DNA of 64,000 nt. Source: Pyropia yezoensis (Eukaryota > Rhodophyta > Bangiophyceae > Bangiales > Bangiaceae). The DNA lies in NCBI GenBank assembly GCA_009829735.1, contig CM020620.1:25700951-25764950 (forward strand), written 5' to 3'. Numbering within the stretch: position 1 is the first letter of the stretch; every line of letters begins with the position of its first letter. The position numbers and the translations under genes are program-made. Of the stretch, positions 1 to 64,000 are shown in pieces. Below the pieces are notes generated by a model. That model was given only the letters and a program-made list of their open reading frames with translations. It was not told where the DNA came from and did no database searches.

Positions 1-1
1 T

Positions 2-610
2 GCTCATCGAGGAGCCTCTCGAAGCCGCGGGCGAGCTGTGCCGACGTCTTCCCCGCGGGTCGCGACTCCGACCTTGGGGGGTGTGGAGCCGACTCAGGCT
101 CCACCCTTTCAGTTCCTCGAACCCTTCCCCGACGTGGCGTTGGGTTCGCTACGGGTCCGAACTCCGGTCCCGATGCCGATTGCGCGTGGCGTCGGCGAGA
201 TGCTTCCCAACTTGGGAGCCATCATGTATGACGCCACGGTGGAGGCCTCACTCGTGGCCTCCCTTGACACGTTGGCTTGGGTCACCCGGCGTGTCAGTCA
301 CTTCCTCGCGTCGGGCGACTCAGCCACGGCGCGACAGTCATTGGCAGCTGAGGTCACTCGCCTCGCGGTTGGACACGAGTTTGTCCAACGGCTGCTGTCG
401 ACTCAGCAGCAGCTTCCGCGTCACGGAGGGAGTACCTCCGGACATCTTTCTTACGACGGGGATGGGTCCGCGAGTCGGCGGGCTCCTCCCAGTGCTTCCA
501 CTCCGGGGCCCTCCCGAGTGGGTTACGCCCCTCCGCTACCGGCCTACGACCCTGGGGGTTCGTGGTCGGCCGGTCCCTATAGTGGTGGGGGTGGGCATAT
601 GGAACGCTAG
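2..610 (+). CDS. Antisense ORF of element B, 5'-truncated by the window edge
   Basis: The open frame from base 2 to the TAG at 608-610 encodes about 202 residues of a protein homologous to the C-terminal half of the element A antisense ORF. Both share a PNLGA motif followed by a helical segment: here SLVASLDTLAWVTRRVSHFL, in A TTLVRTISWLAASTATL. They also share a second helix (EVTRLAVGHEFVQRLL here) and a low-complexity tail. It lies in the same relative position, just beyond the end of pol on the opposite strand. Function unknown. Confidence 0.75.
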   Translation, partial: AHRGASRSRGRAVPTSSPRVATPTLGGVEPTQAPPFQFLEPFPDVALGSLRVRTPVPMPIARGVGEMLPNLGAIMYDATVEASLVASLDTLAWVTRRVSHFLASGDSATARQSLAAEVTRLAVGHEFVQRLLSTQQQLPRHGGSTSGHLSYDGDGSASRRAPPSASTPGPSRVGYAPPLPAYDPGGSWSAGPYSGGGGHMER

Positions 611-738
611 AGTCAGCGGTCGAACGACTTGTTCTTTTCTTGGCGAGAAGAGTGGTGTGTGTTCTTCTCGTTTTGTATTGTGCCATAGTCGGCTTTGTTA
701 GTAGAGAATCTTTGAAGAACCATGGTATGCGTTTGTAC

Positions 739-869
739 TCATGGTTGGCTTGCCGCTCTGCTCTGACCTGGAGCAGGGACTTCATCCCCCGACGTACGAG
801 TGCTACGTCGGCGTATAGATATGCCCGCAGCCTGGCAGTATCTACGGACCTTCTCTACTGGTAGGTCCT
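739..869 (-). pseudogene. pol: Pol of element B, C-terminal fragment
   Basis: Minus-strand translation gives DLPVEKVRRYCQAAGI followed by a basic tail and a stop at 739. It aligns with the end of the element A chromodomain, DLPAEKVRAYCARNEI. The fragment is cut exactly at the LTR of element A. The rest of B pol up to the protease is absent from the window. Confidence 0.85.
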
Positions 870-1338
870 TGTGGCAAAAACCACTAGCACACACGGCACC
901 CAAGTTGGGGCGGTGTGCTAGGGCTGCCTCCCGTGTCGGGGGAACCGGAAGAAGTGCAAGTCGCACACACTCTGTCCCTGTTGTGGGGCAAACCCCCCAC
1001 GGACAAACAAGAGGATGGTGTGTGGTCCAACAGTTTCTTGGTCGGGACGGGGACGCAGGGCCAAGCCCCGCTGTCCCTCCCCTTATCCCCCCAGGGTCCA
1101 CTCAGAATCTCGCCACCCAGAATCTCCCACCCCAGCACCTGCCCACCGGGCCACACGAAAATTCAAGACGATAAATGCAGAAAACCCTCAAATCCAAGTT
1201 GGATTTACTACTAAGCTAACTATCACAAACTTAGGGAATATGGACCCAAATGCAGGGGGAGGAACGGATCAGGCTAGTGGCCTGCCGCCCCTTGCATGGC
1301 ACGTGTTGCCCCCCTACGTGGGGGTCAATACTGCCACA
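870..1338 (-). repeat. LTR of element A (3' LTR in the element's orientation)
   Basis: A 469-bp sequence with 7-bp inverted termini TGTGGCA/TGCCACA, repeated almost exactly at 9777-10245. Differences noted by eye are CACCC/CACTC near 1120, TATCAC/TATCCC near 1225 and TACGTG/TACCTG near 1317. Confidence 0.95.
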
Positions 1339-1351
1339 CTCCCCTCTCCTC
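1339..1351 (-). other. Polypurine tract of element A
   Basis: On the minus strand the 13 bases next to the 3' LTR read GAGGAGAGGGGAG, an uninterrupted purine run exactly where plus-strand DNA synthesis of an LTR retrotransposon is primed. Confidence 0.85.
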
Positions 1352-1676
1352 AGTTCCGACCGACCCGGTCGGCCCTGTGAGGGGGTGCGTAAACGCACGT
1401 CTCGGCGTTGGGGGCGCGACTTGCTGTCCCCCATCGAGTACGTAACACGGATGTGGAGGCGGTCACGTTGACCGCCCCTCTCCTCAAGCTTGCCCACTCG
1501 GCAGCTTGCTCTCCTCAGTTCACACTTCACCATCACCACCACCTCCCCTTCCCCTTCCACTGGGCCGCCCCACGCTGGGGAGGCCACCCGTATACCCACG
1601 ATCCGAGTCCCCCTCAACTCGAGGCGGGTCTCGTGCTGCGATAGCCAGAGCGTCTCTCCCCAACTTGGGGAGAGCC

Positions 1677-3620
1677 ATGGCGACTCCGGGAGTGGAGACG
1701 GACTCTCTTGACGAGCGCATGGAGGACACCTCCTACGGGGCAGCACCCGCCGGGACTTCCGGCGGGGGCTCCGCGATCGCTCCGGGGGACGGGACTCCCG
1801 CGTCACCCGGCTTTGAGTTGACGGCGGGGTCTCCTCCGGAGGCGGGACAAGTTGTTCCGCGTGAGGCCTTGGGGCGGTGGTTTTACCCCGCTTGGCCTCT
1901 CTATGAGGAGGGGCTGACTGTTCTTAGCTGTGGCCGACTTGGCGCAGCGATGGGCCGGGTATGGGACCGCCTACGGGAGAAGTATCCCCGTAGGGTCGGG
2001 TTCCCTGCCGACTTCAGGACGGACCAGTTTGCCTTCCTGGACGATGAGGAGGTTGAGGACGTTCAGCGTGCCAAGGCCATGGTGGACCGCGGGGGAACTA
2101 TCCCGGGTCCCGGCGACTTGCCGACCTTCACGTGGGACGCTGTGGCAACTCGCCCACCGTACCTCCACGAGGCCGATCCACACACTCATCACTTTGATGT
2201 GCGGATGATAAAAGACTTCCGGCGAGGTCCCTACTTGGTGACCTCGGCTCAACTTGAGTTTCCTCAACAGTCTGCTGCCAGTAAGGAGCAGTACTATCCG
2301 AAGAAGCCCGAGTGGTGGCCTCAAGTTGAGGTCCCCTACGGGTTCCCGGCGTTGTTGCCACGGTTGCTTGACCACTTCGGCTCCGTCATGTTGACGGCTG
2401 CCCCTGATCACCTGGTGTGGGCCATACTGGCCACCCAGTGGCTCCTCGAGGTCATGTCGACCTGGTTGTCCTGTGTTCAGCGGCGGGGGATGCTCTGGCA
2501 TCTCCCCCTCCGGCTCCTCCAAGGTTTGGAACAGCTCACCCCTCAGCTAGTTGCTGAGGGGTGCTCATCAGGACAACTCACTCTACTTGAGGAGATGCTC
2601 CGGCTCCATAAGTTTATCGAGTGGGAGAGCATTGAGCACAAGTTGTGCCGCCCCACTCGTGGGCCCAAGGACGATGGCGCACTTCGCCAGTTCGTGTGGG
2701 TCGCTCGTGAACTACACGACGGCCGTGTGGTCCTACGAGAGGGGTTGGGCATCGGGGACTACCCGTATGCCCCGGGGGTGGATCGCCGCACTGCGCCACC
2801 CCCGGACAAGCCCATAGTTATGGCCGTGCCGTCCTATGATGACCACATGACTCAACCCACTGCGGGGGCCCCAAGTCGGGGTCGCAGTCACACCCGGGTA
2901 CCGCCACCTCGGCGTGCCCCTCCGCTTCCTCCTGTTCCTTTCCAGCCTCACGGGAACATCCCGATCAGCGTGGCCGTGGAGTCTTCCACCCCGGTGTCCC
3001 CCAACTTGGGGGCCACCCTCCTGACGGTATACCCCAAGTTGGTGTTGCCGCCCACGCCTCTAACCTCAGAGATGATGATCACCACGTTGGTGCGCACCAT
3101 TTCCTGGTTGGCCGCGTCGACCGCAACCCTACAGAGTTCCGAGACTCCTCAACTTGAGGAGCGCGTTCGTACTGCAGTGGCGACCGCGAGTTGCGAGTCG
3201 GTGGCGGAGTTTATGACAGCCGAGTTGGCTCGCATTGGGGCTATTATGCCCCAGCCAGCCCCACTTGGGCGTGGCAAACGTCGCGCGAGCCGGGCATACT
3301 CGCCTCCTCGCCGTCGTCGCCGACACTCGCGGCGCTCTCCTTCCGTATCGGAAGACGAGTTGTCTTACTCCGTTTCGGAGTCCTCTACCCCGTCGGAGAC
3401 GGAGTCTGTCCAGCGTCTGCGTCGCAAACTTGCGCGCAAGACCAGGCAGAAGAGTGGCCACGGTCGGCGCCACTTGCGCGACCGTGAGGGGCGCGACGGT
3501 TCCGACTTGGAGCCGCCGCCCCCTCCAACGAGTGGAGACCGTTATCGGCGTGGGTCTCGCCGCTCGCCTCCACGTGAGGGCGAGGGCCGTGGAGTGGGAG
3601 AGTCTAGCATGCGTGCCTAG
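1677..3620 (+). CDS. Antisense third ORF of element A, function unknown
   Basis: A 647-residue ORF on the strand opposite gag-pol, between the end of pol and the 3' LTR. I start it at the first ATG (1677). The central part (about residues 60-370) is rich in W, F, Y and L and looks globular, with segments such as PYLVTSAQLEFPQ and LLDHFGSVML. The C-terminal 120 residues are arginine/serine-rich (RS-like) and end in a basic tail, which would suit nucleic-acid or nuclear association. I recognise no domain. Element B carries a homologous ORF at 2-610 with the same organisation, so the frame is maintained and is not a chance ORF. Antisense or additional ORFs are known in some plant gypsy lineages, but I cannot match this protein to one. 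Confidence 0.8.
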   Translation: MATPGVETDSLDERMEDTSYGAAPAGTSGGGSAIAPGDGTPASPGFELTAGSPPEAGQVVPREALGRWFYPAWPLYEEGLTVLSCGRLGAAMGRVWDRLREKYPRRVGFPADFRTDQFAFLDDEEVEDVQRAKAMVDRGGTIPGPGDLPTFTWDAVATRPPYLHEADPHTHHFDVRMIKDFRRGPYLVTSAQLEFPQQSAASKEQYYPKKPEWWPQVEVPYGFPALLPRLLDHFGSVMLTAAPDHLVWAILATQWLLEVMSTWLSCVQRRGMLWHLPLRLLQGLEQLTPQLVAEGCSSGQLTLLEEMLRLHKFIEWESIEHKLCRPTRGPKDDGALRQFVWVARELHDGRVVLREGLGIGDYPYAPGVDRRTAPPPDKPIVMAVPSYDDHMTQPTAGAPSRGRSHTRVPPPRRAPPLPPVPFQPHGNIPISVAVESSTPVSPNLGATLLTVYPKLVLPPTPLTSEMMITTLVRTISWLAASTATLQSSETPQLEERVRTAVATASCESVAEFMTAELARIGAIMPQPAPLGRGKRRASRAYSPPRRRRRHSRRSPSVSEDELSYSVSESSTPSETESVQRLRRKLARKTRQKSGHGRRHLRDREGRDGSDLEPPPPPTSGDRYRRGSRRSPPREGEGRGVGESSMRA

Positions 3621-3731
3621 TTGGCAGCTGCCTTTGTTGTGAGAGTGTGAGGGTTAGGGCTGTAGTTAAAAGCTACTCTGCGTACCACTTCGACTTGAAG
3701 CACTCTCTTGGCACTGTTGCTCGGCCTTCCC

Positions 3732-6700
3732 TCACGTTGAGGGAGGGCTGTTAGGGTCTATCTCATTCCGGGCACAGTACGCCCGGACCTTCTCAGCGGG
3801 AAGGTCTTCCACATACTCCCACGTATCATCCTTGGCTTTGTAGCCAAACCAACGCACCCTCAACATGAGGCGGTTAGTGTCTTCATCCCATCCGTGGTCG
3901 ATGAACTTATCAAACACGTACTCCTGCGGGCCCTGTTTGGCCGCAGGCAGTGAGGGGAGGCGCCACGCTTCCAAAGCACGCGCCCAAGCTGGGTCGCCTG
4001 CAGGCGGTGGTGCAACTTTGACCACGTCCTGTCCGTTCACTGTGCGGACCCCATCGTCACTTTCGATGGTGAAGCGCCGCCCATCAGTACGAAGGACCTG
4101 GTACGGTCCCTTCGTCTGGAATACCAGCTTACCCCCAGTTGGGGTGTGCGAGTGTACCAGCACCCAGTCACCCTGCTCGGGAACATGTTTAGCATTGCGC
4201 ACCTTTTTGTCAAAGGTACGCTTGTAGCGCTTTTGTGCTTTGTCCATCTCAGCCCTGACTTTAGGGATGAGGTTTTCAAGCCTAGCGGCGAACTCCGCCT
4301 TAATCTCAGTAGGAGTAGGCGTACTGCCACCATCCTCCCTAGTTGGGAGCGACCGCCGCACGGCAATAGACCGCACACGACGGGGGGTCACAAAAGCGAG
4401 GGGTACTTCCCCGGTAGATGAGTGAACCTGCGAATTGTAGGCAGTAGTAAGGATAGAAATATATTGGTCCCACGTCTTCACGTGCTCACTCACATAGTGG
4501 CGCAGCTGCCTAACAATAGTTTTGTTGAAGCGCTCCACCTGCCCATTAGTTTGTGGGTGGTAGGGGGTGGCATAGTTTGCCTTAACCCCCAACATATCCA
4601 GCACTCCCTGAAACAGTACAGACGCAAATTGCGGTCCATTGTCCGATAGTGTACTATCCGGGATGCCATACGCGGCAACCCAGTGATCTAGGAAGGCTGA
4701 CACGACCGACATGGCCGTGATCTCCGCCAGTGGGATCGCTCGCGTAAGTTTCGTGCAGCGGTCACAGATGACCAGGAGGTACTGGTTGCCCTCCTCGGTC
4801 ACTGGCAGTGGCCCAAGGATGTCCATCGCCAACGCGGCGAAGGGCTCCTTGGCCGGGAACAATAACATAGCCGTACTAGGCCGCCGATCCATCAGACGGT
4901 TCTGTGCACAACTTGTGCAGGCAGCCACCCAACTGTAGATGTCCACCACCATGGACGGCCAGTAGTACCTGGTCCTCAGGGTCTGGTACAGTTTACTAGA
5001 CCCCAGGTGTCCACCCGTGGGAGCGTTGTGCTCCCTCTTAAGGATACTGTCCTTGAGGGATGCGGGGACGACAAGTTGTTCGGTCCCCTGGAATACCCCC
5101 CTCCTCATGAGGAGGCCATCGTCTCCCAGAAAGAAACGCGTCTCTACCACTGTATCCAGTATATCCCTCTGCGACTTGCAGAAGGGATCCTTGGCCTGGG
5201 CCTTCACCACCTCGTCCAGGGACAGGGGCAAGTACTTCTTGTTCCCTGGCGTCTCGGGGTTCAACGCCTGACCCGAGCGCGTGACTACCCCCACGATGGG
5301 GATGTCCTCATCAACTGGGTTAGTGTCCAGCCCCTCGGTGGGTACCCGAGAGAGGCCATCGGCAAGGGCATGTTGCCTGCCAGGTCGGTACTCAATGTCA
5401 AAGTTGAAGGGTGCCAGTCGCACCCTCCACCGGTTGAGACGAGTGTTCGTACAGTCCGTCTTGAAGATAAACTGCAACGCGCGGTGGTCACAGCGGATGA
5501 GGAACTTCTCACCCTCTAGGTAGTGACGAAGTGACGTCACCGCCCACACCACTGCGAGTCCTTCCAACTCGGTGACTCCGTAGTTCTTCTCGGCCGAGTT
5601 CAGCCCCTTACTAAAGTATCCCACCGGCAAGTACTCCTTGTCCGGCTGCTGCTGAAGCAACACACAACCAAGTTGGTCGTAGCTAGCGTCCACATCCAGG
5701 ATGTAGTGGCCTCCCAACCTGGGAATAGCCAAGATGGGGGGCTTCAGCAGAAGGTCCCGAAGAGTCTCAAAGGATTCCTGCTCCGCCCGACTTGGGGGAG
5801 GCAGGTTCTTCGGTAGCGTTGAGCTCACTAGCTCATTCAACGGCTTCGCCACCTTGGCGAAGCCCTTGGTGAAACGTCGGTACACGTTACACATCCCGAG
5901 GAAGCTCCTCATCTGGGTCTGGGTCCGGGGGTACAGAGCCTTACGAATGGCCCTCAAGTTCTTCTCGTTAACACTGAGACGCCCCGGATGGACAACATGT
6001 CCCAAGTACTCCACCTCTTGAGTAAAGAGGTGGCACTTACTCGCCTTCAGTGACACACCGGCGTCAGCAAGTAGCTTGAACACCTGGCCAAGATGGCCAA
6101 TGTGTTCCTCCGGACTTCGGGAGAACACAATGATATCGTCTAGGTACACAAGACAGATCTGCCACCGTACTCCGGCCAGAATCATGTCCATAGCGCGCTG
6201 GAAAGTTGCCGGCGCGTTACACAGACCAAACGGTAGACGCTTGCACTGGTAGGTACCACAGTGACAGGTAAAGGTAGTTTTATGCCTGTCCTCCGGGGCA
6301 ATGGGAACTTGCCAGTACCCCGCGTTACAGTCCAGGGTAGAGAACACGTTTGCCTCCCCCAGAGAGTCCAGACAGTCATCCATCCTAGGTAGGGGATAAC
6401 TGTCCTTCACCGTGCTCTCGTTGAGCTTACGGTAGTCGATACAAAACCGGGGGGTCCCATCAACTTTGGGGACGATAACCACCGGACTCGCCCACTCGGC
6501 GTTGCTGGCCTCGATCACATCGAGGGCCTCCATGCGAGCAACTTGCTCCTTAACGAGGGCCCTTGAACGAGGTCCTCCCCTATACGGTTGTTGGCGTATA
6601 GGGGGTGCACCGGGCTTCAACTCGATCCGGTGTTGGGTGGCTCTCATGAGTCCCAATTGACCATCCCACAACTTGTGATATTGGTCCAAGAGGCGTTCAA

Positions 6701-7715
6701 CTTGAACCCTCAACCTGGGGGGGACACCCTCCATGTTCACATGGGGTCGAGGAGAGGCGGCCGACTTGGCTTGATGCTTCTCCTTTCCGGACTTCGGGTC
6801 GCTACTTGCGCCCGCGTTGAGGGTGACCGCTACTACCGGTCCCTCGTGTTGGTCGATATAGCCGAACTTGGCTCCCGACTTGAAGTACTTGGGCGAGGGG
6901 CTCAGGTTCATCACCTGGATCCTCCACGGGACTCCGGCTTTGGAGTCCATCGTGCCAAGGGCAACATGCACTTGGTGCTTGCGAGCAAGACGGGGGTGAG
7001 GGTGCACCAACCCGTTCCCCGTAAAATCAGTTACAACATCAACGTGCGCCACCGAGTTGGGGGGCAACGTGACTTTGCGGGCTAAACGCAGGGTAGCAGT
7101 AAACCCTTCCCTCACCGAACAAACAGGCTTCGACTGTGAGACTGTCACAGGAGCCACAGACTTTCCCTTACCAAGGATGGGGATAGTCTCCCCATTCATC
7201 AACTTTACCCAGTACTCAGGGCCACAAATCAAAGGCACTTGTGTAACAACATAAGGGGTACCCAGAAGCAGGGGTACCGATATATTCTCAACTACGCCAT
7301 AGGTCACGTCGACCTCATGGGTCCCCAACCTAGTTGGTAGGGTCACGGCACCAACTATGGGAAGTACCCCACCATTGATGTCAATCATATGGTCAGCTTT
7401 GGACCTCCAGTGTTGGAGCTTCACCTCCTTTGGTAATAGCGACTTGCGTATCAAGGAGGCTCCTGACCCGGTATCAAGTACGATACGGGTACAGCATGCA
7501 CAGCCGGGGGCAAGTTGCACCCGTCCAGCCACCTGGAAGTTCTCACCCGTCAGCACCGCGATGACCCGACGTGGGTTTACGTTCTTGGGGAGTCCTACCC
7601 GAGGTGGGCGGACTCCCTTAGGTCGCCGCAGTATCCGGCACGGTTGGTTCGTCCTCCTGGCCCACTTGGCCGAGGCTGCCGTTGTGAGCTTCGGACGACC
7701 AGCTCCAACGGTCAT
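3732..7715 (-). CDS. pol: Pol of element A: protease-RT-RNase H-integrase-chromodomain
   Basis: A 1327-residue uninterrupted polyprotein for replication and integration of the element. Domains in order: aspartic protease with LDTGSGASL near residue 80; reverse transcriptase from about residue 360 to 570 with the catalytic YLDD in CLVYLDDIIVFSRS; RNase H beginning ILDVDASYDQLG; integrase with an HHCC zinc site (ending CTSC) and a DDE core (D in LAMDILGPL, D in LSDNGPQFAS, E in QTNGQVERFNKT); and a C-terminal chromodomain of about 50 residues containing the aromatic cluster VRWFGYKAKDDTWEYVEDL. All catalytic residues I looked for are present, so the enzyme is probably functional. It starts at an ATG that overlaps the gag stop by one base pair step (ATGA), suggesting coupled re-initiation or frameshifting. 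Confidence 0.96.
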   Translation of the reverse strand: MTVGAGRPKLTTAASAKWARRTNQPCRILRRPKGVRPPRVGLPKNVNPRRVIAVLTGENFQVAGRVQLAPGCACCTRIVLDTGSGASLIRKSLLPKEVKLQHWRSKADHMIDINGGVLPIVGAVTLPTRLGTHEVDVTYGVVENISVPLLLGTPYVVTQVPLICGPEYWVKLMNGETIPILGKGKSVAPVTVSQSKPVCSVREGFTATLRLARKVTLPPNSVAHVDVVTDFTGNGLVHPHPRLARKHQVHVALGTMDSKAGVPWRIQVMNLSPSPKYFKSGAKFGYIDQHEGPVVAVTLNAGASSDPKSGKEKHQAKSAASPRPHVNMEGVPPRLRVQVERLLDQYHKLWDGQLGLMRATQHRIELKPGAPPIRQQPYRGGPRSRALVKEQVARMEALDVIEASNAEWASPVVIVPKVDGTPRFCIDYRKLNESTVKDSYPLPRMDDCLDSLGEANVFSTLDCNAGYWQVPIAPEDRHKTTFTCHCGTYQCKRLPFGLCNAPATFQRAMDMILAGVRWQICLVYLDDIIVFSRSPEEHIGHLGQVFKLLADAGVSLKASKCHLFTQEVEYLGHVVHPGRLSVNEKNLRAIRKALYPRTQTQMRSFLGMCNVYRRFTKGFAKVAKPLNELVSSTLPKNLPPPSRAEQESFETLRDLLLKPPILAIPRLGGHYILDVDASYDQLGCVLLQQQPDKEYLPVGYFSKGLNSAEKNYGVTELEGLAVVWAVTSLRHYLEGEKFLIRCDHRALQFIFKTDCTNTRLNRWRVRLAPFNFDIEYRPGRQHALADGLSRVPTEGLDTNPVDEDIPIVGVVTRSGQALNPETPGNKKYLPLSLDEVVKAQAKDPFCKSQRDILDTVVETRFFLGDDGLLMRRGVFQGTEQLVVPASLKDSILKREHNAPTGGHLGSSKLYQTLRTRYYWPSMVVDIYSWVAACTSCAQNRLMDRRPSTAMLLFPAKEPFAALAMDILGPLPVTEEGNQYLLVICDRCTKLTRAIPLAEITAMSVVSAFLDHWVAAYGIPDSTLSDNGPQFASVLFQGVLDMLGVKANYATPYHPQTNGQVERFNKTIVRQLRHYVSEHVKTWDQYISILTTAYNSQVHSSTGEVPLAFVTPRRVRSIAVRRSLPTREDGGSTPTPTEIKAEFAARLENLIPKVRAEMDKAQKRYKRTFDKKVRNAKHVPEQGDWVLVHSHTPTGGKLVFQTKGPYQVLRTDGRRFTIESDDGVRTVNGQDVVKVAPPPAGDPAWARALEAWRLPSLPAAKQGPQEYVFDKFIDHGWDEDTNRLMLRVRWFGYKAKDDTWEYVEDLPAEKVRAYCARNEIDPNSPPST

Positions 7716-9601
7716 TCGTTTCCCGCCGACTTGGCGTCCGAATCTGAGGGCGGGGAGGAAGACGACGAGTCCGAGGACGACGTGTCCGCCTCCTCCGCCG
7801 AGGGTGTGGCGACCGCAACGACCGGTCGAGACCCACCCTCGCGGCGTGAACGTACTTCGTTCGTAGCCGACTTTTTACTCGCATTCCTAACAAGTTGTTG
7901 GATGCGTGTACTCAACTTGGGGCAATCATATGCCCAGTGACCATTGGAGTTGCAGTTCCAACACCGATGGTCCGTTCCGGGAGGGGTCTTCCCAACTGGG
8001 GAAGACGAAGGGATACCCTAGGAAGTTCCCACGGCAGCTACCACCCTCTCCTTGCGGATTCGGCGTGCCTCTCTCAACTCTCTGGCCTGGCGCGCCTCCT
8101 CCCGTTCCTTGGCCAACTCGGCCTGACGCTCCTGGCGTTGTTCCTCCCGCAACTTGCGGTAGGCCTCGCCTCTGCGATAGGCGAACCTGGCCAACTCGGC
8201 CAGGGTCGCCCGGGCAGTGTTATGCTCCCGGGTCTCCATCCGGACTGACCAATGGAGTCCCTCCACAAACCGACTCTTCACCACAGCTTGTGGATGAAGA
8301 AACCCACAAAGATTGTTGAGCTTACGGACTCGCTCCGCAAAGGACAACTCGTCCTCCGCCTCTTCCTGATGGGCTTGCGTAAACTCCTCGACTTGAGAAG
8401 CCAACGCTGCCTCATCAACCATGGCTCTCAACAACCAGTTGACGAGCTCCAAATAGGACGTCACCTCCCCAGCGCCTCCACTTGAGGAGCTGGGCATGAC
8501 GGACATAAGTTCTGTCAGTAGGTCGCCCTTCGTAAACTCCTGTAGCATGTAAAAAGCCATGCCTTCACTTATGGCATTGTCGTCACAGGCTTTTGTGAAA
8601 CGACGTAGGAACTCAAAGACACGGAGGGGGGGAGTTCCGTCCCACTCCGCTTTGTGCCCAAAAGAATGAAGTGCATTCTTCTTGGCACGGCCCATGGCTC
8701 GGGCCTGGTCAGGACCATACGCCACCGACTTGTTGTGGAGGGCGTAGGTCTCACAGTCAAAGATCCTCTGGTAGACCGGGTTGGCTACCTGGATCTTGGG
8801 CGGCACCTCACGTTGAGGGAACAGCCGCTGTGGCACTGGGGTAAGTTCACTCTCAGTGCCTGTAGTCCGGCGCGGCGCGCTTGGTGTAGCCGCCGGCGTT
8901 TCCGGGGGGAACTCCCCCGTGAAGGGCGTACGCCCCACCGAGTATGGTGTGGCTCCCTCGTTGGGAGTCACAGGTGTCGCCCCCAGTTCGGGGCGACCAG
9001 AGATAGGCGTAAGGGGGGATTCCCCCTGCGCCTGCGGGCTCGAAAGCCCCAATCCGGTTTGGACATTAAGGCCATCTGGCAAACTCGCCACAATCTGATT
9101 CAGAATAGTATTCGTCATCGTGACCATCAGGTCCGGCAAAGTCTGCCGCAACACATTGGTCGCCTCCCGACGGACAGTTTCCGCGAGGAGTGGATTGACG
9201 ACTCCAGTTGAGTCTCGGTCCGCCTCCGGGAGTCCACCTGAGGGGTAACCACGTTCCTCAGGGGTCTCAACCGGGGGCATGGGCGCGAGCCCATCGCCGA
9301 CCAACGGAGGTCCACCGTCCTCCGAAAGCCTAGTTGGCGACGACTCCAAGCCAAAGTTGGCTCCAACCCGAGTGGAACCCGCGGGGACAGTCCTCACCCC
9401 TTGGGACGTTCCCGTTGAGTATACCACACGGTGGCCAGACTTCGGCCCACCCACATCAGAAGTGTCACCCGAGTGAACTCCCGACTGAGTCGGGGTGGCC
9501 TGTTGCCCGCCCGTACTTCCAGTCCTGCTGGCTTGAGGGACCTCTAGTCCCTCTGCGACCCCAGGTAAACCCACCTGTGTCTCACCAGTATTCAAAGGCA
9601 C
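7712..9601 (-). CDS. gag: Gag of element A, interrupted by an in-frame TAG
   Basis: Structural polyprotein of the retroelement. The first part (9601-8021) is proline-rich and then has a capsid-like helical domain ending in a charged coiled stretch. A TAG at 8018-8020 interrupts it. The same frame continues to 7712 and encodes a nucleocapsid zinc knuckle, C-X2-C-X4-H-X4-C, at about 7955-7910, so the downstream part belongs to Gag. No ATG opens this frame near 9601 (that codon is GTG). The ATG at 9657 is in another frame, whereas Gag of element B starts with a good ATG, so a small indel near 9600-9650 is likely. The final TGA (7714-7712) overlaps the pol ATG as ATGA. Confidence 0.85.
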
Positions 9602-9753
9602 TGAAGTACGTGCGTCACCCGTGTACTCCCCGACGACGGGGGGTCCGAGCTAGCCATGTTGGCTGACGATCCGTATGAAACGGTCCAAGACCACCGTTTC
9701 TCTGAGACAGAGGGCCCCCTACACCCGGGTGCACCCGGAGGTAAAGTTTACCT

Positions 9754-9771
9754 CTGTCCCCTGCTGCTCCA
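9754..9771 (-). other. Primer-binding site of element A
   Basis: Five bases inside the 5' LTR the minus strand reads TGGAGCAGCAGGGGACAG. It starts with TGG, as expected for pairing with a tRNA CCA end. Element B has TGGATCAGCGGGGGAGAG in the same place with the same 5-base spacer. It does not match the usual initiator-Met PBS (TGGTATCAGAGC); I cannot name the tRNA. Confidence 0.7.
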
Positions 9772-9776
9772 CGAAA

Positions 9777-10245
9777 TGTGGCAAAAACCACTAGCACACA
9801 CGGCACCCAAGTTGGGGCGGTGTGCTAGGGCTGCCTCCCGTGTCGGGGGAACCGGAAGAAGTGCAAGTCGCACACACTCTGTCCCTGTTGTGGGGCAAAC
9901 CCCCCACGGACAAACAAGAGGATGGTGTGTGGTCCAACAGTTTCTTGGTCGGGACGGGGACGCAGGGCCAAGCCCCGCTGTCCCTCCCCTTATCCCCCCA
10001 GGGTCCACTCAGAATCTCGCCACTCAGAATCTCCCACCCCAGCACCTGCCCACCGGGCCACACGAAAATTCAAGACGATAAATGCAGAAAACCCTCAAAT
10101 CCAAGTTGGATTTACTACTAAGCTAACTATCCCAAACTTAGGGAATATGGACCCAAATGCAGGGGGAGGAACGGATCAGGCTAGTGGCCTGCCGCCCCTT
10201 GCATGGCACGTGTTGCCCCCCTACCTGGGGGTCAATACTGCCACA
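9777..10245 (-). repeat. LTR of element A (5' LTR in the element's orientation)
   Basis: Second copy of the 469-bp repeat with the same TGTGGCA/TGCCACA ends. It directly abuts the protease coding sequence of element B at 10246. Confidence 0.95.
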
Positions 10246-10520
10246 AATGAGAGAGGCAGCAGAGCCTGTGTCGACTATGACACGAGAGGTAAACTCATAT
10301 CCATCCTGCAGCCAGAGTCGAGCTGCGACCTGATAGTTACTCCCTACCAGCTCTGACACAATCCGACTCGGGTCGTGCTTCTGAGGAGGGACCTTGTCTC
10401 TAGGCCTCACCCCTCGAGGTCGAGTCAGGACCTTCACTCTCCCATGGGTCGGTGAGTGTGAAGCAACCCGCTTCATTACCGCTGGAGCCTTTGGGTCAGT
10501 CTTAGTCCCAGCGGCTAGGC
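10246..10520 (-). pseudogene. pol: Pol of element B, N-terminal protease fragment
   Basis: Start of B pol. An ATG is present at 10476, but the frame is open further upstream and overlaps the end of B gag in the -1 frame, suggesting gag-pol frameshifting. The aspartic protease motif VIVDTGSAASLI is encoded immediately beside the junction with the LTR of element A, where the frame is broken. The equivalent motif in A is IVLDTGSGASLI. Confidence 0.85.
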
Positions 10521-12278
10521 GTTTCCCTCACCCGACTCGGATGATGGAGTATCCTTGCCACTTGAGCTGGGGGAAGAAGTTTCCCCCTTCTCAAGCGTGG
10601 ACTCATTCTCTGACTGAGGTTGAGTCATGGCCGTCACACGTGTGGTGTGCGGCCGGGTATCCGAATCAGTCCTCGGAATACCGAGCTTCCCAATACGAGC
10701 CAACAGGGCTCTCAGTCGAACGTCCAGAGTGGGGCATTGGGCTGCCCAGTGTCCCGACTTGGAACACTGCCAACACGGCCGATCACTCATTGACGCCGAT
10801 GGCCCCGCTTTTCCCTGTGACTTATCAGGGATAGCGGCCACCATACCTTCCGTCTCTCGAGTTGAGGACGAAGGTACTGCAGGGTACGTCCGCGTGTAGG
10901 AAGGCACCCTTGCAGTTCTGCGGAAGCGACTTGCTTCCACTCCCTTAGCTTCTTTCTCTCGTTCCTTCCGCTGCTCAGACACGAGCCAGCGGTACTCATC
11001 ACCCTTAGTCTGGGCGATGCGTGCCAACTCCGCCAGAGTCATGGTCGGAGTATTACGCTCTCGCACAGTCGCTCGAGCTGCTCGGTGGACACCCTCCACA
11101 AAGCGTCCCTTAATGACTCCTTGGGGATATAGGAATCCACAGAGGACGTTCAGCTGACGGAGTCGTTCAGCGAACTCCCGTTCCTCTTCACCCTTACTCT
11201 GGGTGGCGCGGTTGAACTCTTCAACCTGCACAGCCAAGGAAGCCTCGTCTGCGTGAAGACGAAGGATCCAATTAACCAACTCCAGGTAGGAGGTCACCTC
11301 ACCCGGGTTCCCACCATGCCGACTTGGCATGACGTTCATCACCTCGGAGCGGAGTGGCTCCTTGGTGAAGTCCTGAAGCATGAAAAACGCTTCAGCTTCA
11401 GAGACATTATTGTCATCGCAGGCTTTTGCGAACTTCCGCAAAAAGTGGAAGACCTTCAGGGGTGGTGTCCCGTCCCATTCTGAACGGACCCCGAAGGATT
11501 GCGCAACGTGTTTCTTGCGCCGGCCCAGGGTACGGGCCTGACTATTCGAGTAGGTCAACGACTTGTTGACCAACCCATATGTCTCACAGTCGAAGACATC
11601 CTTGAACAATGGATTATTCACCACTATCTTTCCTGGGACGACTCTAGTCCCAAGACGGTCCGTGTGAGTCACACGACCACGTCGGGTAAGATCCTCTTCA
11701 CCCGACTTGCCACTTGCAGAGGACTCAGACTCTGAGTCCACCTCACGACGGAGAGTACGTCGAATCTCCCGTCGCTTCTGACGCCTCGAGGCCTGCTCAG
11801 GCGGAGGGGTGTCCCCCTTCAACGCCTTCCCCACCTCCTCTCGCACGACTTGTGCGATGGCAGTCATCACCGAGTCATCCACGATACCGGATGAGCCAGG
11901 TGGAGCTTGACTCGAGCTCCCACCCGGTCCTTCCGACACCAGTCGTGGCGCGGACCCACCAACCCGGGGTACGGAACTCCCCGTCCCGTCACCTCTGCCG
12001 GTCGGCGGTCCCATGCCGAAGTGAGTGTCGTTACTCCCCGAAGAGGTTGCCGGAACCTGACGCTGGCTCGGCGCTCCCACCGGAGAAGGGCGAACTCCGC
12101 CCGTCTCTTCCGGGGACGGCCTGGGAAGGAACCTGGCCGACCGCCGTCGGGGTCCAACCTCTGGACCCACCACATCCGCACTGCCCGGCCTGGGTGGTAC
12201 TCCGCCCGTCGGGGGAGGACTACGCTCCCCCTCCCCAGGTACACTCGGCGCAATGGGGGGGTCTCCCTCACCAGCCAT
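10515..12278 (-). CDS. gag: Gag of element B
   Basis: 587 residues from the ATG at 12278. The N-terminal 200 residues are proline/glycine-rich and disordered. A capsid-like domain follows (about residues 220-440) that is clearly homologous to A Gag: both have FDCETY...NKS, SEWDGTPPLKVF or AEWDGTPPLRVF, and TSYLELVNW. The nucleocapsid has one zinc knuckle, CWQCSKSGHWAAQC (CX2CX4HX4C), and the protein ends in an acidic serine-rich tail and a TAG. Unlike A, it has a normal ATG and no internal stop. Pol follows in the -1 frame. Confidence 0.9.
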   Translation of the reverse strand: MAGEGDPPIAPSVPGEGERSPPPTGGVPPRPGSADVVGPEVGPRRRSARFLPRPSPEETGGVRPSPVGAPSQRQVPATSSGSNDTHFGMGPPTGRGDGTGSSVPRVGGSAPRLVSEGPGGSSSQAPPGSSGIVDDSVMTAIAQVVREEVGKALKGDTPPPEQASRRQKRREIRRTLRREVDSESESSASGKSGEEDLTRRGRVTHTDRLGTRVVPGKIVVNNPLFKDVFDCETYGLVNKSLTYSNSQARTLGRRKKHVAQSFGVRSEWDGTPPLKVFHFLRKFAKACDDNNVSEAEAFFMLQDFTKEPLRSEVMNVMPSRHGGNPGEVTSYLELVNWILRLHADEASLAVQVEEFNRATQSKGEEEREFAERLRQLNVLCGFLYPQGVIKGRFVEGVHRAARATVRERNTPTMTLAELARIAQTKGDEYRWLVSEQRKEREKEAKGVEASRFRRTARVPSYTRTYPAVPSSSTRETEGMVAAIPDKSQGKAGPSASMSDRPCWQCSKSGHWAAQCPTLDVRLRALLARIGKLGIPRTDSDTRPHTTRVTAMTQPQSENESTLEKGETSSPSSSGKDTPSSESGEGNA

Positions 12279-12572
12279 CTCCACAAGAGTCACGTGGAGT
12301 CAACCAAAACGACCAAACGGTGTCCAGAGTCGGGGATCGTCAGCTAGGGAGTTCCTAGAGCACGTTCCACCCCTCCACCTACCTCAAGGAAGGCGGTGAG
12401 GTTTCCCGAAACTCCGGGTCTCCCACCAAGACTCACGGTGGCCAACCTCGTCACCCAGCGAACGCTCGGAACGTAGGCGAGTCGATCGTGTCACCGGAAG
12501 TCTCGGTGCCGAAGGGGGAGAGGGGCCAACTTGGTCCCGTCTCGGGTCAAAGGAGGTACCAAAGTCGATATC

Positions 12573-12590
12573 CTCTCCCCCGCTGATCCA
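12573..12590 (-). other. Primer-binding site of element B
   Basis: Minus strand TGGATCAGCGGGGGAGAG, separated from the LTR end (TGCTACA) by five bases, as in element A (TGGAGCAGCAGGGGACAG). The paired position and sequence support both assignments. Confidence 0.65.
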
Positions 12591-12595
12591 CCAAC

Positions 12596-12990
12596 TGTAG
12601 CAGTACTCCCAACCACCAACCCCGAGTCAGGGAAGGAAGAGGAGTATTGCCGATATCCCAACTTGGGACACCGGAAGCAAGCACCTCCACACAGCCGAAC
12701 ACGGAACTTGCGTGTGGTGAACGGGTCAGCTCACCAAGGCACGAACAAGATGTGTCGGAGCCAGACGGTGTTTACTTGCTTGGCCAGCCAAGGTGGGCCC
12801 TCCCCGCCTTGCTGTCCCTCCTTATCAACCCTCCTCACACGCTCACGCAACCCCTCAAAACACTCAGAAAATGAACCCTCGAACAAACCAATCATATCAC
12901 TCCACATGCAAAGCACTCAAAGCGTAGAAATCCGTCTGGCTCCCGTGCAAGAATCCCAAGAAACAAATACCAGCAGCATTACCCTGCTCT
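12596..12990 (-). repeat. Probable 5' LTR of element B
   Basis: The inner end is well supported: TGTAGCAG next to the PBS, matching TGTGGCA in A. The outer end is placed at CTGCTCTA (12983-12990), a 6/8 match to the expected inverted repeat CTGCTACA. The interior shares short blocks with the A LTR, such as CTTGCTGTCCCTCC followed by TTATC. The other LTR of B lies outside the window, so the outer boundary is provisional. Confidence 0.55.
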
Positions 12991-13329
12991 AGTATGTCGG
13001 AAGTCCTAGTCGAATTTCCGTCCAGAAGTCAGAAGTTTCACCATCGTGGGTCGGGTGAATTTCGACTTCCGGTCAGGACCACTTGACCCGAATCTCCAAA
13101 GTATTGGTACCGAATTCCGGCCCAATCTCCCACAGTCATGTGCGGGTGTTGTGCTTTGATTGCTTTTATTTGAGGGTTTATGCACGATCGAGAGCGGGGA
13201 ATAAACGTGCGCGCGCGTGTCGATAAATAGTAGGACCACGCACTGGGGGGGCAAGGACCGTCCGCGAGAGGGAAGAGATGCCTCTAGTCGTATGGGCGCC
13301 GGCCACGGCGGCCGCGACGCCCAGCGACG
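12991..13329. other. Intergenic, no gene seen
   Basis: Less GC-rich flank next to the outer end of element B. The related segments near 13000-13040 and 13055-13085 are partly inverted copies of one another. No coding region can be supported. Confidence 0.4.
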
Positions 13330-14030
13330 ACGTCAGCATCGATGCCGACGCGCAGTGGAGGGAGGTGAGCGTCACCGACAAGGTGAGAGCCGCCGGCGGT
13401 GGCAGCAGAGGGAGGCGAGGGCGACGGGGGAGAAACGCCGCACGAGCGGTGGTGACCGAGGGAGGCGGACGCGCTAAAGGAGACGCGCAGGAACAATGAT
13501 GGCGGCCGAGGGAGGGGGAGGCCACAGAAGAGGCGGGTGGCAGCAATGATGGCGGCCCGGGGGAGAGGGCAGCGACGGAGGAGGCACGCGGCACCGACGA
13601 TGACGACCGAGGGAGGGGGCGACGACGGAGGAGGCGGGCGGCACCAACAGTGACGGCCGACGGAGGGGGGCAGCGACGGGAGAGGCGGGCGGCACCGACG
13701 ATGATGGCCGAGGGCGGGGGGAGCGACGGGGGAGGCCGGCTGCACCAACGGTGACGGCCGAGGGAGAGACCTGCGACGGGGGACGCGGGCGACACCAACG
13801 GTGACGGCCGAGGGAGAGGGCAGTGACGGGGGGGACGGGCCCCACCAGGGGTGACGGCAGGGACAGGCGCCAGCGACAGTGGTGGCGGGGGGCACCGACG
13901 GTGGCGGCGCATGGAAGCGGCCGCGAGCGAGGCGGGCGGCGCCAACTGTGGCGGACAAGGGCGCCGGCCGCGACGAGAAAGGCGCGCGGCACAGACGGTG
14001 GCGGCGGGGCGTCGTCGCGGCGAGGGCGGA
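13330..14030. repeat. GC-rich minisatellite
   Basis: About a dozen imperfect copies of a roughly 50-60 bp unit built on GGCGGGCGGCACCGACGGTG and GACGGCCGAGGGAGGGGG. Every frame is open on one strand or the other and gives only repetitive P/R/S/A or G/R peptides, so I do not call a gene here. A similar unit recurs at 63430-63850. Confidence 0.75.
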
Positions 14031-16595
14031 TGAGGCCGGCGGCGCAGGTCATGGACACAATCGGTAGGAATACACGTGGCCGCTAATTATATGTATTTAG
14101 AGTGGGCTGTTCCCGCAGGCTCACTACTGCCAATTTTTCCCCTCGAATACTGGATGTATTTTGGCGCTCCTCTGAAAAAGCTTCGCTCTCAGCCCCCTTT
14201 GCGCCGTGCTGGGGGCTATATTGATAAGGTCATGACTGACGCACCGTCTCCATCAAACGGCTGCAACAGACCAGGAGTTGTCAAGCGTACCAGTTTTGGT
14301 CCAGCGTGTGGTATTGGGAGTCGTGGCTGGGGCACGAGTATCTACTGTCAGCCAGACGACTTCTCGGCAAGCGTAGAGGCGCCTGTGACCGGAGTCATGA
14401 GTATTCACAAGCGTATTAGCCAGTAGTACATTTTGGCAATAGTATGAGTGCTCGGGTTGGGTGAAATTTCGAGAGGAACGAGTATCGGATAGCAGTGCCT
14501 GAAACGAACGGGACAGCGGGCTGGTCATGCGCAGCAGGCCGAAATGCGCGACCCTGCAGGAAGGCGCATTTCTCGTGAAAAGGGCCTTGCAGCAGCCTGC
14601 AAAAAAGAGGCGATCTCGGCCGCTGCAGAACGAATATGACCGTTCTTTTCATGAGAAGAAAGGCCTTGTCGCCCTGATGACGGTGAACGACGAGAAAAGA
14701 AAAAACGAGTAGGAAGCACGGTCATAACGCCGCCGTGCGCGCTCTTGCACGCGGAAATCGGGCTTTACGGAGCCCCTGGGCCCTCCCCGCCACCCCCCTA
14801 ACGCCGCCCAGCCATCCACCGCATCCCTCTCCTGCGGCCGGCGGGCGGGCGGCGGGGACGCGGCGTGTGGGCGGCGAAAAATGGGCGCGCGAGGGGGGGG
14901 GAAGGGGGCGGCACCCAACGGTACCACGGGCAGGGGGGGCGGCGGGAGGGAACCGCCACCGCCGTGGGGTGGGCCGCTGTTGGTTGCCCGATACCCCGCC
15001 CAGCGGCGCTGGTCATGGACGTCAGCGCCGCGTGGGCGGAGCCACGAGAGCCGCCGCCGGGGCCTCCAAACGGCCAGTTCCGCGGGATGCCGGTGGGCCG
15101 GCCAGGGGGCGCCCGGGCCTGCGGGAGTCGCGCCGGGGAGGGACACCAGCGTCACCCTGCCGGCTGGCTGCTGCTCTACCACCGCCGCCGCCGCCGCCGC
15201 CGCAGCCACCAGCTTGGTGCCGCACCCCCACGGCTTCCGCCGCCGCTGCCACAACCCGCCTCCGGCTCGTGTCTGCTCGGGCGCCGCCGTCACCGCAGCC
15301 GGGTCCTACCTTCGCTGCTTCCGCGTGCCACCACCACCGCAAGCTGGCGGTGGCTGGTCGTCGCTATCGCCGCCTGGCGGCTGCTCCTCCCGGCTGCCGT
15401 CCCGGGCCGGCGCCCCCCCCCCACCAGCTCGGCTCCCGCCGATGTCTGGCGGCCTCCGCCCTGCCGCCCCGGTGGCGCCGCTGGTAGCCGCACCCCCCAC
15501 CGCAGCGGGGCGGCCCGCCGGCGGCGCTGCCGCCCCTCCGCCATCGCCCATCGGCGTCGGCTGGCCGCCGCCCCCCCCCGCTGCTGCTGCCGCCAGCACG
15601 AGGGGCAGCACGGCGGCCGCCTCGCTGCTGCCGGCAGCGACCGTGGCCAGGGCCCTGGGGGATGAGGCTGATGGGAGGCGGCTATTTAGGTGCGGGGGGG
15701 GGCCGACGCTGCCTCCTGGCCAGGCGGTGGCGGTCGTGGGGGGGTGGGGGTGTCCGTGTTGGGACGGGCGCGCGTGGTGCCCACTGCAGGGGGGGGTGCA
15801 CGCCCAGTTAAGACCCCCTCTGAGCGGTCATAGAGGTTTTCGAAGGATTGCCAGCGCTCCATTGGCGGCCGGTGAACATCTGAAGGGTCTGAGCCCACTG
15901 ATTGGTGGCAGCACAGAATATCAGCAGGAACACTGAAGAAGCTCCGAAGTCGGAAACGTGGCTTGATGCACCCCGCCAGATTGCTCGAGTGGGGGCGCCC
16001 TGCTTCAATTCATGGACGCTTGACGGTGCTGGTGCCCCACTTTGGAGAGTTTCCATGATGAATGATTCAAACGGCTCCAGACCTTTCACGGCCGCGACTG
16101 ATTGACTTGGCCGTTTCGCAGGAATCGACTCGCTATGGATCCACACCTCAGGAGGGGAGGGGATTCACGCGCGGCGCACACACCAGGTGACTCCCTCACC
16201 CTTCTCAGTGACTGCGCAGGGAGCATACATGCACAATGAGTGCGGCTGGAAATTCTTCACCAACTGCGAGACCTCATAGCGAACCCAGTCGAGATGCATA
16301 GGCAGGAGAGAGGAATAGGGCCTCGTAGCGAAAAAATGAGCAACGGTTCCTGGGGTTCCAATGGGACAGGAAGAATCAGTAAGTCATCGCGCATCCGCCC
16401 ATACATGCACCTGTCCAAGAAACGCGGCGCACACGACCGTTCTTGCGCTCCAAAGACAGTACAGGTCCGGTTGATATCGCTTTCAGCCGTATAGACGCCA
16501 GCTGGATACCTCTTACGTTCGGTGTGGCACAGAGGCCTACTTCTGTCTCGGGTGGAAGACGTTCCTGGGCGCTGGTTCGACTGCATCGGCAAAGG
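14031..16595. other. Gene-poor stretch, nothing supported
   Basis: 14031-14730 is of moderate GC with no convincing ORF. 14730-15680 is very GC-rich with CCG runs and long but low-complexity ORFs in several frames. 15800-16595 has short ORFs on both strands with ordinary composition but no recognisable domain. It could hold introns, UTRs or an unrecognised gene. Confidence 0.3.
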
Positions 16596-17231
16596 ATGCG
16601 CTCAGAGTGCCCGCATGCCCGGACTTGGTGGTGCAGCCCCCGCGGTTACCCTCACGCCGACGGCGCGAACAGGCCACACAGACCACGCAAGTTTTACAAT
16701 ACATTCAAATTCTGTCACACGTGGCTTTGTAATGAGCCAATACGCTACAGTGCGTACGCGATTATATCGGGCTCGTTTATATCCACCCTGGATATGAACG
16801 AGCCGAACAACGCACGAGAGAGCTCCTCAGCACTGTACAGCAAGATTCCAATAGTGTATTTCTTGGAGCCCGTTATGGAGCTTTGCAAAAATCTACAGCA
16901 CTTATCGATTTCCTGTGCGCTGCGAACGAGCACCGCCTGCCAACATCACTGTGCTACGGACGGGAAATCGGCGACGCCACGGGTGTCACCCGCATCGCCC
17001 GCTTCTCTCGCCTGGTACCGCTCTTTCGACGCTTCACCCTTTGAGAACGCCCATATGGACGTCTCAGCCGTCGTTGCCTTGATGGCCAACGCGTCGCTGG
17101 CGGACGAGTTGATGGGGGTAGACACGCCAGACCGCGTGCGCGCGGCGCAGCGGTGGATGGATGCTGAGAGCGACGTCGCTGCGATTGAAGAGAAAATGGA
17201 TATGGTTCTGGACGGGGAGGAGGACCTGTGA
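16596..17231 (+). CDS. Possible hypothetical protein or exon
   Basis: An open frame of 211 residues from the ATG at 16596. Only the last 58 residues (from the ATG at 17055) look protein-like: acidic and helical, with SLADELMGVDTPDRVRAAQR and AAIEEKMDMVLDGEEDL. The stop overlaps a good splice donor (CCT|GTGAGT at 17229), and a pyrimidine-rich acceptor TTGTCCAG lies at 17288-17295, so this may be a first exon with a 67-bp intron. No family recognised. The frame also runs across a perfect-looking palindrome at 16770-16804, which argues against the N-terminal part being coding. Confidence 0.25.
   Translation: MRSECPHARTWWCSPRGYPHADGANRPHRPRKFYNTFKFCHTWLCNEPIRYSAYAIISGSFISTLDMNEPNNARESSSALYSKIPIVYFLEPVMELCKNLQHLSISCALRTSTACQHHCATDGKSATPRVSPASPASLAWYRSFDASPFENAHMDVSAVVALMANASLADELMGVDTPDRVRAAQRWMDAESDVAAIEEKMDMVLDGEEDL
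16770..16804. repeat. Short palindrome
   Basis: Arms of 16 bases (GGCTCGTTTATATCCA and TGGATATGAACGAGCC, one mismatch) separated by three bases. It could be a hairpin or the relic of a small inverted-repeat element. Confidence 0.6.
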
Positions 17232-17399
17232 GTGTTTTTCTACACACTTTTATTGTATTTGTTTTACGCTTGCCCCCACATCATTCACTTGTCCAGATAC
17301 AACCTCCGTGCGTCGTACCGCCACCGTCTGCGTCACGTCACCTGCGTGCCCCTCCGTACCCTGCCGGTCCCCTTGTACTCCCCATCTGTGGCCATGAGT

Positions 17400-17475
17400 T
17401 TCGGTTGGGCTCCATTCTCGCGAGCCCCCCCCGCACTTTTCGGTTGAGCACCGTTCTCGCGAGCCCCCCCCGCAT
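17400..17475. repeat. Tandem duplication of about 37 bp
   Basis: Two adjacent copies of a segment beginning TTCGGTTG and ending CTCGCGAGCCCCCCCCGCA, with three to four differences. The rest of 17232-18420 holds no gene I can support. Confidence 0.6.
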
Positions 17476-18420
17476 CCCCATCCCGCTCCGCCGCCCCCCC
17501 CCCGCATCTCCTCTCCTTCACGACGATCCTCCCAGTCGCAGACGAGGTCCGCCTCCCCTGTACGCCCGTCCCCTTCCCATTTTTCCTGGCCAAGTCAGAA
17601 CAGGCATTTTCGCACTTTGTAGGCTCGTTGTCGCGATTCCTCTCCCCACCTGACACATTACTGCACTTGGTGGTACATCAAGTCGGAACAGTACTGTTCC
17701 GACTCCAAATGGTGCGGTACAGAAGTGGGCTACTTCCTCGGGAGACCCCTGGATATGATCGCGTACGCACTGTATGTCCGCCCTTGACTGGGTGTGGGTG
17801 ATGGGGGGCTGGCCAGATTCATCGTCGTCGTCGGGGCGCCGCGAGCCAACCCGAGTCAGGGTTGAGTCGTTGCCTAAATGCTGTACGTATTGCAGTACTC
17901 CGAATTTTGTCTCATGGCGACAATAACAACAACGGACCCTCAACAGGCCAATGGCATGCCTCAGATGGTGCACCACTGGCCAATGAGTGCTCCGCGTTAG
18001 TGTTGAGACACTGCGATCTGAGACTTTCTCGAGATTTCTGCCCAACGAAAAGGGAACAGGCATCCCAGGAACCAGCTGCGACCTCTCCCAGTGCTCTTGA
18101 GTGGATCGGGCCGAGATAGAGGGAAATCCGCCAAGATCGTGAGAGAAAACATCAGCTATCTGGCCAACCAGCGTTCGGTACCAGATCCGCCGCGACTGCA
18201 GCCAATCATCGCCTGATCAACAGGAAAGCCCCGCAGCACGCTATTGGTCCGCTGCGAGCACCCAGCACGCGGTTGGCTCATGGCCTTGTTGTCACGCTGT
18301 TGCGCTTGTCTCCATGAGACAAAATTCGGGGAACTGCAATATTTCTGTAAGGTCACGGCACGCGACCAGGGACCCGTCACCGATACATAGGTACACACTG
18401 CAGCCGGAGCCGCGGCATTC

Positions 18421-21032
18421 TTACGCCCCCCCTCCATCCCCTCCCCCCCCACGCACCCGCCGAACGTCACGCAGCAGCCGCTCCACCACCCCCACCCCGA
18501 CCGTACCGTGTCGCCCGCGGAGGACAACCCGGCCGAGGCGACCGCCCACCTCGGCGGGCACCCGCCTCGCCGCCCGCACCACCACCACCGCCTGGTCACC
18601 GCCGCGAAGGGTGCGGGGGCGGCGGGGCTTGGCAGCCGCCGCCTGACGGGTGCGTGCTGCTGGGGGGGGCGCCGCTGCGCCCGCCGTGCCCGCCGCGCCG
18701 GGCGTGGCACCCCCGCCCAGCAGCTCCACAAACGACTCCATCACCGCCTCCACCCCCCAGCCACCCACGTAGGCCACCACCCGCTCGCCCGGCAGCATCG
18801 TGCCAATCCCGGCCGGCACCAGCAGCCGCACCCGCAGGCGCAGGCTCCCACGCAACACCGCAGACGGGTCGCACAGGACGGCGCCAGGGCCCAAGCCGGG
18901 CGCCACCGCCGCCGCCGCGTCGGTCCCGCCGCCGCCGCCGCCGCCGCCTGCCGCACCCCCACCGTCGCCGTCCCCACCTCCGCCGCCCCCGCTGCCGCCG
19001 TCACCTCCCCCCCCCTGCTCGGCAGCGGCCAGCTCCGTCACGGCCAACGACAGGGTGACGACACTGTGTATACCAGCAAAAGCCAGGGCGGGCTCCACCC
19101 CCCGAACCTTGACAACCGTCGGCGTCGGGCTGGCGGTGAGGGTGTCCCCCGCAGAAAGGGTGCCGCTAAGCAGGGACCCCGTCACTGTAATCGCACCTGG
19201 CGTGCGCGTGGCGTCTAGCAGCAGCAGCCGCGTTGGCGCCTTGTGCGGGGCGACCGCCGCAGAGAGGGGCGCCTTTGGCGGCCCGCCCCCGGCGGCCGCC
19301 CCGAGCAGCGCCTCAAGCGGTGGCAGCGCGTCGAGGGCGTTGATGAGGCTCCCCCCTTCATACCACGACGGCAGTGCTGCCCGGTCGGCCGACACCAGGT
19401 TCACACCCCTGGCGGCTCCAGCTGCGACGGGCACATACGTCATTTCGGTGGGTCGGTAGCCCACGCGCTTGGCCGCCATCCCAACGCTGGCCACCACCTC
19501 GGCCCAACGGCGCTGGTCCCAGCCAACCGCGTCCATCTTATTGACGGCCACCACCAGCCGCCGTACGCCCGCCGCCCGTGCCAGCAGCAGCTGCTCATCC
19601 ACTCCGCCCCCGCCTAGGCCCGCCTCTGCCGCCCCCGGCCCCGCGTCGACGACGACCACCGCTACCACCGCCGCGGCGGCGGCGGCAATGACGGCGGGCA
19701 CAAAGTCCGCGTGGCCAGGCGAGTCGATAAACACGTACGTCCGGTGGGTGGGCGGGTGCGGGGACGTGACCGACCGGGCGGCAAGGTCAATGGTGACGCC
19801 ACGGGTCTGCTCCACCGCATCCGTGTCCGTCTCCCAGGTGGCAGGTGGCGGCGCCCTGTGGGAGGGTGGGGGGGGGTGCACCGCCCGCAAGAGGGCGCCA
19901 ATGAGGGTGGACTTGCCCGCGTCCACGTGGCCGGTGAGGAGGACAGGTAGGGTAGTGTCGGTAGGCAGGGGCGCCGCCTCCACCACCGCCTGCGCCTTTT
20001 TCGGCCGCTGCGGGGTGCCGGCGGCGCCAGACCCCACGGCGGTGCCGGCGGCGCCGGCCTGGGACTTGCGCGGCCGGCCACCGGCGGGCGCCGCCGCCCC
20101 GGCAGGTCGGGAAGGTGCCCCCGCCGATAAGGGGGGAACCGGGGGGGGGACTGCCGGCGGGGGCGCTGGCCCGGCCGCCAATGGGGACATGAGAAACATG
20201 GTGGGCATTGGCGCGTCGTCGTTTCCGTCGCTGTCGCCGCCGCCGTCACCGTCACTGACGTCGTTCGCGTCCTTGTCGTCCAAGCCGGCGGCCCCCTCAT
20301 CCTCTGACCCGAGGAGCATGCGGGATAGCCCCCCGCCTGCAGCGGCAACAGCACCCTTCCCCCGTCCTCCGCTGCCACGCGCCGCCGCCGGGCGGGGCAG
20401 CGACAGCCGGGGACCGCCAGGGCGGGGCAGCACCAGGCCAGCACCCCCTCCCCCGGGAGCGGGGAGCGTCAGCCCCCCCCCCCTGGCGCCGCCTGGTGGT
20501 GGCAGCGTCAGCCGCCCGCCCTTGGCGCCGCCTGGTGGTGGTGGTGGTGGCGGGAGCGTCAACCCCCCCCCCCCCCGACCCCCCTCGGGGGTGGAAGCGT
20601 CAGGCCCGCCGCCGCCCCGCCCGCCGTCTCGCCCCCATCGTTGGCACCGGGCGCCGCCGCCGCGTCGGCGACACCCGCGTCACACAGTGCGGCAATGGCC
20701 GCCTCGACGCTGCCGCCCGCTGCGGCGAGCGCGGCGCGGATGGCAGCGTCAGCAAAGCCCGCGCCGTCCAGCGCTGCCGCCACCGCCGCCACCGAAGCCT
20801 CGTCGGCGGCGTGATCAGCAAGCGACTGGCCCGGGGCGGCCCCGCCCGCGGGGGTGTTGTAGGCGGGCATGGCCACTGCCGACGTGGCGGCCCGGGCGGC
20901 GCCCCACATGTACAGCGCCGCTGTGTCGGGGGAGGCGGAGAGGGCGAGGCCCCCCGGGGAGCCGCCAGCCTCATCGTCCCAGTCGTCATCGTCCGAGGTG
21001 GGGTGCCGACGGATGTGGCGGTGGCGCGACAT
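18421..21032 (-). CDS. HBS1: HBS1-like ribosome-rescue GTPase, frame broken at a G tract
   Basis: Translational GTPase of the eEF1A/eRF3/HBS1 family, which with Pelota releases stalled ribosomes in the cytosol. The start MSRHRHIRRH, followed by an acidic DDDDWDDE stretch, is the characteristic Hbs1 N-terminus. A UBA-like alanine-rich helical segment and several LTLPPPGGA-type repeats follow. GTPase motifs: G1 GHVDAGKST (about residue 366), G2 TRGVTIDLAA, G3 DSPGHADF, G4 NKMD (about residue 497). The C-terminal beta-barrels end with VVLRGRHGTVGVGVV, the usual family ending. The two halves are in different frames and meet at a 14-base homopolymer (20563-20576). Fifteen G residues on the coding strand would give one frame of about 870 residues, so a sequencing or slippage error is the simplest explanation. 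Low-complexity G/A insertions make it longer than typical HBS1. Confidence 0.85.
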
Positions 21033-22041
21033 GGCCAGCGGCAGCAAGGAACGAGTGGGGGGAAACGGACAAGAGAAGGAGGGGAGGGCGCTGCGGCGGC
21101 GTGCTCCGGGCACGACAGGGAGGCGGGGACTCGCGGCGACAATCGAAGGCGACCACACTTTGGCATTGCGAATCCAGCTCTGATACAGTCACGAACCCAC
21201 CGCTGGCCAATACATTTCATCGCGCTTTTTCAAGGAGCGCCACCCCAGCTGTGCACGGTCAAGGACCTGGTCCACTGCTCGGCTACCCGCCCCCCGCACG
21301 TTGGGTCTCGGCGACCTGCCTTACACTTTGGGGGCCGACAACCTCTCCCCCTACGGTGAAACTGTGCGCGGCAGCTCTGCTCGCGGCGGGCCGCACAGCG
21401 GGGGTTCCTGCCGCCGCGCAAAACTGCTGGGGCAGCTGGGGAGCATGGCGCTGGCGGACGGAAACAAATACGCCGCCTCTGTGCAGAAACAGGGGGAATG
21501 CGACAGCCGCGTAGGGCACCGGCGCACCGCGGCAAAAGTGGCTGCGGATCCGTCGTTGTTTGCGGCCAGCGGTAGCGGGGCTCGCCGTCGTCATGGGGAG
21601 GTGGCGGGGTGGCGGCGGCGGCTGTGGACGCTGTGGTCAGCGTCGCCTTTCTGGCTAAATAGGGGGGCACCATCGCGGGCCGTCCGCTGCAGCCCCCCCC
21701 TTTCCACCCTCACCGCCGCCCCGGCACGAAAGCGCACGCTGCGAAACCGCCCGCCAAGTCGGTGGGCGACACAGCGCCCCCCCCCCCCCCCCCCCCTCCC
21801 CCTGCCGCACCTCCCCACCCTACTTTCGTCGCGGCTCCGTCACCCGCCGTCCCCGACAACGACGTGGCCGTCCACACGCGCGCTCCCCACCCCCCCCACC
21901 CCCGAGGGCGGCCAGCTGCGGCGCCCGCACTCCGTGCGCGGGCAGGGAGGGAGGCTGGCCAAGTGGGAGCGGGAGAGCCCTAACGGGTGGTCGTCAGTTT
22001 CCGCCGCCACAACCGCCACCGCCGCCGCTGCCCCCGCCGCT

Positions 22042-22073
<32 letters not shown>

Positions 22074-24922
22074 CGCACTTGCCGCGGCCACCGTCGCGCG
22101 GGTCCACGGAAAAAAAATTGGGCGGCGCGCCGCGGGCGCCGACGACGGCTCCCCGCCACCAACGCCAGGGCGGCGGATGAGCGCTGGCGGCTTGTGGCGC
22201 AACGGGGCGCCAGCGGCGGCGGCATCCGCAACGCCCGGGTGGCCGGCGCGCCGCCCTCCCAGCCGACGGCAGTCACAACAGGGAAGGCCCCGCATGGGGA
22301 CAACCGTGAGCAGAGTCGGGTCGGTGGTGGATCAGGGCGGGGGGTGGGGGGAGGTGTGGGGGGGGGAAAGGGGAGCGGCGGCGGGGGGGAGCTGGCCACC
22401 ACCACCACCTTTCGATTGGGGGAGTGGGGAGCCAAGGGCGCCGGTGTCGGGCGGCGGCGAGCGCAGCCCCTCCCCTCGGCAGCGGCCCCGCGAAGTGGGA
22501 GATTCGGCTGGCATCCCCCTACTCCTCCTCGCGTGGAAGGGCACGCGACGCCTGGCGCTGCTTGGGACCCCCACGGCCAGCGTAGCGGCCACCACCGCCG
22601 CCAATCGCCCCGCCAACAAGCCAGGGTTGCTGCCACAGGTATTGAATGGGCACCAGCAGCGGCGACGGCGGGACACTGCAATGGCGACGGCCAGCGCCCA
22701 TTGACCGCGGCCGCGGCGGCCGCGCTCGCGGCATCGTCTGCTGGCGGGCCAACCACGGGACCGCCTTCGCCGCCGCCGCCGCCGCCGCTGCCGCCGCGCA
22801 GGTCCACTCCCCGTCGCACCGCCACCCGCCGCCACCGCTACCCACAGCCGCCCTCCCCCTCGAGGGTGCGGCGGAGCGGGTCGACCCGAGAGGGGGACGG
22901 TCGACGGCACTGCCCCCCACCGGCACCGACAGGGACAACGCCGCGGTATCCACTGGCGCCGACGCGCACACACGCCCATGGGGAGGTTTGGCCGTCGGCG
23001 GCTGCGGTGGCGGCGGCGGCGGCTGCGGATGCAGCGCTCGTGGTCGTGGAGAGGATTGCAGCGCCGTCGCCCACGACGGCAGTAGCGGCTGCGCCATAGA
23101 CCATTGAGGGCAACGGCGGGGGACAGGCGCGCCAGACTTGTTGCGGGTAGCTTCCACCCCCGTTTCTGTCAGCGGGCGGGGGCAGCTCAGTGGGGGGAGG
23201 GCGGCGGGGGGCGCAGGCTTTGGCTTCGGGCCGCCTCTCCACTGCCATCCCCCCTCCCCCACAAGCCCGCTCGTGCTGGTGCGCCCCGCCCGCTGGTTTT
23301 CTCAGCCAGAGCCCCACGGTTCCAACGCCGTGTGACGGCTGCCGGTGCGCGTGTCACCTCTCCCCCTGCCCGGCCCGCACTGGCTGCCGAGGATAGTAGT
23401 CAACCACCGCAGGGGAAAGGGGCGGCACGCGGGGGACCAACAGCGCGCCTTGCATCGTCGGTTAACACACACTCAAAGCCTGCTCCTGTTCAGTTCCCCT
23501 CGCGAGCCCCAGGGCAGTGGCGCAGACAACCTTTGGGGCGTGCGCGTGCGGCTGCCAGTCTGTCGAGCCGTTGCCCGGGGCGGCTCCACCGCCACACCGC
23601 AGTGGCTTCCGTGGATGTTGGTGCCACCACCGCGTGACTGACAAAACCTTACCTACGGTTTGTATAGCGGCCTGAATGGCAATCGTTCTACACCCTAAGA
23701 GAGAGACACTGGGGGCATCGCTTGCGGACAGGGCACGTCGCCTGCGGCATGTGTCGACACAGTTGTTCGGGAACGGTGGAGGTGCGGGTGGTCAAGCAGG
23801 GCGTGTGCCACGCAGTTGGTGCACGCGCCGCGCGCAGCGCACGCACACGCACCGCACGACGAGGGAAAGTTTCCGGCGTCTGCCATGCAGCCTGTCGTTG
23901 CCCTCGGGCCGACCATCCTTCCGCAGTCAGGTCATCCCCGCAGTCTGGGCGGGTGTTGTGCCCCCGAAAACAGAACTTGGCAGCCTGCCGGCGGTGGGCG
24001 CACCAAAACCGTCACGGGATGCGGATGCGCGCGCGGGCCGCCGGGGGACCGCTGGTCCGCCCGGGCGCCTGGCGCGCTCGTAAGCCTCTCCTCTTCTGAA
24101 CCGAAGTCCACGTGCCCACCGACGCACCGCCGCCATACGTACTGTACTCCCGACGACGCCTCTCAAGCTCTTTCACTCTCAGACAGCGACACGTGGCGTG
24201 TTCGCCCCCTTTCTTTTTTTCCTTCTCTATTTTTTCATTGCCTTGTCCGTTTTTGCGTGTTCAGCTCGCGCGCGTCGCCCCGCCCGCCCTTCCGCCCCAC
24301 CACCACCAGTCAGTCGCGGGGGTGAGCCGGAAAATTCGCGTCGACGAGCCCGCCCATCGTGCAGCTGTCGACCGTCTCCGGCCCCCGTCTTTTCCCCCCG
24401 CCGCCGCCGCCTACCCCGCCGCGCGCTCTGCTGTGCGGGCCGCGATGGGCGGCGCGGCGGGCGGGCCTGGCCCGCCGCGCCCTCCTACTGATCGACGGCT
24501 GCGACGCACCCCCCCGTCCCCCCCCCCCCCCCCCCCCCCCCCCCCGGGGCTCCTCCGCCTCTGCCCAGCGGCCGGGCAGGGGGCGGCCATCTGCGGCGGC
24601 GTGGGCGGGCGCTGCTGCCGCCACCGCAGGCGAGCCCCCCCCGCCACTCGCCCTCTCGGGCGCTGGCACCGGCGAGTGCGCCATGCCGCGGCAGCCGCCG
24701 GCGGTCGCACATGGCGCAGCCAATCGTGGGGGCGGGGACGCCGGGTCGGGGTGCTGCCGCGCGCGCCCTGCCGGGCGGCGTCAGTGGTGGCGCGCTTTTT
24801 GAAGTGACCGCCGCCCCTGGTGGGGGAGGCGACGCCACTGGGAGTGGTGGGGGCGGGGGCGGGGACGGTGACGGCGGCGGCGGCGGCGGTAGCGGCGGCG
24901 GCGGCCGCGGTGGCGGCGGCGG

Positions 24923-24960
<38 letters not shown>

Positions 24961-25233
24961 CGGCGGGTGCACAGCCCACCCCACGGGGGGGGAACGCCCA
25001 CATCACCGACTGCCACGGCGGCGGCGGCGGCAGCGGCGGCAGCGGCGGTGGCGACAGCAGCAGCGAGGGCGGCGGCGGCAGCGGCGGGCCCCGCTGCGGC
25101 CGGCGCCGCGGCGTCGCCGGTTCGGCCACCGGCGCGGCGGCCGCGGCCGGCGCCCCCCGCGGGCTCGGCGGGCTCAGCGGCCGCGGGCGCCCCGCCCCGC
25201 CGCCGCCGCCGCGTCGGCGTGCGGGCCGCCCCG
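21033..25233. other. Long GC-rich intergenic region, no gene supported
   Basis: Contains GCC-triplet runs (about 22000-22080), C runs near 21777-21797, a C tract at 24509-24545 and a G tract of about 30 at 24929-24958. Long ORFs occur in most frames but give only low-complexity peptides. It probably holds the promoters and 5' leaders of the divergent HBS1 and bHLH genes. Confidence 0.4.
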
Positions 25234-26946
25234 ATGCACGCACCCGCCGGGGACGCGGCGGGGATGCCCGGCAGTGGCGCCGTGGGCGGCGGCGATGGGG
25301 ATACGCCCATGGCCGACGCGGCGGCCGCGCTCCCCGCCGCGGCCGGGGGGGATGGGGGGGCGGCCGCGTCTGCCGTGGCCGATGCCGCCTCGTCGGCCGC
25401 ACGCCAGGCGGCAGCCGCGGTGCTGTCGGCACCGGGCGCCGCGGCGGGGGTGGGGCTGCTGCCCGTGGTGGGGACGGCGGCTGTGCCCGCCTTTTCTCCA
25501 GCCGCTGGGACCGCCGCGCCGGTTGCCGCCGCCGCCGCCGCGGCCGCCGCCAACAGCAGTGGCGCTGGCTGTGGGAGCAGCGGTGGGGGTGGCTCCTCGT
25601 CGGTTGCCGCGACCACCCCCCCCGTGCAGGGCCTGACCGCCGCGGACCGGAAGCGGGACTTGGAGCGGCGGCGGCGGGAGCTCATCTCTGAGCGGCTGCT
25701 GCAGCTGGAGGCGCAGGTGGGCCTGCGGCCGGCGCCGACGGACAAAAACTCAAAACGGATTGACAAGGAGGCGGTGCTCAAGGCGGCACTCGACCTCCTC
25801 CAGGCCCACTCGTCGCGGCTCGCCGCCGCCAACGAGGCGGCCAGCCGGGCGGCGCGGGAGGCATCGGAGCTGCGGGCGGAAAAGCTAGAGCTCCGGTCGG
25901 ATAAGACGTACCTGCGGTCCCAGCTGGACGCGGCACGGGAGGAGAACGCGCGGCTTCGGGAGGACAACATGACGCTGTGGAAGGCGTGCCGGCGGTTGCG
26001 GGGGGGAGTGGGGGTAGGCGTCGGGGGGGGAGGGGCGGCTGGCGGCGTGCGCCCGCCATTAGGGGGCGCCCCAGACGGTGGGCCGCGGCTGGCGTCGTTG
26101 GCCGCCGCCCCGGGAGGCGGTCCACCGCCATCGATGCCGGCGCCAAGCATGGCCACAGGCGGCGCCGCCTCCCCACGGCCACCGTCGCTGGCAGACCTGG
26201 GCCTCCCACCCTGGCCGGGGAGCAGCGGCGCATCCCGGCCGCGGCCGGGCTCCCCCAGCGGCGGCCACCGGCCGTACAGCGCGGCGGCAGCGGCTGCCGC
26301 CGCGGCCATGGGGGCGCCGGGGGTGGGGCCGCTGCCCCTCCCCCCTTCTGGCCTACCCCCCAACGCCGCGGCGGTTGGCCCGCCGCCGCTCTCCCCGCGG
26401 GCCCTGGCGGCGGGGCACCCGCAAAGCCTCTTCCTCCGCCACCCGTACGCCTCCCCACGGCTGCCGATGGTGTTTGGGGCGCCCGGCCCACCCGCGGGGT
26501 CTCCGTCCATACGGGCAGCGGCGGTGGCGGCGGCGGCGGCTGCTGGGGGGGGGGGAGGTGGTGCCACCGCCCCTGGCGGGGCTGGCCTGGCCCCGCCGAC
26601 GACGACGCCCGACGCGGCGCTTGCCGGGCTGTTGATGTCACGCGGTGTGGCGGGCGCCGACGGTGGGAGCGGTGGTGGTGGTGGTGGTGGTGCCGGTGGC
26701 AGTGGTGGTGGGGGGGCTGGTGGCGGTGCCAGTGCCGGTGGCGCCAGTGGTACCACCGCCCCTGCCGCCGACCGTCCTGGCGGTGGGGTAGACGACGGCC
26801 CACCCGACTACACCCAGTACTTTCGGTACGACACGGATGAGAGTGACGTGGTCGGGGGCGGGGCCGCGCCCCGCGACGGCTCGTCGGGGTATCCGGGTGG
26901 GGAGCCAGAGGATGATATGCTGCGGGACATAGCGTACTGCCCTTGA
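25234..26946 (+). CDS. bHLH-leucine zipper transcription factor (ILR3/bHLH105-like)
   Basis: Predicted DNA-binding transcription factor, about 570 residues. The frame is open from 24820 but only via GTG; the first ATG is 25234, so the N-terminus is uncertain and an upstream exon is possible. Residues about 135-190 form the bHLH: the basic region DRKRDLERRRRELISER, then a loop containing KNSKRIDKEAVLKAALDLL. A leucine-zipper-like helix follows directly (ASELRAEKLELRSDKTYLRSQL and ENARLREDN). The combination of bHLH, the DK-AVL helix and the EK-EL-DK heptads resembles plant group IVc factors such as ILR3/bHLH105, which regulate iron homeostasis. The specific role here is inferred only from that resemblance. 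The remainder is G/A/P-rich, and the C-terminus is acidic with DYTQYFRYDTDESD. Confidence 0.8.
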   Translation: MHAPAGDAAGMPGSGAVGGGDGDTPMADAAAALPAAAGGDGGAAASAVADAASSAARQAAAAVLSAPGAAAGVGLLPVVGTAAVPAFSPAAGTAAPVAAAAAAAAANSSGAGCGSSGGGGSSSVAATTPPVQGLTAADRKRDLERRRRELISERLLQLEAQVGLRPAPTDKNSKRIDKEAVLKAALDLLQAHSSRLAAANEAASRAAREASELRAEKLELRSDKTYLRSQLDAAREENARLREDNMTLWKACRRLRGGVGVGVGGGGAAGGVRPPLGGAPDGGPRLASLAAAPGGGPPPSMPAPSMATGGAASPRPPSLADLGLPPWPGSSGASRPRPGSPSGGHRPYSAAAAAAAAAMGAPGVGPLPLPPSGLPPNAAAVGPPPLSPRALAAGHPQSLFLRHPYASPRLPMVFGAPGPPAGSPSIRAAAVAAAAAAGGGGGGATAPGGAGLAPPTTTPDAALAGLLMSRGVAGADGGSGGGGGGGAGGSGGGGAGGGASAGGASGTTAPAADRPGGGVDDGPPDYTQYFRYDTDESDVVGGGAAPRDGSSGYPGGEPEDDMLRDIAYCP

Positions 26947-27726
26947 GAGGTCGGGTGGCAATTCAAAGGCGCGCGTGCGGTAGGTGCCGAACGACGGTGC
27001 GACGGGCGAAGGGGGGATGGTGCGGGGGTTGGGGTTGGGGTTGGAGCTGCGCAGCGTTGCGCCCTTGAATGTGGCAGAGGAGGTGTTGTGCTGGCGGGCG
27101 CTGGCGTGCATGTCCTTTTTTGGAAGGGAGGCGCGCGGTCTCTCGAAAAGAGAAAGAACCAATTGTTCAACCTGGAAGGCGTCAGTTGTCCTTGAAGCGC
27201 AAAGCTGTCGTTGGCGAGACGCCAAACAGAGGTCGGCGCTCGTGCCGCGGGTTTGGCACTCAATGACCGTGAGGGAAGCACTCGTCCGCTCGTGCAGCTT
27301 TCCTGGTTCTGGTCTGCTGCATCGGTCCACGTGCGGCGTTTCTTCGTGGAGCTGGGTTACCACCGTCACCGCGTCGTCGTCATACGAAGTGGGAGCACCA
27401 GTAGCAGCAGCAAATTTCGGGGGCGGATGGGGCTATGGGCAGCGTCCGCACAGTTGAGGTTGGAGAGTGTGACAGCCAACAGTGTGAACAGGAGTTGTTG
27501 GTACGGATAGGATGGTGGCAGGGGGAACCGGGTGGGGAAAGGCAGCAGTGGGCAGGTAAGCCTCGTGAGTCATCACAACGTATCATGTTACTGTTTCACA
27601 GGTGAGGCCCCCCCGGCCAACTACCATGTTCTGTAAGCTCAGGCGGCGGCGACACGCAGCGGGCCTAGCGGCAACGGTCTCGAGCCTCGAAAAAAAAGGG
27701 GGAGAACTGTCCAAAAATAACCTGGA
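26947..27726. other. Intergenic between bHLH and transporter genes
   Basis: Holds the convergent 3' ends of two genes. Short ORFs on both strands have no recognisable content. Confidence 0.4.
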
Positions 27727-29512
27727 TCAGCGCGTGGGTGTTGCGCCTCCGACCATCCCTGTGGCGCCATCGACCGGCTCGGCGCGGTTTAACCCCACCT
27801 CTGTCGCGGCGGCCAACAACGCGTCGCTGCTGGTGTCCCCGCGGACGAGCTTGTGGTCCACCACCTCTGACACGGCCGCCGGCGCCCGCGACGGCGCCGT
27901 CTCCTCCAGCGTGCCCATCGTGGCCCACTTTTTGGGCAGCAGCCCGTACCACATGCAGCCGCCAATCGCGATGAGGCAGCCCAGGGCGTTGAAGACCGTA
28001 AACGGGTTGCGGAAGATGGCCACCGACAAGGCAATGACGGCGACGGTCTTGAGGTTGCCCGCGACGGTCACCGTCACAGAGCTGGTGGCCTTGAGCACGA
28101 TAAAGAGCATGACGTTCAGGGCAAACGAGATGACACCGGAAATGAAAATGTACCCATAATCCAAGGGCACCCGCGCGGGGTCCGCCATCCATGCGGTCAG
28201 GCGGCCGCCCTCGACAATAGCGGCCACAGGGAGTAGCATGAGCGCAGCCGGCGGCGCCATGTACAACAGCAGGTTGATGCTGTCCAACTTGATGGAGCCC
28301 CCCAGCACTGACGCGGAGAGTACAAACTTGAGGCCCGTGAGGAAGCAAGACGTGAGCGCCGCAATGAAGCCGCCCGCGTGGAAGGACAGCTCAGAGATGG
28401 TGGCAATAGCAACTCCGCCAGTGACCGGAATCAGCGTCAGCAGCGCCTGGGGCGTGAGCCGCGAGCGAAACACCATGTACTGCAGAAAAGCCGTGGCAAC
28501 GGGCGTGAGGGACTTGACCGTCTGTGGGTGCCATAAAACGGGCACGAGGGAGTGAGCCCAAGGGATGCGTGGCAAAGCAGCAAGAATGGTGGCGTTAGTA
28601 ACTGCAGGAGAGGGGGTCTGGCGTAAGCTCTGCTGGTGGTGACCTCGAAAATGCCACAGAACCCATCCCAGGCGCCAGAGTACGCGACGAGGACGAGGGT
28701 GGGACTCGCAAAAAGAGGAACACAAGCTTGCAAACAAGGACTTCCACACGTTCCCGCCGCCCCCCGACACACGTACCTGCATGAAACTGACGGGCAAGAA
28801 CCGCAGCGACACATTGCCAAGCACAATGTTGGCACAAAAGACGGCCGCAATGGGCAGCACCTTGCGGAAGTAGTCGGGCCGCGAGACGGGCACCTTGTCC
28901 ACCGCGTGGAACACCTCAATGGTCAGCGCCGCCAGCACCGATTGCGTACACATGTGCACCAGCGTCAGCGAGAGGGGGAGCGTAAAGCCGCGTTGAAAAA
29001 TGAACTTGTTGCCCAAAATGGTGGCGCCTGACCGGTGCGTCCATGAGCAAACCATCCCGTACCGAGGTATAGGCACAAAAACAAAAAATACACAAGAGCG
29101 CAGCGCATACATACGAGGTAAGCCAATGGCCCTTCGAGCCCCTGAGGATGGCCCTGCTAGGAAAAGCTTCAGACGAAGGAATGCCCATCCCCCCCACCCC
29201 ACCCAAGAGCGAAGGACATGCCTCTCTCCCCTCATGCCTCTCCCCCCTACCCCACCCGACAGCATGCGCAGAGAGACCACCCAGCTGCGTACTTGGTCGG
29301 CGTGTCCACAGGCACATCATAGCCTCCCACCCGTCACTAAACCCAACTCGCCCTGAAGTGGCAGCGCGCCAAACGTCCACTTCCACTGAAACCCCCCACC
29401 CCCTCAACAGAAAGAAGGATGTCTTGGCCGTCCACGTACCATTGGCAATGAACCAGAGTGCAATGTACACAGCGGTCAGGACCTTGTCCTTGGCGCTCAC
29501 GGGCGGGGACAT
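27727..29512 (-). CDS. Nucleotide-sugar/triose-phosphate-type transporter (KVAG-like), three exons
   Basis: Drug/metabolite-transporter-superfamily protein that likely exchanges nucleotide sugars across the Golgi membrane. My splice model has exon 1 29512-29440 (MSPPVSAKDK...), exon 2 29027-28777 and exon 3 28521-27727, giving 372 residues. Donors are G|GTACGTGG and CAG|GTACGTG; acceptors are GGTCAG|GC and CCCACAG|AC. Phases agree, and joining restores VSFMQTVKSLTP, a hallmark of the KT/KV-A/G nucleotide-sugar transporter group (plant UDP-galactose transporter relatives). Also conserved are ISELSFHAGGFIAAL and SINLLLYMAPPAALM. About ten hydrophobic segments are visible. The C-terminal 60 residues are a hydrophilic tail. 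Substrate cannot be assigned from sequence alone. Confidence 0.9.
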
Positions 29513-30197
29513 GGTGGGGTCCCCTGGCCCTGCCCGTCCTGCACGCCGGACGTCGGACAATCGGCACGAGGGGCGGTCGCAGTGGTAGCGCCAGCGTTGG
29601 CGGTGGTGGAAGCCGTGATAGCGGTGGCAGCGGCTGCTGCAGCGGGCACAGCCGGCGCACCAGTGAGCGAGGGAGGACGAGCCACCAGCCGCTCCCGGTG
29701 AACCACCGCGGTGAGCCGCGCCAGTGGGCGAGCGGCTCCGGCAGCGGCCCACGCCGCTACCGCCACCCGCCACCCGGCTGGGGAGCAACGGCCACGCTTG
29801 ACACTGCAGAAGAAGGGCGAGGGGACGAGTCACCGCGGTGCGCGGGCGGGGCTGGGGCAGTGCGACCGACAGCCGAGGAGCCGGCTCTGTGGTGGCGGGC
29901 GCCACGAGTGGCAAGGTGGCCCTGCAGAGACACTCTCGAGAGTGTGTCAATAAGTACATGTGATGCAAGTAGCAGAGCCGTTGGTCAGGATCTGCTAATT
30001 GGAAAGCTCACGATCAACTATCGGTTAAACCCCTCCGGGAAACATCCGACTCATCCTGGGAAAGGTCCCCGGGAAAAGCCGGCGTCTAACCTACTAGTGA
30101 ACGGCCGACAATTACCCATAATTGGCTCGTCGGCGAAAAAGGGGGCGGCTGACGCACCCCGTGGTAGGTGAGGGTCACGGGCAAGATGTGCGCTGTC
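29513..30197. other. Intergenic region between transporter and Fanzor-like gene
   Basis: 29513-29925 is GC-rich upstream DNA of the transporter gene. 29930-29945 is a perfect 16-bp palindrome (ACACTCTC/GAGAGTGT). 29946-30190 is markedly less GC-rich and may hold a structured RNA (see the separate entry). Confidence 0.5.
29960..30197 (-). ncRNA. Candidate structured RNA directly 3' of the Fanzor-like gene
   Basis: On the minus strand this segment has an 8-bp closing stem (30091-30084 with 30030-30023) that needs a G-U pair on that strand but an A-C mismatch on the other, favouring a minus-strand transcript. The enclosed 53 bases carry three copies of TTTCCCRGG. Fanzor guide RNAs are encoded beside the nuclease gene, overlapping its 3' end. 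Assigning that role here is inference from position and composition; no guide boundary can be read. Confidence 0.25.
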
Positions 30198-33100
30198 TTA
30201 GCGTCTTGCAGTGTCCACCAGACCACGGGGCGCGTCTGTCGCCCCCGTCTCCGCCCGACGTACCCCGTCCATGGCACTGCCGGCCGCCGCCACCTGTTCC
30301 CCACCAGGAGCACCGCGTCGCATCACAGAGGACGGCGCCGTCGCGTCGCCGTCGACAACCCCCCTACCGCCACCGCCACCGCCACCGCCACCGCCACCGC
30401 CACCGCCACCGCCACCCCCACCCCCACCGCCACCGCCAGCCCCACCCCCACCGTCGCCGACAGTGTCCACTGCAGCCAGTACGGGCCATACATCGACCCG
30501 CGTAGTCGCACGGGTGCGACGTACAGGCAGGACGGGAACACCACTTGGAGGACGCTTGGCCGTCCAGGCCCACCTCATACCAAACGGGCGCTTGAAAGGC
30601 CACACGTCCGTACCCGTTAGACGACGAGCGGCCACCCACGCCATATTGCGGGCCGCAACGCCGTCCCGATTGCGAATGACGGGCGGGTGTGGCGCTGGAT
30701 GACCGGGGCCTTGTGGGGCCGCGAGAGAGCACGTGTAGCAGCCCTTGGCCGCCCACTCGCTCAGCCGCCTCGGGTCGGCATAGACGGCGCGGTCCTCGAC
30801 GGCACAGGCGGCCAGCGCGGCCGCGCGCCGCGCCACAGCAGCAGCACGGGCAGTGGCTCGGACGGCCGCCCGGTAGGCGTCGGGGTCTGGCCCTCGGCGC
30901 GTCACGTGGGTAGCAGAGGGGAGGGCCCGCTTTGGCCGACCCCGACGCGACCCAGCCGCCATCCGCACACGCCGTGTCGACGGCAGAGGGCCGGCCGGCG
31001 GCCCATACAGCTCTCTTGGAATCTTGGGGGGGGAGTTGCCCGTCGAGTAGATGAGCACCATCTTGTCATGACACTCGGAGCACGCCTTGCTCGTGTTGAA
31101 CTCGTCCTGGTCGACAAACCAGCACAGCCGTCGGAGGTGGCGGCGGAGCCAGGCGTCCCCCCCGCGCACGCGCGCGGTGCCCATGGCCACGACGACCGCG
31201 CCGCCGCCACGGACCTGGCAAAGGAGGCCGCCGGTCAGGTCCCGCGCCACCGAGGCAGCAAAGCGGCCGCGTTGGATGGCCTTGCGCACACGCGCCGTCC
31301 GCAGGTGTCGCGTGGCTTGCGCGCCAAATCGCTGGCCGTACGCGGCCGTGTCGCGACGGGCGGCCCACTCGAGCGTTGCCTGCAGGTGCTTGGCGCCGTC
31401 GCCGGTACGCATCGTGCCGTGTGCTGCTGCCAAGTCGACGGGTGGTAGGTGGCCAGCGACGCCGCCTCCGTCACCCGCCGCCGCCGCCACCAGTCCCGCC
31501 ACCGCCACCGCCACCGGTCCCGCCTCAGTACCGCTGCGTGCCCGCCACTGCTTCCACGCACGGGCCAAAAAGTTACCGCCGCTGGCCTCGCGAAAGTGGG
31601 CCGCACTCAGGCTGTAGCGAAGGCCGGGGACGGGTGCCAGTCGACGACACCCCTTGCGCCGGGGCAGCGCGTCCACCCGGTCCAGCAGCGGCGCGTCTGG
31701 GGTGGTGCCGCTGTCACTGTCGCCCGCCGCGGCAGTGGGGTCCACCAGCCACCGTGCCACCTTTTCCGCCTCGTGACGAGGCACGGTCCACCGGGACAGG
31801 CGCGTGCGACGCAGCACACGCCGCACCGAGGTGGCGAGCTGGGTGCGGCGGGCCCGTCGGATGGACGCCTGCGGTCCACGCCGCACGCGCCCGTGGCCAC
31901 CGCCGGGGCTCGCCGTCTGGTAGGTCTTTGCCTCGGGGGGCGTCGTCGCACCCGCCGCCGCCAGGGCCACCGCCGCCGCATCATCGTCGCTCCCGTCGGG
32001 TGACGACCGCCGCGCTTGTCGCTTGGAGCGCCCCCCCCCTGTCCCCGCCCCTGCAGCCGGGGCGCCCGCCACCGCCCGCTTCCTAGACCCCCTGGGGGGG
32101 GGGTGGCCCTTGGGCGTGCTTGCGGCTGCCGCCACCCCCTCTTGGACGCCCGCCCCACGCAGGAGCGCCACGGCCGCCCGGTTGAGCGCGTCCAAGCCCA
32201 TGTGGCGGGACCACGCGGCGCGCATCGCGGCTACAACGGGGCGGGCGGGGAGGTCTGCCGTCGCCACGCGCTCACCCGGTGCTGCCGACAGCACGGCAGA
32301 CCGTCCCGGGTCTCCGCCGACCATCTGGAGCCACCGGACGCGCGCCAACGGCAGGCCAGCCCGCTCGAGCTGCGTCAGTACCCCCACCCGGGACGCAAAG
32401 CCTTTGCCGCTGCGGTCCCGTGCACGTCCACCGCCGTCCAGCTTCTTGGCCCAGGCCACCGCCCGCGCCTCGGCCTCTGCGGCCGTGTCGGGTCGAGACA
32501 GAAAAAACGTCACCGCCACGCCGTCGGTAGACAGCTGGGAGGAGGCCCGGTTGGCGCGGCTACCGACACCAGCCATGGCGGCCAGCACCGCTTCACCGCC
32601 CGTTCGCAGCTCTGGCCATGCCCGAAGACTGGGGTGGCCACGCACCCCCACGCCAGTGGCGGCCGAAACTGCCCGCAACAGGGGGAGCATCCTGTCCGGC
32701 ACCAGCGTGCCGTGACCGTGGAGCACCGCTCGGGCGCCAGGGATGAGGGCGTACGGGCTCCCCACACCCACATTCAGGACGTGGAGGAGAAACGGCACGT
32801 ACGCCCACCAGCGGCGCTTCTTCACAGGCGTTGCTGGAAAGAGGCCCGCCACAGAGGGTGGCATGGCCGCCCGCATGACGGCCACCCGTTGCGCCAGCGC
32901 CTGGACCAGGTGCTGGGGGACGCCGTCGAGGCCCCGCCGGCCCGGCGTTGCCTTGTCCGCGGTCCCCGCGCGGAAGCGCGCGGCCGCCCACCGCGTCAGC
33001 CGCCGCTCCGTGTCCCAGGCAGAGCCGCCCGCTGGAGCAGCCTTGGCAGCGGGGGGGGTGGCCAGCGCGTCCTTGGCCGCCTTGGCGCCCAGCTTGCGAC

Positions 33101-34436
33101 ACGCCGCGTCCACACACCGCCCGGCGTGGGTGGCCACGACGGTGGCGACGGGCTCCCATCGTGCCGTGTTGTTGCTCGCCGGAAGATACCGGTCGCACGC
33201 AGCTGCCGTCACGGCCATCACCTGCGTCAGGGCGTAGGAGAGCGCCTCTGCCAGCAGCGGGTGGCTCGTTGTCACCACAGAGCGGGCGCGCGCCATCCGC
33301 GTGTTGGCCCGCCCCTTGCCACAGCCCTCACACACGGTGCCCGCCTGCAGGGGACTGCCAGACACACCCTCGCAGCCGCAGGCGTAGGCCAACCACAGCC
33401 AGACGGGCGCCCAGTTTGCGGGCACGGCCCCCGCCCAGTCGGCGTCGTCGGCGGCTGCGTCCGCGACGGTCGACACCAGGCGCCGCAATGCCACGTCGAG
33501 GACGCGGAGCATGAGGAAGCGGAGCTTGGTAGCCGCCCCAGAGAGGTCCTCCAGCTCTGCTTGCAGCGCCGTCTCCACCGCCGCGCGCGTATCGGCGTCG
33601 TCCTTGTCGTCCCCAAACACCGCCCTCGCGAGGACGCCCACCGGCACGGTACACGCCCGCGTCTGCCGTCCAGTGCTCTGAAGCGGGTCCTTGCAGTCGG
33701 GGTTGACACCGCGGTCGTAGGCCGCTGGCACGCCCCCACAGTGCCGCTGCACCGGGCAGGCGGCGTCCCCGCTGCTGTGGCCCCCTCCCAGGCAGTCGCG
33801 ACACTTGGACGCGGCCGCCGCCGCCGCCGCCGGGACGGCGGCGGCAGCGGCAGCGGCGGCGGCAGCGGCCGCCGGCCCTGCACCAGCCGGGGCCTTGCAA
33901 GAGGTGACCTTGTGCCCCGGCTCGCCACATCCGCCACACTTTTGCGTCCGCCCCTTGCGGGCGGGCGGTGCGTCCGTGGCAGCCTCGCGCCGGGGCAAGC
34001 CCGCGGCGGCCACGCCAATCAGACCAGCGGCCGTCTGGGCGCGTGCGGCGAGCTCCACCTCGGCCTCGCTTGCCGCCGCCCGACCACCACAGTACACGCT
34101 GACCGCCTGTGCCGCGCCTGTGATGGCCGCGACGAGGTCCTCGCCGGCGCCGTCGAGGGGGCCCGCCGCCTCCTCATCCTTGGCCGCCTGCTGCAGCTGC
34201 GCGACGGCGGCAGACCAGTCGGCCGACGAGGCCGCGTCGCCCCCGTGGGGTGCAGACACGCCCTGCAGGTGGCTCAGGTTGGCGGCGAGCACCGCCCGCT
34301 TGAGCGTCACCACGTTGCGTGCGTCTTGAACGTACGCCTGCTCTTGTGCCGGGTCCCACTCCTCGTCTGTGGTGGTGTCGCCGTCCAGCCCGTCGACGCC
34401 AATGTCTTGGTCGCTGCCGTCGTCATCATCGTTCAT
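30198..34436 (-). CDS. Fanzor1-like (eukaryotic TnpB-family) RNA-guided nuclease homologue
   Basis: Predicted RuvC-fold nuclease of 1412 residues from the ATG at 34436 (MNDDDDGS). Visible signatures: a Fanzor-type STDGVAVTFFL segment (about residue 638); RuvC-I GGDPGRSAVLSA (about 705, catalytic D); VVVAMGTARV where the canonical RuvC-II Glu would sit, followed by DEFNTSKACSECH (about 1110), giving the alternative glutamate reported for Fanzors and some TnpBs; a zinc ribbon completed by CYTC (about 1234); and RuvC-III NRDGVAARNM (about 1256, catalytic D). Unusual are two N-terminal CCHC zinc knuckles, CGGCGEPGHKVTSC (about 165) and CRDCLGGGHSSGDAAC (about 212), and long A/G/P-rich inserts. 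All three catalytic acids seem intact. No transposase or cargo was seen. It may be domesticated or part of a degenerate element. Confidence 0.8.
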   Translation of the reverse strand: MNDDDDGSDQDIGVDGLDGDTTTDEEWDPAQEQAYVQDARNVVTLKRAVLAANLSHLQGVSAPHGGDAASSADWSAAVAQLQQAAKDEEAAGPLDGAGEDLVAAITGAAQAVSVYCGGRAAASEAEVELAARAQTAAGLIGVAAAGLPRREAATDAPPARKGRTQKCGGCGEPGHKVTSCKAPAGAGPAAAAAAAAAAAAVPAAAAAAASKCRDCLGGGHSSGDAACPVQRHCGGVPAAYDRGVNPDCKDPLQSTGRQTRACTVPVGVLARAVFGDDKDDADTRAAVETALQAELEDLSGAATKLRFLMLRVLDVALRRLVSTVADAAADDADWAGAVPANWAPVWLWLAYACGCEGVSGSPLQAGTVCEGCGKGRANTRMARARSVVTTSHPLLAEALSYALTQVMAVTAAACDRYLPASNNTARWEPVATVVATHAGRCVDAACRKLGAKAAKDALATPPAAKAAPAGGSAWDTERRLTRWAAARFRAGTADKATPGRRGLDGVPQHLVQALAQRVAVMRAAMPPSVAGLFPATPVKKRRWWAYVPFLLHVLNVGVGSPYALIPGARAVLHGHGTLVPDRMLPLLRAVSAATGVGVRGHPSLRAWPELRTGGEAVLAAMAGVGSRANRASSQLSTDGVAVTFFLSRPDTAAEAEARAVAWAKKLDGGGRARDRSGKGFASRVGVLTQLERAGLPLARVRWLQMVGGDPGRSAVLSAAPGERVATADLPARPVVAAMRAAWSRHMGLDALNRAAVALLRGAGVQEGVAAAASTPKGHPPPRGSRKRAVAGAPAAGAGTGGGRSKRQARRSSPDGSDDDAAAVALAAAGATTPPEAKTYQTASPGGGHGRVRRGPQASIRRARRTQLATSVRRVLRRTRLSRWTVPRHEAEKVARWLVDPTAAAGDSDSGTTPDAPLLDRVDALPRRKGCRRLAPVPGLRYSLSAAHFREASGGNFLARAWKQWRARSGTEAGPVAVAVAGLVAAAAGDGGGVAGHLPPVDLAAAHGTMRTGDGAKHLQATLEWAARRDTAAYGQRFGAQATRHLRTARVRKAIQRGRFAASVARDLTGGLLCQVRGGGAVVVAMGTARVRGGDAWLRRHLRRLCWFVDQDEFNTSKACSECHDKMVLIYSTGNSPPKIPRELYGPPAGPLPSTRRVRMAAGSRRGRPKRALPSATHVTRRGPDPDAYRAAVRATARAAAVARRAAALAACAVEDRAVYADPRRLSEWAAKGCYTCSLAAPQGPGHPAPHPPVIRNRDGVAARNMAWVAARRLTGTDVWPFKRPFGMRWAWTAKRPPSGVPVLPVRRTRATTRVDVWPVLAAVDTVGDGGGGAGGGGGGGGGGGGGGGGGGGGGGGGRGVVDGDATAPSSVMRRGAPGGEQVAAAGSAMDGVRRAETGATDAPRGLVDTARR
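30362..30450. repeat. CCACCG microsatellite inside the Fanzor-like gene
   Basis: About 14 tandem copies of a six-base unit, encoding a polyglycine stretch near the C-terminus on the minus strand. Probably length-variable. Confidence 0.85.
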
Positions 34437-34450
34437 CGTGAATCCGGGGC

Positions 34451-34455
34451 GGGGT

Positions 34456-34537
<82 letters not shown>
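34451..34537. repeat. Very long G tract (C tract on the gene strand) upstream of the Fanzor-like ATG
   Basis: Nearly 90 bases of G broken by a single A, starting about 15 bases upstream of the predicted start codon. It lies in the 5' leader or promoter of the gene. The true length is likely unreliable in any assembly. Confidence 0.85.
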
Positions 34538-34977
34538 CGGAGGCGGATGAGCGGGTTGTGTGTGTGGGAACGACTGTGAGGAGGGTGGGTGGGAGGGATT
34601 GTCGACGGTGGCTGACGGGGTTGGCAAAGATGGGGAACCTCGGGGCACCACCTACCGCCCTATTTATTGTCTGGCAAGGCACCATCCGGGCCAGGGTCCT
34701 CACTCGATGTCGTACGCGTGCTGTAGACGCTGGCGATGGGCTGCACGGGCCGTCAGGAGGCCGGCGGTCCAGGTCCTCCCAACCCCCTCCCACCCCCCCC
34801 CTCTCCCCCCCGCCGCCCGCCCCCCGCCACCCCCCAACCGACGCTACCTCTCCTGCAGGGGGCAGAGCGGAGGATGCTCGCACCGCCACGTGCCCCTGTG
34901 GGAAGTCTCGTGGCCTTAGCTCGCCGCCCCAGAAATGAAAGGTCCTTCTCATCTCCGCGGCACCCGTGGCCGACGGT

Positions 34978-35126
34978 GGCTGCCGTGAGAGTGTCCTGTG
35001 GCGCGGCGGCGGCGGCGGTGGCGGTGGCGGTGGTGGGGCTGGCGGTGGTGGTGTGGCGGCGGCGGTAGTGGTGATGGAATTGGTGGCCCAATTGCAGACC
35101 GCGCACAGGACACTCTCATGGCAGCC
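34978..35126. repeat. Inverted repeat with 23-bp arms
   Basis: Arms 34978-35000 and 35104-35126 are reverse complements with one mismatch and enclose about 103 bases of GGCGGT-type repeats. It could form a large hairpin or be a non-autonomous terminal-inverted-repeat element. The arm contains GACACTCTC, which also occurs in the palindrome at 29930-29945 on the other side of the Fanzor-like gene. Confidence 0.7.
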
Positions 35127-36837
35127 GCCAGTAGCGCGACGGTGGGTGCGGGACGGAGTGCACCGCATGCACTGTGGCATTTGAGCCGACTGACACGCCA
35201 GCATCCGTGCGGCTCGCCCAACCATGGCGAGCGAGCGCCCCTCCCCCCCCCCCCCCTTCCCCCCCTCCCCCCCCGCTCCCCCCCCCTCCTCCCCCCCCTC
35301 CCGATGGCACGTATTGGGAGAGTGACCGCCACCGTGCTGTGGGGCAATAGCAACACTGCAATTGAACCCACCCTCGGCACTGCCTGCTCGCCACGGTGCA
35401 TGTGGAGCGGCGTGCCGGGACGCGGGCACCCAGCCTTTTGGTGCTTCCGGTAGGCCCCGTCCGTTTGCAATGCACTACGAGCACCGTTTGGGAAAAATCT
35501 CATCCTGGACGTCGTGGTGGGGGGGGAGGGGGGGCAGTCGTGTACCTCAAACCCACCGCCACGGACGGCATTGCCATGCTGCGAGCTCACCGCGCTGTGC
35601 ATCCAAATGGCCTGACACCAGCACACGACACCGTGCGGGCCGCGTGGACCTACGGCTCTCGTCAGACCCGGGGGGCGCCGAGGGAAGCGACTGACCTGAC
35701 CTGCCTGTGGCTGAACGTGCGGCCGACGGATGAGAGCACCCATCTCCGGACACCCACGTCACCGTCCAATTCAACATCATCTCGCGCCGCCGCCCAAATC
35801 CCCTCCCCTCCCGTTTGATCCGCGTCGGTGTCAGCAGGTGATCGGGCTCCTCGGATTTCGAAACTCAATTCGTCCCCCCTCCCCCGCCCGTCGCCCTCTC
35901 TTTATGGTTTCCCCGCCACTCCCACCCCGCCCCTCTTGACAAAGACGGCCCTCCCACCCTATCTATTTAGCGTCGGTGTCGGTCGGTGATCGGGCTCCTT
36001 GGACTTCGAAATTCAATTCGTGCCCCCTCCCCCGCCCCTCGCCCTCTCTTTATGGTTTCCCCCCCACTCGCACCTGACTTTCTTCTGTGAGCGTGCTCGA
36101 GCGCATTCGAGCCTGCCCCGAGGGATGTCCTCCTGCCCACCAAAGGGTAGCTATGCAAGAAAATTATGTGAACCGCGCGAAATGCCCTTACCCGGGCTTG
36201 AGCGCGTGGCGTTCACCACTAGAGGTGCACGCGCCCATTGAGGGATCGATTAGATGTCAAATGATCTATGAAGCTTTTAATGTGCGAATGGTGGGTCGTG
36301 CGTGTGTCCGAGTCACTTTTGTGACACTGAGTGGTGGGTTTAATGACCCTAATTTTCATCGCAGACCAAGCCACCACCTGCTGAGCAGTGGCGCGTCACC
36401 GCCCTGGTGATGTGCGCCTTGTGGGCTGTTTGAGAGGCAGTGACGCACGAGTGCGTGTGTGAGTGTTTGAGGGGCAGTGAGGCGTGAGTGAGGCGTGAGG
36501 GAGCAAGTCCCTTGGCGGCAGGAGGGTGCGGGGGGGGGGGGGGGGGGGGGGGGGGGCCAAGTCGCTTGGCGGCAGCCCACACCATTGCCGACGAGGTCAA
36601 ACGATCCAATCGACCAGACGACGAGGCCATCACATGTCTGGAAGCGGCACGCACCCGACTTGTAAATGGTGAACAGGCAAGTTCAACTTCTCGCCCCCCA
36701 CCACCCCCCTTTCCCTCATGAAAGTAGTCAATTTGCCGAAAAGAAATTAACAAATACCAAAGCATCAAAATCATGACGCAATCGGAAAGCACTTATCCAC
36801 GCGTCGACACGTAGCAATCTCGACAAAGATCCGAAGA
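35127..36837. other. Intergenic region with a local duplication, no gene
   Basis: 35822-35924 and 35970-36073 are about 100-bp direct repeats (GCGTCGGTGTC...ATCGGGCTCCT...CTCTCTTTATGGTTTCC) spaced by about 148 bases. A G tract lies at 36530-36556. Nothing coding is supported. Confidence 0.6.
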
Positions 36838-37213
36838 GCGTTATGTACATAACGCCCCACGGTCCATCTGACAAGCCACGACTCCCAGATTCTCCATTGG
36901 CTCACCTGTCGCGTTATGTACATAACGCGACACGATCTGCTCTGGCAAACTATCTCGACAAACATCACTAGAGCGTTATGTACATAACGCGCCACGGTCT
37001 GTCTACCGTACCACACCTACCAGATTCTCAAAAAGGCTCTCCTCACGCGTTATGTACATAACGCCACACGGTCAGCCTTGGCAATCTGTCGGGACGATGC
37101 CAAGTGCTCGTCAGACGCGTTATGTACATAACGCGACCCGGTCTGCCTTGGCCAAGTCCCGGCCAACATCCGACCATGGAACCTACCCATCTGTTGCGTT
37201 ATGCACACAACAT
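36838..37213. repeat. Array of an 18-bp palindrome in about 70-bp units
   Basis: Five exact copies of GCGTTATGTACATAACGC start at 36838, 36911, 36973, 37047 and 37117, with a degenerate sixth at 37196. Each exact copy is followed by a related GCCACGGTCTGCC-type sequence, so whole units of 62-79 bp are repeated. The same palindrome recurs three times at 52535-52771, upstream of the methyltransferase gene. It looks like a binding-site array for a dimeric protein, or subterminal repeats of a mobile element. Confidence 0.9.
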
Positions 37214-37510
37214 GGCGTGACTCAAGACTGATGGTGGTACCATGGGCCACACACGCCCCCTCCCCCCCCCAAACCCCCCCCCCCCTTCCCCATCGCCCAA
37301 CACGAGTGCCTTGCCATGTGAACCTCCACCAACACGTCACGCAACTCAAAACGTCAACTATACCAGTTGTCAACTACACTGGGGAACAACCGGTCACCAC
37401 ATGACCAGCGACAACTTCAAAGCAAAAAAAAGAGGGGGTGCCGTACAGTCCCACCCCCCCTCCCACCCGCCCCGCCCCCCCCCCCCCCCCCCCCCCCCAC
37501 ATACTCCCGA

Positions 37511-40500
37511 CTAGAACACCCTGTCGGGAGCCACAATGTTGATGTGCTCGCGGCCCGGTCGATCTGGACAGCTCCACCTATGGCGGACGTTGTCCCACCA
37601 GCTCTTCCACACACCCCCAGAGCTTGAAAGGTAGTCCATGTCACCAATCACGTGGAGATGGCTCTGTGCCCGCGACATCATGACGTTCACGCGCCGCTCG
37701 TCGGACAAAAAGTCGGTGCTCCCGCCGGGTGGCGCCCCAGGCTCTGACCGCACGAGGGAGAGTATGACACAGTCCACAGAAGCGCCTTGGCAGCCATCCA
37801 CGGTGGACACCCTGACGTCGGCGCATGGTCTGCGGGGCAGCCGCCTGCTGTCTCTCACCGACTGCACCACTTCATTCAGCTTGTTCCGCTGCGCAGTGTA
37901 CGGGGTGATGAGCATCACCTTGAGCTCGGTAGCCCCGCTGGACGTCGCAACGCCAGCAGTAGATCCGTAAGAGCCATCTCGACCAACCGAAGCTCTGCAA
38001 CGTTGATCAGGCTCTTGTTGTTGGAGGCAGTGGAACCCGACTTGTGCGCCCGATCGTTGGCCGGCAGGCGGGAAGTGTCTGTCGCTTGCAGCCCTCCAAA
38101 GCGAATACGCCGACTTGGATGGTTTAGCCACGCGGGTGTTCCAAACCCCTCCTCATGGCGGGCCTTGGGCCCGCGCCCGTCCGACCATAGGCCAATGTGC
38201 CGGTAAAAGATTTGTCGGAGGAGGGACCATAACAGCGGCCGCATGCAATACTGCACGGAGAGGATGACGCAAGCGGACAGAAACCGGGCGAGCCGCTCAA
38301 AAACGCTGGACGTCATTGGCCGTGTCTCGCCCCTGTACTCCATGCCGGCGCTCGGCCTCAGCTGGGCATTGTCGCCAACAAGGACAATGCACTTGGTCCG
38401 CTCTGCCGGATGACCGTCCTCTTCTTCATCTGACGAGCCACCCGCACGCCCCGCCCGCTTCTTGGCGCGAACAATGGCGGCGACAGACGCAGGGACGCTT
38501 GTTGCCGCACCCTCGTCCATGATAATGGCGTCAAAGCCTTGACCGCCCACGAGCGCCCCCGTCGACGTTGACGTGGTTGTGACAATGACGGACGCGCCGC
38601 CCACGATGTGCTTGCGGAGCTCCCGTTCCGCACGCTGCTGGCGACGCAAGGCAGCCTCCAGGGCTTGCTCCGCATCGGCACATTCCTCGAGGAGGTTTTG
38701 TGACCCACCTGCGCCCGGCTCTGCACCCTGGGCGCGGGAACGATCATCCACACGACCGCCCACATCGGCCACCCGTGCCCTTGCCCGTTCCACCGCGGCT
38801 GTCACGGACGGGTAGGCGAAGGGGAGGCGCTCATCCACCACGGCGTCAATGTGCGTTGTCCTGGCACGGTGGCCATCCGGAGGGGGCTCACCCACACGGA
38901 GGAGCGTCACGGCGTCGGTTTCCGCGACGCCGTGTCGACTCGCAGCCCCCGGCGAACAGAAAAACTCGTGCACTGCGTCCAACAGCTCGTCACACGCCGT
39001 GTTTGTGCGCGACGTCAGCAGCACCCGCCCATCGGGCAGCGTCTCAAGGACCGTGTCCACCATGGACACAATGGCACGTGTCTTGCCCGTCCCAGGGGGG
39101 CCCGCCACCAGCTGCACGTCACACTCGTCCGACAACAGCCCCCGGCGCATGCAATCGACTGCGCGCCACTGGAACTCGTCCAGGTGGGCGTAGCGTGGAG
39201 GAGCACTCTGCAGGGGGGGGGGGGCCGGTGCCGGTACAGGTACCACCTGCTGTCCCCCGTGCGGAGGCGTTGCGTGGATGGCGAGCGCCCTCTGCATGAC
39301 CGGCGGAAGAAGGCCCCAGTGGCCGAGGCCGCCAAACTCGCGGCTGTCCGACAGGACACTATGAGACAGGGTGACGACCACATTCGCCGTCCGGCGATGG
39401 AGCATCCGCTGCACGTCTGAACGACGCACCGCAAACCGCCACCGCCGGGGGGGACCGGATGCGCCACCGTGGCGCGCCGTGCCGGCGTCATTGTCCTGCT
39501 CGTCCAGCCCCGGGCCAGGCGTCTTGTCCACCCACCATTGGCCTGCCCCCGCGGGCGGTGGGCCACCAACCCCCCCGCCGGGCTGCCCCTCCTTGTCCCC
39601 GCAGCGGCCAATAAACACCGCGTCCATGGGGGTGCTGCACACCGAGCCGACGGGTTCCGGTACCCAAAAGGCACACAAATCACCCGGGGTGGCGTCTGTC
39701 GGGTCCACTTGACACTCTCCCCCGCGGTCCTTGTGGCGGCGGTGGTGGCGCCCAGCGGATCCCCCGGTAGGGCGGCCGCCCCCACCGGGGGGACGACCCC
39801 GGGGGGCGGGCATACGCACGAGCACGTTGCACATGCGACACGCCCGCGGGTCGTCCAGTATGGAGCCCCCCACCTGCGGCGACGACAGGGTGATGGGCGC
39901 GTCGATGCGAGCCACGCCAAAGCGGGAGCACAATGACGACGTGGTCACGCGCCCACTGCGTCCGCCGCCGCTGCCATGGCCCTTGTTGCTGCTGCCTTCG
40001 ATGGACTGCGCCACCGCCTCTGTACCGCGGGCGGCGAGCTGGCACAAGGTGGCCACAACGATGGCCTGCCAGTGGCCCCCAGGTCCTCTTGCGTACAACG
40101 GGGACGGGCGCAGGTGGGTTGGGACACCGTTCCACCCCGACTCGGACGTACAGAGCGTCAACTGACCGAGCGCCACCCGATCACCATCCGCGCCACACAG
40201 TGTGGGAGGACTGGCCTGGCTGGCACCACCCCCCGCCGCCGCCGCTGCCGCCGCGGGCAGAGGTGCAGCAGTGGGAGACGCGTCCCCCCCACCAGCCGGG
40301 GAACCGATACAAGGGCCTCCTACGCGGGCAGTCCCACCTCCAACAACTGCCGCCCCCGCGTCTGCAACTGCAGGCAAAGCGGGAGAGGGCTCCCCACCCC
40401 GAGCCACTGCCGTGCCCACCGCAGCCACCCCCGCCGTGTCGGTTGCTGCAGCAGTACCAGGTTCAGCAGGTGCACGTCCGCCAACACCCGCGTCGGCCAC

Positions 40501-42630
40501 GGCCGCCGTGCCTGCAGGAGCCCCACCAACGCCAGGAGCACCCACAGCCACAGCATCCACCGCGCCTGTGGCTATACCCGCCGCCGATGGAGCATCGGGG
40601 GCAGCAGCAGCGGTAACAGCAACCTCGGGCGTAGAGGGCCCGCCTGGGACGGCTGCCGTCGCGGAGGAGGTGGCAGCTACAGTCGCGACAGAGGTGGCAG
40701 CCACTGCCACACGGGGGGCCGCCCCAGTGGCGGAGGACGTACGCTGCTGCCGGACCAGTTGGCCGGCCCGGACCACCCGGGCCACACTGACGACAGTCAC
40801 ATCATCGTTCTCTGCGTCATTCCAGGCATCGTCGTCGTCAATGAACACAATGACGTTGCAGGGTTCCGCATTGTAGACAGGGGAAACTGCCTGCCCAGCC
40901 AACACATTGTCTGGGACCGCCACTGCGGGTAGGTAGCACACAAACTCGACTTCGCCCCCCGCGTCGTCGCCAATGGAAAAGGCGTCTGGGTCACCGTCAC
41001 CGGACGGAATCGCCATGGTCGCATCGGGCGCTGGGGGAGGCCGCCCATCTTTGTCGGCACCTGACCCGGCACCTACCTCATCGGCAGGCGCAGCCCCCGC
41101 CCCTGCGTCGTCTGGCGCAGCTGCCCCCGCCCCTTCGTCTTCTGGCGCAGCACCCGCCCCAGTGTCGTCTGGCGCAGCAGACCCGCCGAGTAATTCGTCG
41201 ATGCGCTGACGTAGTCGTACGACCAGTGGGCTGGCCCGCTTGCCAGGCCTGGCCGGCGGACAGAGCGCACCCTTCAGCGCGTGGAGGGCCTCCGAATAGG
41301 TCGTACCACCGATTTCTCCGACCCAGGGCCGCAGGCCCAACGGTGACGCCAACCAATCCAACGTTGACTGGGCCAACACCCGCCGAGATGCCCACACGCC
41401 AGCCGCAAGAGGGGTTCGCACCAGGTTATGGACGGCCGCGAAGTACAACCAGTTGTATAGTGACAGTGACCTGTCCGCCTCCACGTGCACGATAAAAACC
41501 TCCCAAAGCCACGGGAGCGCCTCCATCCACTCGTTGACAACGGGAGCCAGGTTTGCCACGTCCATGATATCAAAGTGCGTGCAGTACTGCTTGTGCTCGG
41601 AGAGTAGGATGAGGCACGAGGACAAGGCCTTTTGGACGACACCCCGTGTGCCCTTCACGTCTCGGTGGATGTTCAGCCGCATGAGCAGGTGCAAGACACG
41701 GGCGAGCGCTCCGCTCGCCCACACCTTAACCGACTCGCCGGGTGAGTCCGCAGGCGGGCGCCCCGCGCCCACGTCCGCCAACACTTGCCGGCTGCTCCGC
41801 ACAAACGCCGTACATACGGCAAACTGCTGCAGGGGCACACCTTTCCAGGCACGATCATCACGATCTTCCCCGCGAGCGCGCACAGAGACGTCTAGCAAGT
41901 GCAGGGCGTTTTCGACGACGCGCAGGGCGTCAAAAGGCCTTGGGGGGAGGCCACTCGACGACAGCCCCGGGGCGGGAGCGCTGGTGGTCTCGCGGGCGGA
42001 CACAGCGCGCCCCCCCTCATCGGACGGGACGGGTGCACACCCATCCAACAGGTCCGTGATGGACCACGAGTCAGCCCCACCGCCCCCCCGCTCACCCACA
42101 CCGGACAGGCAGCGGATGACCTGCCGGGCGGTCCGTCGGAAGTGTGAACTGGGGGCTACCAGCCACCCGACGCCAGTGTCCGAGGCAGTGACGCTCGCAG
42201 CACGTGAAAACAGGGCCGCAGCCGGCGCGACAGCAGTAGCAGCACCCGGAGAGCCAAGGACGGACGAAAACAGCAACGCCGTCATGTCGCATAGGGCGGT
42301 TTTCCATGCGTCGACCTCTTTAAAGGCGACGAAGAAGTCTGTCGGCAACATCGCCAATGACCCGGGCATAGACATCAGCAGGGCCACGTCGTCGGGGCTG
42401 CCTGCGCCTTCCGGGACAAGCATGCCGTCGCCATGACCCCGCCCCAGGGCGGAAGGGTTGCGGCCAGACTCGACCAAATGCGACCACAGGCGGGTGTGTA
42501 GATTCAACGGCTTCGGCTGCAGCACCTCAGCACCTCCCTTGCCCGCCTGCACCGCCTGGTGGACGATGGCAGTGTCTGCGCTACACGCGCTCAGTAGGAA
42601 CCTCTGGGCCTCGGGGGGCCAAACACCCAT
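37511..42630 (-). CDS. UPF1-like superfamily 1 helicase with a -1 frame break
   Basis: Large protein (about 1700 residues if the frame break is bridged) with a C-terminal SF1B helicase core of the UPF1/SEN1 type. Motifs: EFQWRAVDC (Q-like), I GPPGTGKT (about residue 1177), Ia SRTNTACDELL, II MDEGAAT (about 1370), III VLVGDNAQLRPS and IV QYCMRPLLWSLLRQIFY. Motifs V and VI (VSTVDGCQGASVDCVILSLV, DERRVNVMMSRAQ) lie in the -1 frame after about 37975, where the first frame ends at 37915. The break falls between ALTDLLLALRRP and ELKVMLITPY with no room for an intron, so it is a mutation, an assembly error or programmed frameshifting. The N-terminal 1100 residues are A/G-rich with no recognised domain. 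The ATG at 42630 lies two codons after the stop of the upstream ORF in the same frame. Confidence 0.85.
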
Positions 42631-42633
42631 GGA

Positions 42634-44325
42634 TCAGGCGGTGCGAAAAAACGTCACTTGGTGCGGCCAGGAGGGAGAATCGGCCAGCGACCCGTGATCG
42701 TGCAACAGTTTCGAGCATGCGGCGCCGACGGCAGCGACCATCTCGCGGCTGAAGTGGGCGAGCTCCGGACCACCCCCACTGCCAGCGTCTGCTGCACGCG
42801 CACCTTGCGCGGGAAGCGTCGCCGGCGGCGCGTCCGCCCCAGGTCGACGACCGGCCGCGCGGGGGGGGGTTAGGGCCAGAGAACGGGGAGACGGCGCCGC
42901 AGCCGGACCCGCGGGGCCACCAGGACCACCGGGCGCGGTGAGACGCGCAGCCGGACCCGCGGGGCCACCAGGACCACCGGGCGCGGTGAGACGCGCAGCC
43001 GGACCCGCGGGGCCACCAGGACCACCGGGCGCGGTGAGACGCGCAGCCGGACCCGCGGGGCCACCAGGACCACCGGGCGCGGTGAGACGCAGCCGCTTTT
43101 GCCCCGACCGGCCGGTGATCATCATCCGGGTGGGCGCTGCCGCCACCGCCGCCGCCGCCCGAAAAGACAGGTCGTCGATTGCCTTTCTTGCCCGCCACAC
43201 GTTCGGAACCATGATGGGGATGACAAACATGTCCACGAGTGCCTCGAGGTTGGCGCGCGGCAGGCTGGCCAAGCCCGGGCCGCGAAGGGCGTGCCTCACA
43301 GTGGTTGCCATCTCACGTACCACGACCGGGTCACTCGCGTGCGGCTGGTACAGACGGGACAGGTGGGCAACAGCGGCTTTGGCAACCCGTTCACCCGGGT
43401 CGCAACGAAGAAGGGCCGACGTGGTCTGGATGACACACAAGGCGTCGGCCTGGGACGCCGCCTGCGGGCCCATGCGAGCAAAGAGGGTGTCACAAGCATG
43501 CACCAGTCCGAGGGCACTCGTCGTGTCACCCCGCGTGGCCATGGCACCCCCCGCCGGGTCAGTACCAACGGCCGCCGCTTCCGTCACCGCGGACCTCACC
43601 ACCGGGCGCGTGACGTCCAGCATGGTCTCCGCCGGCTCGTCTGCCACTACAGGCGCATACCCGCCCGGTCGCACCGGCACAATCTCGTCGACGTCACAGT
43701 CCATCTCCTTCAGCCGCTCCGACGGATCGGTCGCCCGCACTGGTGACCCCATCAGCTGGGCCACGCCCGACATTTGCACGTCCGCCTCGACCACCGGGTC
43801 AGTCTGTGACGCCTCATGCACCACACCCACCGACTTGGCGACCGGCATCGCAGCCGCCGACACACCCACCGAGGCTGCCGTGCACTTGCCCGCCGAAGCC
43901 GCCTCCAACGACTCTGCCTGTGGCGCCGCTGCAGCCGAGACCGTCGGCTCCGCCGGCGCCACACCGGCCGGCTCGGCCACCACGTCTGCCGCGGCCGACG
44001 CCGCCTCCAACGACTCTGCCGGTGGCGCCGCAGCAGCCGCAGCAGCCGAGACCGTCGGCTCCGCCGGCGCCACACCGGCCGGCTCGGCCACCACGTCTGC
44101 CGCGGCCGACGCCGCCTCCAACGACTCTGCCGGTGGCGCCGCAGCAGCCGCAGCAGCCGAGACCGTCGGCTCCGCCGGCGCCACACCGGCCGGCTCGGCC
44201 ACCACGTCTGCCGCGGCCGACGCCGCCTCCAACGACTCTGCCGGTGGCGCCGCAGCAGCCGAGACCGTCGGCTCCGCCACCGCCGACGCCGCAGCCGGGT
44301 CAGCCACCGGTGGCGTGACCGCCAT
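42634..44325 (-). CDS. Repeat-rich protein in frame with and upstream of the helicase
   Basis: 563 codons from the first ATG (44325); the ORF itself opens with GTG at 44400. The N-terminal third is three near-identical 42-residue repeats (AAAPPAESLEAASAAADVVA), and the C-terminal third has four 16-residue collagen-like repeats (RLTAPGGPGGPAGPAA). The middle (about residues 260-400) looks globular and helical, e.g. HACDTLFARMGPQAASQADA. It stops with TGA at 42636-42634. The helicase frame continues without shift after one codon (TCC ATG), so the two may be one protein split by a nonsense codon, a readthrough product or coupled cistrons. Function unknown. Confidence 0.6.
   Translation of the reverse strand: MAVTPPVADPAAASAVAEPTVSAAAAPPAESLEAASAAADVVAEPAGVAPAEPTVSAAAAAAAPPAESLEAASAAADVVAEPAGVAPAEPTVSAAAAAAAPPAESLEAASAAADVVAEPAGVAPAEPTVSAAAAPQAESLEAASAGKCTAASVGVSAAAMPVAKSVGVVHEASQTDPVVEADVQMSGVAQLMGSPVRATDPSERLKEMDCDVDEIVPVRPGGYAPVVADEPAETMLDVTRPVVRSAVTEAAAVGTDPAGGAMATRGDTTSALGLVHACDTLFARMGPQAASQADALCVIQTTSALLRCDPGERVAKAAVAHLSRLYQPHASDPVVVREMATTVRHALRGPGLASLPRANLEALVDMFVIPIMVPNVWRARKAIDDLSFRAAAAVAAAPTRMMITGRSGQKRLRLTAPGGPGGPAGPAARLTAPGGPGGPAGPAARLTAPGGPGGPAGPAARLTAPGGPGGPAGPAAAPSPRSLALTPPRAAGRRPGADAPPATLPAQGARAADAGSGGGPELAHFSREMVAAVGAACSKLLHDHGSLADSPSWPHQVTFFRTA
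42898..43090. repeat. 48-bp tandem repeat (four copies)
   Basis: Nearly identical 48-bp units that encode 16-residue Gly-Pro-rich repeats in the minus-strand gene. Confidence 0.9.
43890..44280. repeat. 126-bp tandem repeat (three copies)
   Basis: Near-identical units containing GCCTCCAACGACTCTGCCGG, encoding 42-residue alanine-rich repeats. The near identity suggests recent expansion. Confidence 0.9.
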
Positions 44326-44410
44326 CCCCACCAGCGGACCCACCGGCCTCGTTGCCGCCCCAACACCCGCAGGCTGGGCCACCAGACACAGCAACACCAC
44401 CCAGCCCGCC

Positions 44411-45445
44411 GCCTAGGCCCCTACCACCTGCGGAAGGAGGGGGAGGGGCAGGGGTGGGGGGGAAGAGGCAAGAAAGGCACGGCAGAGAATCAGCGGCCGT
44501 GGGGTGGGGGCGCGGCTTGGGAGCAGCACACCAGCAGCGGCGGCGGCGCGGCTAGAAGAAACCGCGCCGCCGGTGCTGGCGCGACCTGCCCCCCTCTTCC
44601 AACAGAGCCGCCGCGCCCGTGCTCCCCCCCGGCCGGCCGCCGATCCTCCACCCCACCCCTCCCACACTCTCCCCCCCTCCTCCTCACGCCCCCTCCTCTC
44701 CCCCCCCCCCCCACAACAAACGCACCGGTCCGGCCGCCGCCACCGCCACACAACCCGCCGCCTTGGCCGCTGCCACCTGCGGGGGGAGGGGGTGGGGGAC
44801 GGGGGTGGGGGAGAAGAGGCAAAAAAGGCACGGCAGGGAATCAGCGGCCGTGGGGTGGGGGCGCGGCTTGGGGGCAGCACGCCAGCAGCGGCGGCGGCGC
44901 GGTTTGAAAAACCGCGCCGCCGGTGCTAGCGCGACCTGCCCCCCTCCCCCAACAGAGCCGCCGCGCCCGTGCTCCCCCCCGGCCGGCCGCCGATCCTCCA
45001 CCCCACCCCTCCCACACTCTCCCCCCCTCCTCACGCCCCCCCCCCCCCCAACAAACGCACCGGTCCGGCCGCCGCAACCGCCAGACAAACCGCCGCCTTG
45101 GCGGCCGCCACCTGCGGGGGGGGTGGGGGGGAAGAGGGGAAAAGGGCACGGCAGAGAATCATCGGCCGTGGGGTGGGGGCGCGGCTCGGGGGCGGCCCAC
45201 CAGCAGCGGCGGCGGCGCGGTTTGAAAACCCGCGCCGCCGGTGCTGGCGCGACCTGCCCCCCTCCCCCAACAGAGCCGCCGCGCCCGTGCTCCCCCCCGG
45301 CCGGCCACCGATCCTCCACCCCACCCCTCCCACACTCTCCCCCCCTCCTCACGCCCCCCCCCCCCCACAACAAACGCACCGGTCCGGCCGCCGCAACCGC
45401 CAGACAAACCGCCGCCTTGGCGGCCGCCAGCAGCGGGGTGGGTGG
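44411..45445. repeat. Satellite array 1, about 320-350 bp units
   Basis: About three units in tandem, anchored at the shared GGCAGRGAATCAKCGGCCGT (44481, 44832, 45150). Each unit contains an inverted repeat; at 44893-44921 it is perfect, with 13-bp arms GGCGGCGCGGTTT/AAACCGCGCCGCC around GAA. It lies immediately upstream of the 42634-44325 gene and is homologous to the array at 58150-59770 in the same orientation. Long ORFs across it are artefacts of composition. Confidence 0.9.
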
Positions 45446-45770
45446 GGGGAGGGGTGGGGGAAGCGACGGGGCGCGGCACACCGTGGAGAGGGTGGTTGGC
45501 AATGGGGGAGAGGGCGCCGCACAACCGGGAAAGGGAGGGTGGGGGAAGGGAGGGGGCGCGGCACACCGTCGAGAGGGTGAGGGGGAGAGGGCGTGGCACA
45601 ACCGGGAAAGGGAGGGTGGTGGGGGGACGGGGCCGCGCGTGTACGCATGCGCGCATGCACGTCCGAGGATGCACGCGCACGGTCCGCGCGCACGCATGTG
45701 CGAGTGCGTGGGCGGGCGCCGCGCGCATGCATGCGCGCGTGCATTCGCGCGCGCACGTCCGTGAGACGTG
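45446..45770. repeat. Tail repeats and alternating GC/TG block of array 1
   Basis: About three 60-75 bp units (GCGCGGCACACCGT...CACAACCGGGAAAGGGAGGG), then a stretch of alternating purine-pyrimidine with many GCATGC. The same order occurs after array 2 at 59771-60145. Confidence 0.85.
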
Positions 45771-45930
45771 CGCCCCGGGATACGACGATTTTTGGTCCGA
45801 CGATTTTTGTCCTGCGTATTACACACCGGCAGTTTGCGGAAAAGCCAGAAGACTTTTCAGCACAACCCTTAGCGATCGACGCCCCCAAGAACTACGTCCC
45901 GGGAAAAATCCCTCATTATGTACAGACTGA

Positions 45931-45998
45931 GGGGCGGTTCATTAGGGGGGGGGCGGTTCATTAGGAGGTGGCGGTTCATTAGGAGGGGGCTGTTCCTT
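45931..45998. repeat. Short tandem repeat, three copies of GGCGGTTCATTAGG
   Basis: Three copies spaced 18-19 bases followed by a degenerate fourth (CTGTTCCTTTAGATAG). The surrounding 45771-46192 holds no gene. Confidence 0.75.
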
Positions 45999-46192
45999 TA
46001 GATAGAGGGGGGGGGGGGGGGTTCGTGGCAAGGGTGCGAGCTGTGGGCCCACATTGGGGACCCGTTCGTAAGATCGACAGAAGGCTAAATCGTACAGAAA
46101 ACTCCGTGTCCGCGGACATCTGAAAAAGCGTGGAGTTTTTGTAACCCCTCCTCCAACCGATAAATCGCATTTCCTGTGACGGTCCTGAGACG

Positions 46193-46537
46193 TCAAGACT
46201 CTCGGTCTTGCGGGTATGCCATGACGGCCAATGTCAGAGCCCGTACAATTTTGGTGCGTTGCTCACGAGGGACGTCCCGCGAGAAGCGTGCATTAAGGAC
46301 GTTGACAGAACGGGCCTGAGCAGGCCCAAGGTGGGCGCACAGCACAACAATTGAGGGGGAGGCAGGGGACGAACAGGCAAGGGTCGTGGTCGCCGCCGTC
46401 GCGGGCGTGGCGTCTAGTCGCCGAGGCGGGGCTCTTGGTGGGGACGGTGGACGGCCGCTTCCCATGTTTTCATCGGCCTGGTGGGTGGCTGCCTGCTGAG
46501 CTCGCGGCTTGTCGGTGCGGAGGGTCTTGGTGTGCAT
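46193..46537 (-). CDS. Small hypothetical ORF
   Basis: 114 residues from the ATG at 46537, divergent from the 46674 gene with 136 bp between start codons. The C-terminal half looks protein-like (ARSVNVLNARFSRDVPREQR and VRALTLAVMAY), while the middle is A/P/T-rich. No family recognised. It may be part of a larger spliced gene. Confidence 0.35.
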   Translation of the reverse strand: MHTKTLRTDKPRAQQAATHQADENMGSGRPPSPPRAPPRRLDATPATAATTTLACSSPASPSIVVLCAHLGPAQARSVNVLNARFSRDVPREQRTKIVRALTLAVMAYPQDRES

Positions 46538-46673
46538 GACGCCGCACAGTGGAGTACTTCCACTGAAGGCACTTTTTCTTTCCTGCACAAGGCCCCCTCC
46601 CCCCGCCACCCCCCCCCTCCTTGCGCCCCCCCCCCCTCCCCCTCGTCCTTCCCCCAACCTCTGCTGCTCAGTC

Positions 46674-47765
46674 ATGCCTCGGCACCCTGCGCGCCGTGTC
46701 TCGGCCGCCAAGGCCCGAGTGGCCGTCGCGCGTGATGTGCACCCAGATGTATTCCGCACTGTCTTCGACGTTGCCGATGAAGCTGTGGCGTCTTTTCGGC
46801 GCCTGGCACTCGAGGTCCATAGCGAGGCAGGCGGCGGCAGTGGGGCAGGACCGGCAAGGACCAGAAGCAAAGTCGAACTGAAGAACCCGGGACGGCCCGA
46901 CCTGTCGACGGCCGTCAAGGACGCCGTGCTAAATTTCTTGCGGCGCGTGTCTACGACGCGCGGGAAACGTGCGTCATCCGAGTGGGCCGGCGAGGGCGGC
47001 GCGGCAGGTGAGCGTGCCTTCTACTCCGCGGCGGCCGCACCGGGCGGGGGAATGGGTGCGGCGGCGGCACAGCCGCCCCCGCGCTATGATGCCGCCATTG
47101 ACGACGACGAGGAGGAGGGGGCAGGTGGGGCGGGCCCCGCACCCGACGAGTCACCCCTTACCAGCAACAAAGACGTGCTGACGCGCATCGGTTTTTTCGA
47201 AACGGACACTGGGGCTGGGGGGGCCGCCGAACAGGAAGGCCAGGCGGGCAGAGTGACCAAGAGGCAGCCCCTCCGTCGCAGACTTACGGGCGCGCGCCGT
47301 GGGGTGATGGAGGACCTCAACCGCCGGGTGGCAGAGCAAGCCGCACTCGTACAGCACCTGCTGCAGACGACCAACAATCTGGCCGCGCTGCTGCGTACTG
47401 ACGTGCCCAACGCGGTGTTCACTGGCGGACCATCCACGGAGGTAGGTCCCGTGCGCGTGTCCCGGGAGTCCGACCCCGCCACTCCTCACGTCACTGAGGC
47501 GCTGAGCATCTTGGCCGGGATGTCGGAGAGGCTCCTCGAATCCTCGAGGAATCTACAAACGATGTCCGACGACTTGGCACACCAGAGGCGCCGGAACGAG
47601 GAGCTCCGCGACGCACTCGCGCGTGCAGGCGCTGTACGGCAGCGGGGCGACGACGACGACTCCCTTGAGGGGTCGGATGACTCCGGTGGGGGCGGGTGCG
47701 GGGGCGGATTGGGTGGGGGTGGGGGTTTGAACCAGCTGGCAGGGCCGGAGCCTGGCCGCCGTTGA
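46674..47765 (+). CDS. Hypothetical coiled-coil protein
   Basis: 363 residues from the ATG at 46674, the only clearly plus-strand gene in the cassette. Residues 1-100 are basic and helical (ARDVHPDVFRTVFDVADEAV). An acidic linker (DDDEEEGAGG) follows, then a helical region (MEDLNRRVAEQAALVQHLLQ) and a heptad-rich C-terminus (ILAGMSERLLESSRNLQTMS), ending in an acidic glycine-rich tail. No domain recognised. The coiled coil suggests oligomerisation; a DNA-binding or structural role would be guesswork. Confidence 0.65.
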   Translation: MPRHPARRVSAAKARVAVARDVHPDVFRTVFDVADEAVASFRRLALEVHSEAGGGSGAGPARTRSKVELKNPGRPDLSTAVKDAVLNFLRRVSTTRGKRASSEWAGEGGAAGERAFYSAAAAPGGGMGAAAAQPPPRYDAAIDDDEEEGAGGAGPAPDESPLTSNKDVLTRIGFFETDTGAGGAAEQEGQAGRVTKRQPLRRRLTGARRGVMEDLNRRVAEQAALVQHLLQTTNNLAALLRTDVPNAVFTGGPSTEVGPVRVSRESDPATPHVTEALSILAGMSERLLESSRNLQTMSDDLAHQRRRNEELRDALARAGAVRQRGDDDDSLEGSDDSGGGGCGGGLGGGGGLNQLAGPEPGRR

Positions 47766-47986
47766 CAGGGAGCCACAGCCACCGGCTGGCTGGCGTCGGC
47801 TTTGTATTGTCTCTCTGTTGTTTTCTTCTTCATCCTGGCTTTTCTTCGTAGCTCTTCTCCGTGCGTATGCGCGGCTGATGTTCACACGTTTCCCTCCCCC
47901 ACCCGCGTGTCTGCAAGACCGCCCGCCCCCCCCCCCCCCCCCCCGCCAAAGTGCCGACGAAAAAAGGGCACACCCCACCCCACTCT
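47766..47986. other. Convergent intergenic gap
   Basis: Pyrimidine-rich DNA with a C run at about 47927-47944 between the 3' ends of the plus-strand coiled-coil gene and the minus-strand SET gene. Confidence 0.5.
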
Positions 47987-48898
47987 TCACCCGCTCATGG
48001 GGGCAAACGTGTGGGGTGTCGAGTGGCTCAGGAGGATGCCCGCCCCACTTTCTCGGCCGCGTAGCTCCCAGTCGGCCGAAGAAAAGACATAGTCCGGCCC
48101 GTAATCCGCAACGAGCTCCTCACCAACGGCAATGTCCCTCAGCGCGATGACCACCATCATGTCGGGCCTGACAAAGTGTGCAGGCGTCAGCCGTACCGGC
48201 TGCGCGTCGTCGACATTGGCGACGATGACCACGTTTGGTCGCACCAGCCAGACGTCTCCCCGGTCGCCACGTCTGCCGCCGGCGCCGCCTCGTCTCCCAT
48301 CACTGTCCGCGGGCCCGGCGCCCGTCTGGGCCAATGTCCCTTCGGCATCAACCGGGGACGTTGCCCGTCCGTCATTGACATAGCCCGTCACACACAGTGG
48401 TGACGGTACGATAAACAGAGATGTCGGCACGCCCCTGCACCCAGCCAATGTTCCGGTACCGAGGTCAGCAGCAGGGCCGCCGCCGCCGTGGCTGTGGCCT
48501 TTTTGGTTGTGTCGCTTTCGCATTGTGCGACCACCCCCCCCCCCTTCTTCGCCATCGTCGTACCGACGGCGGCGGTGGTGGCGAGGGCGGCGAACGTCAG
48601 CGTGCTCCTGGTTACCCGGCCCACCCCCCCCGACGTCCGCCTCTACCGCGTCATTCGGGCCATCTACGTCCAGTTCGTCAAACACCACTTCCATCGCGCG
48701 CTCCGAAAACTCCCGCGCCGTGGGGCCGTGGGCACCCAGCACAGAAGCGGCATACCGCGGCGTCTTGACCCGCTGCTTTGTCAGGTCAGCGTACACAATG
48801 GCCCCCCAAAAAGGTCCAATCGCGTCCTGTCGTTTGAACGGGCGCAACGCAAAGACGCCACGACCGGCCGTCCCACCCGCCAAGCGGCTTTGGGCAAC
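47987..48898 (-). CDS. SET-domain protein, in frame after the methyltransferase stop and without its own ATG
   Basis: Predicted protein-lysine methyltransferase domain. The N-terminal SET motif is GRGVFALRPFKRQDAIGPFWG, here at the very start. A Gly/His/Arg-rich insertion of about 100 residues follows, then CVTGYVNDGR (equivalent to the N-H or N-D core motif), VANVDDAQPVRLTPAHFVRP, and the C-terminal motif ALRDIAVGEELVADYG, whose Tyr is catalytic in the family. The frame continues directly from the TAA of the methyltransferase (48899-48901), and the first possible start is TTG at 48883; no ATG lies before the SET motif. It may therefore be translated by readthrough or re-initiation, joined by splicing from elsewhere, or be a fusion broken by a nonsense codon. 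No pre-SET or post-SET zinc site seen. Confidence 0.7.
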   Translation of the reverse strand, partial: VAQSRLAGGTAGRGVFALRPFKRQDAIGPFWGAIVYADLTKQRVKTPRYAASVLGAHGPTAREFSERAMEVVFDELDVDGPNDAVEADVGGGGPGNQEHADVRRPRHHRRRRYDDGEEGGGGGRTMRKRHNQKGHSHGGGGPAADLGTGTLAGCRGVPTSLFIVPSPLCVTGYVNDGRATSPVDAEGTLAQTGAGPADSDGRRGGAGGRRGDRGDVWLVRPNVVIVANVDDAQPVRLTPAHFVRPDMMVVIALRDIAVGEELVADYGPDYVFSSADWELRGRESGAGILLSHSTPHTFAPMSG

Positions 48899-51800
48899 TT
48901 ACAGCCCCAGGTGTGCGGCCGACACGTGCAGCGCGACCTCCGCGTCCTCCACGGCGAGGGCGCACTGGTACAGGCGCGGCCAGCTCCCGACGCCAACGCC
49001 TTCCAGGCGGGCCACCTCAACACCCACATCTGCACCAGGTCGCGGCAGCCCGGGCGTCTGTGCCACGCGGCCCACCCGTTCAGCGTCTGCTTGCATGGCC
49101 CACCGCCCGGCAAAGTATCGCACCAGCTCCAACGACAAGGCAGAATGGCAGGACAGCCCGGGGGGGGGCTCCCAGACAGCAGCATCATCTCCCATGACAG
49201 ACGAGGGTGGGTTGATCATCAGCTCAATCTCCTCCCCGACAGCCGCACCACTACCGCCTCGGCCCTCGCTGTCGGTCTCCCCCCCCGCCCCTGCTGCTGT
49301 TGTAGCTGTAGCAGCAGCGACCGACGCGGCTTCGATTGTCCGTGCGGCCGCAATGACATCGGATGTGACCACCCCCGAGCTTTCGTAGCCCCCCACCAGC
49401 ACCTGGTTGACAAACTCCCGACGCAGACGAGCCCGACTCGCGTCCATGACAACAGCATCCGAGTCGCAGCTGATGACCAAACGGTGCTGGCCCAGGACGG
49501 CCCGTATACACGCTGCCGCCGTCACACACGTCCCCGCAAACGTGTCCAGTACAATGTCCCCGGGCTGGGAAAACCGCAATAGGAGCTCGAGGATGAGGGC
49601 AAGACACTTTTGCTCTGGTCGTATCCATTGCCGCGACCCGTCCCGCCATCGAAGCACCACCTCCTTAAAGTGTGGCGGTCTCACATTGTCAATGACATTG
49701 TCGTGGGCCAGGAACCGCGACGGCACAGCGTTCCAAGTACGGTAGTTGACCATGGCGTAGCACTCTTCCCGGGACACCCCAGCGCGCGTGGCGTGGACAA
49801 TAAACTCGACCTTGTTGGACAGGTTGGTCGTGCTCTGCCGCAGCGAGTTCACCGCGTGTGCGTCCTTGATCGCCACCAGCGGGTGGCCGTCCACTCGAAA
49901 CGCGGACAGGCTCTTCCTCCCCACCGGGTCCATATCCTTGAGCGCCTTGAGCGTGTCCATCCACGGACCCAGCTGACCCGCAGAGCAAAAAATGAGCACA
50001 TGGCCGCCAGGGCGGACAACGGTCTGGAACAACCGGGCGGCACGCTGCATGTCGTCAGAGGTAAACACGTCATGTGCAGACTGCTCCAGGCTCCTGTCCG
50101 CCCGAATGTTGTACGGAGGATCACAGAGCACCAGCTGTACCGAAGAACTAATAAAGGGGGGGAGGGTGTGCTCGCCTGTCGGTGTAGAGGTTGTCGTCGC
50201 CCGCCCCCCGCCGCTGCCGTCCCCGTGGATGCCACGCGCACCGCCACCACCCTCGCGACGAGACGCGTTGGACCGCGCCGCCACTTTTGTGGCGTGTGCC
50301 GAGAGCAAGTCATCAAACCCACAAGCGTAGGTCGCACAAACCTGGCCCATGGCATCATCCAGCACGCCCCAGGCTTCCCCCAGGTCAGCCTGCGGAGCAT
50401 CACCGGGGCCGTCGGGCCGCTGAGGCTGCTGACACGGCCGGTCCTGCCGGCCATCCCCACACAGCAACGCCGCCCATCGGCCAATTGACAGCCCGGATTG
50501 ACACCCTCCCACCACCTGCTGCTCTGCCATCAAGCCAGCCACTCTGCAGTCAGCACGAAACGCCAACTCAATCGTTCTGGCGGAAGATGCACAACGGTCG
50601 GGCGCAGGTGACAGCCCCCGACGAGCGACGGTAGACGCCGTCGCCCACGCAGGCGCCGTACCCCCGCGGCCAGCGGGGGGGGGGCTTGAAAACGCAGTCA
50701 GCCCCGCCAAGACGCTGCGCAGTACTCTAGGCACATTGCCAGACAGGCGGTCCCACTCTGGGTGCCTGTAGTCCGCCACGGTCAAGAAGCCCGCGACCTT
50801 GCGCTGCTTACGACGCCGCTGTCCAGTGTGGGCTGCGGCGTCACCGTCGCCCGCAGGGGTCGCGGCGCTCGCGTCACCCCGACCTCCACGGCCCAGCAGG
50901 CCGCGCGTCACCGTAATGCCCAGGCGGTCTGCGCCGGTGCACACGTGTACGTGCTCAAGCATGGTGCCAGCGGCCGCACGGAGCTGAGCATCTGCAAGCG
51001 GCGTCAGCCTCCCCACCGCCCTCTGCTCATCATCTTGTCCATCCGACTGCTCGCCTGACACTGCGCTCTGCCGTTGTACCGGGACAGTGCCACCACGGAC
51101 CGGCCCTTTGCTGGTGTGCAGGTCCACTGCCTGTCCGTCGGGCGATGTGAGGTTGTCCTCTGCGTCCAATGGCCGCCCCAGCGCCACGAAGAAGCCCACA
51201 GACGGGCACCAGAGCATGTGCGTAGACAGCATCACCTCGGCGGAGCGAAAACCCCGACTGCGCGCCACGACATCCCAACCAGAAACGACGTCGCGAACAA
51301 TAGTCCGAATTCGGGCTGCCACGCCGTCCAAACAGCCGGCTAGACGCTCCTCGTACTGCCGTTCCTGCTCGCCCGTGTGTGGAGTCCATGTGGACGGGGA
51401 TGCCCGCCGGAGATGCTGCTCAAGACAGTAGTAACACGACATGGACAAAACGTGCTCAAATGCACGAAAGGTGGACAGGTCGTCGTCGTCGTCGTCCACA
51501 GTGTCTGACGGGGTACGGCGACCACCCACACCGAGCACGTCGCGAAGCAGTAGGTGTTGCGCTAGCCCGGGACACGCGCGCCAACTTTCCCTTACAGGGC
51601 GATCTGGGGCATCCTCCTCTTCCGTCTGACACCGTCGGCGGGACGCCCAACGACAGAGCTCGGCAACGCCATCAACCTCGCCGCCCAGTACAAGCAGCAG
51701 TTGCCACACCCTCAGGTCAACATCCCCGTCCGCGGGGACGGGCCCCAGCCTAACGTTCCGCTGCCGGTGCATGTCCTCGTCATCCGAGGGGTCTTCGGCC

Positions 51801-52489
51801 CCAGCACGGGGGACAGTACCGCTCGCGGTTGCCACTGTGTGCCACCGCGACCCGGATGCAAAGCGCAGTACCCGACCACGACTGAAGGAAGCACGCGGTA
51901 CTGCTACGAACCGCTTCAGTACCCACACGGCTCCATAGACCCCGCGCGGGATGCTATCGTGCAGCCAGCGAGTGCGGGAATGTAGCCTGGGTTGGCCTAC
52001 TCTGTCCCACAGATAGACCGGATCCATGTTAACCATAGGCCGGCAATGGTGCTCGCACCAGTCGACAAGATCAGCCCATGTCCCAGAGCGTAGCAAGAGC
52101 CCTCCCTTGCCCTCCAGGGAATGGAGGACAAATAGATCGCGCAAAGACCCAAGGACGTAGACGACAACCCCACAAGGATACGGCAAAGGTGGTGAAGACG
52201 TCTCTGCTCGCGCTACCGCCAACGCGGCACGCTCTGCGAAGATTGTGACAAGGTTGACCACCTCTACAGAATCACTTGACGGCATGGTGGTGACGCAGGT
52301 AAGGGGCCACAAGCCGGGGAAGAGAACGCAGCCTAGGTCGCACCGTGCCGACAGTAGACGTGGAGAGGAACGGCGATGACGGTGCCGAGAGGAGACCGGC
52401 AAGGAGACTAACACTGGTCGTATCTTAAGTACAAATGAATTTGCTTCCAGTACAGGGAACGCCTCGTCCGAGTTGTCCATTACCAACAT
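48899..52489 (-). CDS. Bacterial-type DNA N6-adenine/N4-cytosine methyltransferase
   Basis: 1196 residues from the first ATG (52489; another candidate is MPSSDSVEV at 52285). The catalytic domain is C-terminal: the DPPY motif in LVLCDPPYNIRADRS (about residue 789), then VRPGGHVLIFCSAGQL, then RPEQKCLALILELL and the SAM-binding motif VLDTFAGTCVTAAACI (about 980). Catalytic motif before SAM motif is the beta-class order of the N6_N4_Mtase family, typical of bacterial restriction-modification and phage enzymes, not of eukaryotic MT-A70 proteins. The N-terminal 780 residues are unrecognised and could hold target recognition or chromatin contacts. The 18-bp palindromes lie 45-280 bp upstream of the ATG. 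The SET domain follows in the same frame after the TAA. Confidence 0.85.
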   Translation of the reverse strand: MLVMDNSDEAFPVLEANSFVLKIRPVLVSLPVSSRHRHRRSSPRLLSARCDLGCVLFPGLWPLTCVTTMPSSDSVEVVNLVTIFAERAALAVARAETSSPPLPYPCGVVVYVLGSLRDLFVLHSLEGKGGLLLRSGTWADLVDWCEHHCRPMVNMDPVYLWDRVGQPRLHSRTRWLHDSIPRGVYGAVWVLKRFVAVPRASFSRGRVLRFASGSRWHTVATASGTVPRAGAEDPSDDEDMHRQRNVRLGPVPADGDVDLRVWQLLLVLGGEVDGVAELCRWASRRRCQTEEEDAPDRPVRESWRACPGLAQHLLLRDVLGVGGRRTPSDTVDDDDDDLSTFRAFEHVLSMSCYYCLEQHLRRASPSTWTPHTGEQERQYEERLAGCLDGVAARIRTIVRDVVSGWDVVARSRGFRSAEVMLSTHMLWCPSVGFFVALGRPLDAEDNLTSPDGQAVDLHTSKGPVRGGTVPVQRQSAVSGEQSDGQDDEQRAVGRLTPLADAQLRAAAGTMLEHVHVCTGADRLGITVTRGLLGRGGRGDASAATPAGDGDAAAHTGQRRRKQRKVAGFLTVADYRHPEWDRLSGNVPRVLRSVLAGLTAFSSPPPAGRGGTAPAWATASTVARRGLSPAPDRCASSARTIELAFRADCRVAGLMAEQQVVGGCQSGLSIGRWAALLCGDGRQDRPCQQPQRPDGPGDAPQADLGEAWGVLDDAMGQVCATYACGFDDLLSAHATKVAARSNASRREGGGGARGIHGDGSGGGRATTTSTPTGEHTLPPFISSSVQLVLCDPPYNIRADRSLEQSAHDVFTSDDMQRAARLFQTVVRPGGHVLIFCSAGQLGPWMDTLKALKDMDPVGRKSLSAFRVDGHPLVAIKDAHAVNSLRQSTTNLSNKVEFIVHATRAGVSREECYAMVNYRTWNAVPSRFLAHDNVIDNVRPPHFKEVVLRWRDGSRQWIRPEQKCLALILELLLRFSQPGDIVLDTFAGTCVTAAACIRAVLGQHRLVISCDSDAVVMDASRARLRREFVNQVLVGGYESSGVVTSDVIAAARTIEAASVAAATATTAAGAGGETDSEGRGGSGAAVGEEIELMINPPSSVMGDDAAVWEPPPGLSCHSALSLELVRYFAGRWAMQADAERVGRVAQTPGLPRPGADVGVEVARLEGVGVGSWPRLYQCALAVEDAEVALHVSAAHLGL

Positions 52490-52534
52490 ACCTACCAATC
52501 ATTTAAAAGAATTACAGCATCGGAACCATGAGTT

Positions 52535-52771
52535 TGTTATGTACATAACATCGCGAGGTGTCAGAGCACCCGCGCCGAACCCGTGCTCGCGATATGTACA
52601 TAACGCGTCTCACCGGATTGCGATGCAGTCTGGCCCCGGAGGGGCGATTTTGCGCAACGACACAGCGGCGGGCTTGTCCACCCTTCCTTGCTGAGCAAAT
52701 GTAATCCTGTCAGATGTTTCTTGCCCCGTCGCACGAGCGCCCGTCCAGTGGTCGCGTTATGTACATAACGC
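52535..52771. repeat. Second cluster of the TTATGTACATAA palindrome
   Basis: Three copies: TGTTATGTACATAACA (52535-52550), GATATGTACATAACGC (52591-52606) and an exact GCGTTATGTACATAACGC (52754-52771). They lie in the promoter region of the methyltransferase gene and match the array at 36838-37213. Confidence 0.85.
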
Positions 52772-53033
52772 AAACCAGGGGTTGTTCCCAAAGACAAGAG
52801 GCACGCACGCCGACTGAGTCGTCTCATCAGCAGCGTGATTGTGTCGTGGACAGTTAGGCGAGCCGTGGAGAGTTCTCGTTATGAAAATCGACACCTGGAG
52901 ACTGGGCGTGAACACCTCGCCGAGACATTATCACATGACAAGGCCAACGGGCCACGTCCTCCACCTTTCCACAAACGACAGAAAACAACACTACCAAAGC
53001 AGTCGTAGATAAGAGAGACAACGCTGTCCAGTA

Positions 53034-55298
53034 CTACACAACCGTCGGCGGCCCTCGAGGATCGTAGTCTTCATCCGACGAGCTAGACTGCTGGGAGTCG
53101 TCTGCATCATCTTCATCATCCTTGTCCCGGGACGAGGTGTCTGATACGTCCGCCCCTTCTGCAGGGTGGGCATCTTCCACGTCACTGGCGTACACCATTT
53201 CGCCACAATTCTTGCACTTGCTCGGCTCGAGACACGGGGCGCCAGTGCCCTCACCAAACAACCACCCAGGGACCTTGAATATGGCGTCTCGCAGCGGCTC
53301 GTCAAAACGTTGTAAGTAGAGGTGCAGCCGGATGGAGTGCGAGTAGGACAGCAATGCCGGCGCGGCGCGCAGTCGCCAGAGATCGTCCTCGTGACCGGCA
53401 CCACAGTGTGCAACGTCCGCGCGGACGACGAGGAGACCACCCGCAGGCACAACCACCCTCTCAGGTCTCACCAGATGCGGGACATCCAGCTTCTTCTCCA
53501 GGCGATGGACAACGTGAAAGCTGCCGGGATACACAACCACAGTGAACCCATCCTTACCGGCCGCCATGGCAAAGTAGTTGTGGCTGCGCGGGCGCGCGAA
53601 CGTCTGTAGCGGCGCTCGGCGGCTGTCGTCGGCATTCTGGTCAGTAGGGGGGTCTGGTTTCCCAGCACGGACAGTGGCGTCCACGTGTGGCTGTTGCCGC
53701 AGCGCTCGAGAGGTGGTCAGCAATACCCGGGCGCCAGACTTGGGCACCCGCACCAGTGGGCGCTCATTAAGCTGCTGCGCCGTCTGTGCACCGACCAGCA
53801 CTTGGTGAGCCATGGCAGCCATCAGCATGTCACAGTGCAGCTTGGTCTTGTACAAGTCGTCCGCGTCCTTATCGTCCCTATTGGCGGCCAGAGCCAACTG
53901 TCGCACGGTGAGCCGCCCCTGACCACGTTTCATTGCGGTTTCGTCGACCTTGCCAAGTTCGACGTTGTGGATGGGCGTCCACATCGGGTCGTCGTCCTTG
54001 AGCGCGGCTTCACCCGGAAACTTGTTGATCACAGATTGAAGAAAATCGCCGACGGGGTCCATCTTGGTCGGGGGTGTGGATGATCCAGACGAGACGGCAG
54101 CGCCGTCGACGCCGACTTCCGCGCCACCACCACCCTCCACACGGGTCATGCAGGTCATCGCGTGCTTGACCACCGTCCAGCCTCGCTCGACCAGCTCGGT
54201 CCCGTACTGGATCCGCGCTAGGTTGGCCAGCAGCAAACGGGTGTCGGGGATATGTCGATCGCGTTCCACCGCGGCGGGGGGGGCGCCGGGCACGTCCAGG
54301 GCCAGGTATGTGTAGTCAAGGAGCGCCAAGCCACGGTCGCACATGAGCGTCTCGGCTGCATTACCCATTGCGTCCCATGTGGACCGTGGAACAAAGTCGC
54401 GGCTCTGGTGCTCCAGGGGCAGCAGGAGAGCAAAGGGCGGCAGCGGCGTCCGCACAGCAGTATCACGGGGCCCAGAAGAGAGGTCCAATGCCCGGCGATT
54501 CTCCTTGGCCGCCTCCTTCATACTGTCAGGGATGTCGGGTACGGTATCCTCATAGGCCTGGTCGTCGTCCTCCGGAGAGCCTCCTGGAACACTTGGACGC
54601 CCTAGTGTGACAGTGCGCTTGCGTGCAAACGCCCCATGACCGCCACCTTGTCCACGGCCACCCCCTCCACTGCCAGCGCTTCCGCGGCCACCGGGAGCTC
54701 CAGCACCACTCTTCCCCTTCTTTCGCGGCGCCGTCCGGCGACGCTTCTTTTTGGGCGGTGCCACAGGCGCTCCGCCACTAGCATCAGAAGCGTTCTCTTC
54801 CGAATGTGGCTTGCGCGGGCGCGTGAGTCGGTTTGACTTGCGAACGCCCCCGTCGCCGACGGCACCGTCGCCACCGTTGGCCGGCTCCTCGGGGCCGGCT
54901 GTGCCCGCAACGTCAGGCACAGCGGGTGCCTCGTCCCCGCCCTCACCGCCGTCACCATCGCCCCCACCGCCCCCGCCGTCGCCGCCGTCACCACCACCTC
55001 CGCCGTCGCCACCACCTCCACCGTCGCCACCGCCCCCGCCGTCGCCACCGTCGCCATTGTCGTCACCGTCGCCACCGTCACCACCGTCGCCATTGTCGTC
55101 ACCGTCACCACCAGCGGCCCCGCCGGTGCCGGTCACGTGGTCGCCTACAACCTCGCCATCACCTCCGCCACCGACCCCACCATCACCTCCACCACCTCCG
55201 CTCCCGCCTCCGCTCCCAACTCCGCTCCCAGCTCCGCTCCCAGCACCGTCGCCGTCACCGTCGCCGTCACCATCGCCACCGGTGGTACGGCGACCCAT
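53034..55298 (-). CDS. 2OG-Fe(II)-oxygenase-like protein with disordered N-terminus
   Basis: 754 residues from the ATG at 55298. The N-terminal 150 residues are GDGDG/GGGSGG repeats, followed by basic clusters (PPKKKRRRTAPRKKGKSG) that look like nuclear-localisation or DNA-contact sequence. The C-terminal region (about 520-665) resembles the double-stranded beta-helix of phytanoyl-CoA-type 2-oxoglutarate oxygenases: QPHVDAT supplies H-x-D, YFAMAAGKDGFTVVVYPGSF is the middle strand pair, VPAGGLLVVRADVAHCGAG supplies the distal His, and IRLHLYLQR supplies the Arg. The substrate is unknown; oxidative demethylation of DNA or protein is possible given the neighbours. The tail has a CKNCG pair and is very acidic. 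The frame is open from 55400, right after the TAA of the upstream ORF. Confidence 0.65.
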   Translation of the reverse strand: MGRRTTGGDGDGDGDGDGAGSGAGSGVGSGGGSGGGGGDGGVGGGGDGEVVGDHVTGTGGAAGGDGDDNGDGGDGGDGDDNGDGGDGGGGGDGGGGGDGGGGGDGGDGGGGGGDGDGGEGGDEAPAVPDVAGTAGPEEPANGGDGAVGDGGVRKSNRLTRPRKPHSEENASDASGGAPVAPPKKKRRRTAPRKKGKSGAGAPGGRGSAGSGGGGRGQGGGHGAFARKRTVTLGRPSVPGGSPEDDDQAYEDTVPDIPDSMKEAAKENRRALDLSSGPRDTAVRTPLPPFALLLPLEHQSRDFVPRSTWDAMGNAAETLMCDRGLALLDYTYLALDVPGAPPAAVERDRHIPDTRLLLANLARIQYGTELVERGWTVVKHAMTCMTRVEGGGGAEVGVDGAAVSSGSSTPPTKMDPVGDFLQSVINKFPGEAALKDDDPMWTPIHNVELGKVDETAMKRGQGRLTVRQLALAANRDDKDADDLYKTKLHCDMLMAAMAHQVLVGAQTAQQLNERPLVRVPKSGARVLLTTSRALRQQPHVDATVRAGKPDPPTDQNADDSRRAPLQTFARPRSHNYFAMAAGKDGFTVVVYPGSFHVVHRLEKKLDVPHLVRPERVVVPAGGLLVVRADVAHCGAGHEDDLWRLRAAPALLSYSHSIRLHLYLQRFDEPLRDAIFKVPGWLFGEGTGAPCLEPSKCKNCGEMVYASDVEDAHPAEGADVSDTSSRDKDDEDDADDSQQSSSSDEDYDPRGPPTVV

Positions 55299-55400
55299 GC
55301 GGGCATCGGCATCAGGCCTGGTCCCCGCGACGGCACTATTGCCACCCCCTTCACGTAAACCGGCCCTGGTAGCCGCCGGCGCCGTACCCGACGCGGTGGC

Positions 55401-56330
55401 TTAATCGGTACGGAGGGGGCAGTCCTGCTCATCCGGGGGAGGGGTTATGAAGGCCCGCACCTTGGCTGCCCACTCGGGGAAGAAGAGCTCGTGAAACGAC
55501 AGGTCTTCCACAAACCTGAAAGGGTCTTCTGCACCACCCGACGCCGCCGTGCCCCTGCTTCCGGGTCGACCCTTGCCCTTGCCCTTGCCGCCGCCACCGC
55601 CACCCGCAGTCAAGACGGCTCGGGCCGGTGGCTGTGGAGAGTCGTACTTGGTGATGACCAACACCTGGAGCTCGTCCAGCAGCGAGAGGTTCTGTCGGCG
55701 ACGCTTCTGCTTCAACACGTCCGTCAGAGGCGCTTTGTGTGTGAAAACTGCACACCCAGCCGCAAGCGCCTGCGCCTCTGCAATTGCTCGGTCCTTGGCC
55801 GATGCGAGGCGAAGAAGGGTGCGCCGCATCTTCGCTTCGTTGATCGCGAAGCGCACGAAATAGACAAGAGTAGCAAAGAACGCAGAGTCGGTGCCCCGTG
55901 TCAGCCGCCGGATGGCATTGTTGCCCGCGTTGCGACGACCCGTCCACTCCCAACCGACCTGGAGCATCCACAGGCGCACCTCATTGCAGTACACCAGCGG
56001 TACGCCCCCCAAAGTGCAAAGTGCCGGAGACACACACGACTCGGTCGTCAAGGCGTGCTCGCCCCGTGAGCCCACAGAGTCGGTGATGCGCTTGATAATG
56101 TACTCGCCAGACCGCTCGTCCTCAATGTAGATCAGGGCAATATTGATCATGCGTCGTAAGACGGCCTTGCCAATACGGGACGTTTCCGAGCCGCCCCTGA
56201 CGGTCGCGTCGTCTTGGTCCTCTTGTTCACGGTCCACCTCATCGGACTCACGGTGAGCAAGGTCCACGTCCATGGGGTCCTGCTTGCGGTTGTCCATATA
56301 GTTGTAGAAGATGCGAATGAGGTCCGACAT
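55401..56330 (-). CDS. Hypothetical protein between the ParB-like and oxygenase-like ORFs
   Basis: 309 residues from the ATG at 56330, with ordinary (not low-complexity) composition: MSDLIRIFYNYMDNRKQ, an acidic linker, and a mainly helical body (AVLRRMINIALIYIEDE, FFATLVYFVRFAINEAKMRR). A glycine/lysine-rich loop precedes the C-terminus SFHELFFPEWAAKVRAF. No family recognised. It begins two codons after the TAG ending the ParB-like ORF and ends at a TAA after which the oxygenase-like frame continues unshifted, so the three ORFs form one same-frame series. Confidence 0.7.
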   Translation of the reverse strand: MSDLIRIFYNYMDNRKQDPMDVDLAHRESDEVDREQEDQDDATVRGGSETSRIGKAVLRRMINIALIYIEDERSGEYIIKRITDSVGSRGEHALTTESCVSPALCTLGGVPLVYCNEVRLWMLQVGWEWTGRRNAGNNAIRRLTRGTDSAFFATLVYFVRFAINEAKMRRTLLRLASAKDRAIAEAQALAAGCAVFTHKAPLTDVLKQKRRRQNLSLLDELQVLVITKYDSPQPPARAVLTAGGGGGGKGKGKGRPGSRGTAASGGAEDPFRFVEDLSFHELFFPEWAAKVRAFITPPPDEQDCPLRTD

Positions 56331-56336
56331 ACTGTG

Positions 56337-58085
56337 CTAGAACAGAGACTGCTTCTTGCCCAAAGGTTGGCGGTTGTTGTACTCTCGTAGCCAGCTTGTA
56401 ATGAAGTGGATGTTGTCCACGTCGCTCATCTCCTTGGCCTTGGCCGCCGTCGAGTTGGCGCGCAACCCCAACGTGAGGGCCATCATGAGCGTCAAGGGTC
56501 GCCCGTCACGCCGAACGATGACCGCCACTTGCACGTCACCGACAGCGTTGGCGTGCCCTTCCTTGTGCAGCTCCCGCAGCGCCGTCAGTCGATGCGCGCC
56601 GTCCACGAGTAAAAAGCTATCCTCGGCCCCGGGACACTCTGGGTCTGCGCATACGGATATCATTCCGTACGTGGTCGTATAACCAAAGTCGCGGTACGAC
56701 CGCAGCTGTTCGTCGACAGTGCCGCGGTTGATCGTACGCACCGTCCGCGGGGCAATGCGAATGGCGTCGATCGGTACATGCCGCTTCGACGCGATAACGT
56801 AGTCGCTGGAAGGACCGACCCACGTAGGCGCCGACGCCGTCACCACGCCACTGTCCATATGCGGTACTGGAACATCCCCTGGTGCTGGTGGCAGCTGCTC
56901 ATCGTCAGACGGGGCCCGAGAGTTGCTGTCAGAACGACGGTCATCAGCGACGTCACGGCCATCGCCGTCTCCACCACTGCCCGGTCCGCCGGACCCACTC
57001 GCTCCGCCGGTGCCAGCACGACGACCAGAACTGCCGCCAGCGACGCCACGACCGTCGCCGTCTCCACCACCGCCTGGTCGGCCCGCCCCACCCGCTCCCG
57101 CTGATGCACCACCTCCGCCTCCACCACCGCCACCACCACCGCCACCCCGACCGTCACCCCGACCGTCACGCTCGGCGCTACGACTGCGACCACGCTCAGC
57201 GTCACGGGAAGTCGTGCGAGGTCGGTCAGCCCCGCCATCGGCCCGACGTCCGCCGTCATCGCCTCCGCGTCCACCACGATCGGTGCTTCGAGCGTGACCG
57301 CGACCACGATCCGTAGCGTCACGGGAAGTCGTGCGAGGTCGGTCAGCCCCGCCATCAGCTCGACGCCCGCCGCCATCAGCCCGACGTCCGCCGTCATCGC
57401 CTCCGCGTCCACCACGATCGGTGCTTCGAGCGTGACCGCGACCACGATCCGTAGCGTCACGGGAAGTCGTGCGAGGTCGGTCAGCCCCGCCATCAGCTCG
57501 ACGTCCGCCGCCATCGGCCCGACGTCCGCCGTCATCGCCTCCGCGTCCACCGCGATCGGTGCTACGAGCCTGACTGCGACCACGATCAGTGGTGTCACGG
57601 GAAGTCGTGCGAGGTCGGTCGCCACCGCCATCAGCTCGACGTCCGCCGTCATCGCCTCCACGTCCACCGCGATCGGTGCTTCGAGCGTGACCGCGACCAC
57701 GATCGGTAGTGTCTCGGGAGGTCGTGCGAGGCCGGCCGGCGTCGCGAAAAGCGTGACCAAGTCGGTCAGTGCCGCGGCTATCCCGACGTCCGCCGTCATC
57801 GTCACCACGTCCGTCGCGATCAGCGTTTCGCAGGGCGACTCCTCGGTCGCCATTATCGGATCCGTGACCGATGCTGCCACCACTAGAGATACCGCCACGT
57901 CCACCACCGCTACCACCACCACTACCACCACCGCGGGCACCGCCACGCCCACCATCGCTACCGCCACCACGGGGACCGCCACGGGCACCGCCCCGGGCAC
58001 CACCCCGGGCACCGCCACCACCACCGCCGCCACCACCGCCACGGCCACCACCACGGGCACCACCACCGGCCTTTCCCGGTGCCAT
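56337..58085 (-). CDS. ParB/sulfiredoxin-fold protein with RGG/RD repeats
   Basis: 582 residues from the ATG at 58085. Residues 1-330 are glycine/arginine-rich: GGARGGARGG tracts, then several copies of a repeat containing RGHARSTDRGGRGGDDGG, which resemble RNA- or phase-separation-prone RGG tails. The C-terminal domain (about 435-580) has the ParB/Srx signature: HVPIDAIRIAP, then VDEQLRSYRDFGY, then LLVDGAHRLTALRELHKEGH, where D-G-x-H-R is the conserved nucleotide-binding motif. ParB-family proteins use this fold as a CTPase or nuclease; no helix-turn-helix for parS-like binding is evident. It heads the minus-strand series leading to the oxygenase-like protein. Confidence 0.75.
   Translation of the reverse strand: MAPGKAGGGARGGGRGGGGGGGGGGARGGARGGARGGPRGGGSDGGRGGARGGGSGGGSGGGRGGISSGGSIGHGSDNGDRGVALRNADRDGRGDDDGGRRDSRGTDRLGHAFRDAGRPRTTSRDTTDRGRGHARSTDRGGRGGDDGGRRADGGGDRPRTTSRDTTDRGRSQARSTDRGGRGGDDGGRRADGGGRRADGGADRPRTTSRDATDRGRGHARSTDRGGRGGDDGGRRADGGGRRADGGADRPRTTSRDATDRGRGHARSTDRGGRGGDDGGRRADGGADRPRTTSRDAERGRSRSAERDGRGDGRGGGGGGGGGGGGGASAGAGGAGRPGGGGDGDGRGVAGGSSGRRAGTGGASGSGGPGSGGDGDGRDVADDRRSDSNSRAPSDDEQLPPAPGDVPVPHMDSGVVTASAPTWVGPSSDYVIASKRHVPIDAIRIAPRTVRTINRGTVDEQLRSYRDFGYTTTYGMISVCADPECPGAEDSFLLVDGAHRLTALRELHKEGHANAVGDVQVAVIVRRDGRPLTLMMALTLGLRANSTAAKAKEMSDVDNIHFITSWLREYNNRQPLGKKQSLF
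57200..57740. repeat. Coding minisatellite in the ParB-like gene
   Basis: About four units of 100-150 bp built on GTCACGGGAAGTCGTGCGAG and ACGTCCGCCGTCATCGCCTC, encoding the RTTSRDxTDRGRGHARSTDR repeats. Confidence 0.85.
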
Positions 58086-58149
58086 CCGTCCTAGACAGCC
58101 ACCAAGGGGTGTCGGCCGCGCCACCACGCGCACCAAACAGACCGCAAAC

Positions 58150-59770
58150 ACCACACAGCCCGCCGCCTTGGCCGCTGCCACCCGCGGGGAGGGGTGGGGG
58201 GAGGGGAAAGGGTGTGGGGGGGAAGAGGAGAAAAGGGCACGGCAGAGAATCAGCGGCCGTGGGGTGGGGGCGCGGCTCGGGGGCGGCCCACCAGCAGCGG
58301 CGGCGGCGCGGTTTGAAATCCCGCGCCGCCGGTGCTGGCGCGACCTGCTGCCCTCCCCAACCGAGCCGCCGCGCCCGTGCTCCCCCCCGGCCGGCCGCCG
58401 ATCCTCCACCCCACCCCTCCCACACTCTCCCTCCTCCTCACGCCCCCCCCCCCCACAACAAACGCACCGGTCCGGCCGCCGCAACCGCCACCCAGCCCGC
58501 CGCCTTGGCCGCTGCCACCTGCGGGGGGGGGGGAGGGGTGGGGGGGAAGAGGCAAGAAAGGCACGGCAGAGAATCAGCGGCCGTGGGGTGGGGGCGCGGC
58601 TTGGGAGCAGCACACCAGCAGCGGCGGCGGCGCGGTTTGAAGAAACCGCGCCGCCGGTGCTGGCGCGACCTGCCCCCCCCTTCTCCCAACAGAGCCGCCG
58701 CGCCCGTGCTCCCCCCCGGCCGGCCGCCGATCCTCCACCCCACCCCTCTCACACTCTTCCCCCCTCCTCCTCACGCCCCCTCCTCTCCCCCACAACAAAC
58801 GCACCGGTCCGGCCGCCGCAATCGCCACTCATCCCGCCGCCTTGGCCACTGCCACCTGCGGGGGGGGGGGGGGGGTGGGGGAGGGGGGAGGGGGGAAAGA
58901 GGCGCCGATCCTCCACCCCGCCCCTCCTACACTCTCCCCCCTCCTCACGCCCCCCTCCTCACGCCCCCCTCCTCACGCCCCCCCCCCCCCCACAACAAAC
59001 GCACCGGTCCAGCCGCCGCAGCCGCCACACAACCCGCCGCCTTGTCCGCTGCCACCTGCGGGGGGAGGGGGTGGGGGACGGGGGTGGGGGAGAAGAGGCA
59101 AAAAAGGCACGGCAGGGAATCAGCGGCCGTGGGGTGGGGGCGCGGCTTGGGGGCAGCACGCCAGCAGCGGCGGCGGCGCGGTTTGAAAAACCGCGCCGCC
59201 GGTGCTAGCGCGACCTGCCCCCCTCCCCCAACAGAGCCGCCGCGCCCGTGCTCCCCCCCGGCCGGCCGCCGATCCTCCACCCCGCCCCTCCTACACTCTC
59301 CCCCCTCCTCACGCCCCCCTCCTCACGCCCCCCCCCTCCCCACAACAAACGCACCGGTCCGGCCGCCGCAACCGCCAGACAAACCGCCGCCTTGGCCGCT
59401 GCCACCTGCGGGGGGAGGGGGTGGGGGACGGGGGTGGGGGAGAAGAGGCAAAAAAGGCACGGCAGGGAATCAGCGGCCGTGGGGTGGGGGCGCGGCTTGG
59501 GGGCAGCACGCCAGCAGCGGCGGCGGCGCGGTTTGAAAAACCGCGCCGCCGGTGCTAGCGCGACCTGCCCCCCTCCCCCAACAGAGCCGCCGCGCCCGTG
59601 CTCCCCCCCCGGCCGGCCGCCGATCCTCCACCCCGCCCCTCTCACACTCTCCCCCCTCCTCACGGCCCCCCCCTCTCGCCCCCCCCCCCCCCACAACAAA
59701 CGCACCGGTCCGGCCGCCGCAACCGCCACACAACCCGCCGCCTTGGCCGCTGCCACCTGCGGGGGGGGTG
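58150..59770. repeat. Satellite array 2, homologous to array 1
   Basis: About five units in tandem (shared anchors at 58241, 58565, 59111 and 59461; one unit near 58880-59000 is internally deleted). Each full unit carries the GGCGGCGCGGTTT/AAACCGCGCCGCC hairpin or a close variant. It lies directly upstream of the ParB-like gene, as array 1 lies upstream of the helicase-block gene. Confidence 0.9.
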
Positions 59771-60145
59771 GGGGAAGGGAGGGGGCGCGGCACACCGTGG
59801 AGAGGGTGGTTGGGAATGGGGGAGAGGGCGCGGCACAACCGGGAAAGGGAGGGTGGGGGAAGGGAGGGGGCGCGGCACACCGTCGAGAGGGTGAGCGGGA
59901 GAGGGCGCGGCACAACCGGGAAAGGGAGGGTGGGGGAAGGGAGGCGGCGCGGCACACCGTGGAGAAGGTGAGGGGGAAAGGGCGCGGCACGGCCGGGAAA
60001 GCGAGGGTGGGGGGTGGGACGCACAGAGCGCGGCGGGGAGGGCGGGGGGGGGACGGGGCGGCGCGTGCATGCATGCGCGCGTGCATGCCCGTTCAACGGG
60101 CGCCGCGCGCATGCATGCGCGCGTGTGTGGGTGCACGAATGCGTG
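59771..60145. repeat. Tail repeats and GCATGC-rich block of array 2
   Basis: Four 60-75 bp units like those at 45446-45640, then alternating GCATGCATGCGCGCG sequence, prone to form Z-DNA. This ends the region of homology with array 1. Confidence 0.85.
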
Positions 60146-61346
60146 CGCGTCACAGCACCCCGTTTCGAAATCAGAGCGGCAAATTAATAAATGGTCGAGG
60201 AAAAACGACCGTACGTACAGAGGTTGTTTTAGGACATGTTTTCCTCTTGACGCGATAAATTCCACTCTGCTCGTCTGTGCCCGCCAGGTGGTGGGTCAGT
60301 CAACACTCCTTGCACTGCCTGGCGATATTATTGGCATCCTGCATTGCTGTGGACCATGAACGCAGAAATGCAAGCGAGCCTTTGTGCTCCGTACGCTACC
60401 CCCCCGCTTGGACCCCTCTTCACGCTGTCCCCCCGCGCGCGCCCACACCCGCACGCGCGTGTGCATGTGCCCAACGCAATTCGAACCCCACCCCACCCCC
60501 CCCCCCCGCCTCCCCCCCCCCCCCACGCGAAATTTTGCGGGGCACACATTTGCGGGAAGGCTCCGGGTGACGACTTCGCGAGCATTAACCGATAAAAACT
60601 CAGCACGCGGTCTGGTCTCGATGACTGTGTGAGTATCAGCCAGCCAGCACTCTTTATCGTCCAGCACCCCCAGCTGAGAAATGCGTGTTCATGGCCCTTC
60701 CATAGCGGGATTCCCGTTTCCACAGTACAATGCGGGTCCGTTTTGACAGCGGCTGTGGGGTGCACATGCAGGGGACGGTCGGGAGACAGAGGTACGCCCT
60801 CCGCGTCATATGCTTTTGTAAATAAATAGCACAGCGCATGATGCCTCACATGATGGTCGTAACTATATACGCAGCGCCTGCGTGCGTCGGCCGACGAAAC
60901 GTCTACAGAAAGTACACAAAAAAAATAGAGAAAGCTGGGGCGGACGGTACCGCGAGAGGGGTTTCGCAACTGCATCCGCAACCCGCAAACCCGATTGAGG
61001 GCGTCTCCCTGCACCTTTAGGATGTGCTGGCAAAAAAAAAACAAAACACTGTGCGCATACCCCTTGACAAGGTTGTCCTCATGCTCCTCACAAAAATGGG
61101 GTCTCGACGGCGCTTCCCCTTCTGGGGGGGGTCCGTAGCGGGGCAAGCGTGTAGTACATGAATGAGTAGAAGGGCGTTCATACGCAGACGGTCTGGCGGG
61201 AGCGGAATGCGAGGCGACGCGCGCGGTCGCAGGCCGGGCGGGAGTTCAAGACTGCCCGGCGATACGCTTAATGTGTGCGCGTGCACGAGTGCCAAGTTCT
61301 TTTCCGTGGTTCATCCGTGAAAAACCGGGCCTCTCCCGCCCGACAG
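60146..61346. other. Moderate-GC region, possible spliced minus-strand gene
   Basis: Minus-strand fragments look coding but have no single ORF: YGPPPEGEAPSRPHFCEEHE with EDNLVKG (61145-61065), followed by a donor-like GGTATGC and pyrimidine-rich acceptors TTTTTGCCAG (about 61030) and TTTTTGTGTACTTTCTGTAG (about 60905). A multi-exon gene with small exons is possible. I cannot build a reliable model. Confidence 0.25.
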
Positions 61347-61460
61347 TCACCACCAGCGTGACGTGGGCAGGGCGTACACCCTGACACGGTCATAGCCCTC
61401 GCCAGCCTTGCACTCGCCAATCAACTCAAGGGTAAAGTGTGGGCCCCCCGCGCACTTCAT
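61347..61460 (-). CDS. Small ORF, possible first exon
   Basis: 37 codons from the ATG at 61460: MKCAGGPHFTLELIGECK, then a segment containing GYDRVRVYALPTSRWW and TGA. The composition is protein-like, and a donor-like GGTGTACG occurs inside it, so it may be the first exon of the gene fragments at 60.9-61.1 kb. No family recognised. Confidence 0.3.
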   Translation of the reverse strand: MKCAGGPHFTLELIGECKAGEGYDRVRVYALPTSRWW

Positions 61461-61667
61461 TTACGCTTGGGGACCCAACACCTGCCGCCCCCCCTTGCAC
61501 GCCCGCCCGACACCCACGCCCCAGCAGACCACCCTTCGCCCCTGATCCACCCCGCCGGTGCAATGCAACGTGCTCCATGGATTGGGTGGGGCAGGCCAAG
61601 TACTTGCGCCTGCACAGCCCCATTCCACGACCCGCCCGGTGACGGCGACACAAGGTCATGCAAGCGG

Positions 61668-62663
61668 CTACTCACTCCCCGTAAAGCGCTCAGAGGAGCC
61701 GAGGTACTCAACCACGGTCCGCAGGACATGCACAGGGCAGTTGCCCTTGTGTGACAACCACTCTTCAATCTCGCCGCTGTGAAACACGCACATACACGGC
61801 AGGCGGCGCACCTTGTCCCCAGCCTGAAACTCTTCCAAACAGATGCTGCACGGGGCCTCAGCACCAGCCGCGTCTGCAGCCTGCAGTGTGAACGACGGGA
61901 GCATGGACATTGCCCATGCGGGCACCGGGCACATGCCACCGGCCCCGCCGCCAGCGCCCCCCACGGGCACGCGCAGACCCGCTGGCAGTGCCGGCCTCGG
62001 CCCGCGCGCCACAGGGGCGTTGGCCACCAGCCCAGACGGGGGGGCAGTCGCCACAGAATCGGCACGCATCGTACCCACATCAGGCACCGGGGACATGCCC
62101 GGAAGCGAGACATCGACGTGCATCACGGGCACGCGCAGACCCGCTGGCAGTGCCGGCCACGGCCCGTGCGCCACAGCGGCGTTGGCCACCGGCCCAGACG
62201 GGGGGGCAGTCGCCACCACCCCCGCCGCAGACCCCCCCTGTGGGATAAAGCCCGCCTGTGCTACACGGCCCATCACAAAGACAACCTGGCCACGCGAGCC
62301 ATGGGGCGTCGTCGCCGCCGTGCTGAGGTTGTCGAGCGCGGCGCTCAGAGTGCGGGCGGGCGCCGTCGCGGCTGTGGATGACCCCGGGATGGCCGCTGCA
62401 CCCTGGGAGGCATCAACAGGCTCTGTGGCCGTGTCGTCGGTCAAATCGATGATGGGCGGGGGGACAGGAGCCCCCCCGTGGACCCCCGCCGAGTACCCGA
62501 CCGCTCCGCTACCCGTCAAGAGCGCGATATCCGCCTCCGCTCTCCCGGATGAGCGCCCAGCCCGCTCGGCCAACCGAGAGGACCGCCGGGGGGGCCGGCG
62601 CCCGTGCCGCTCCCCCGTGTCGTCATCCGAGCTGCGCGGCTGGTAGTTGCGGTCAGCCGACAT
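61668..62663 (-). CDS. ZNRF-like RING-finger protein with an altered zinc ligand
   Basis: 331 residues from the ATG at 62663. Residues 1-70 are charged (RPPRRSSRLAERAGRSS). IIDLTDDTATEP, an acidic hydrophobic core resembling a SUMO-interacting motif, follows. Two tandem repeats of about 60 residues (VATAPPSGxVANAxVAxGP and PALPAGLRVPV) fill the middle. The C-terminal RING is CSICLEEFQAGDKVRRLPC, then MCVFHSGEIEEWLSHKGNCPVH. The LPCxCVFH and terminal CPxH match ZNRF-type E3 ubiquitin ligases, but the expected sixth ligand Cys (as in KSCIDSW) is Glu here (SGEIEEW). It could be a divergent or inactive E3. Confidence 0.75.
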   Translation of the reverse strand: MSADRNYQPRSSDDDTGERHGRRPPRRSSRLAERAGRSSGRAEADIALLTGSGAVGYSAGVHGGAPVPPPIIDLTDDTATEPVDASQGAAAIPGSSTAATAPARTLSAALDNLSTAATTPHGSRGQVVFVMGRVAQAGFIPQGGSAAGVVATAPPSGPVANAAVAHGPWPALPAGLRVPVMHVDVSLPGMSPVPDVGTMRADSVATAPPSGLVANAPVARGPRPALPAGLRVPVGGAGGGAGGMCPVPAWAMSMLPSFTLQAADAAGAEAPCSICLEEFQAGDKVRRLPCMCVFHSGEIEEWLSHKGNCPVHVLRTVVEYLGSSERFTGSE

Positions 62664-63429
62664 GATCCAGGCCCGGCAGGGGTTTGGGACGGGCAAGGCG
62701 GGTGGAAAAAAACAGTTTGTGGAGGGTGACGAGGGTGGGACGGGGGGGGGGGGGGGGGGGGGGGGGGAGAGCGGGTAGGGTGGCGGAGAGCCCACACAGG
62801 CCGACGCGCATCCGTCCCGGGAAGGGGGCCGCCCGCGGGGGAACGGTACTGTGGTGCTGGCAAAGAGGCTACAGGCCCGACGCGTCTCCTCCCTGATAAT
62901 CCGAGAGGCGCCTTGCACGAGGCAGATCAGGTCCGGTCTCAATGCAATAGATTGGGAGCCCTGTGATGCCATGCCCAGGCCCAAGCACGTCCCGTGTTTC
63001 TTGTGCTGGGCCGACAGGACCGACCTCACTCAAACACAGGGTGGAAAGGCGTGCTTGACCACATTCGTGATTGCGTCAAGAGAGGGGGTGTCACACTCCC
63101 AAACTGCGCCCTATCCCCTCGCCGAATGCTGTGTGGCCACTGCGCTGTGTGGCACGGCGTGTGCCGTCCGCGCAGTGATCCTTGAGCCGGGATCCTTGCC
63201 AAGCTTGTTTTTCAGCCGTTACGCCACTCCGCGACTTGTCAAGTGGCCCCCTGAACCCCCCTCCACACCCCCGTGCGGGCCGACTGTTTATTTTTGTCTT
63301 CGTCTATGAGGCGTGTTAATTGCCTATAGATGTCGCCTTCCCACCATTTTTTATGAGGGTAAGCCAAGACGCACAGCGACGGTGCGTACCACAAGATGGA
63401 AGAAAAGGTGGGTTTTTGCCGTCGTTCAG
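62664..63429. other. Upstream region of the RING gene, no other gene seen
   Basis: Includes a G tract of about 28 (62740-62767) roughly 75 bp upstream of the RING-gene ATG, like the tract upstream of the Fanzor-like gene. The rest holds short ORFs only. Confidence 0.5.
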
Positions 63430-63850
63430 GCGGGGTATGGCCGGCGGGGACGGCCGCTGGGGATGGCCGGCGAGGACAGCCGGAGGGGCTCACCTGTGGC
63501 GATTGCCTGCGGCAATTACCGGCGGGGACGGCCGGAGGGGCCTGCCCGCGGCGATTGCCCGCGGGGGCGGCCTGCAGGAGTGGCGTGCGGTAGCGGCCGA
63601 ATGGAGCGGCGTGCAGCAGTGGCCGGCGGCCGCCGTGGCGAGCGGCGGGGCGGGTCTGCGGGGGGGAGGGGGGGGGGGGGGTGCCGGTGGAGGTGGCTTG
63701 TGGCGATTGTACACTACGGTGGCCGGCTGCAGGGGCCGGCGGTAGTGCACTGCGGTGGTGGGCCGCTGCAGGCGGGCGCCTTCGTGGCCGGCGACAGGGG
63801 CCAGCGGTGGGGGCCAGCTGTGACGCCTGGCGGCAGCGGTCAATGCGGGG
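63430..63850. repeat. GC-rich minisatellite
   Basis: Imperfect repeats of GGCGGGGACGGCCGG and GCGATTGCCYGCGG type units, similar in character to 13330-14030. ORFs across it encode only G/R/A-rich repeats. Confidence 0.7.
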
Positions 63851-64000
63851 TGGCCCGTGGCGGTGGGTAGCGGCGGTCTGGGGCTTGAGGAAATTAACAA
63901 GAGCAACTAAGAAGCTCTTTCAGATGGGCCACCCCTCTCCCCATCACTTTATCCGTTTACTTCCGCCGTGCAAAAGGAGTCTGCATATAACAACTCTCGG

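What the first reader, a model, noticed from the sequence alone, without database searches (positions are those of the whole stretch)
205..12668. Swarm of mini-hairpins with one loop and many different stems, confined to two retroelements
At least 25 places in 1-12,670 have the form stem-RACTT-stem' (or AAGTY on the same strand), with perfect stems of 3-8 bp whose sequences are all different. Examples: 622-634 GAAC/GTTC, 1654-1674 CTCTCCCC/GGGGAGAG, 2111-2123 CGGC/GCCG, 3145-3161 CTCCTC/GAGGAG, 3688-3700 CTTC/GAAG, 4905-4919 TGCAC/GTGCA, 5168-5182 TCTGC/GCAGA, 6536-6548 GAGC/GCTC, 6695-6707 GTTC/GAAC, 7724-7736 CGCC/GGCG, 7987-8005 TCTTCCC/GGGAAGA (loop AACTG), 8147-8159 CCGC/GCGG, 10922-10938, 11315-11331, 11553-11571, 11841-11857, 12656-12668. 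Both arms vary together while the loop stays the same. That is what selection for many small hairpins, or insertion of a hairpin-making module, would look like. They ignore reading frame and strand, and occur in gag, pol, the antisense ORF and the LTR. I saw none in the other 51 kb. Chance would give almost no stems of 4 bp or more around so many RACTT sites. Possible roles: binding sites for Gag or a host RNA-binding protein, packaging or dimerisation signals, or protection from silencing.
Basis: seen in the sequence. Interest (0 to 1): 0.88.

Follow-up and report, generated by a model that had tools for sequence, protein, structure and literature searches.

The report
Retrotransposon packed with fixed-loop mini-hairpins
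Two related jumping genes in this large, GC-rich genome carry dozens of tiny hairpins that share an A-C-T or A-G-T centre but have unrelated stems, a pattern far beyond chance that looks like an unknown code, perhaps read by a protein that packages the element.

Summary
All 17 listed hairpins exist. RACTT is part of a simpler rule: in window 1-12,700 palindromic symmetry is centred on ACT and AGT (arm complementarity 0.43 and 0.40; the other 62 triplets at most 0.31). In element A (870-10245) 72 of 341 AST (A-C/G-T) sites are hairpin centres; in a fuller copy of element B (L029) 54 of 348. In the other retroelements sampled and the rest of the window the share is 0-3.6%, including 1 of 134 in a family whose RT core is 73% identical to A's. 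Synonymous-codon shuffles leave 0.6-2.0 hairpins per ORF where 8-27 are seen. Only 5 of 25 alignable A hairpins recur at the same place in B pol: sites turn over while the loop rule stays. Nothing supports insertion of a module. Most likely these are selected stem-loops recognised through the loop, perhaps by the element's Gag (inferred). Strand symmetry, no G-U preference and mostly one-sided changes among copies count against a simple RNA reading; DNA-level or templated-mutation origins stay open.

The parts
870..10245 (-). Element A, LTR retrotransposon; 72 AST hairpin centres on 341 AST sites
870..1338 (.). LTR of A (469 bp, TGTGGCA...TGCCACA); hairpin centres 960, 1198, 1277
   Evidence: 300 compared bp identical to the other LTR
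9777..10245 (.). Other LTR of A; hairpin centres 9867, 10105, 10184
1506..3620 (+). Antisense ORF of A, 704 aa, no Pfam match; 20 AST hairpins against 1.6 in synonymous shuffles
3732..7715 (-). pol of A: RT, RNase H, integrase, sub-threshold chromodomain; 27 AST hairpins against 2.0
8018..9601 (-). gag-like ORF of A (58% identical to B gag over 218 aa); 12 AST hairpins against 1.0
1..869 (-). Part of element B (matches L029 2500-3368, 98.7%); hairpin centres 162, 211, 432, 628, 800
10246..13134 (-). Part of element B (matches L029 6997-9800 and 1-256); hairpin centres 10536 to 12707, 17 in number
10515..12293 (-). gag of B; zinc knuckle at 20.0 bits (cut-off 20.8; 21.2 in the L029 copy); 12 AST hairpins against 1.4
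1654..1674 (.). Hairpin CTCTCCCC-AACTT-GGGGAGAG; RACTT version found 763 times in the genome
2537..2563 (.). Longest pentaloop hairpin, 11-bp stem, loop TAGTT
8187..8203 (.). Hairpin kept in copy L015 despite five third-codon-position changes, two of them swapped pairs
   Evidence: codons read by hand

Best explanation
Elements A and B carry a dispersed array of some 50-70 stem-loops per copy. The loop (in gag-pol sense mostly C-[R A S U N]-G, S = C or G) is the recognised part, and any stem of about 3-8 bp serves to present it. The array is kept by selection, largely through synonymous codon choice, so single hairpins come and go while number and loop rule stay. Most likely it is read on single-stranded nucleic acid of the element by the element's own nucleoprotein (Gag/NC), as many weak sites that together mark or compact its own genome for particle assembly. 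Shown: the array, the loop rule, its restriction to A and B among the elements sampled, dependence on synonymous codons, reduced change in stems, turnover.
For: AST-specific symmetry; present in A and B, absent in family C, L036 and other elements; 8-27 hairpins per ORF against 0.6-2.0 in synonymous shuffles; both strands fold better than shuffles in 1-12,600 (mean z -1.74 and -1.97, 42 windows) than elsewhere (-0.37 and -0.45, 45 windows); no excess of 1-2 bp stems but a jump at 3 bp, 45 against 9; hairpin kept or gained through scattered, mostly synonymous changes at 8195 and 2355 (codons by hand); stem bases change 0.62 times as often as matched sites; loop polarity in A, first base purine 61 of 72, last base pyrimidine 40 of 72; spacing somewhat more even than random.
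Against: ACT and AGT serve equally. G-T and A-C mismatches in near-perfect stems are equally common (43 and 54 in sense orientation; 38 and 43 in coding orientation), where an RNA stem should favour G-U. One-sided changes far outnumber compensated ones. Non-AST chance hairpins also change less than matched sites (0.75). Codon phase matters little (34, 36, 32 hairpins). B's loops are not polar. No binding data; relatives without the array replicate too.
Confidence: 0.42

Rival explanations
1. Templated mutation: a polymerase (perhaps the A/B reverse transcriptase) switches template at AST to the opposite or nascent strand and copies one arm into the other. The hairpins are then a lineage-specific mutational scar filtered by protein function.
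For: Strand symmetry and equal G-T/A-C decay; hairpins in all codon phases and in coding and non-coding parts alike; turnover; a few multi-change sites (2078 in L018, 7911 in L015) and a loop present as its reverse complement (2383-2397 against L018). Template switching is known to create and maintain hairpins (PMC8794818, abstract).
Against: Known template switching is not tied to one triplet. No excess of 1-2 bp arms. The two best-read changed hairpins differ at scattered, mostly synonymous sites, not as a block. Eight copies of the antisense region (L001-L008) show no multi-base gain that forms a full stem.
Confidence: 0.25
2. DNA-level recognition: the array works as double-stranded palindromes, cruciforms or single-stranded cDNA hairpins read by an integrase, a host factor or the reverse-transcription complex.
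For: The centre is symmetric in double-stranded DNA (ACT = AGT on the other strand) and both are used equally; no wobble preference.
Against: Stems are arbitrary, so only a folded strand can show them; loop polarity in A. The idea that AST marks integration targets fails: 0 of 6 left flanks of A insertions end in NASTN, assuming a 5-bp duplication.
Confidence: 0.2
3. Chance, base composition or codon usage.
For: None found.
Against: Dinucleotide and synonymous shuffles, control ORFs and other retroelements of the same genome do not give it.
Confidence: 0.01

Closest known systems
Dispersed RNA packaging signals (MS2, hepatitis B virus and others; PMC6281560, passages read; PMC7612645, start of abstract in the listing)
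   Same: Many stem-loops scattered through a genome, variable stems, one short shared loop motif ((x)xYA in MS2, RGAG in hepatitis B virus).
   Different: Here in an LTR retrotransposon; the centre is symmetric between strands; also in an antisense ORF; no wobble preference; no binding shown.
Ty3 and Ty1 RNA genome structure (PMC11381356, abstract and one results section; PMC4974528, passages)
   Same: LTR retrotransposon genomes with structured regions spread over them.
   Different: There packaging, dimerisation and primer sites lie in the structured 5' end and structure is a mosaic; no loop-coded hairpin array is described in what I read.
Hairpins made by template switching (PMC8794818, abstract)
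   Same: Short perfect stems with unrelated sequences, created or kept perfect.
   Different: Not tied to one central triplet nor to one element lineage.
Coding palindromes of Nematomorpha mitochondria (PMC6649704, abstract and passages)
   Same: Many perfect inverted repeats inside protein-coding genes, protein function kept.
   Different: Far longer repeats (up to 284 bp), mitochondrial; no loop rule in the passages read.
Iron-responsive element (AGU pseudo-triloop recalled from memory; listing only)
   Same: An A-G-U loop presented on a stem of variable sequence.
   Different: No Rfam match in window 1-13200 at E <= 1; ACU is used as well; coding location.

Membership tests
Dispersed packaging signals | Multiple stem-loops across the genome sharing a short loop motif | tested here: met
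   72 of 341 AST sites in A, 54 of 348 in B; loop N-A-S-T-N
Dispersed packaging signals | Folded on the genomic RNA strand | tested here: inconclusive
   Loop polarity in A, but no G-U preference and both strands fold alike in silico
Dispersed packaging signals | Bound by the capsid/Gag protein and promoting assembly | not testable with these tools
   No binding or assembly data
Template-switch hairpins | Arms perfectly reverse-complementary | tested here: met
   137 of 687 AST sites have perfect stems of 3 bp or more, about 12 expected
Template-switch hairpins | Gained as one multi-base event | tested here: inconclusive
   Both scattered and clustered differences among copies; ancestral states unknown
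Template-switch hairpins | Independent of a particular central triplet | tested here: not met
   ACT and AGT stand alone among 64 triplets
Ty3/gypsy LTR retrotransposon | RT, RNase H, integrase in that order, between LTRs | tested here: met
   for B
Chromovirus branch of Ty3/gypsy | Chromodomain at the end of pol | tested here: inconclusive
   Chromo match in A of 21.1 bits, E 0.00029, under the 25.1-bit cut-off; none listed for B at E <= 0.001
Nematomorph-type coding palindromes | Long perfect inverted repeats in mitochondrial genes | tested here: not met
   Stems here of about 3-11 bp in a nuclear-sized contig

The most novel reading that the evidence does not exclude
A retrotransposon lineage has evolved a genome-wide hairpin code: one loop core (A-S-T) on arbitrary stems, written about every 130-175 nt through gag, pol, an antisense gene and LTRs, and read by a cognate factor that accepts the core on either strand. 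I know of no described system with these properties.
Probability: 0.3. Interest if true: 0.92.

Novelty: new variant of a known kind. Interest (0 to 1): 0.8.

Why it matters
In yeast LTR retrotransposons and HIV-1 the known packaging and dimerisation sites lie at the 5' end of the RNA (PMC11381356, section read). An element-wide array with a one-triplet loop rule, present in two families and missing in close relatives of the same genome, is a natural experiment on how elements recognise themselves. If selected, it is a strong structural code lying over protein code; if mutational, it is a triplet-specific templated mutation. I found neither described in my searches of the open-access library.

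Tried and rejected
Integration-target idea (AST as centre of a 5-bp target duplication): 0 of 6 left flanks of A insertions end in NASTN; right flanks of the same insertions were not seen. Hairpin-module insertion: no length change where hairpin and no-hairpin versions align. Antisense protein as the correlate: family C has a relative of it (27% over 115 aa, E 5e-9) but no hairpins; its structure prediction failed (mean pLDDT 33) and I made no fold search. Known RNA families: none at E <= 1 in 1-13200. Relatives in viral contigs: 2 stretches matched a pattern, none confirmed. Covariation in 22 antisense-region sequences (17 centres, 92 pairs): 16 of 45 two-sided changes pair, against 10-32% in six slid controls and 95 of 382 at 72 non-AST centres; inconclusive. 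RT-core tree: the order of A, B and L036 is unresolved, so one or two origins cannot be told. Loop-binding proteins were considered from memory only.
Full report
What was checked. In 1-12,670, 19 of 56 RACTT sites have perfect stems of 4 bp or more; in the rest of the window 0 of 36. For AAGTY the counts are 9 of 31 and 1 of 33. Dinucleotide shuffles give 53 stems of >=4 bp around 5-nt loops where 169 are seen. Shuffles that keep protein and codon usage give z of 7.2, 7.0, 6.4 and 2.0 for the four element ORFs at 5-nt loops (5.1 for the last at 7-nt loops), while four control ORFs stay within 0.7.

The rule behind it. For every position of 1-12,700 I asked how often bases at equal distance to both sides are complementary, sorted by the three central bases. 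ACT (237 sites) has 0.426 and AGT (226 sites) 0.403 over distances 3-7; the third, CGT, has 0.308 and all others at most 0.302. In the rest of the window ACT/AGT show 0.264 (731 sites, distances 3-8). Of 463 AST sites, 127 have at least 4 of 6 arm pairs; about 21 are expected. The pair next to the loop is C-G in 46 of 71 four-pair stems. In A and B together perfect stems show no excess at 1-2 bp (107 and 31 against 133 and 35) and a jump at 3 bp (45 against 9), 4 bp (39 against 2.4) and 5 bp (26 against 0.6), up to 11 bp; a single mismatch next to the loop followed by four pairs is also frequent (22 against 2.4). The excess over shuffles of stems >=5 bp is 5.1-fold at 5-nt loops, 3.4-fold at 3 and 7 nt (control stretch 1.5 and 1.3), 1.0 at 0 nt, 1.3 at 4 nt, and about 1 beyond 30 nt.

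The carriers. Element A (870-10245, minus strand) has 469-bp LTRs (300 compared bp identical), a gag-like ORF, pol with RT, RNase H, integrase and a sub-threshold chromodomain, and a 704-aa ORF on the opposite strand. Element B is interrupted: 1-869 matches L029 2500-3368 and 10246-13049 matches L029 6997-9800, so about 3.6 kb of B, largely pol, is missing where A sits, and the flanks of A show no target duplication. L029 holds a fuller B: pol 60% identical to A's over 1269 aa (its frame broken), gag, antisense ORF (33% over 393 aa). Contig sizes (43.6, 34.3, 29.4 Mb of 107.5 Mb) and GC content recall the red alga Neopyropia yezoensis; that is from memory and untested.

Restriction. With one definition (first four pairs formed, or five of six) hairpins make up 72 of 341 AST sites in A, 54 of 348 in B, 9 of 59 in another B-type antisense-ORF stretch (L043) and 5 of 39 in the diverged antisense part of L018. 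They make up 0 of 208 in family C, 1 of 134 in three stretches around L036 (RT core 73% identical to A, against 77% for B), 2 of 69, 1 of 40, 2 of 55, 2 of 164, 1 of 247 and 3 of 119 in other retroelement stretches, and 7 of 718 in the window beyond 13,200. In 20 sampled stretches of 10 kb (three wholly or partly masked) every 2-kb bin with at least 40 AST sites and a score of 0.33 or more lies in A-type sequence (L014, L015 start, L018, L021); bins with few sites scatter more widely, up to 0.43 on 15 sites in L027. All 22 aligned antisense-region sequences (20 fetched from 42 listed places, plus L018 and the window; pairwise identity 0.72 to about 0.9 and above, mean 0.84) keep the signal, 0.33-0.42.

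Evolution. Of 27 A hairpins in pol, 25 can be aligned to B (58-61% identical DNA); 5 have an AST centre with at least 4 of 6 pairs at the same place in B. One of these swaps a base pair on both sides (TGCAC/GTGCA, TGCGC/GCGCA). In copy L015 the hairpin at 8195 differs from the window at five places, all third codon positions by my hand reading, with two swapped pairs and a C-to-G centre. At 2355 the L018-type lineage has a hairpin that A lacks through six differences, all synonymous by hand reading. Against this, one-sided changes dominate: 107 cells against 3 compensated (copies not independent), and in the 22-sequence set 567 one-sided, 16 paired and 29 unpaired double changes, not clearly above controls. 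Stem bases differ 0.62 times as often as sites matched for base, CpG and codon position; non-AST chance hairpins give 0.75, so only part of that is specific. Between A and B, third codon positions in A's stems are less alike than elsewhere (0.30 and 0.29 against 0.36 and 0.40), as expected if stems were built there.

Which strand. ACT and AGT centres are about equally used; G-T and A-C mismatches are equally frequent in near-perfect stems in sense orientation (43 and 54, p 0.31) and in coding orientation (38 and 43). That argues against a plain RNA stem. Yet in A the loop is polar: in gag-pol sense its first base is a purine in 61 of 72 (160 of 269 at non-hairpin AST sites), its last a pyrimidine in 40 of 72; in B the figures are 45 and 44 of 54, so B shows no polarity. 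All codon phases carry hairpins (34, 36, 32). Spacing is somewhat more even than random (CV 0.78 and 0.73; hairpin width explains part).

Interpretation. Chance and composition are excluded; module insertion and integration targeting are disfavoured. Two kinds of explanation remain: selection for a loop-coded array, most simply as many weak sites for the element's nucleoprotein, like dispersed packaging signals (PMC6281560, passages), or triplet-specific templated mutation, like the template switching shown for RNA genes (PMC8794818, abstract). I favour selection because of the 3-bp threshold, the scattered synonymous differences and the lowered change in stems, but strand symmetry and the missing wobble keep the DNA-level and mutational readings open. 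Coding palindromes of Nematomorpha (PMC6649704, abstract and passages) are the nearest case of inverted repeats inside genes, but much longer.

Noticed in passing
1506-3620 (+); L029 809-3109 (+); L035 1377-1715 (-): An antisense-encoded protein without Pfam match, 33% identical between A and B over 393 aa and traceable in family C (27% over 115 aa); the protein search returned one relative, P0121 at 95%. Function unknown.
   Followed up: partly
869/870 and 10245/10246: A lies in B with about 3.6 kb of B missing and no target duplication, so a rearrangement rather than a plain insertion.
   Followed up: no
2383-2397: The centre of this palindrome is reverse-complemented in L018 (CATGTTG against CAACATG): a possible flip of a hairpin loop.
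   Followed up: no
1-12700: CGT is a weak third centre triplet (0.308, 202 sites); hairpins with ACGTT loops lie for example at 1458-1476, 3728-3744 and 8806-8818.
   Followed up: no
L001 and L002: An LTR of A is followed directly by the far end of another A copy's interior, as if two elements share an LTR.
   Followed up: no
L021 7953-9832: An A copy nested in another A copy about 15-20 bp from a hairpin of the antisense ORF.
   Followed up: no
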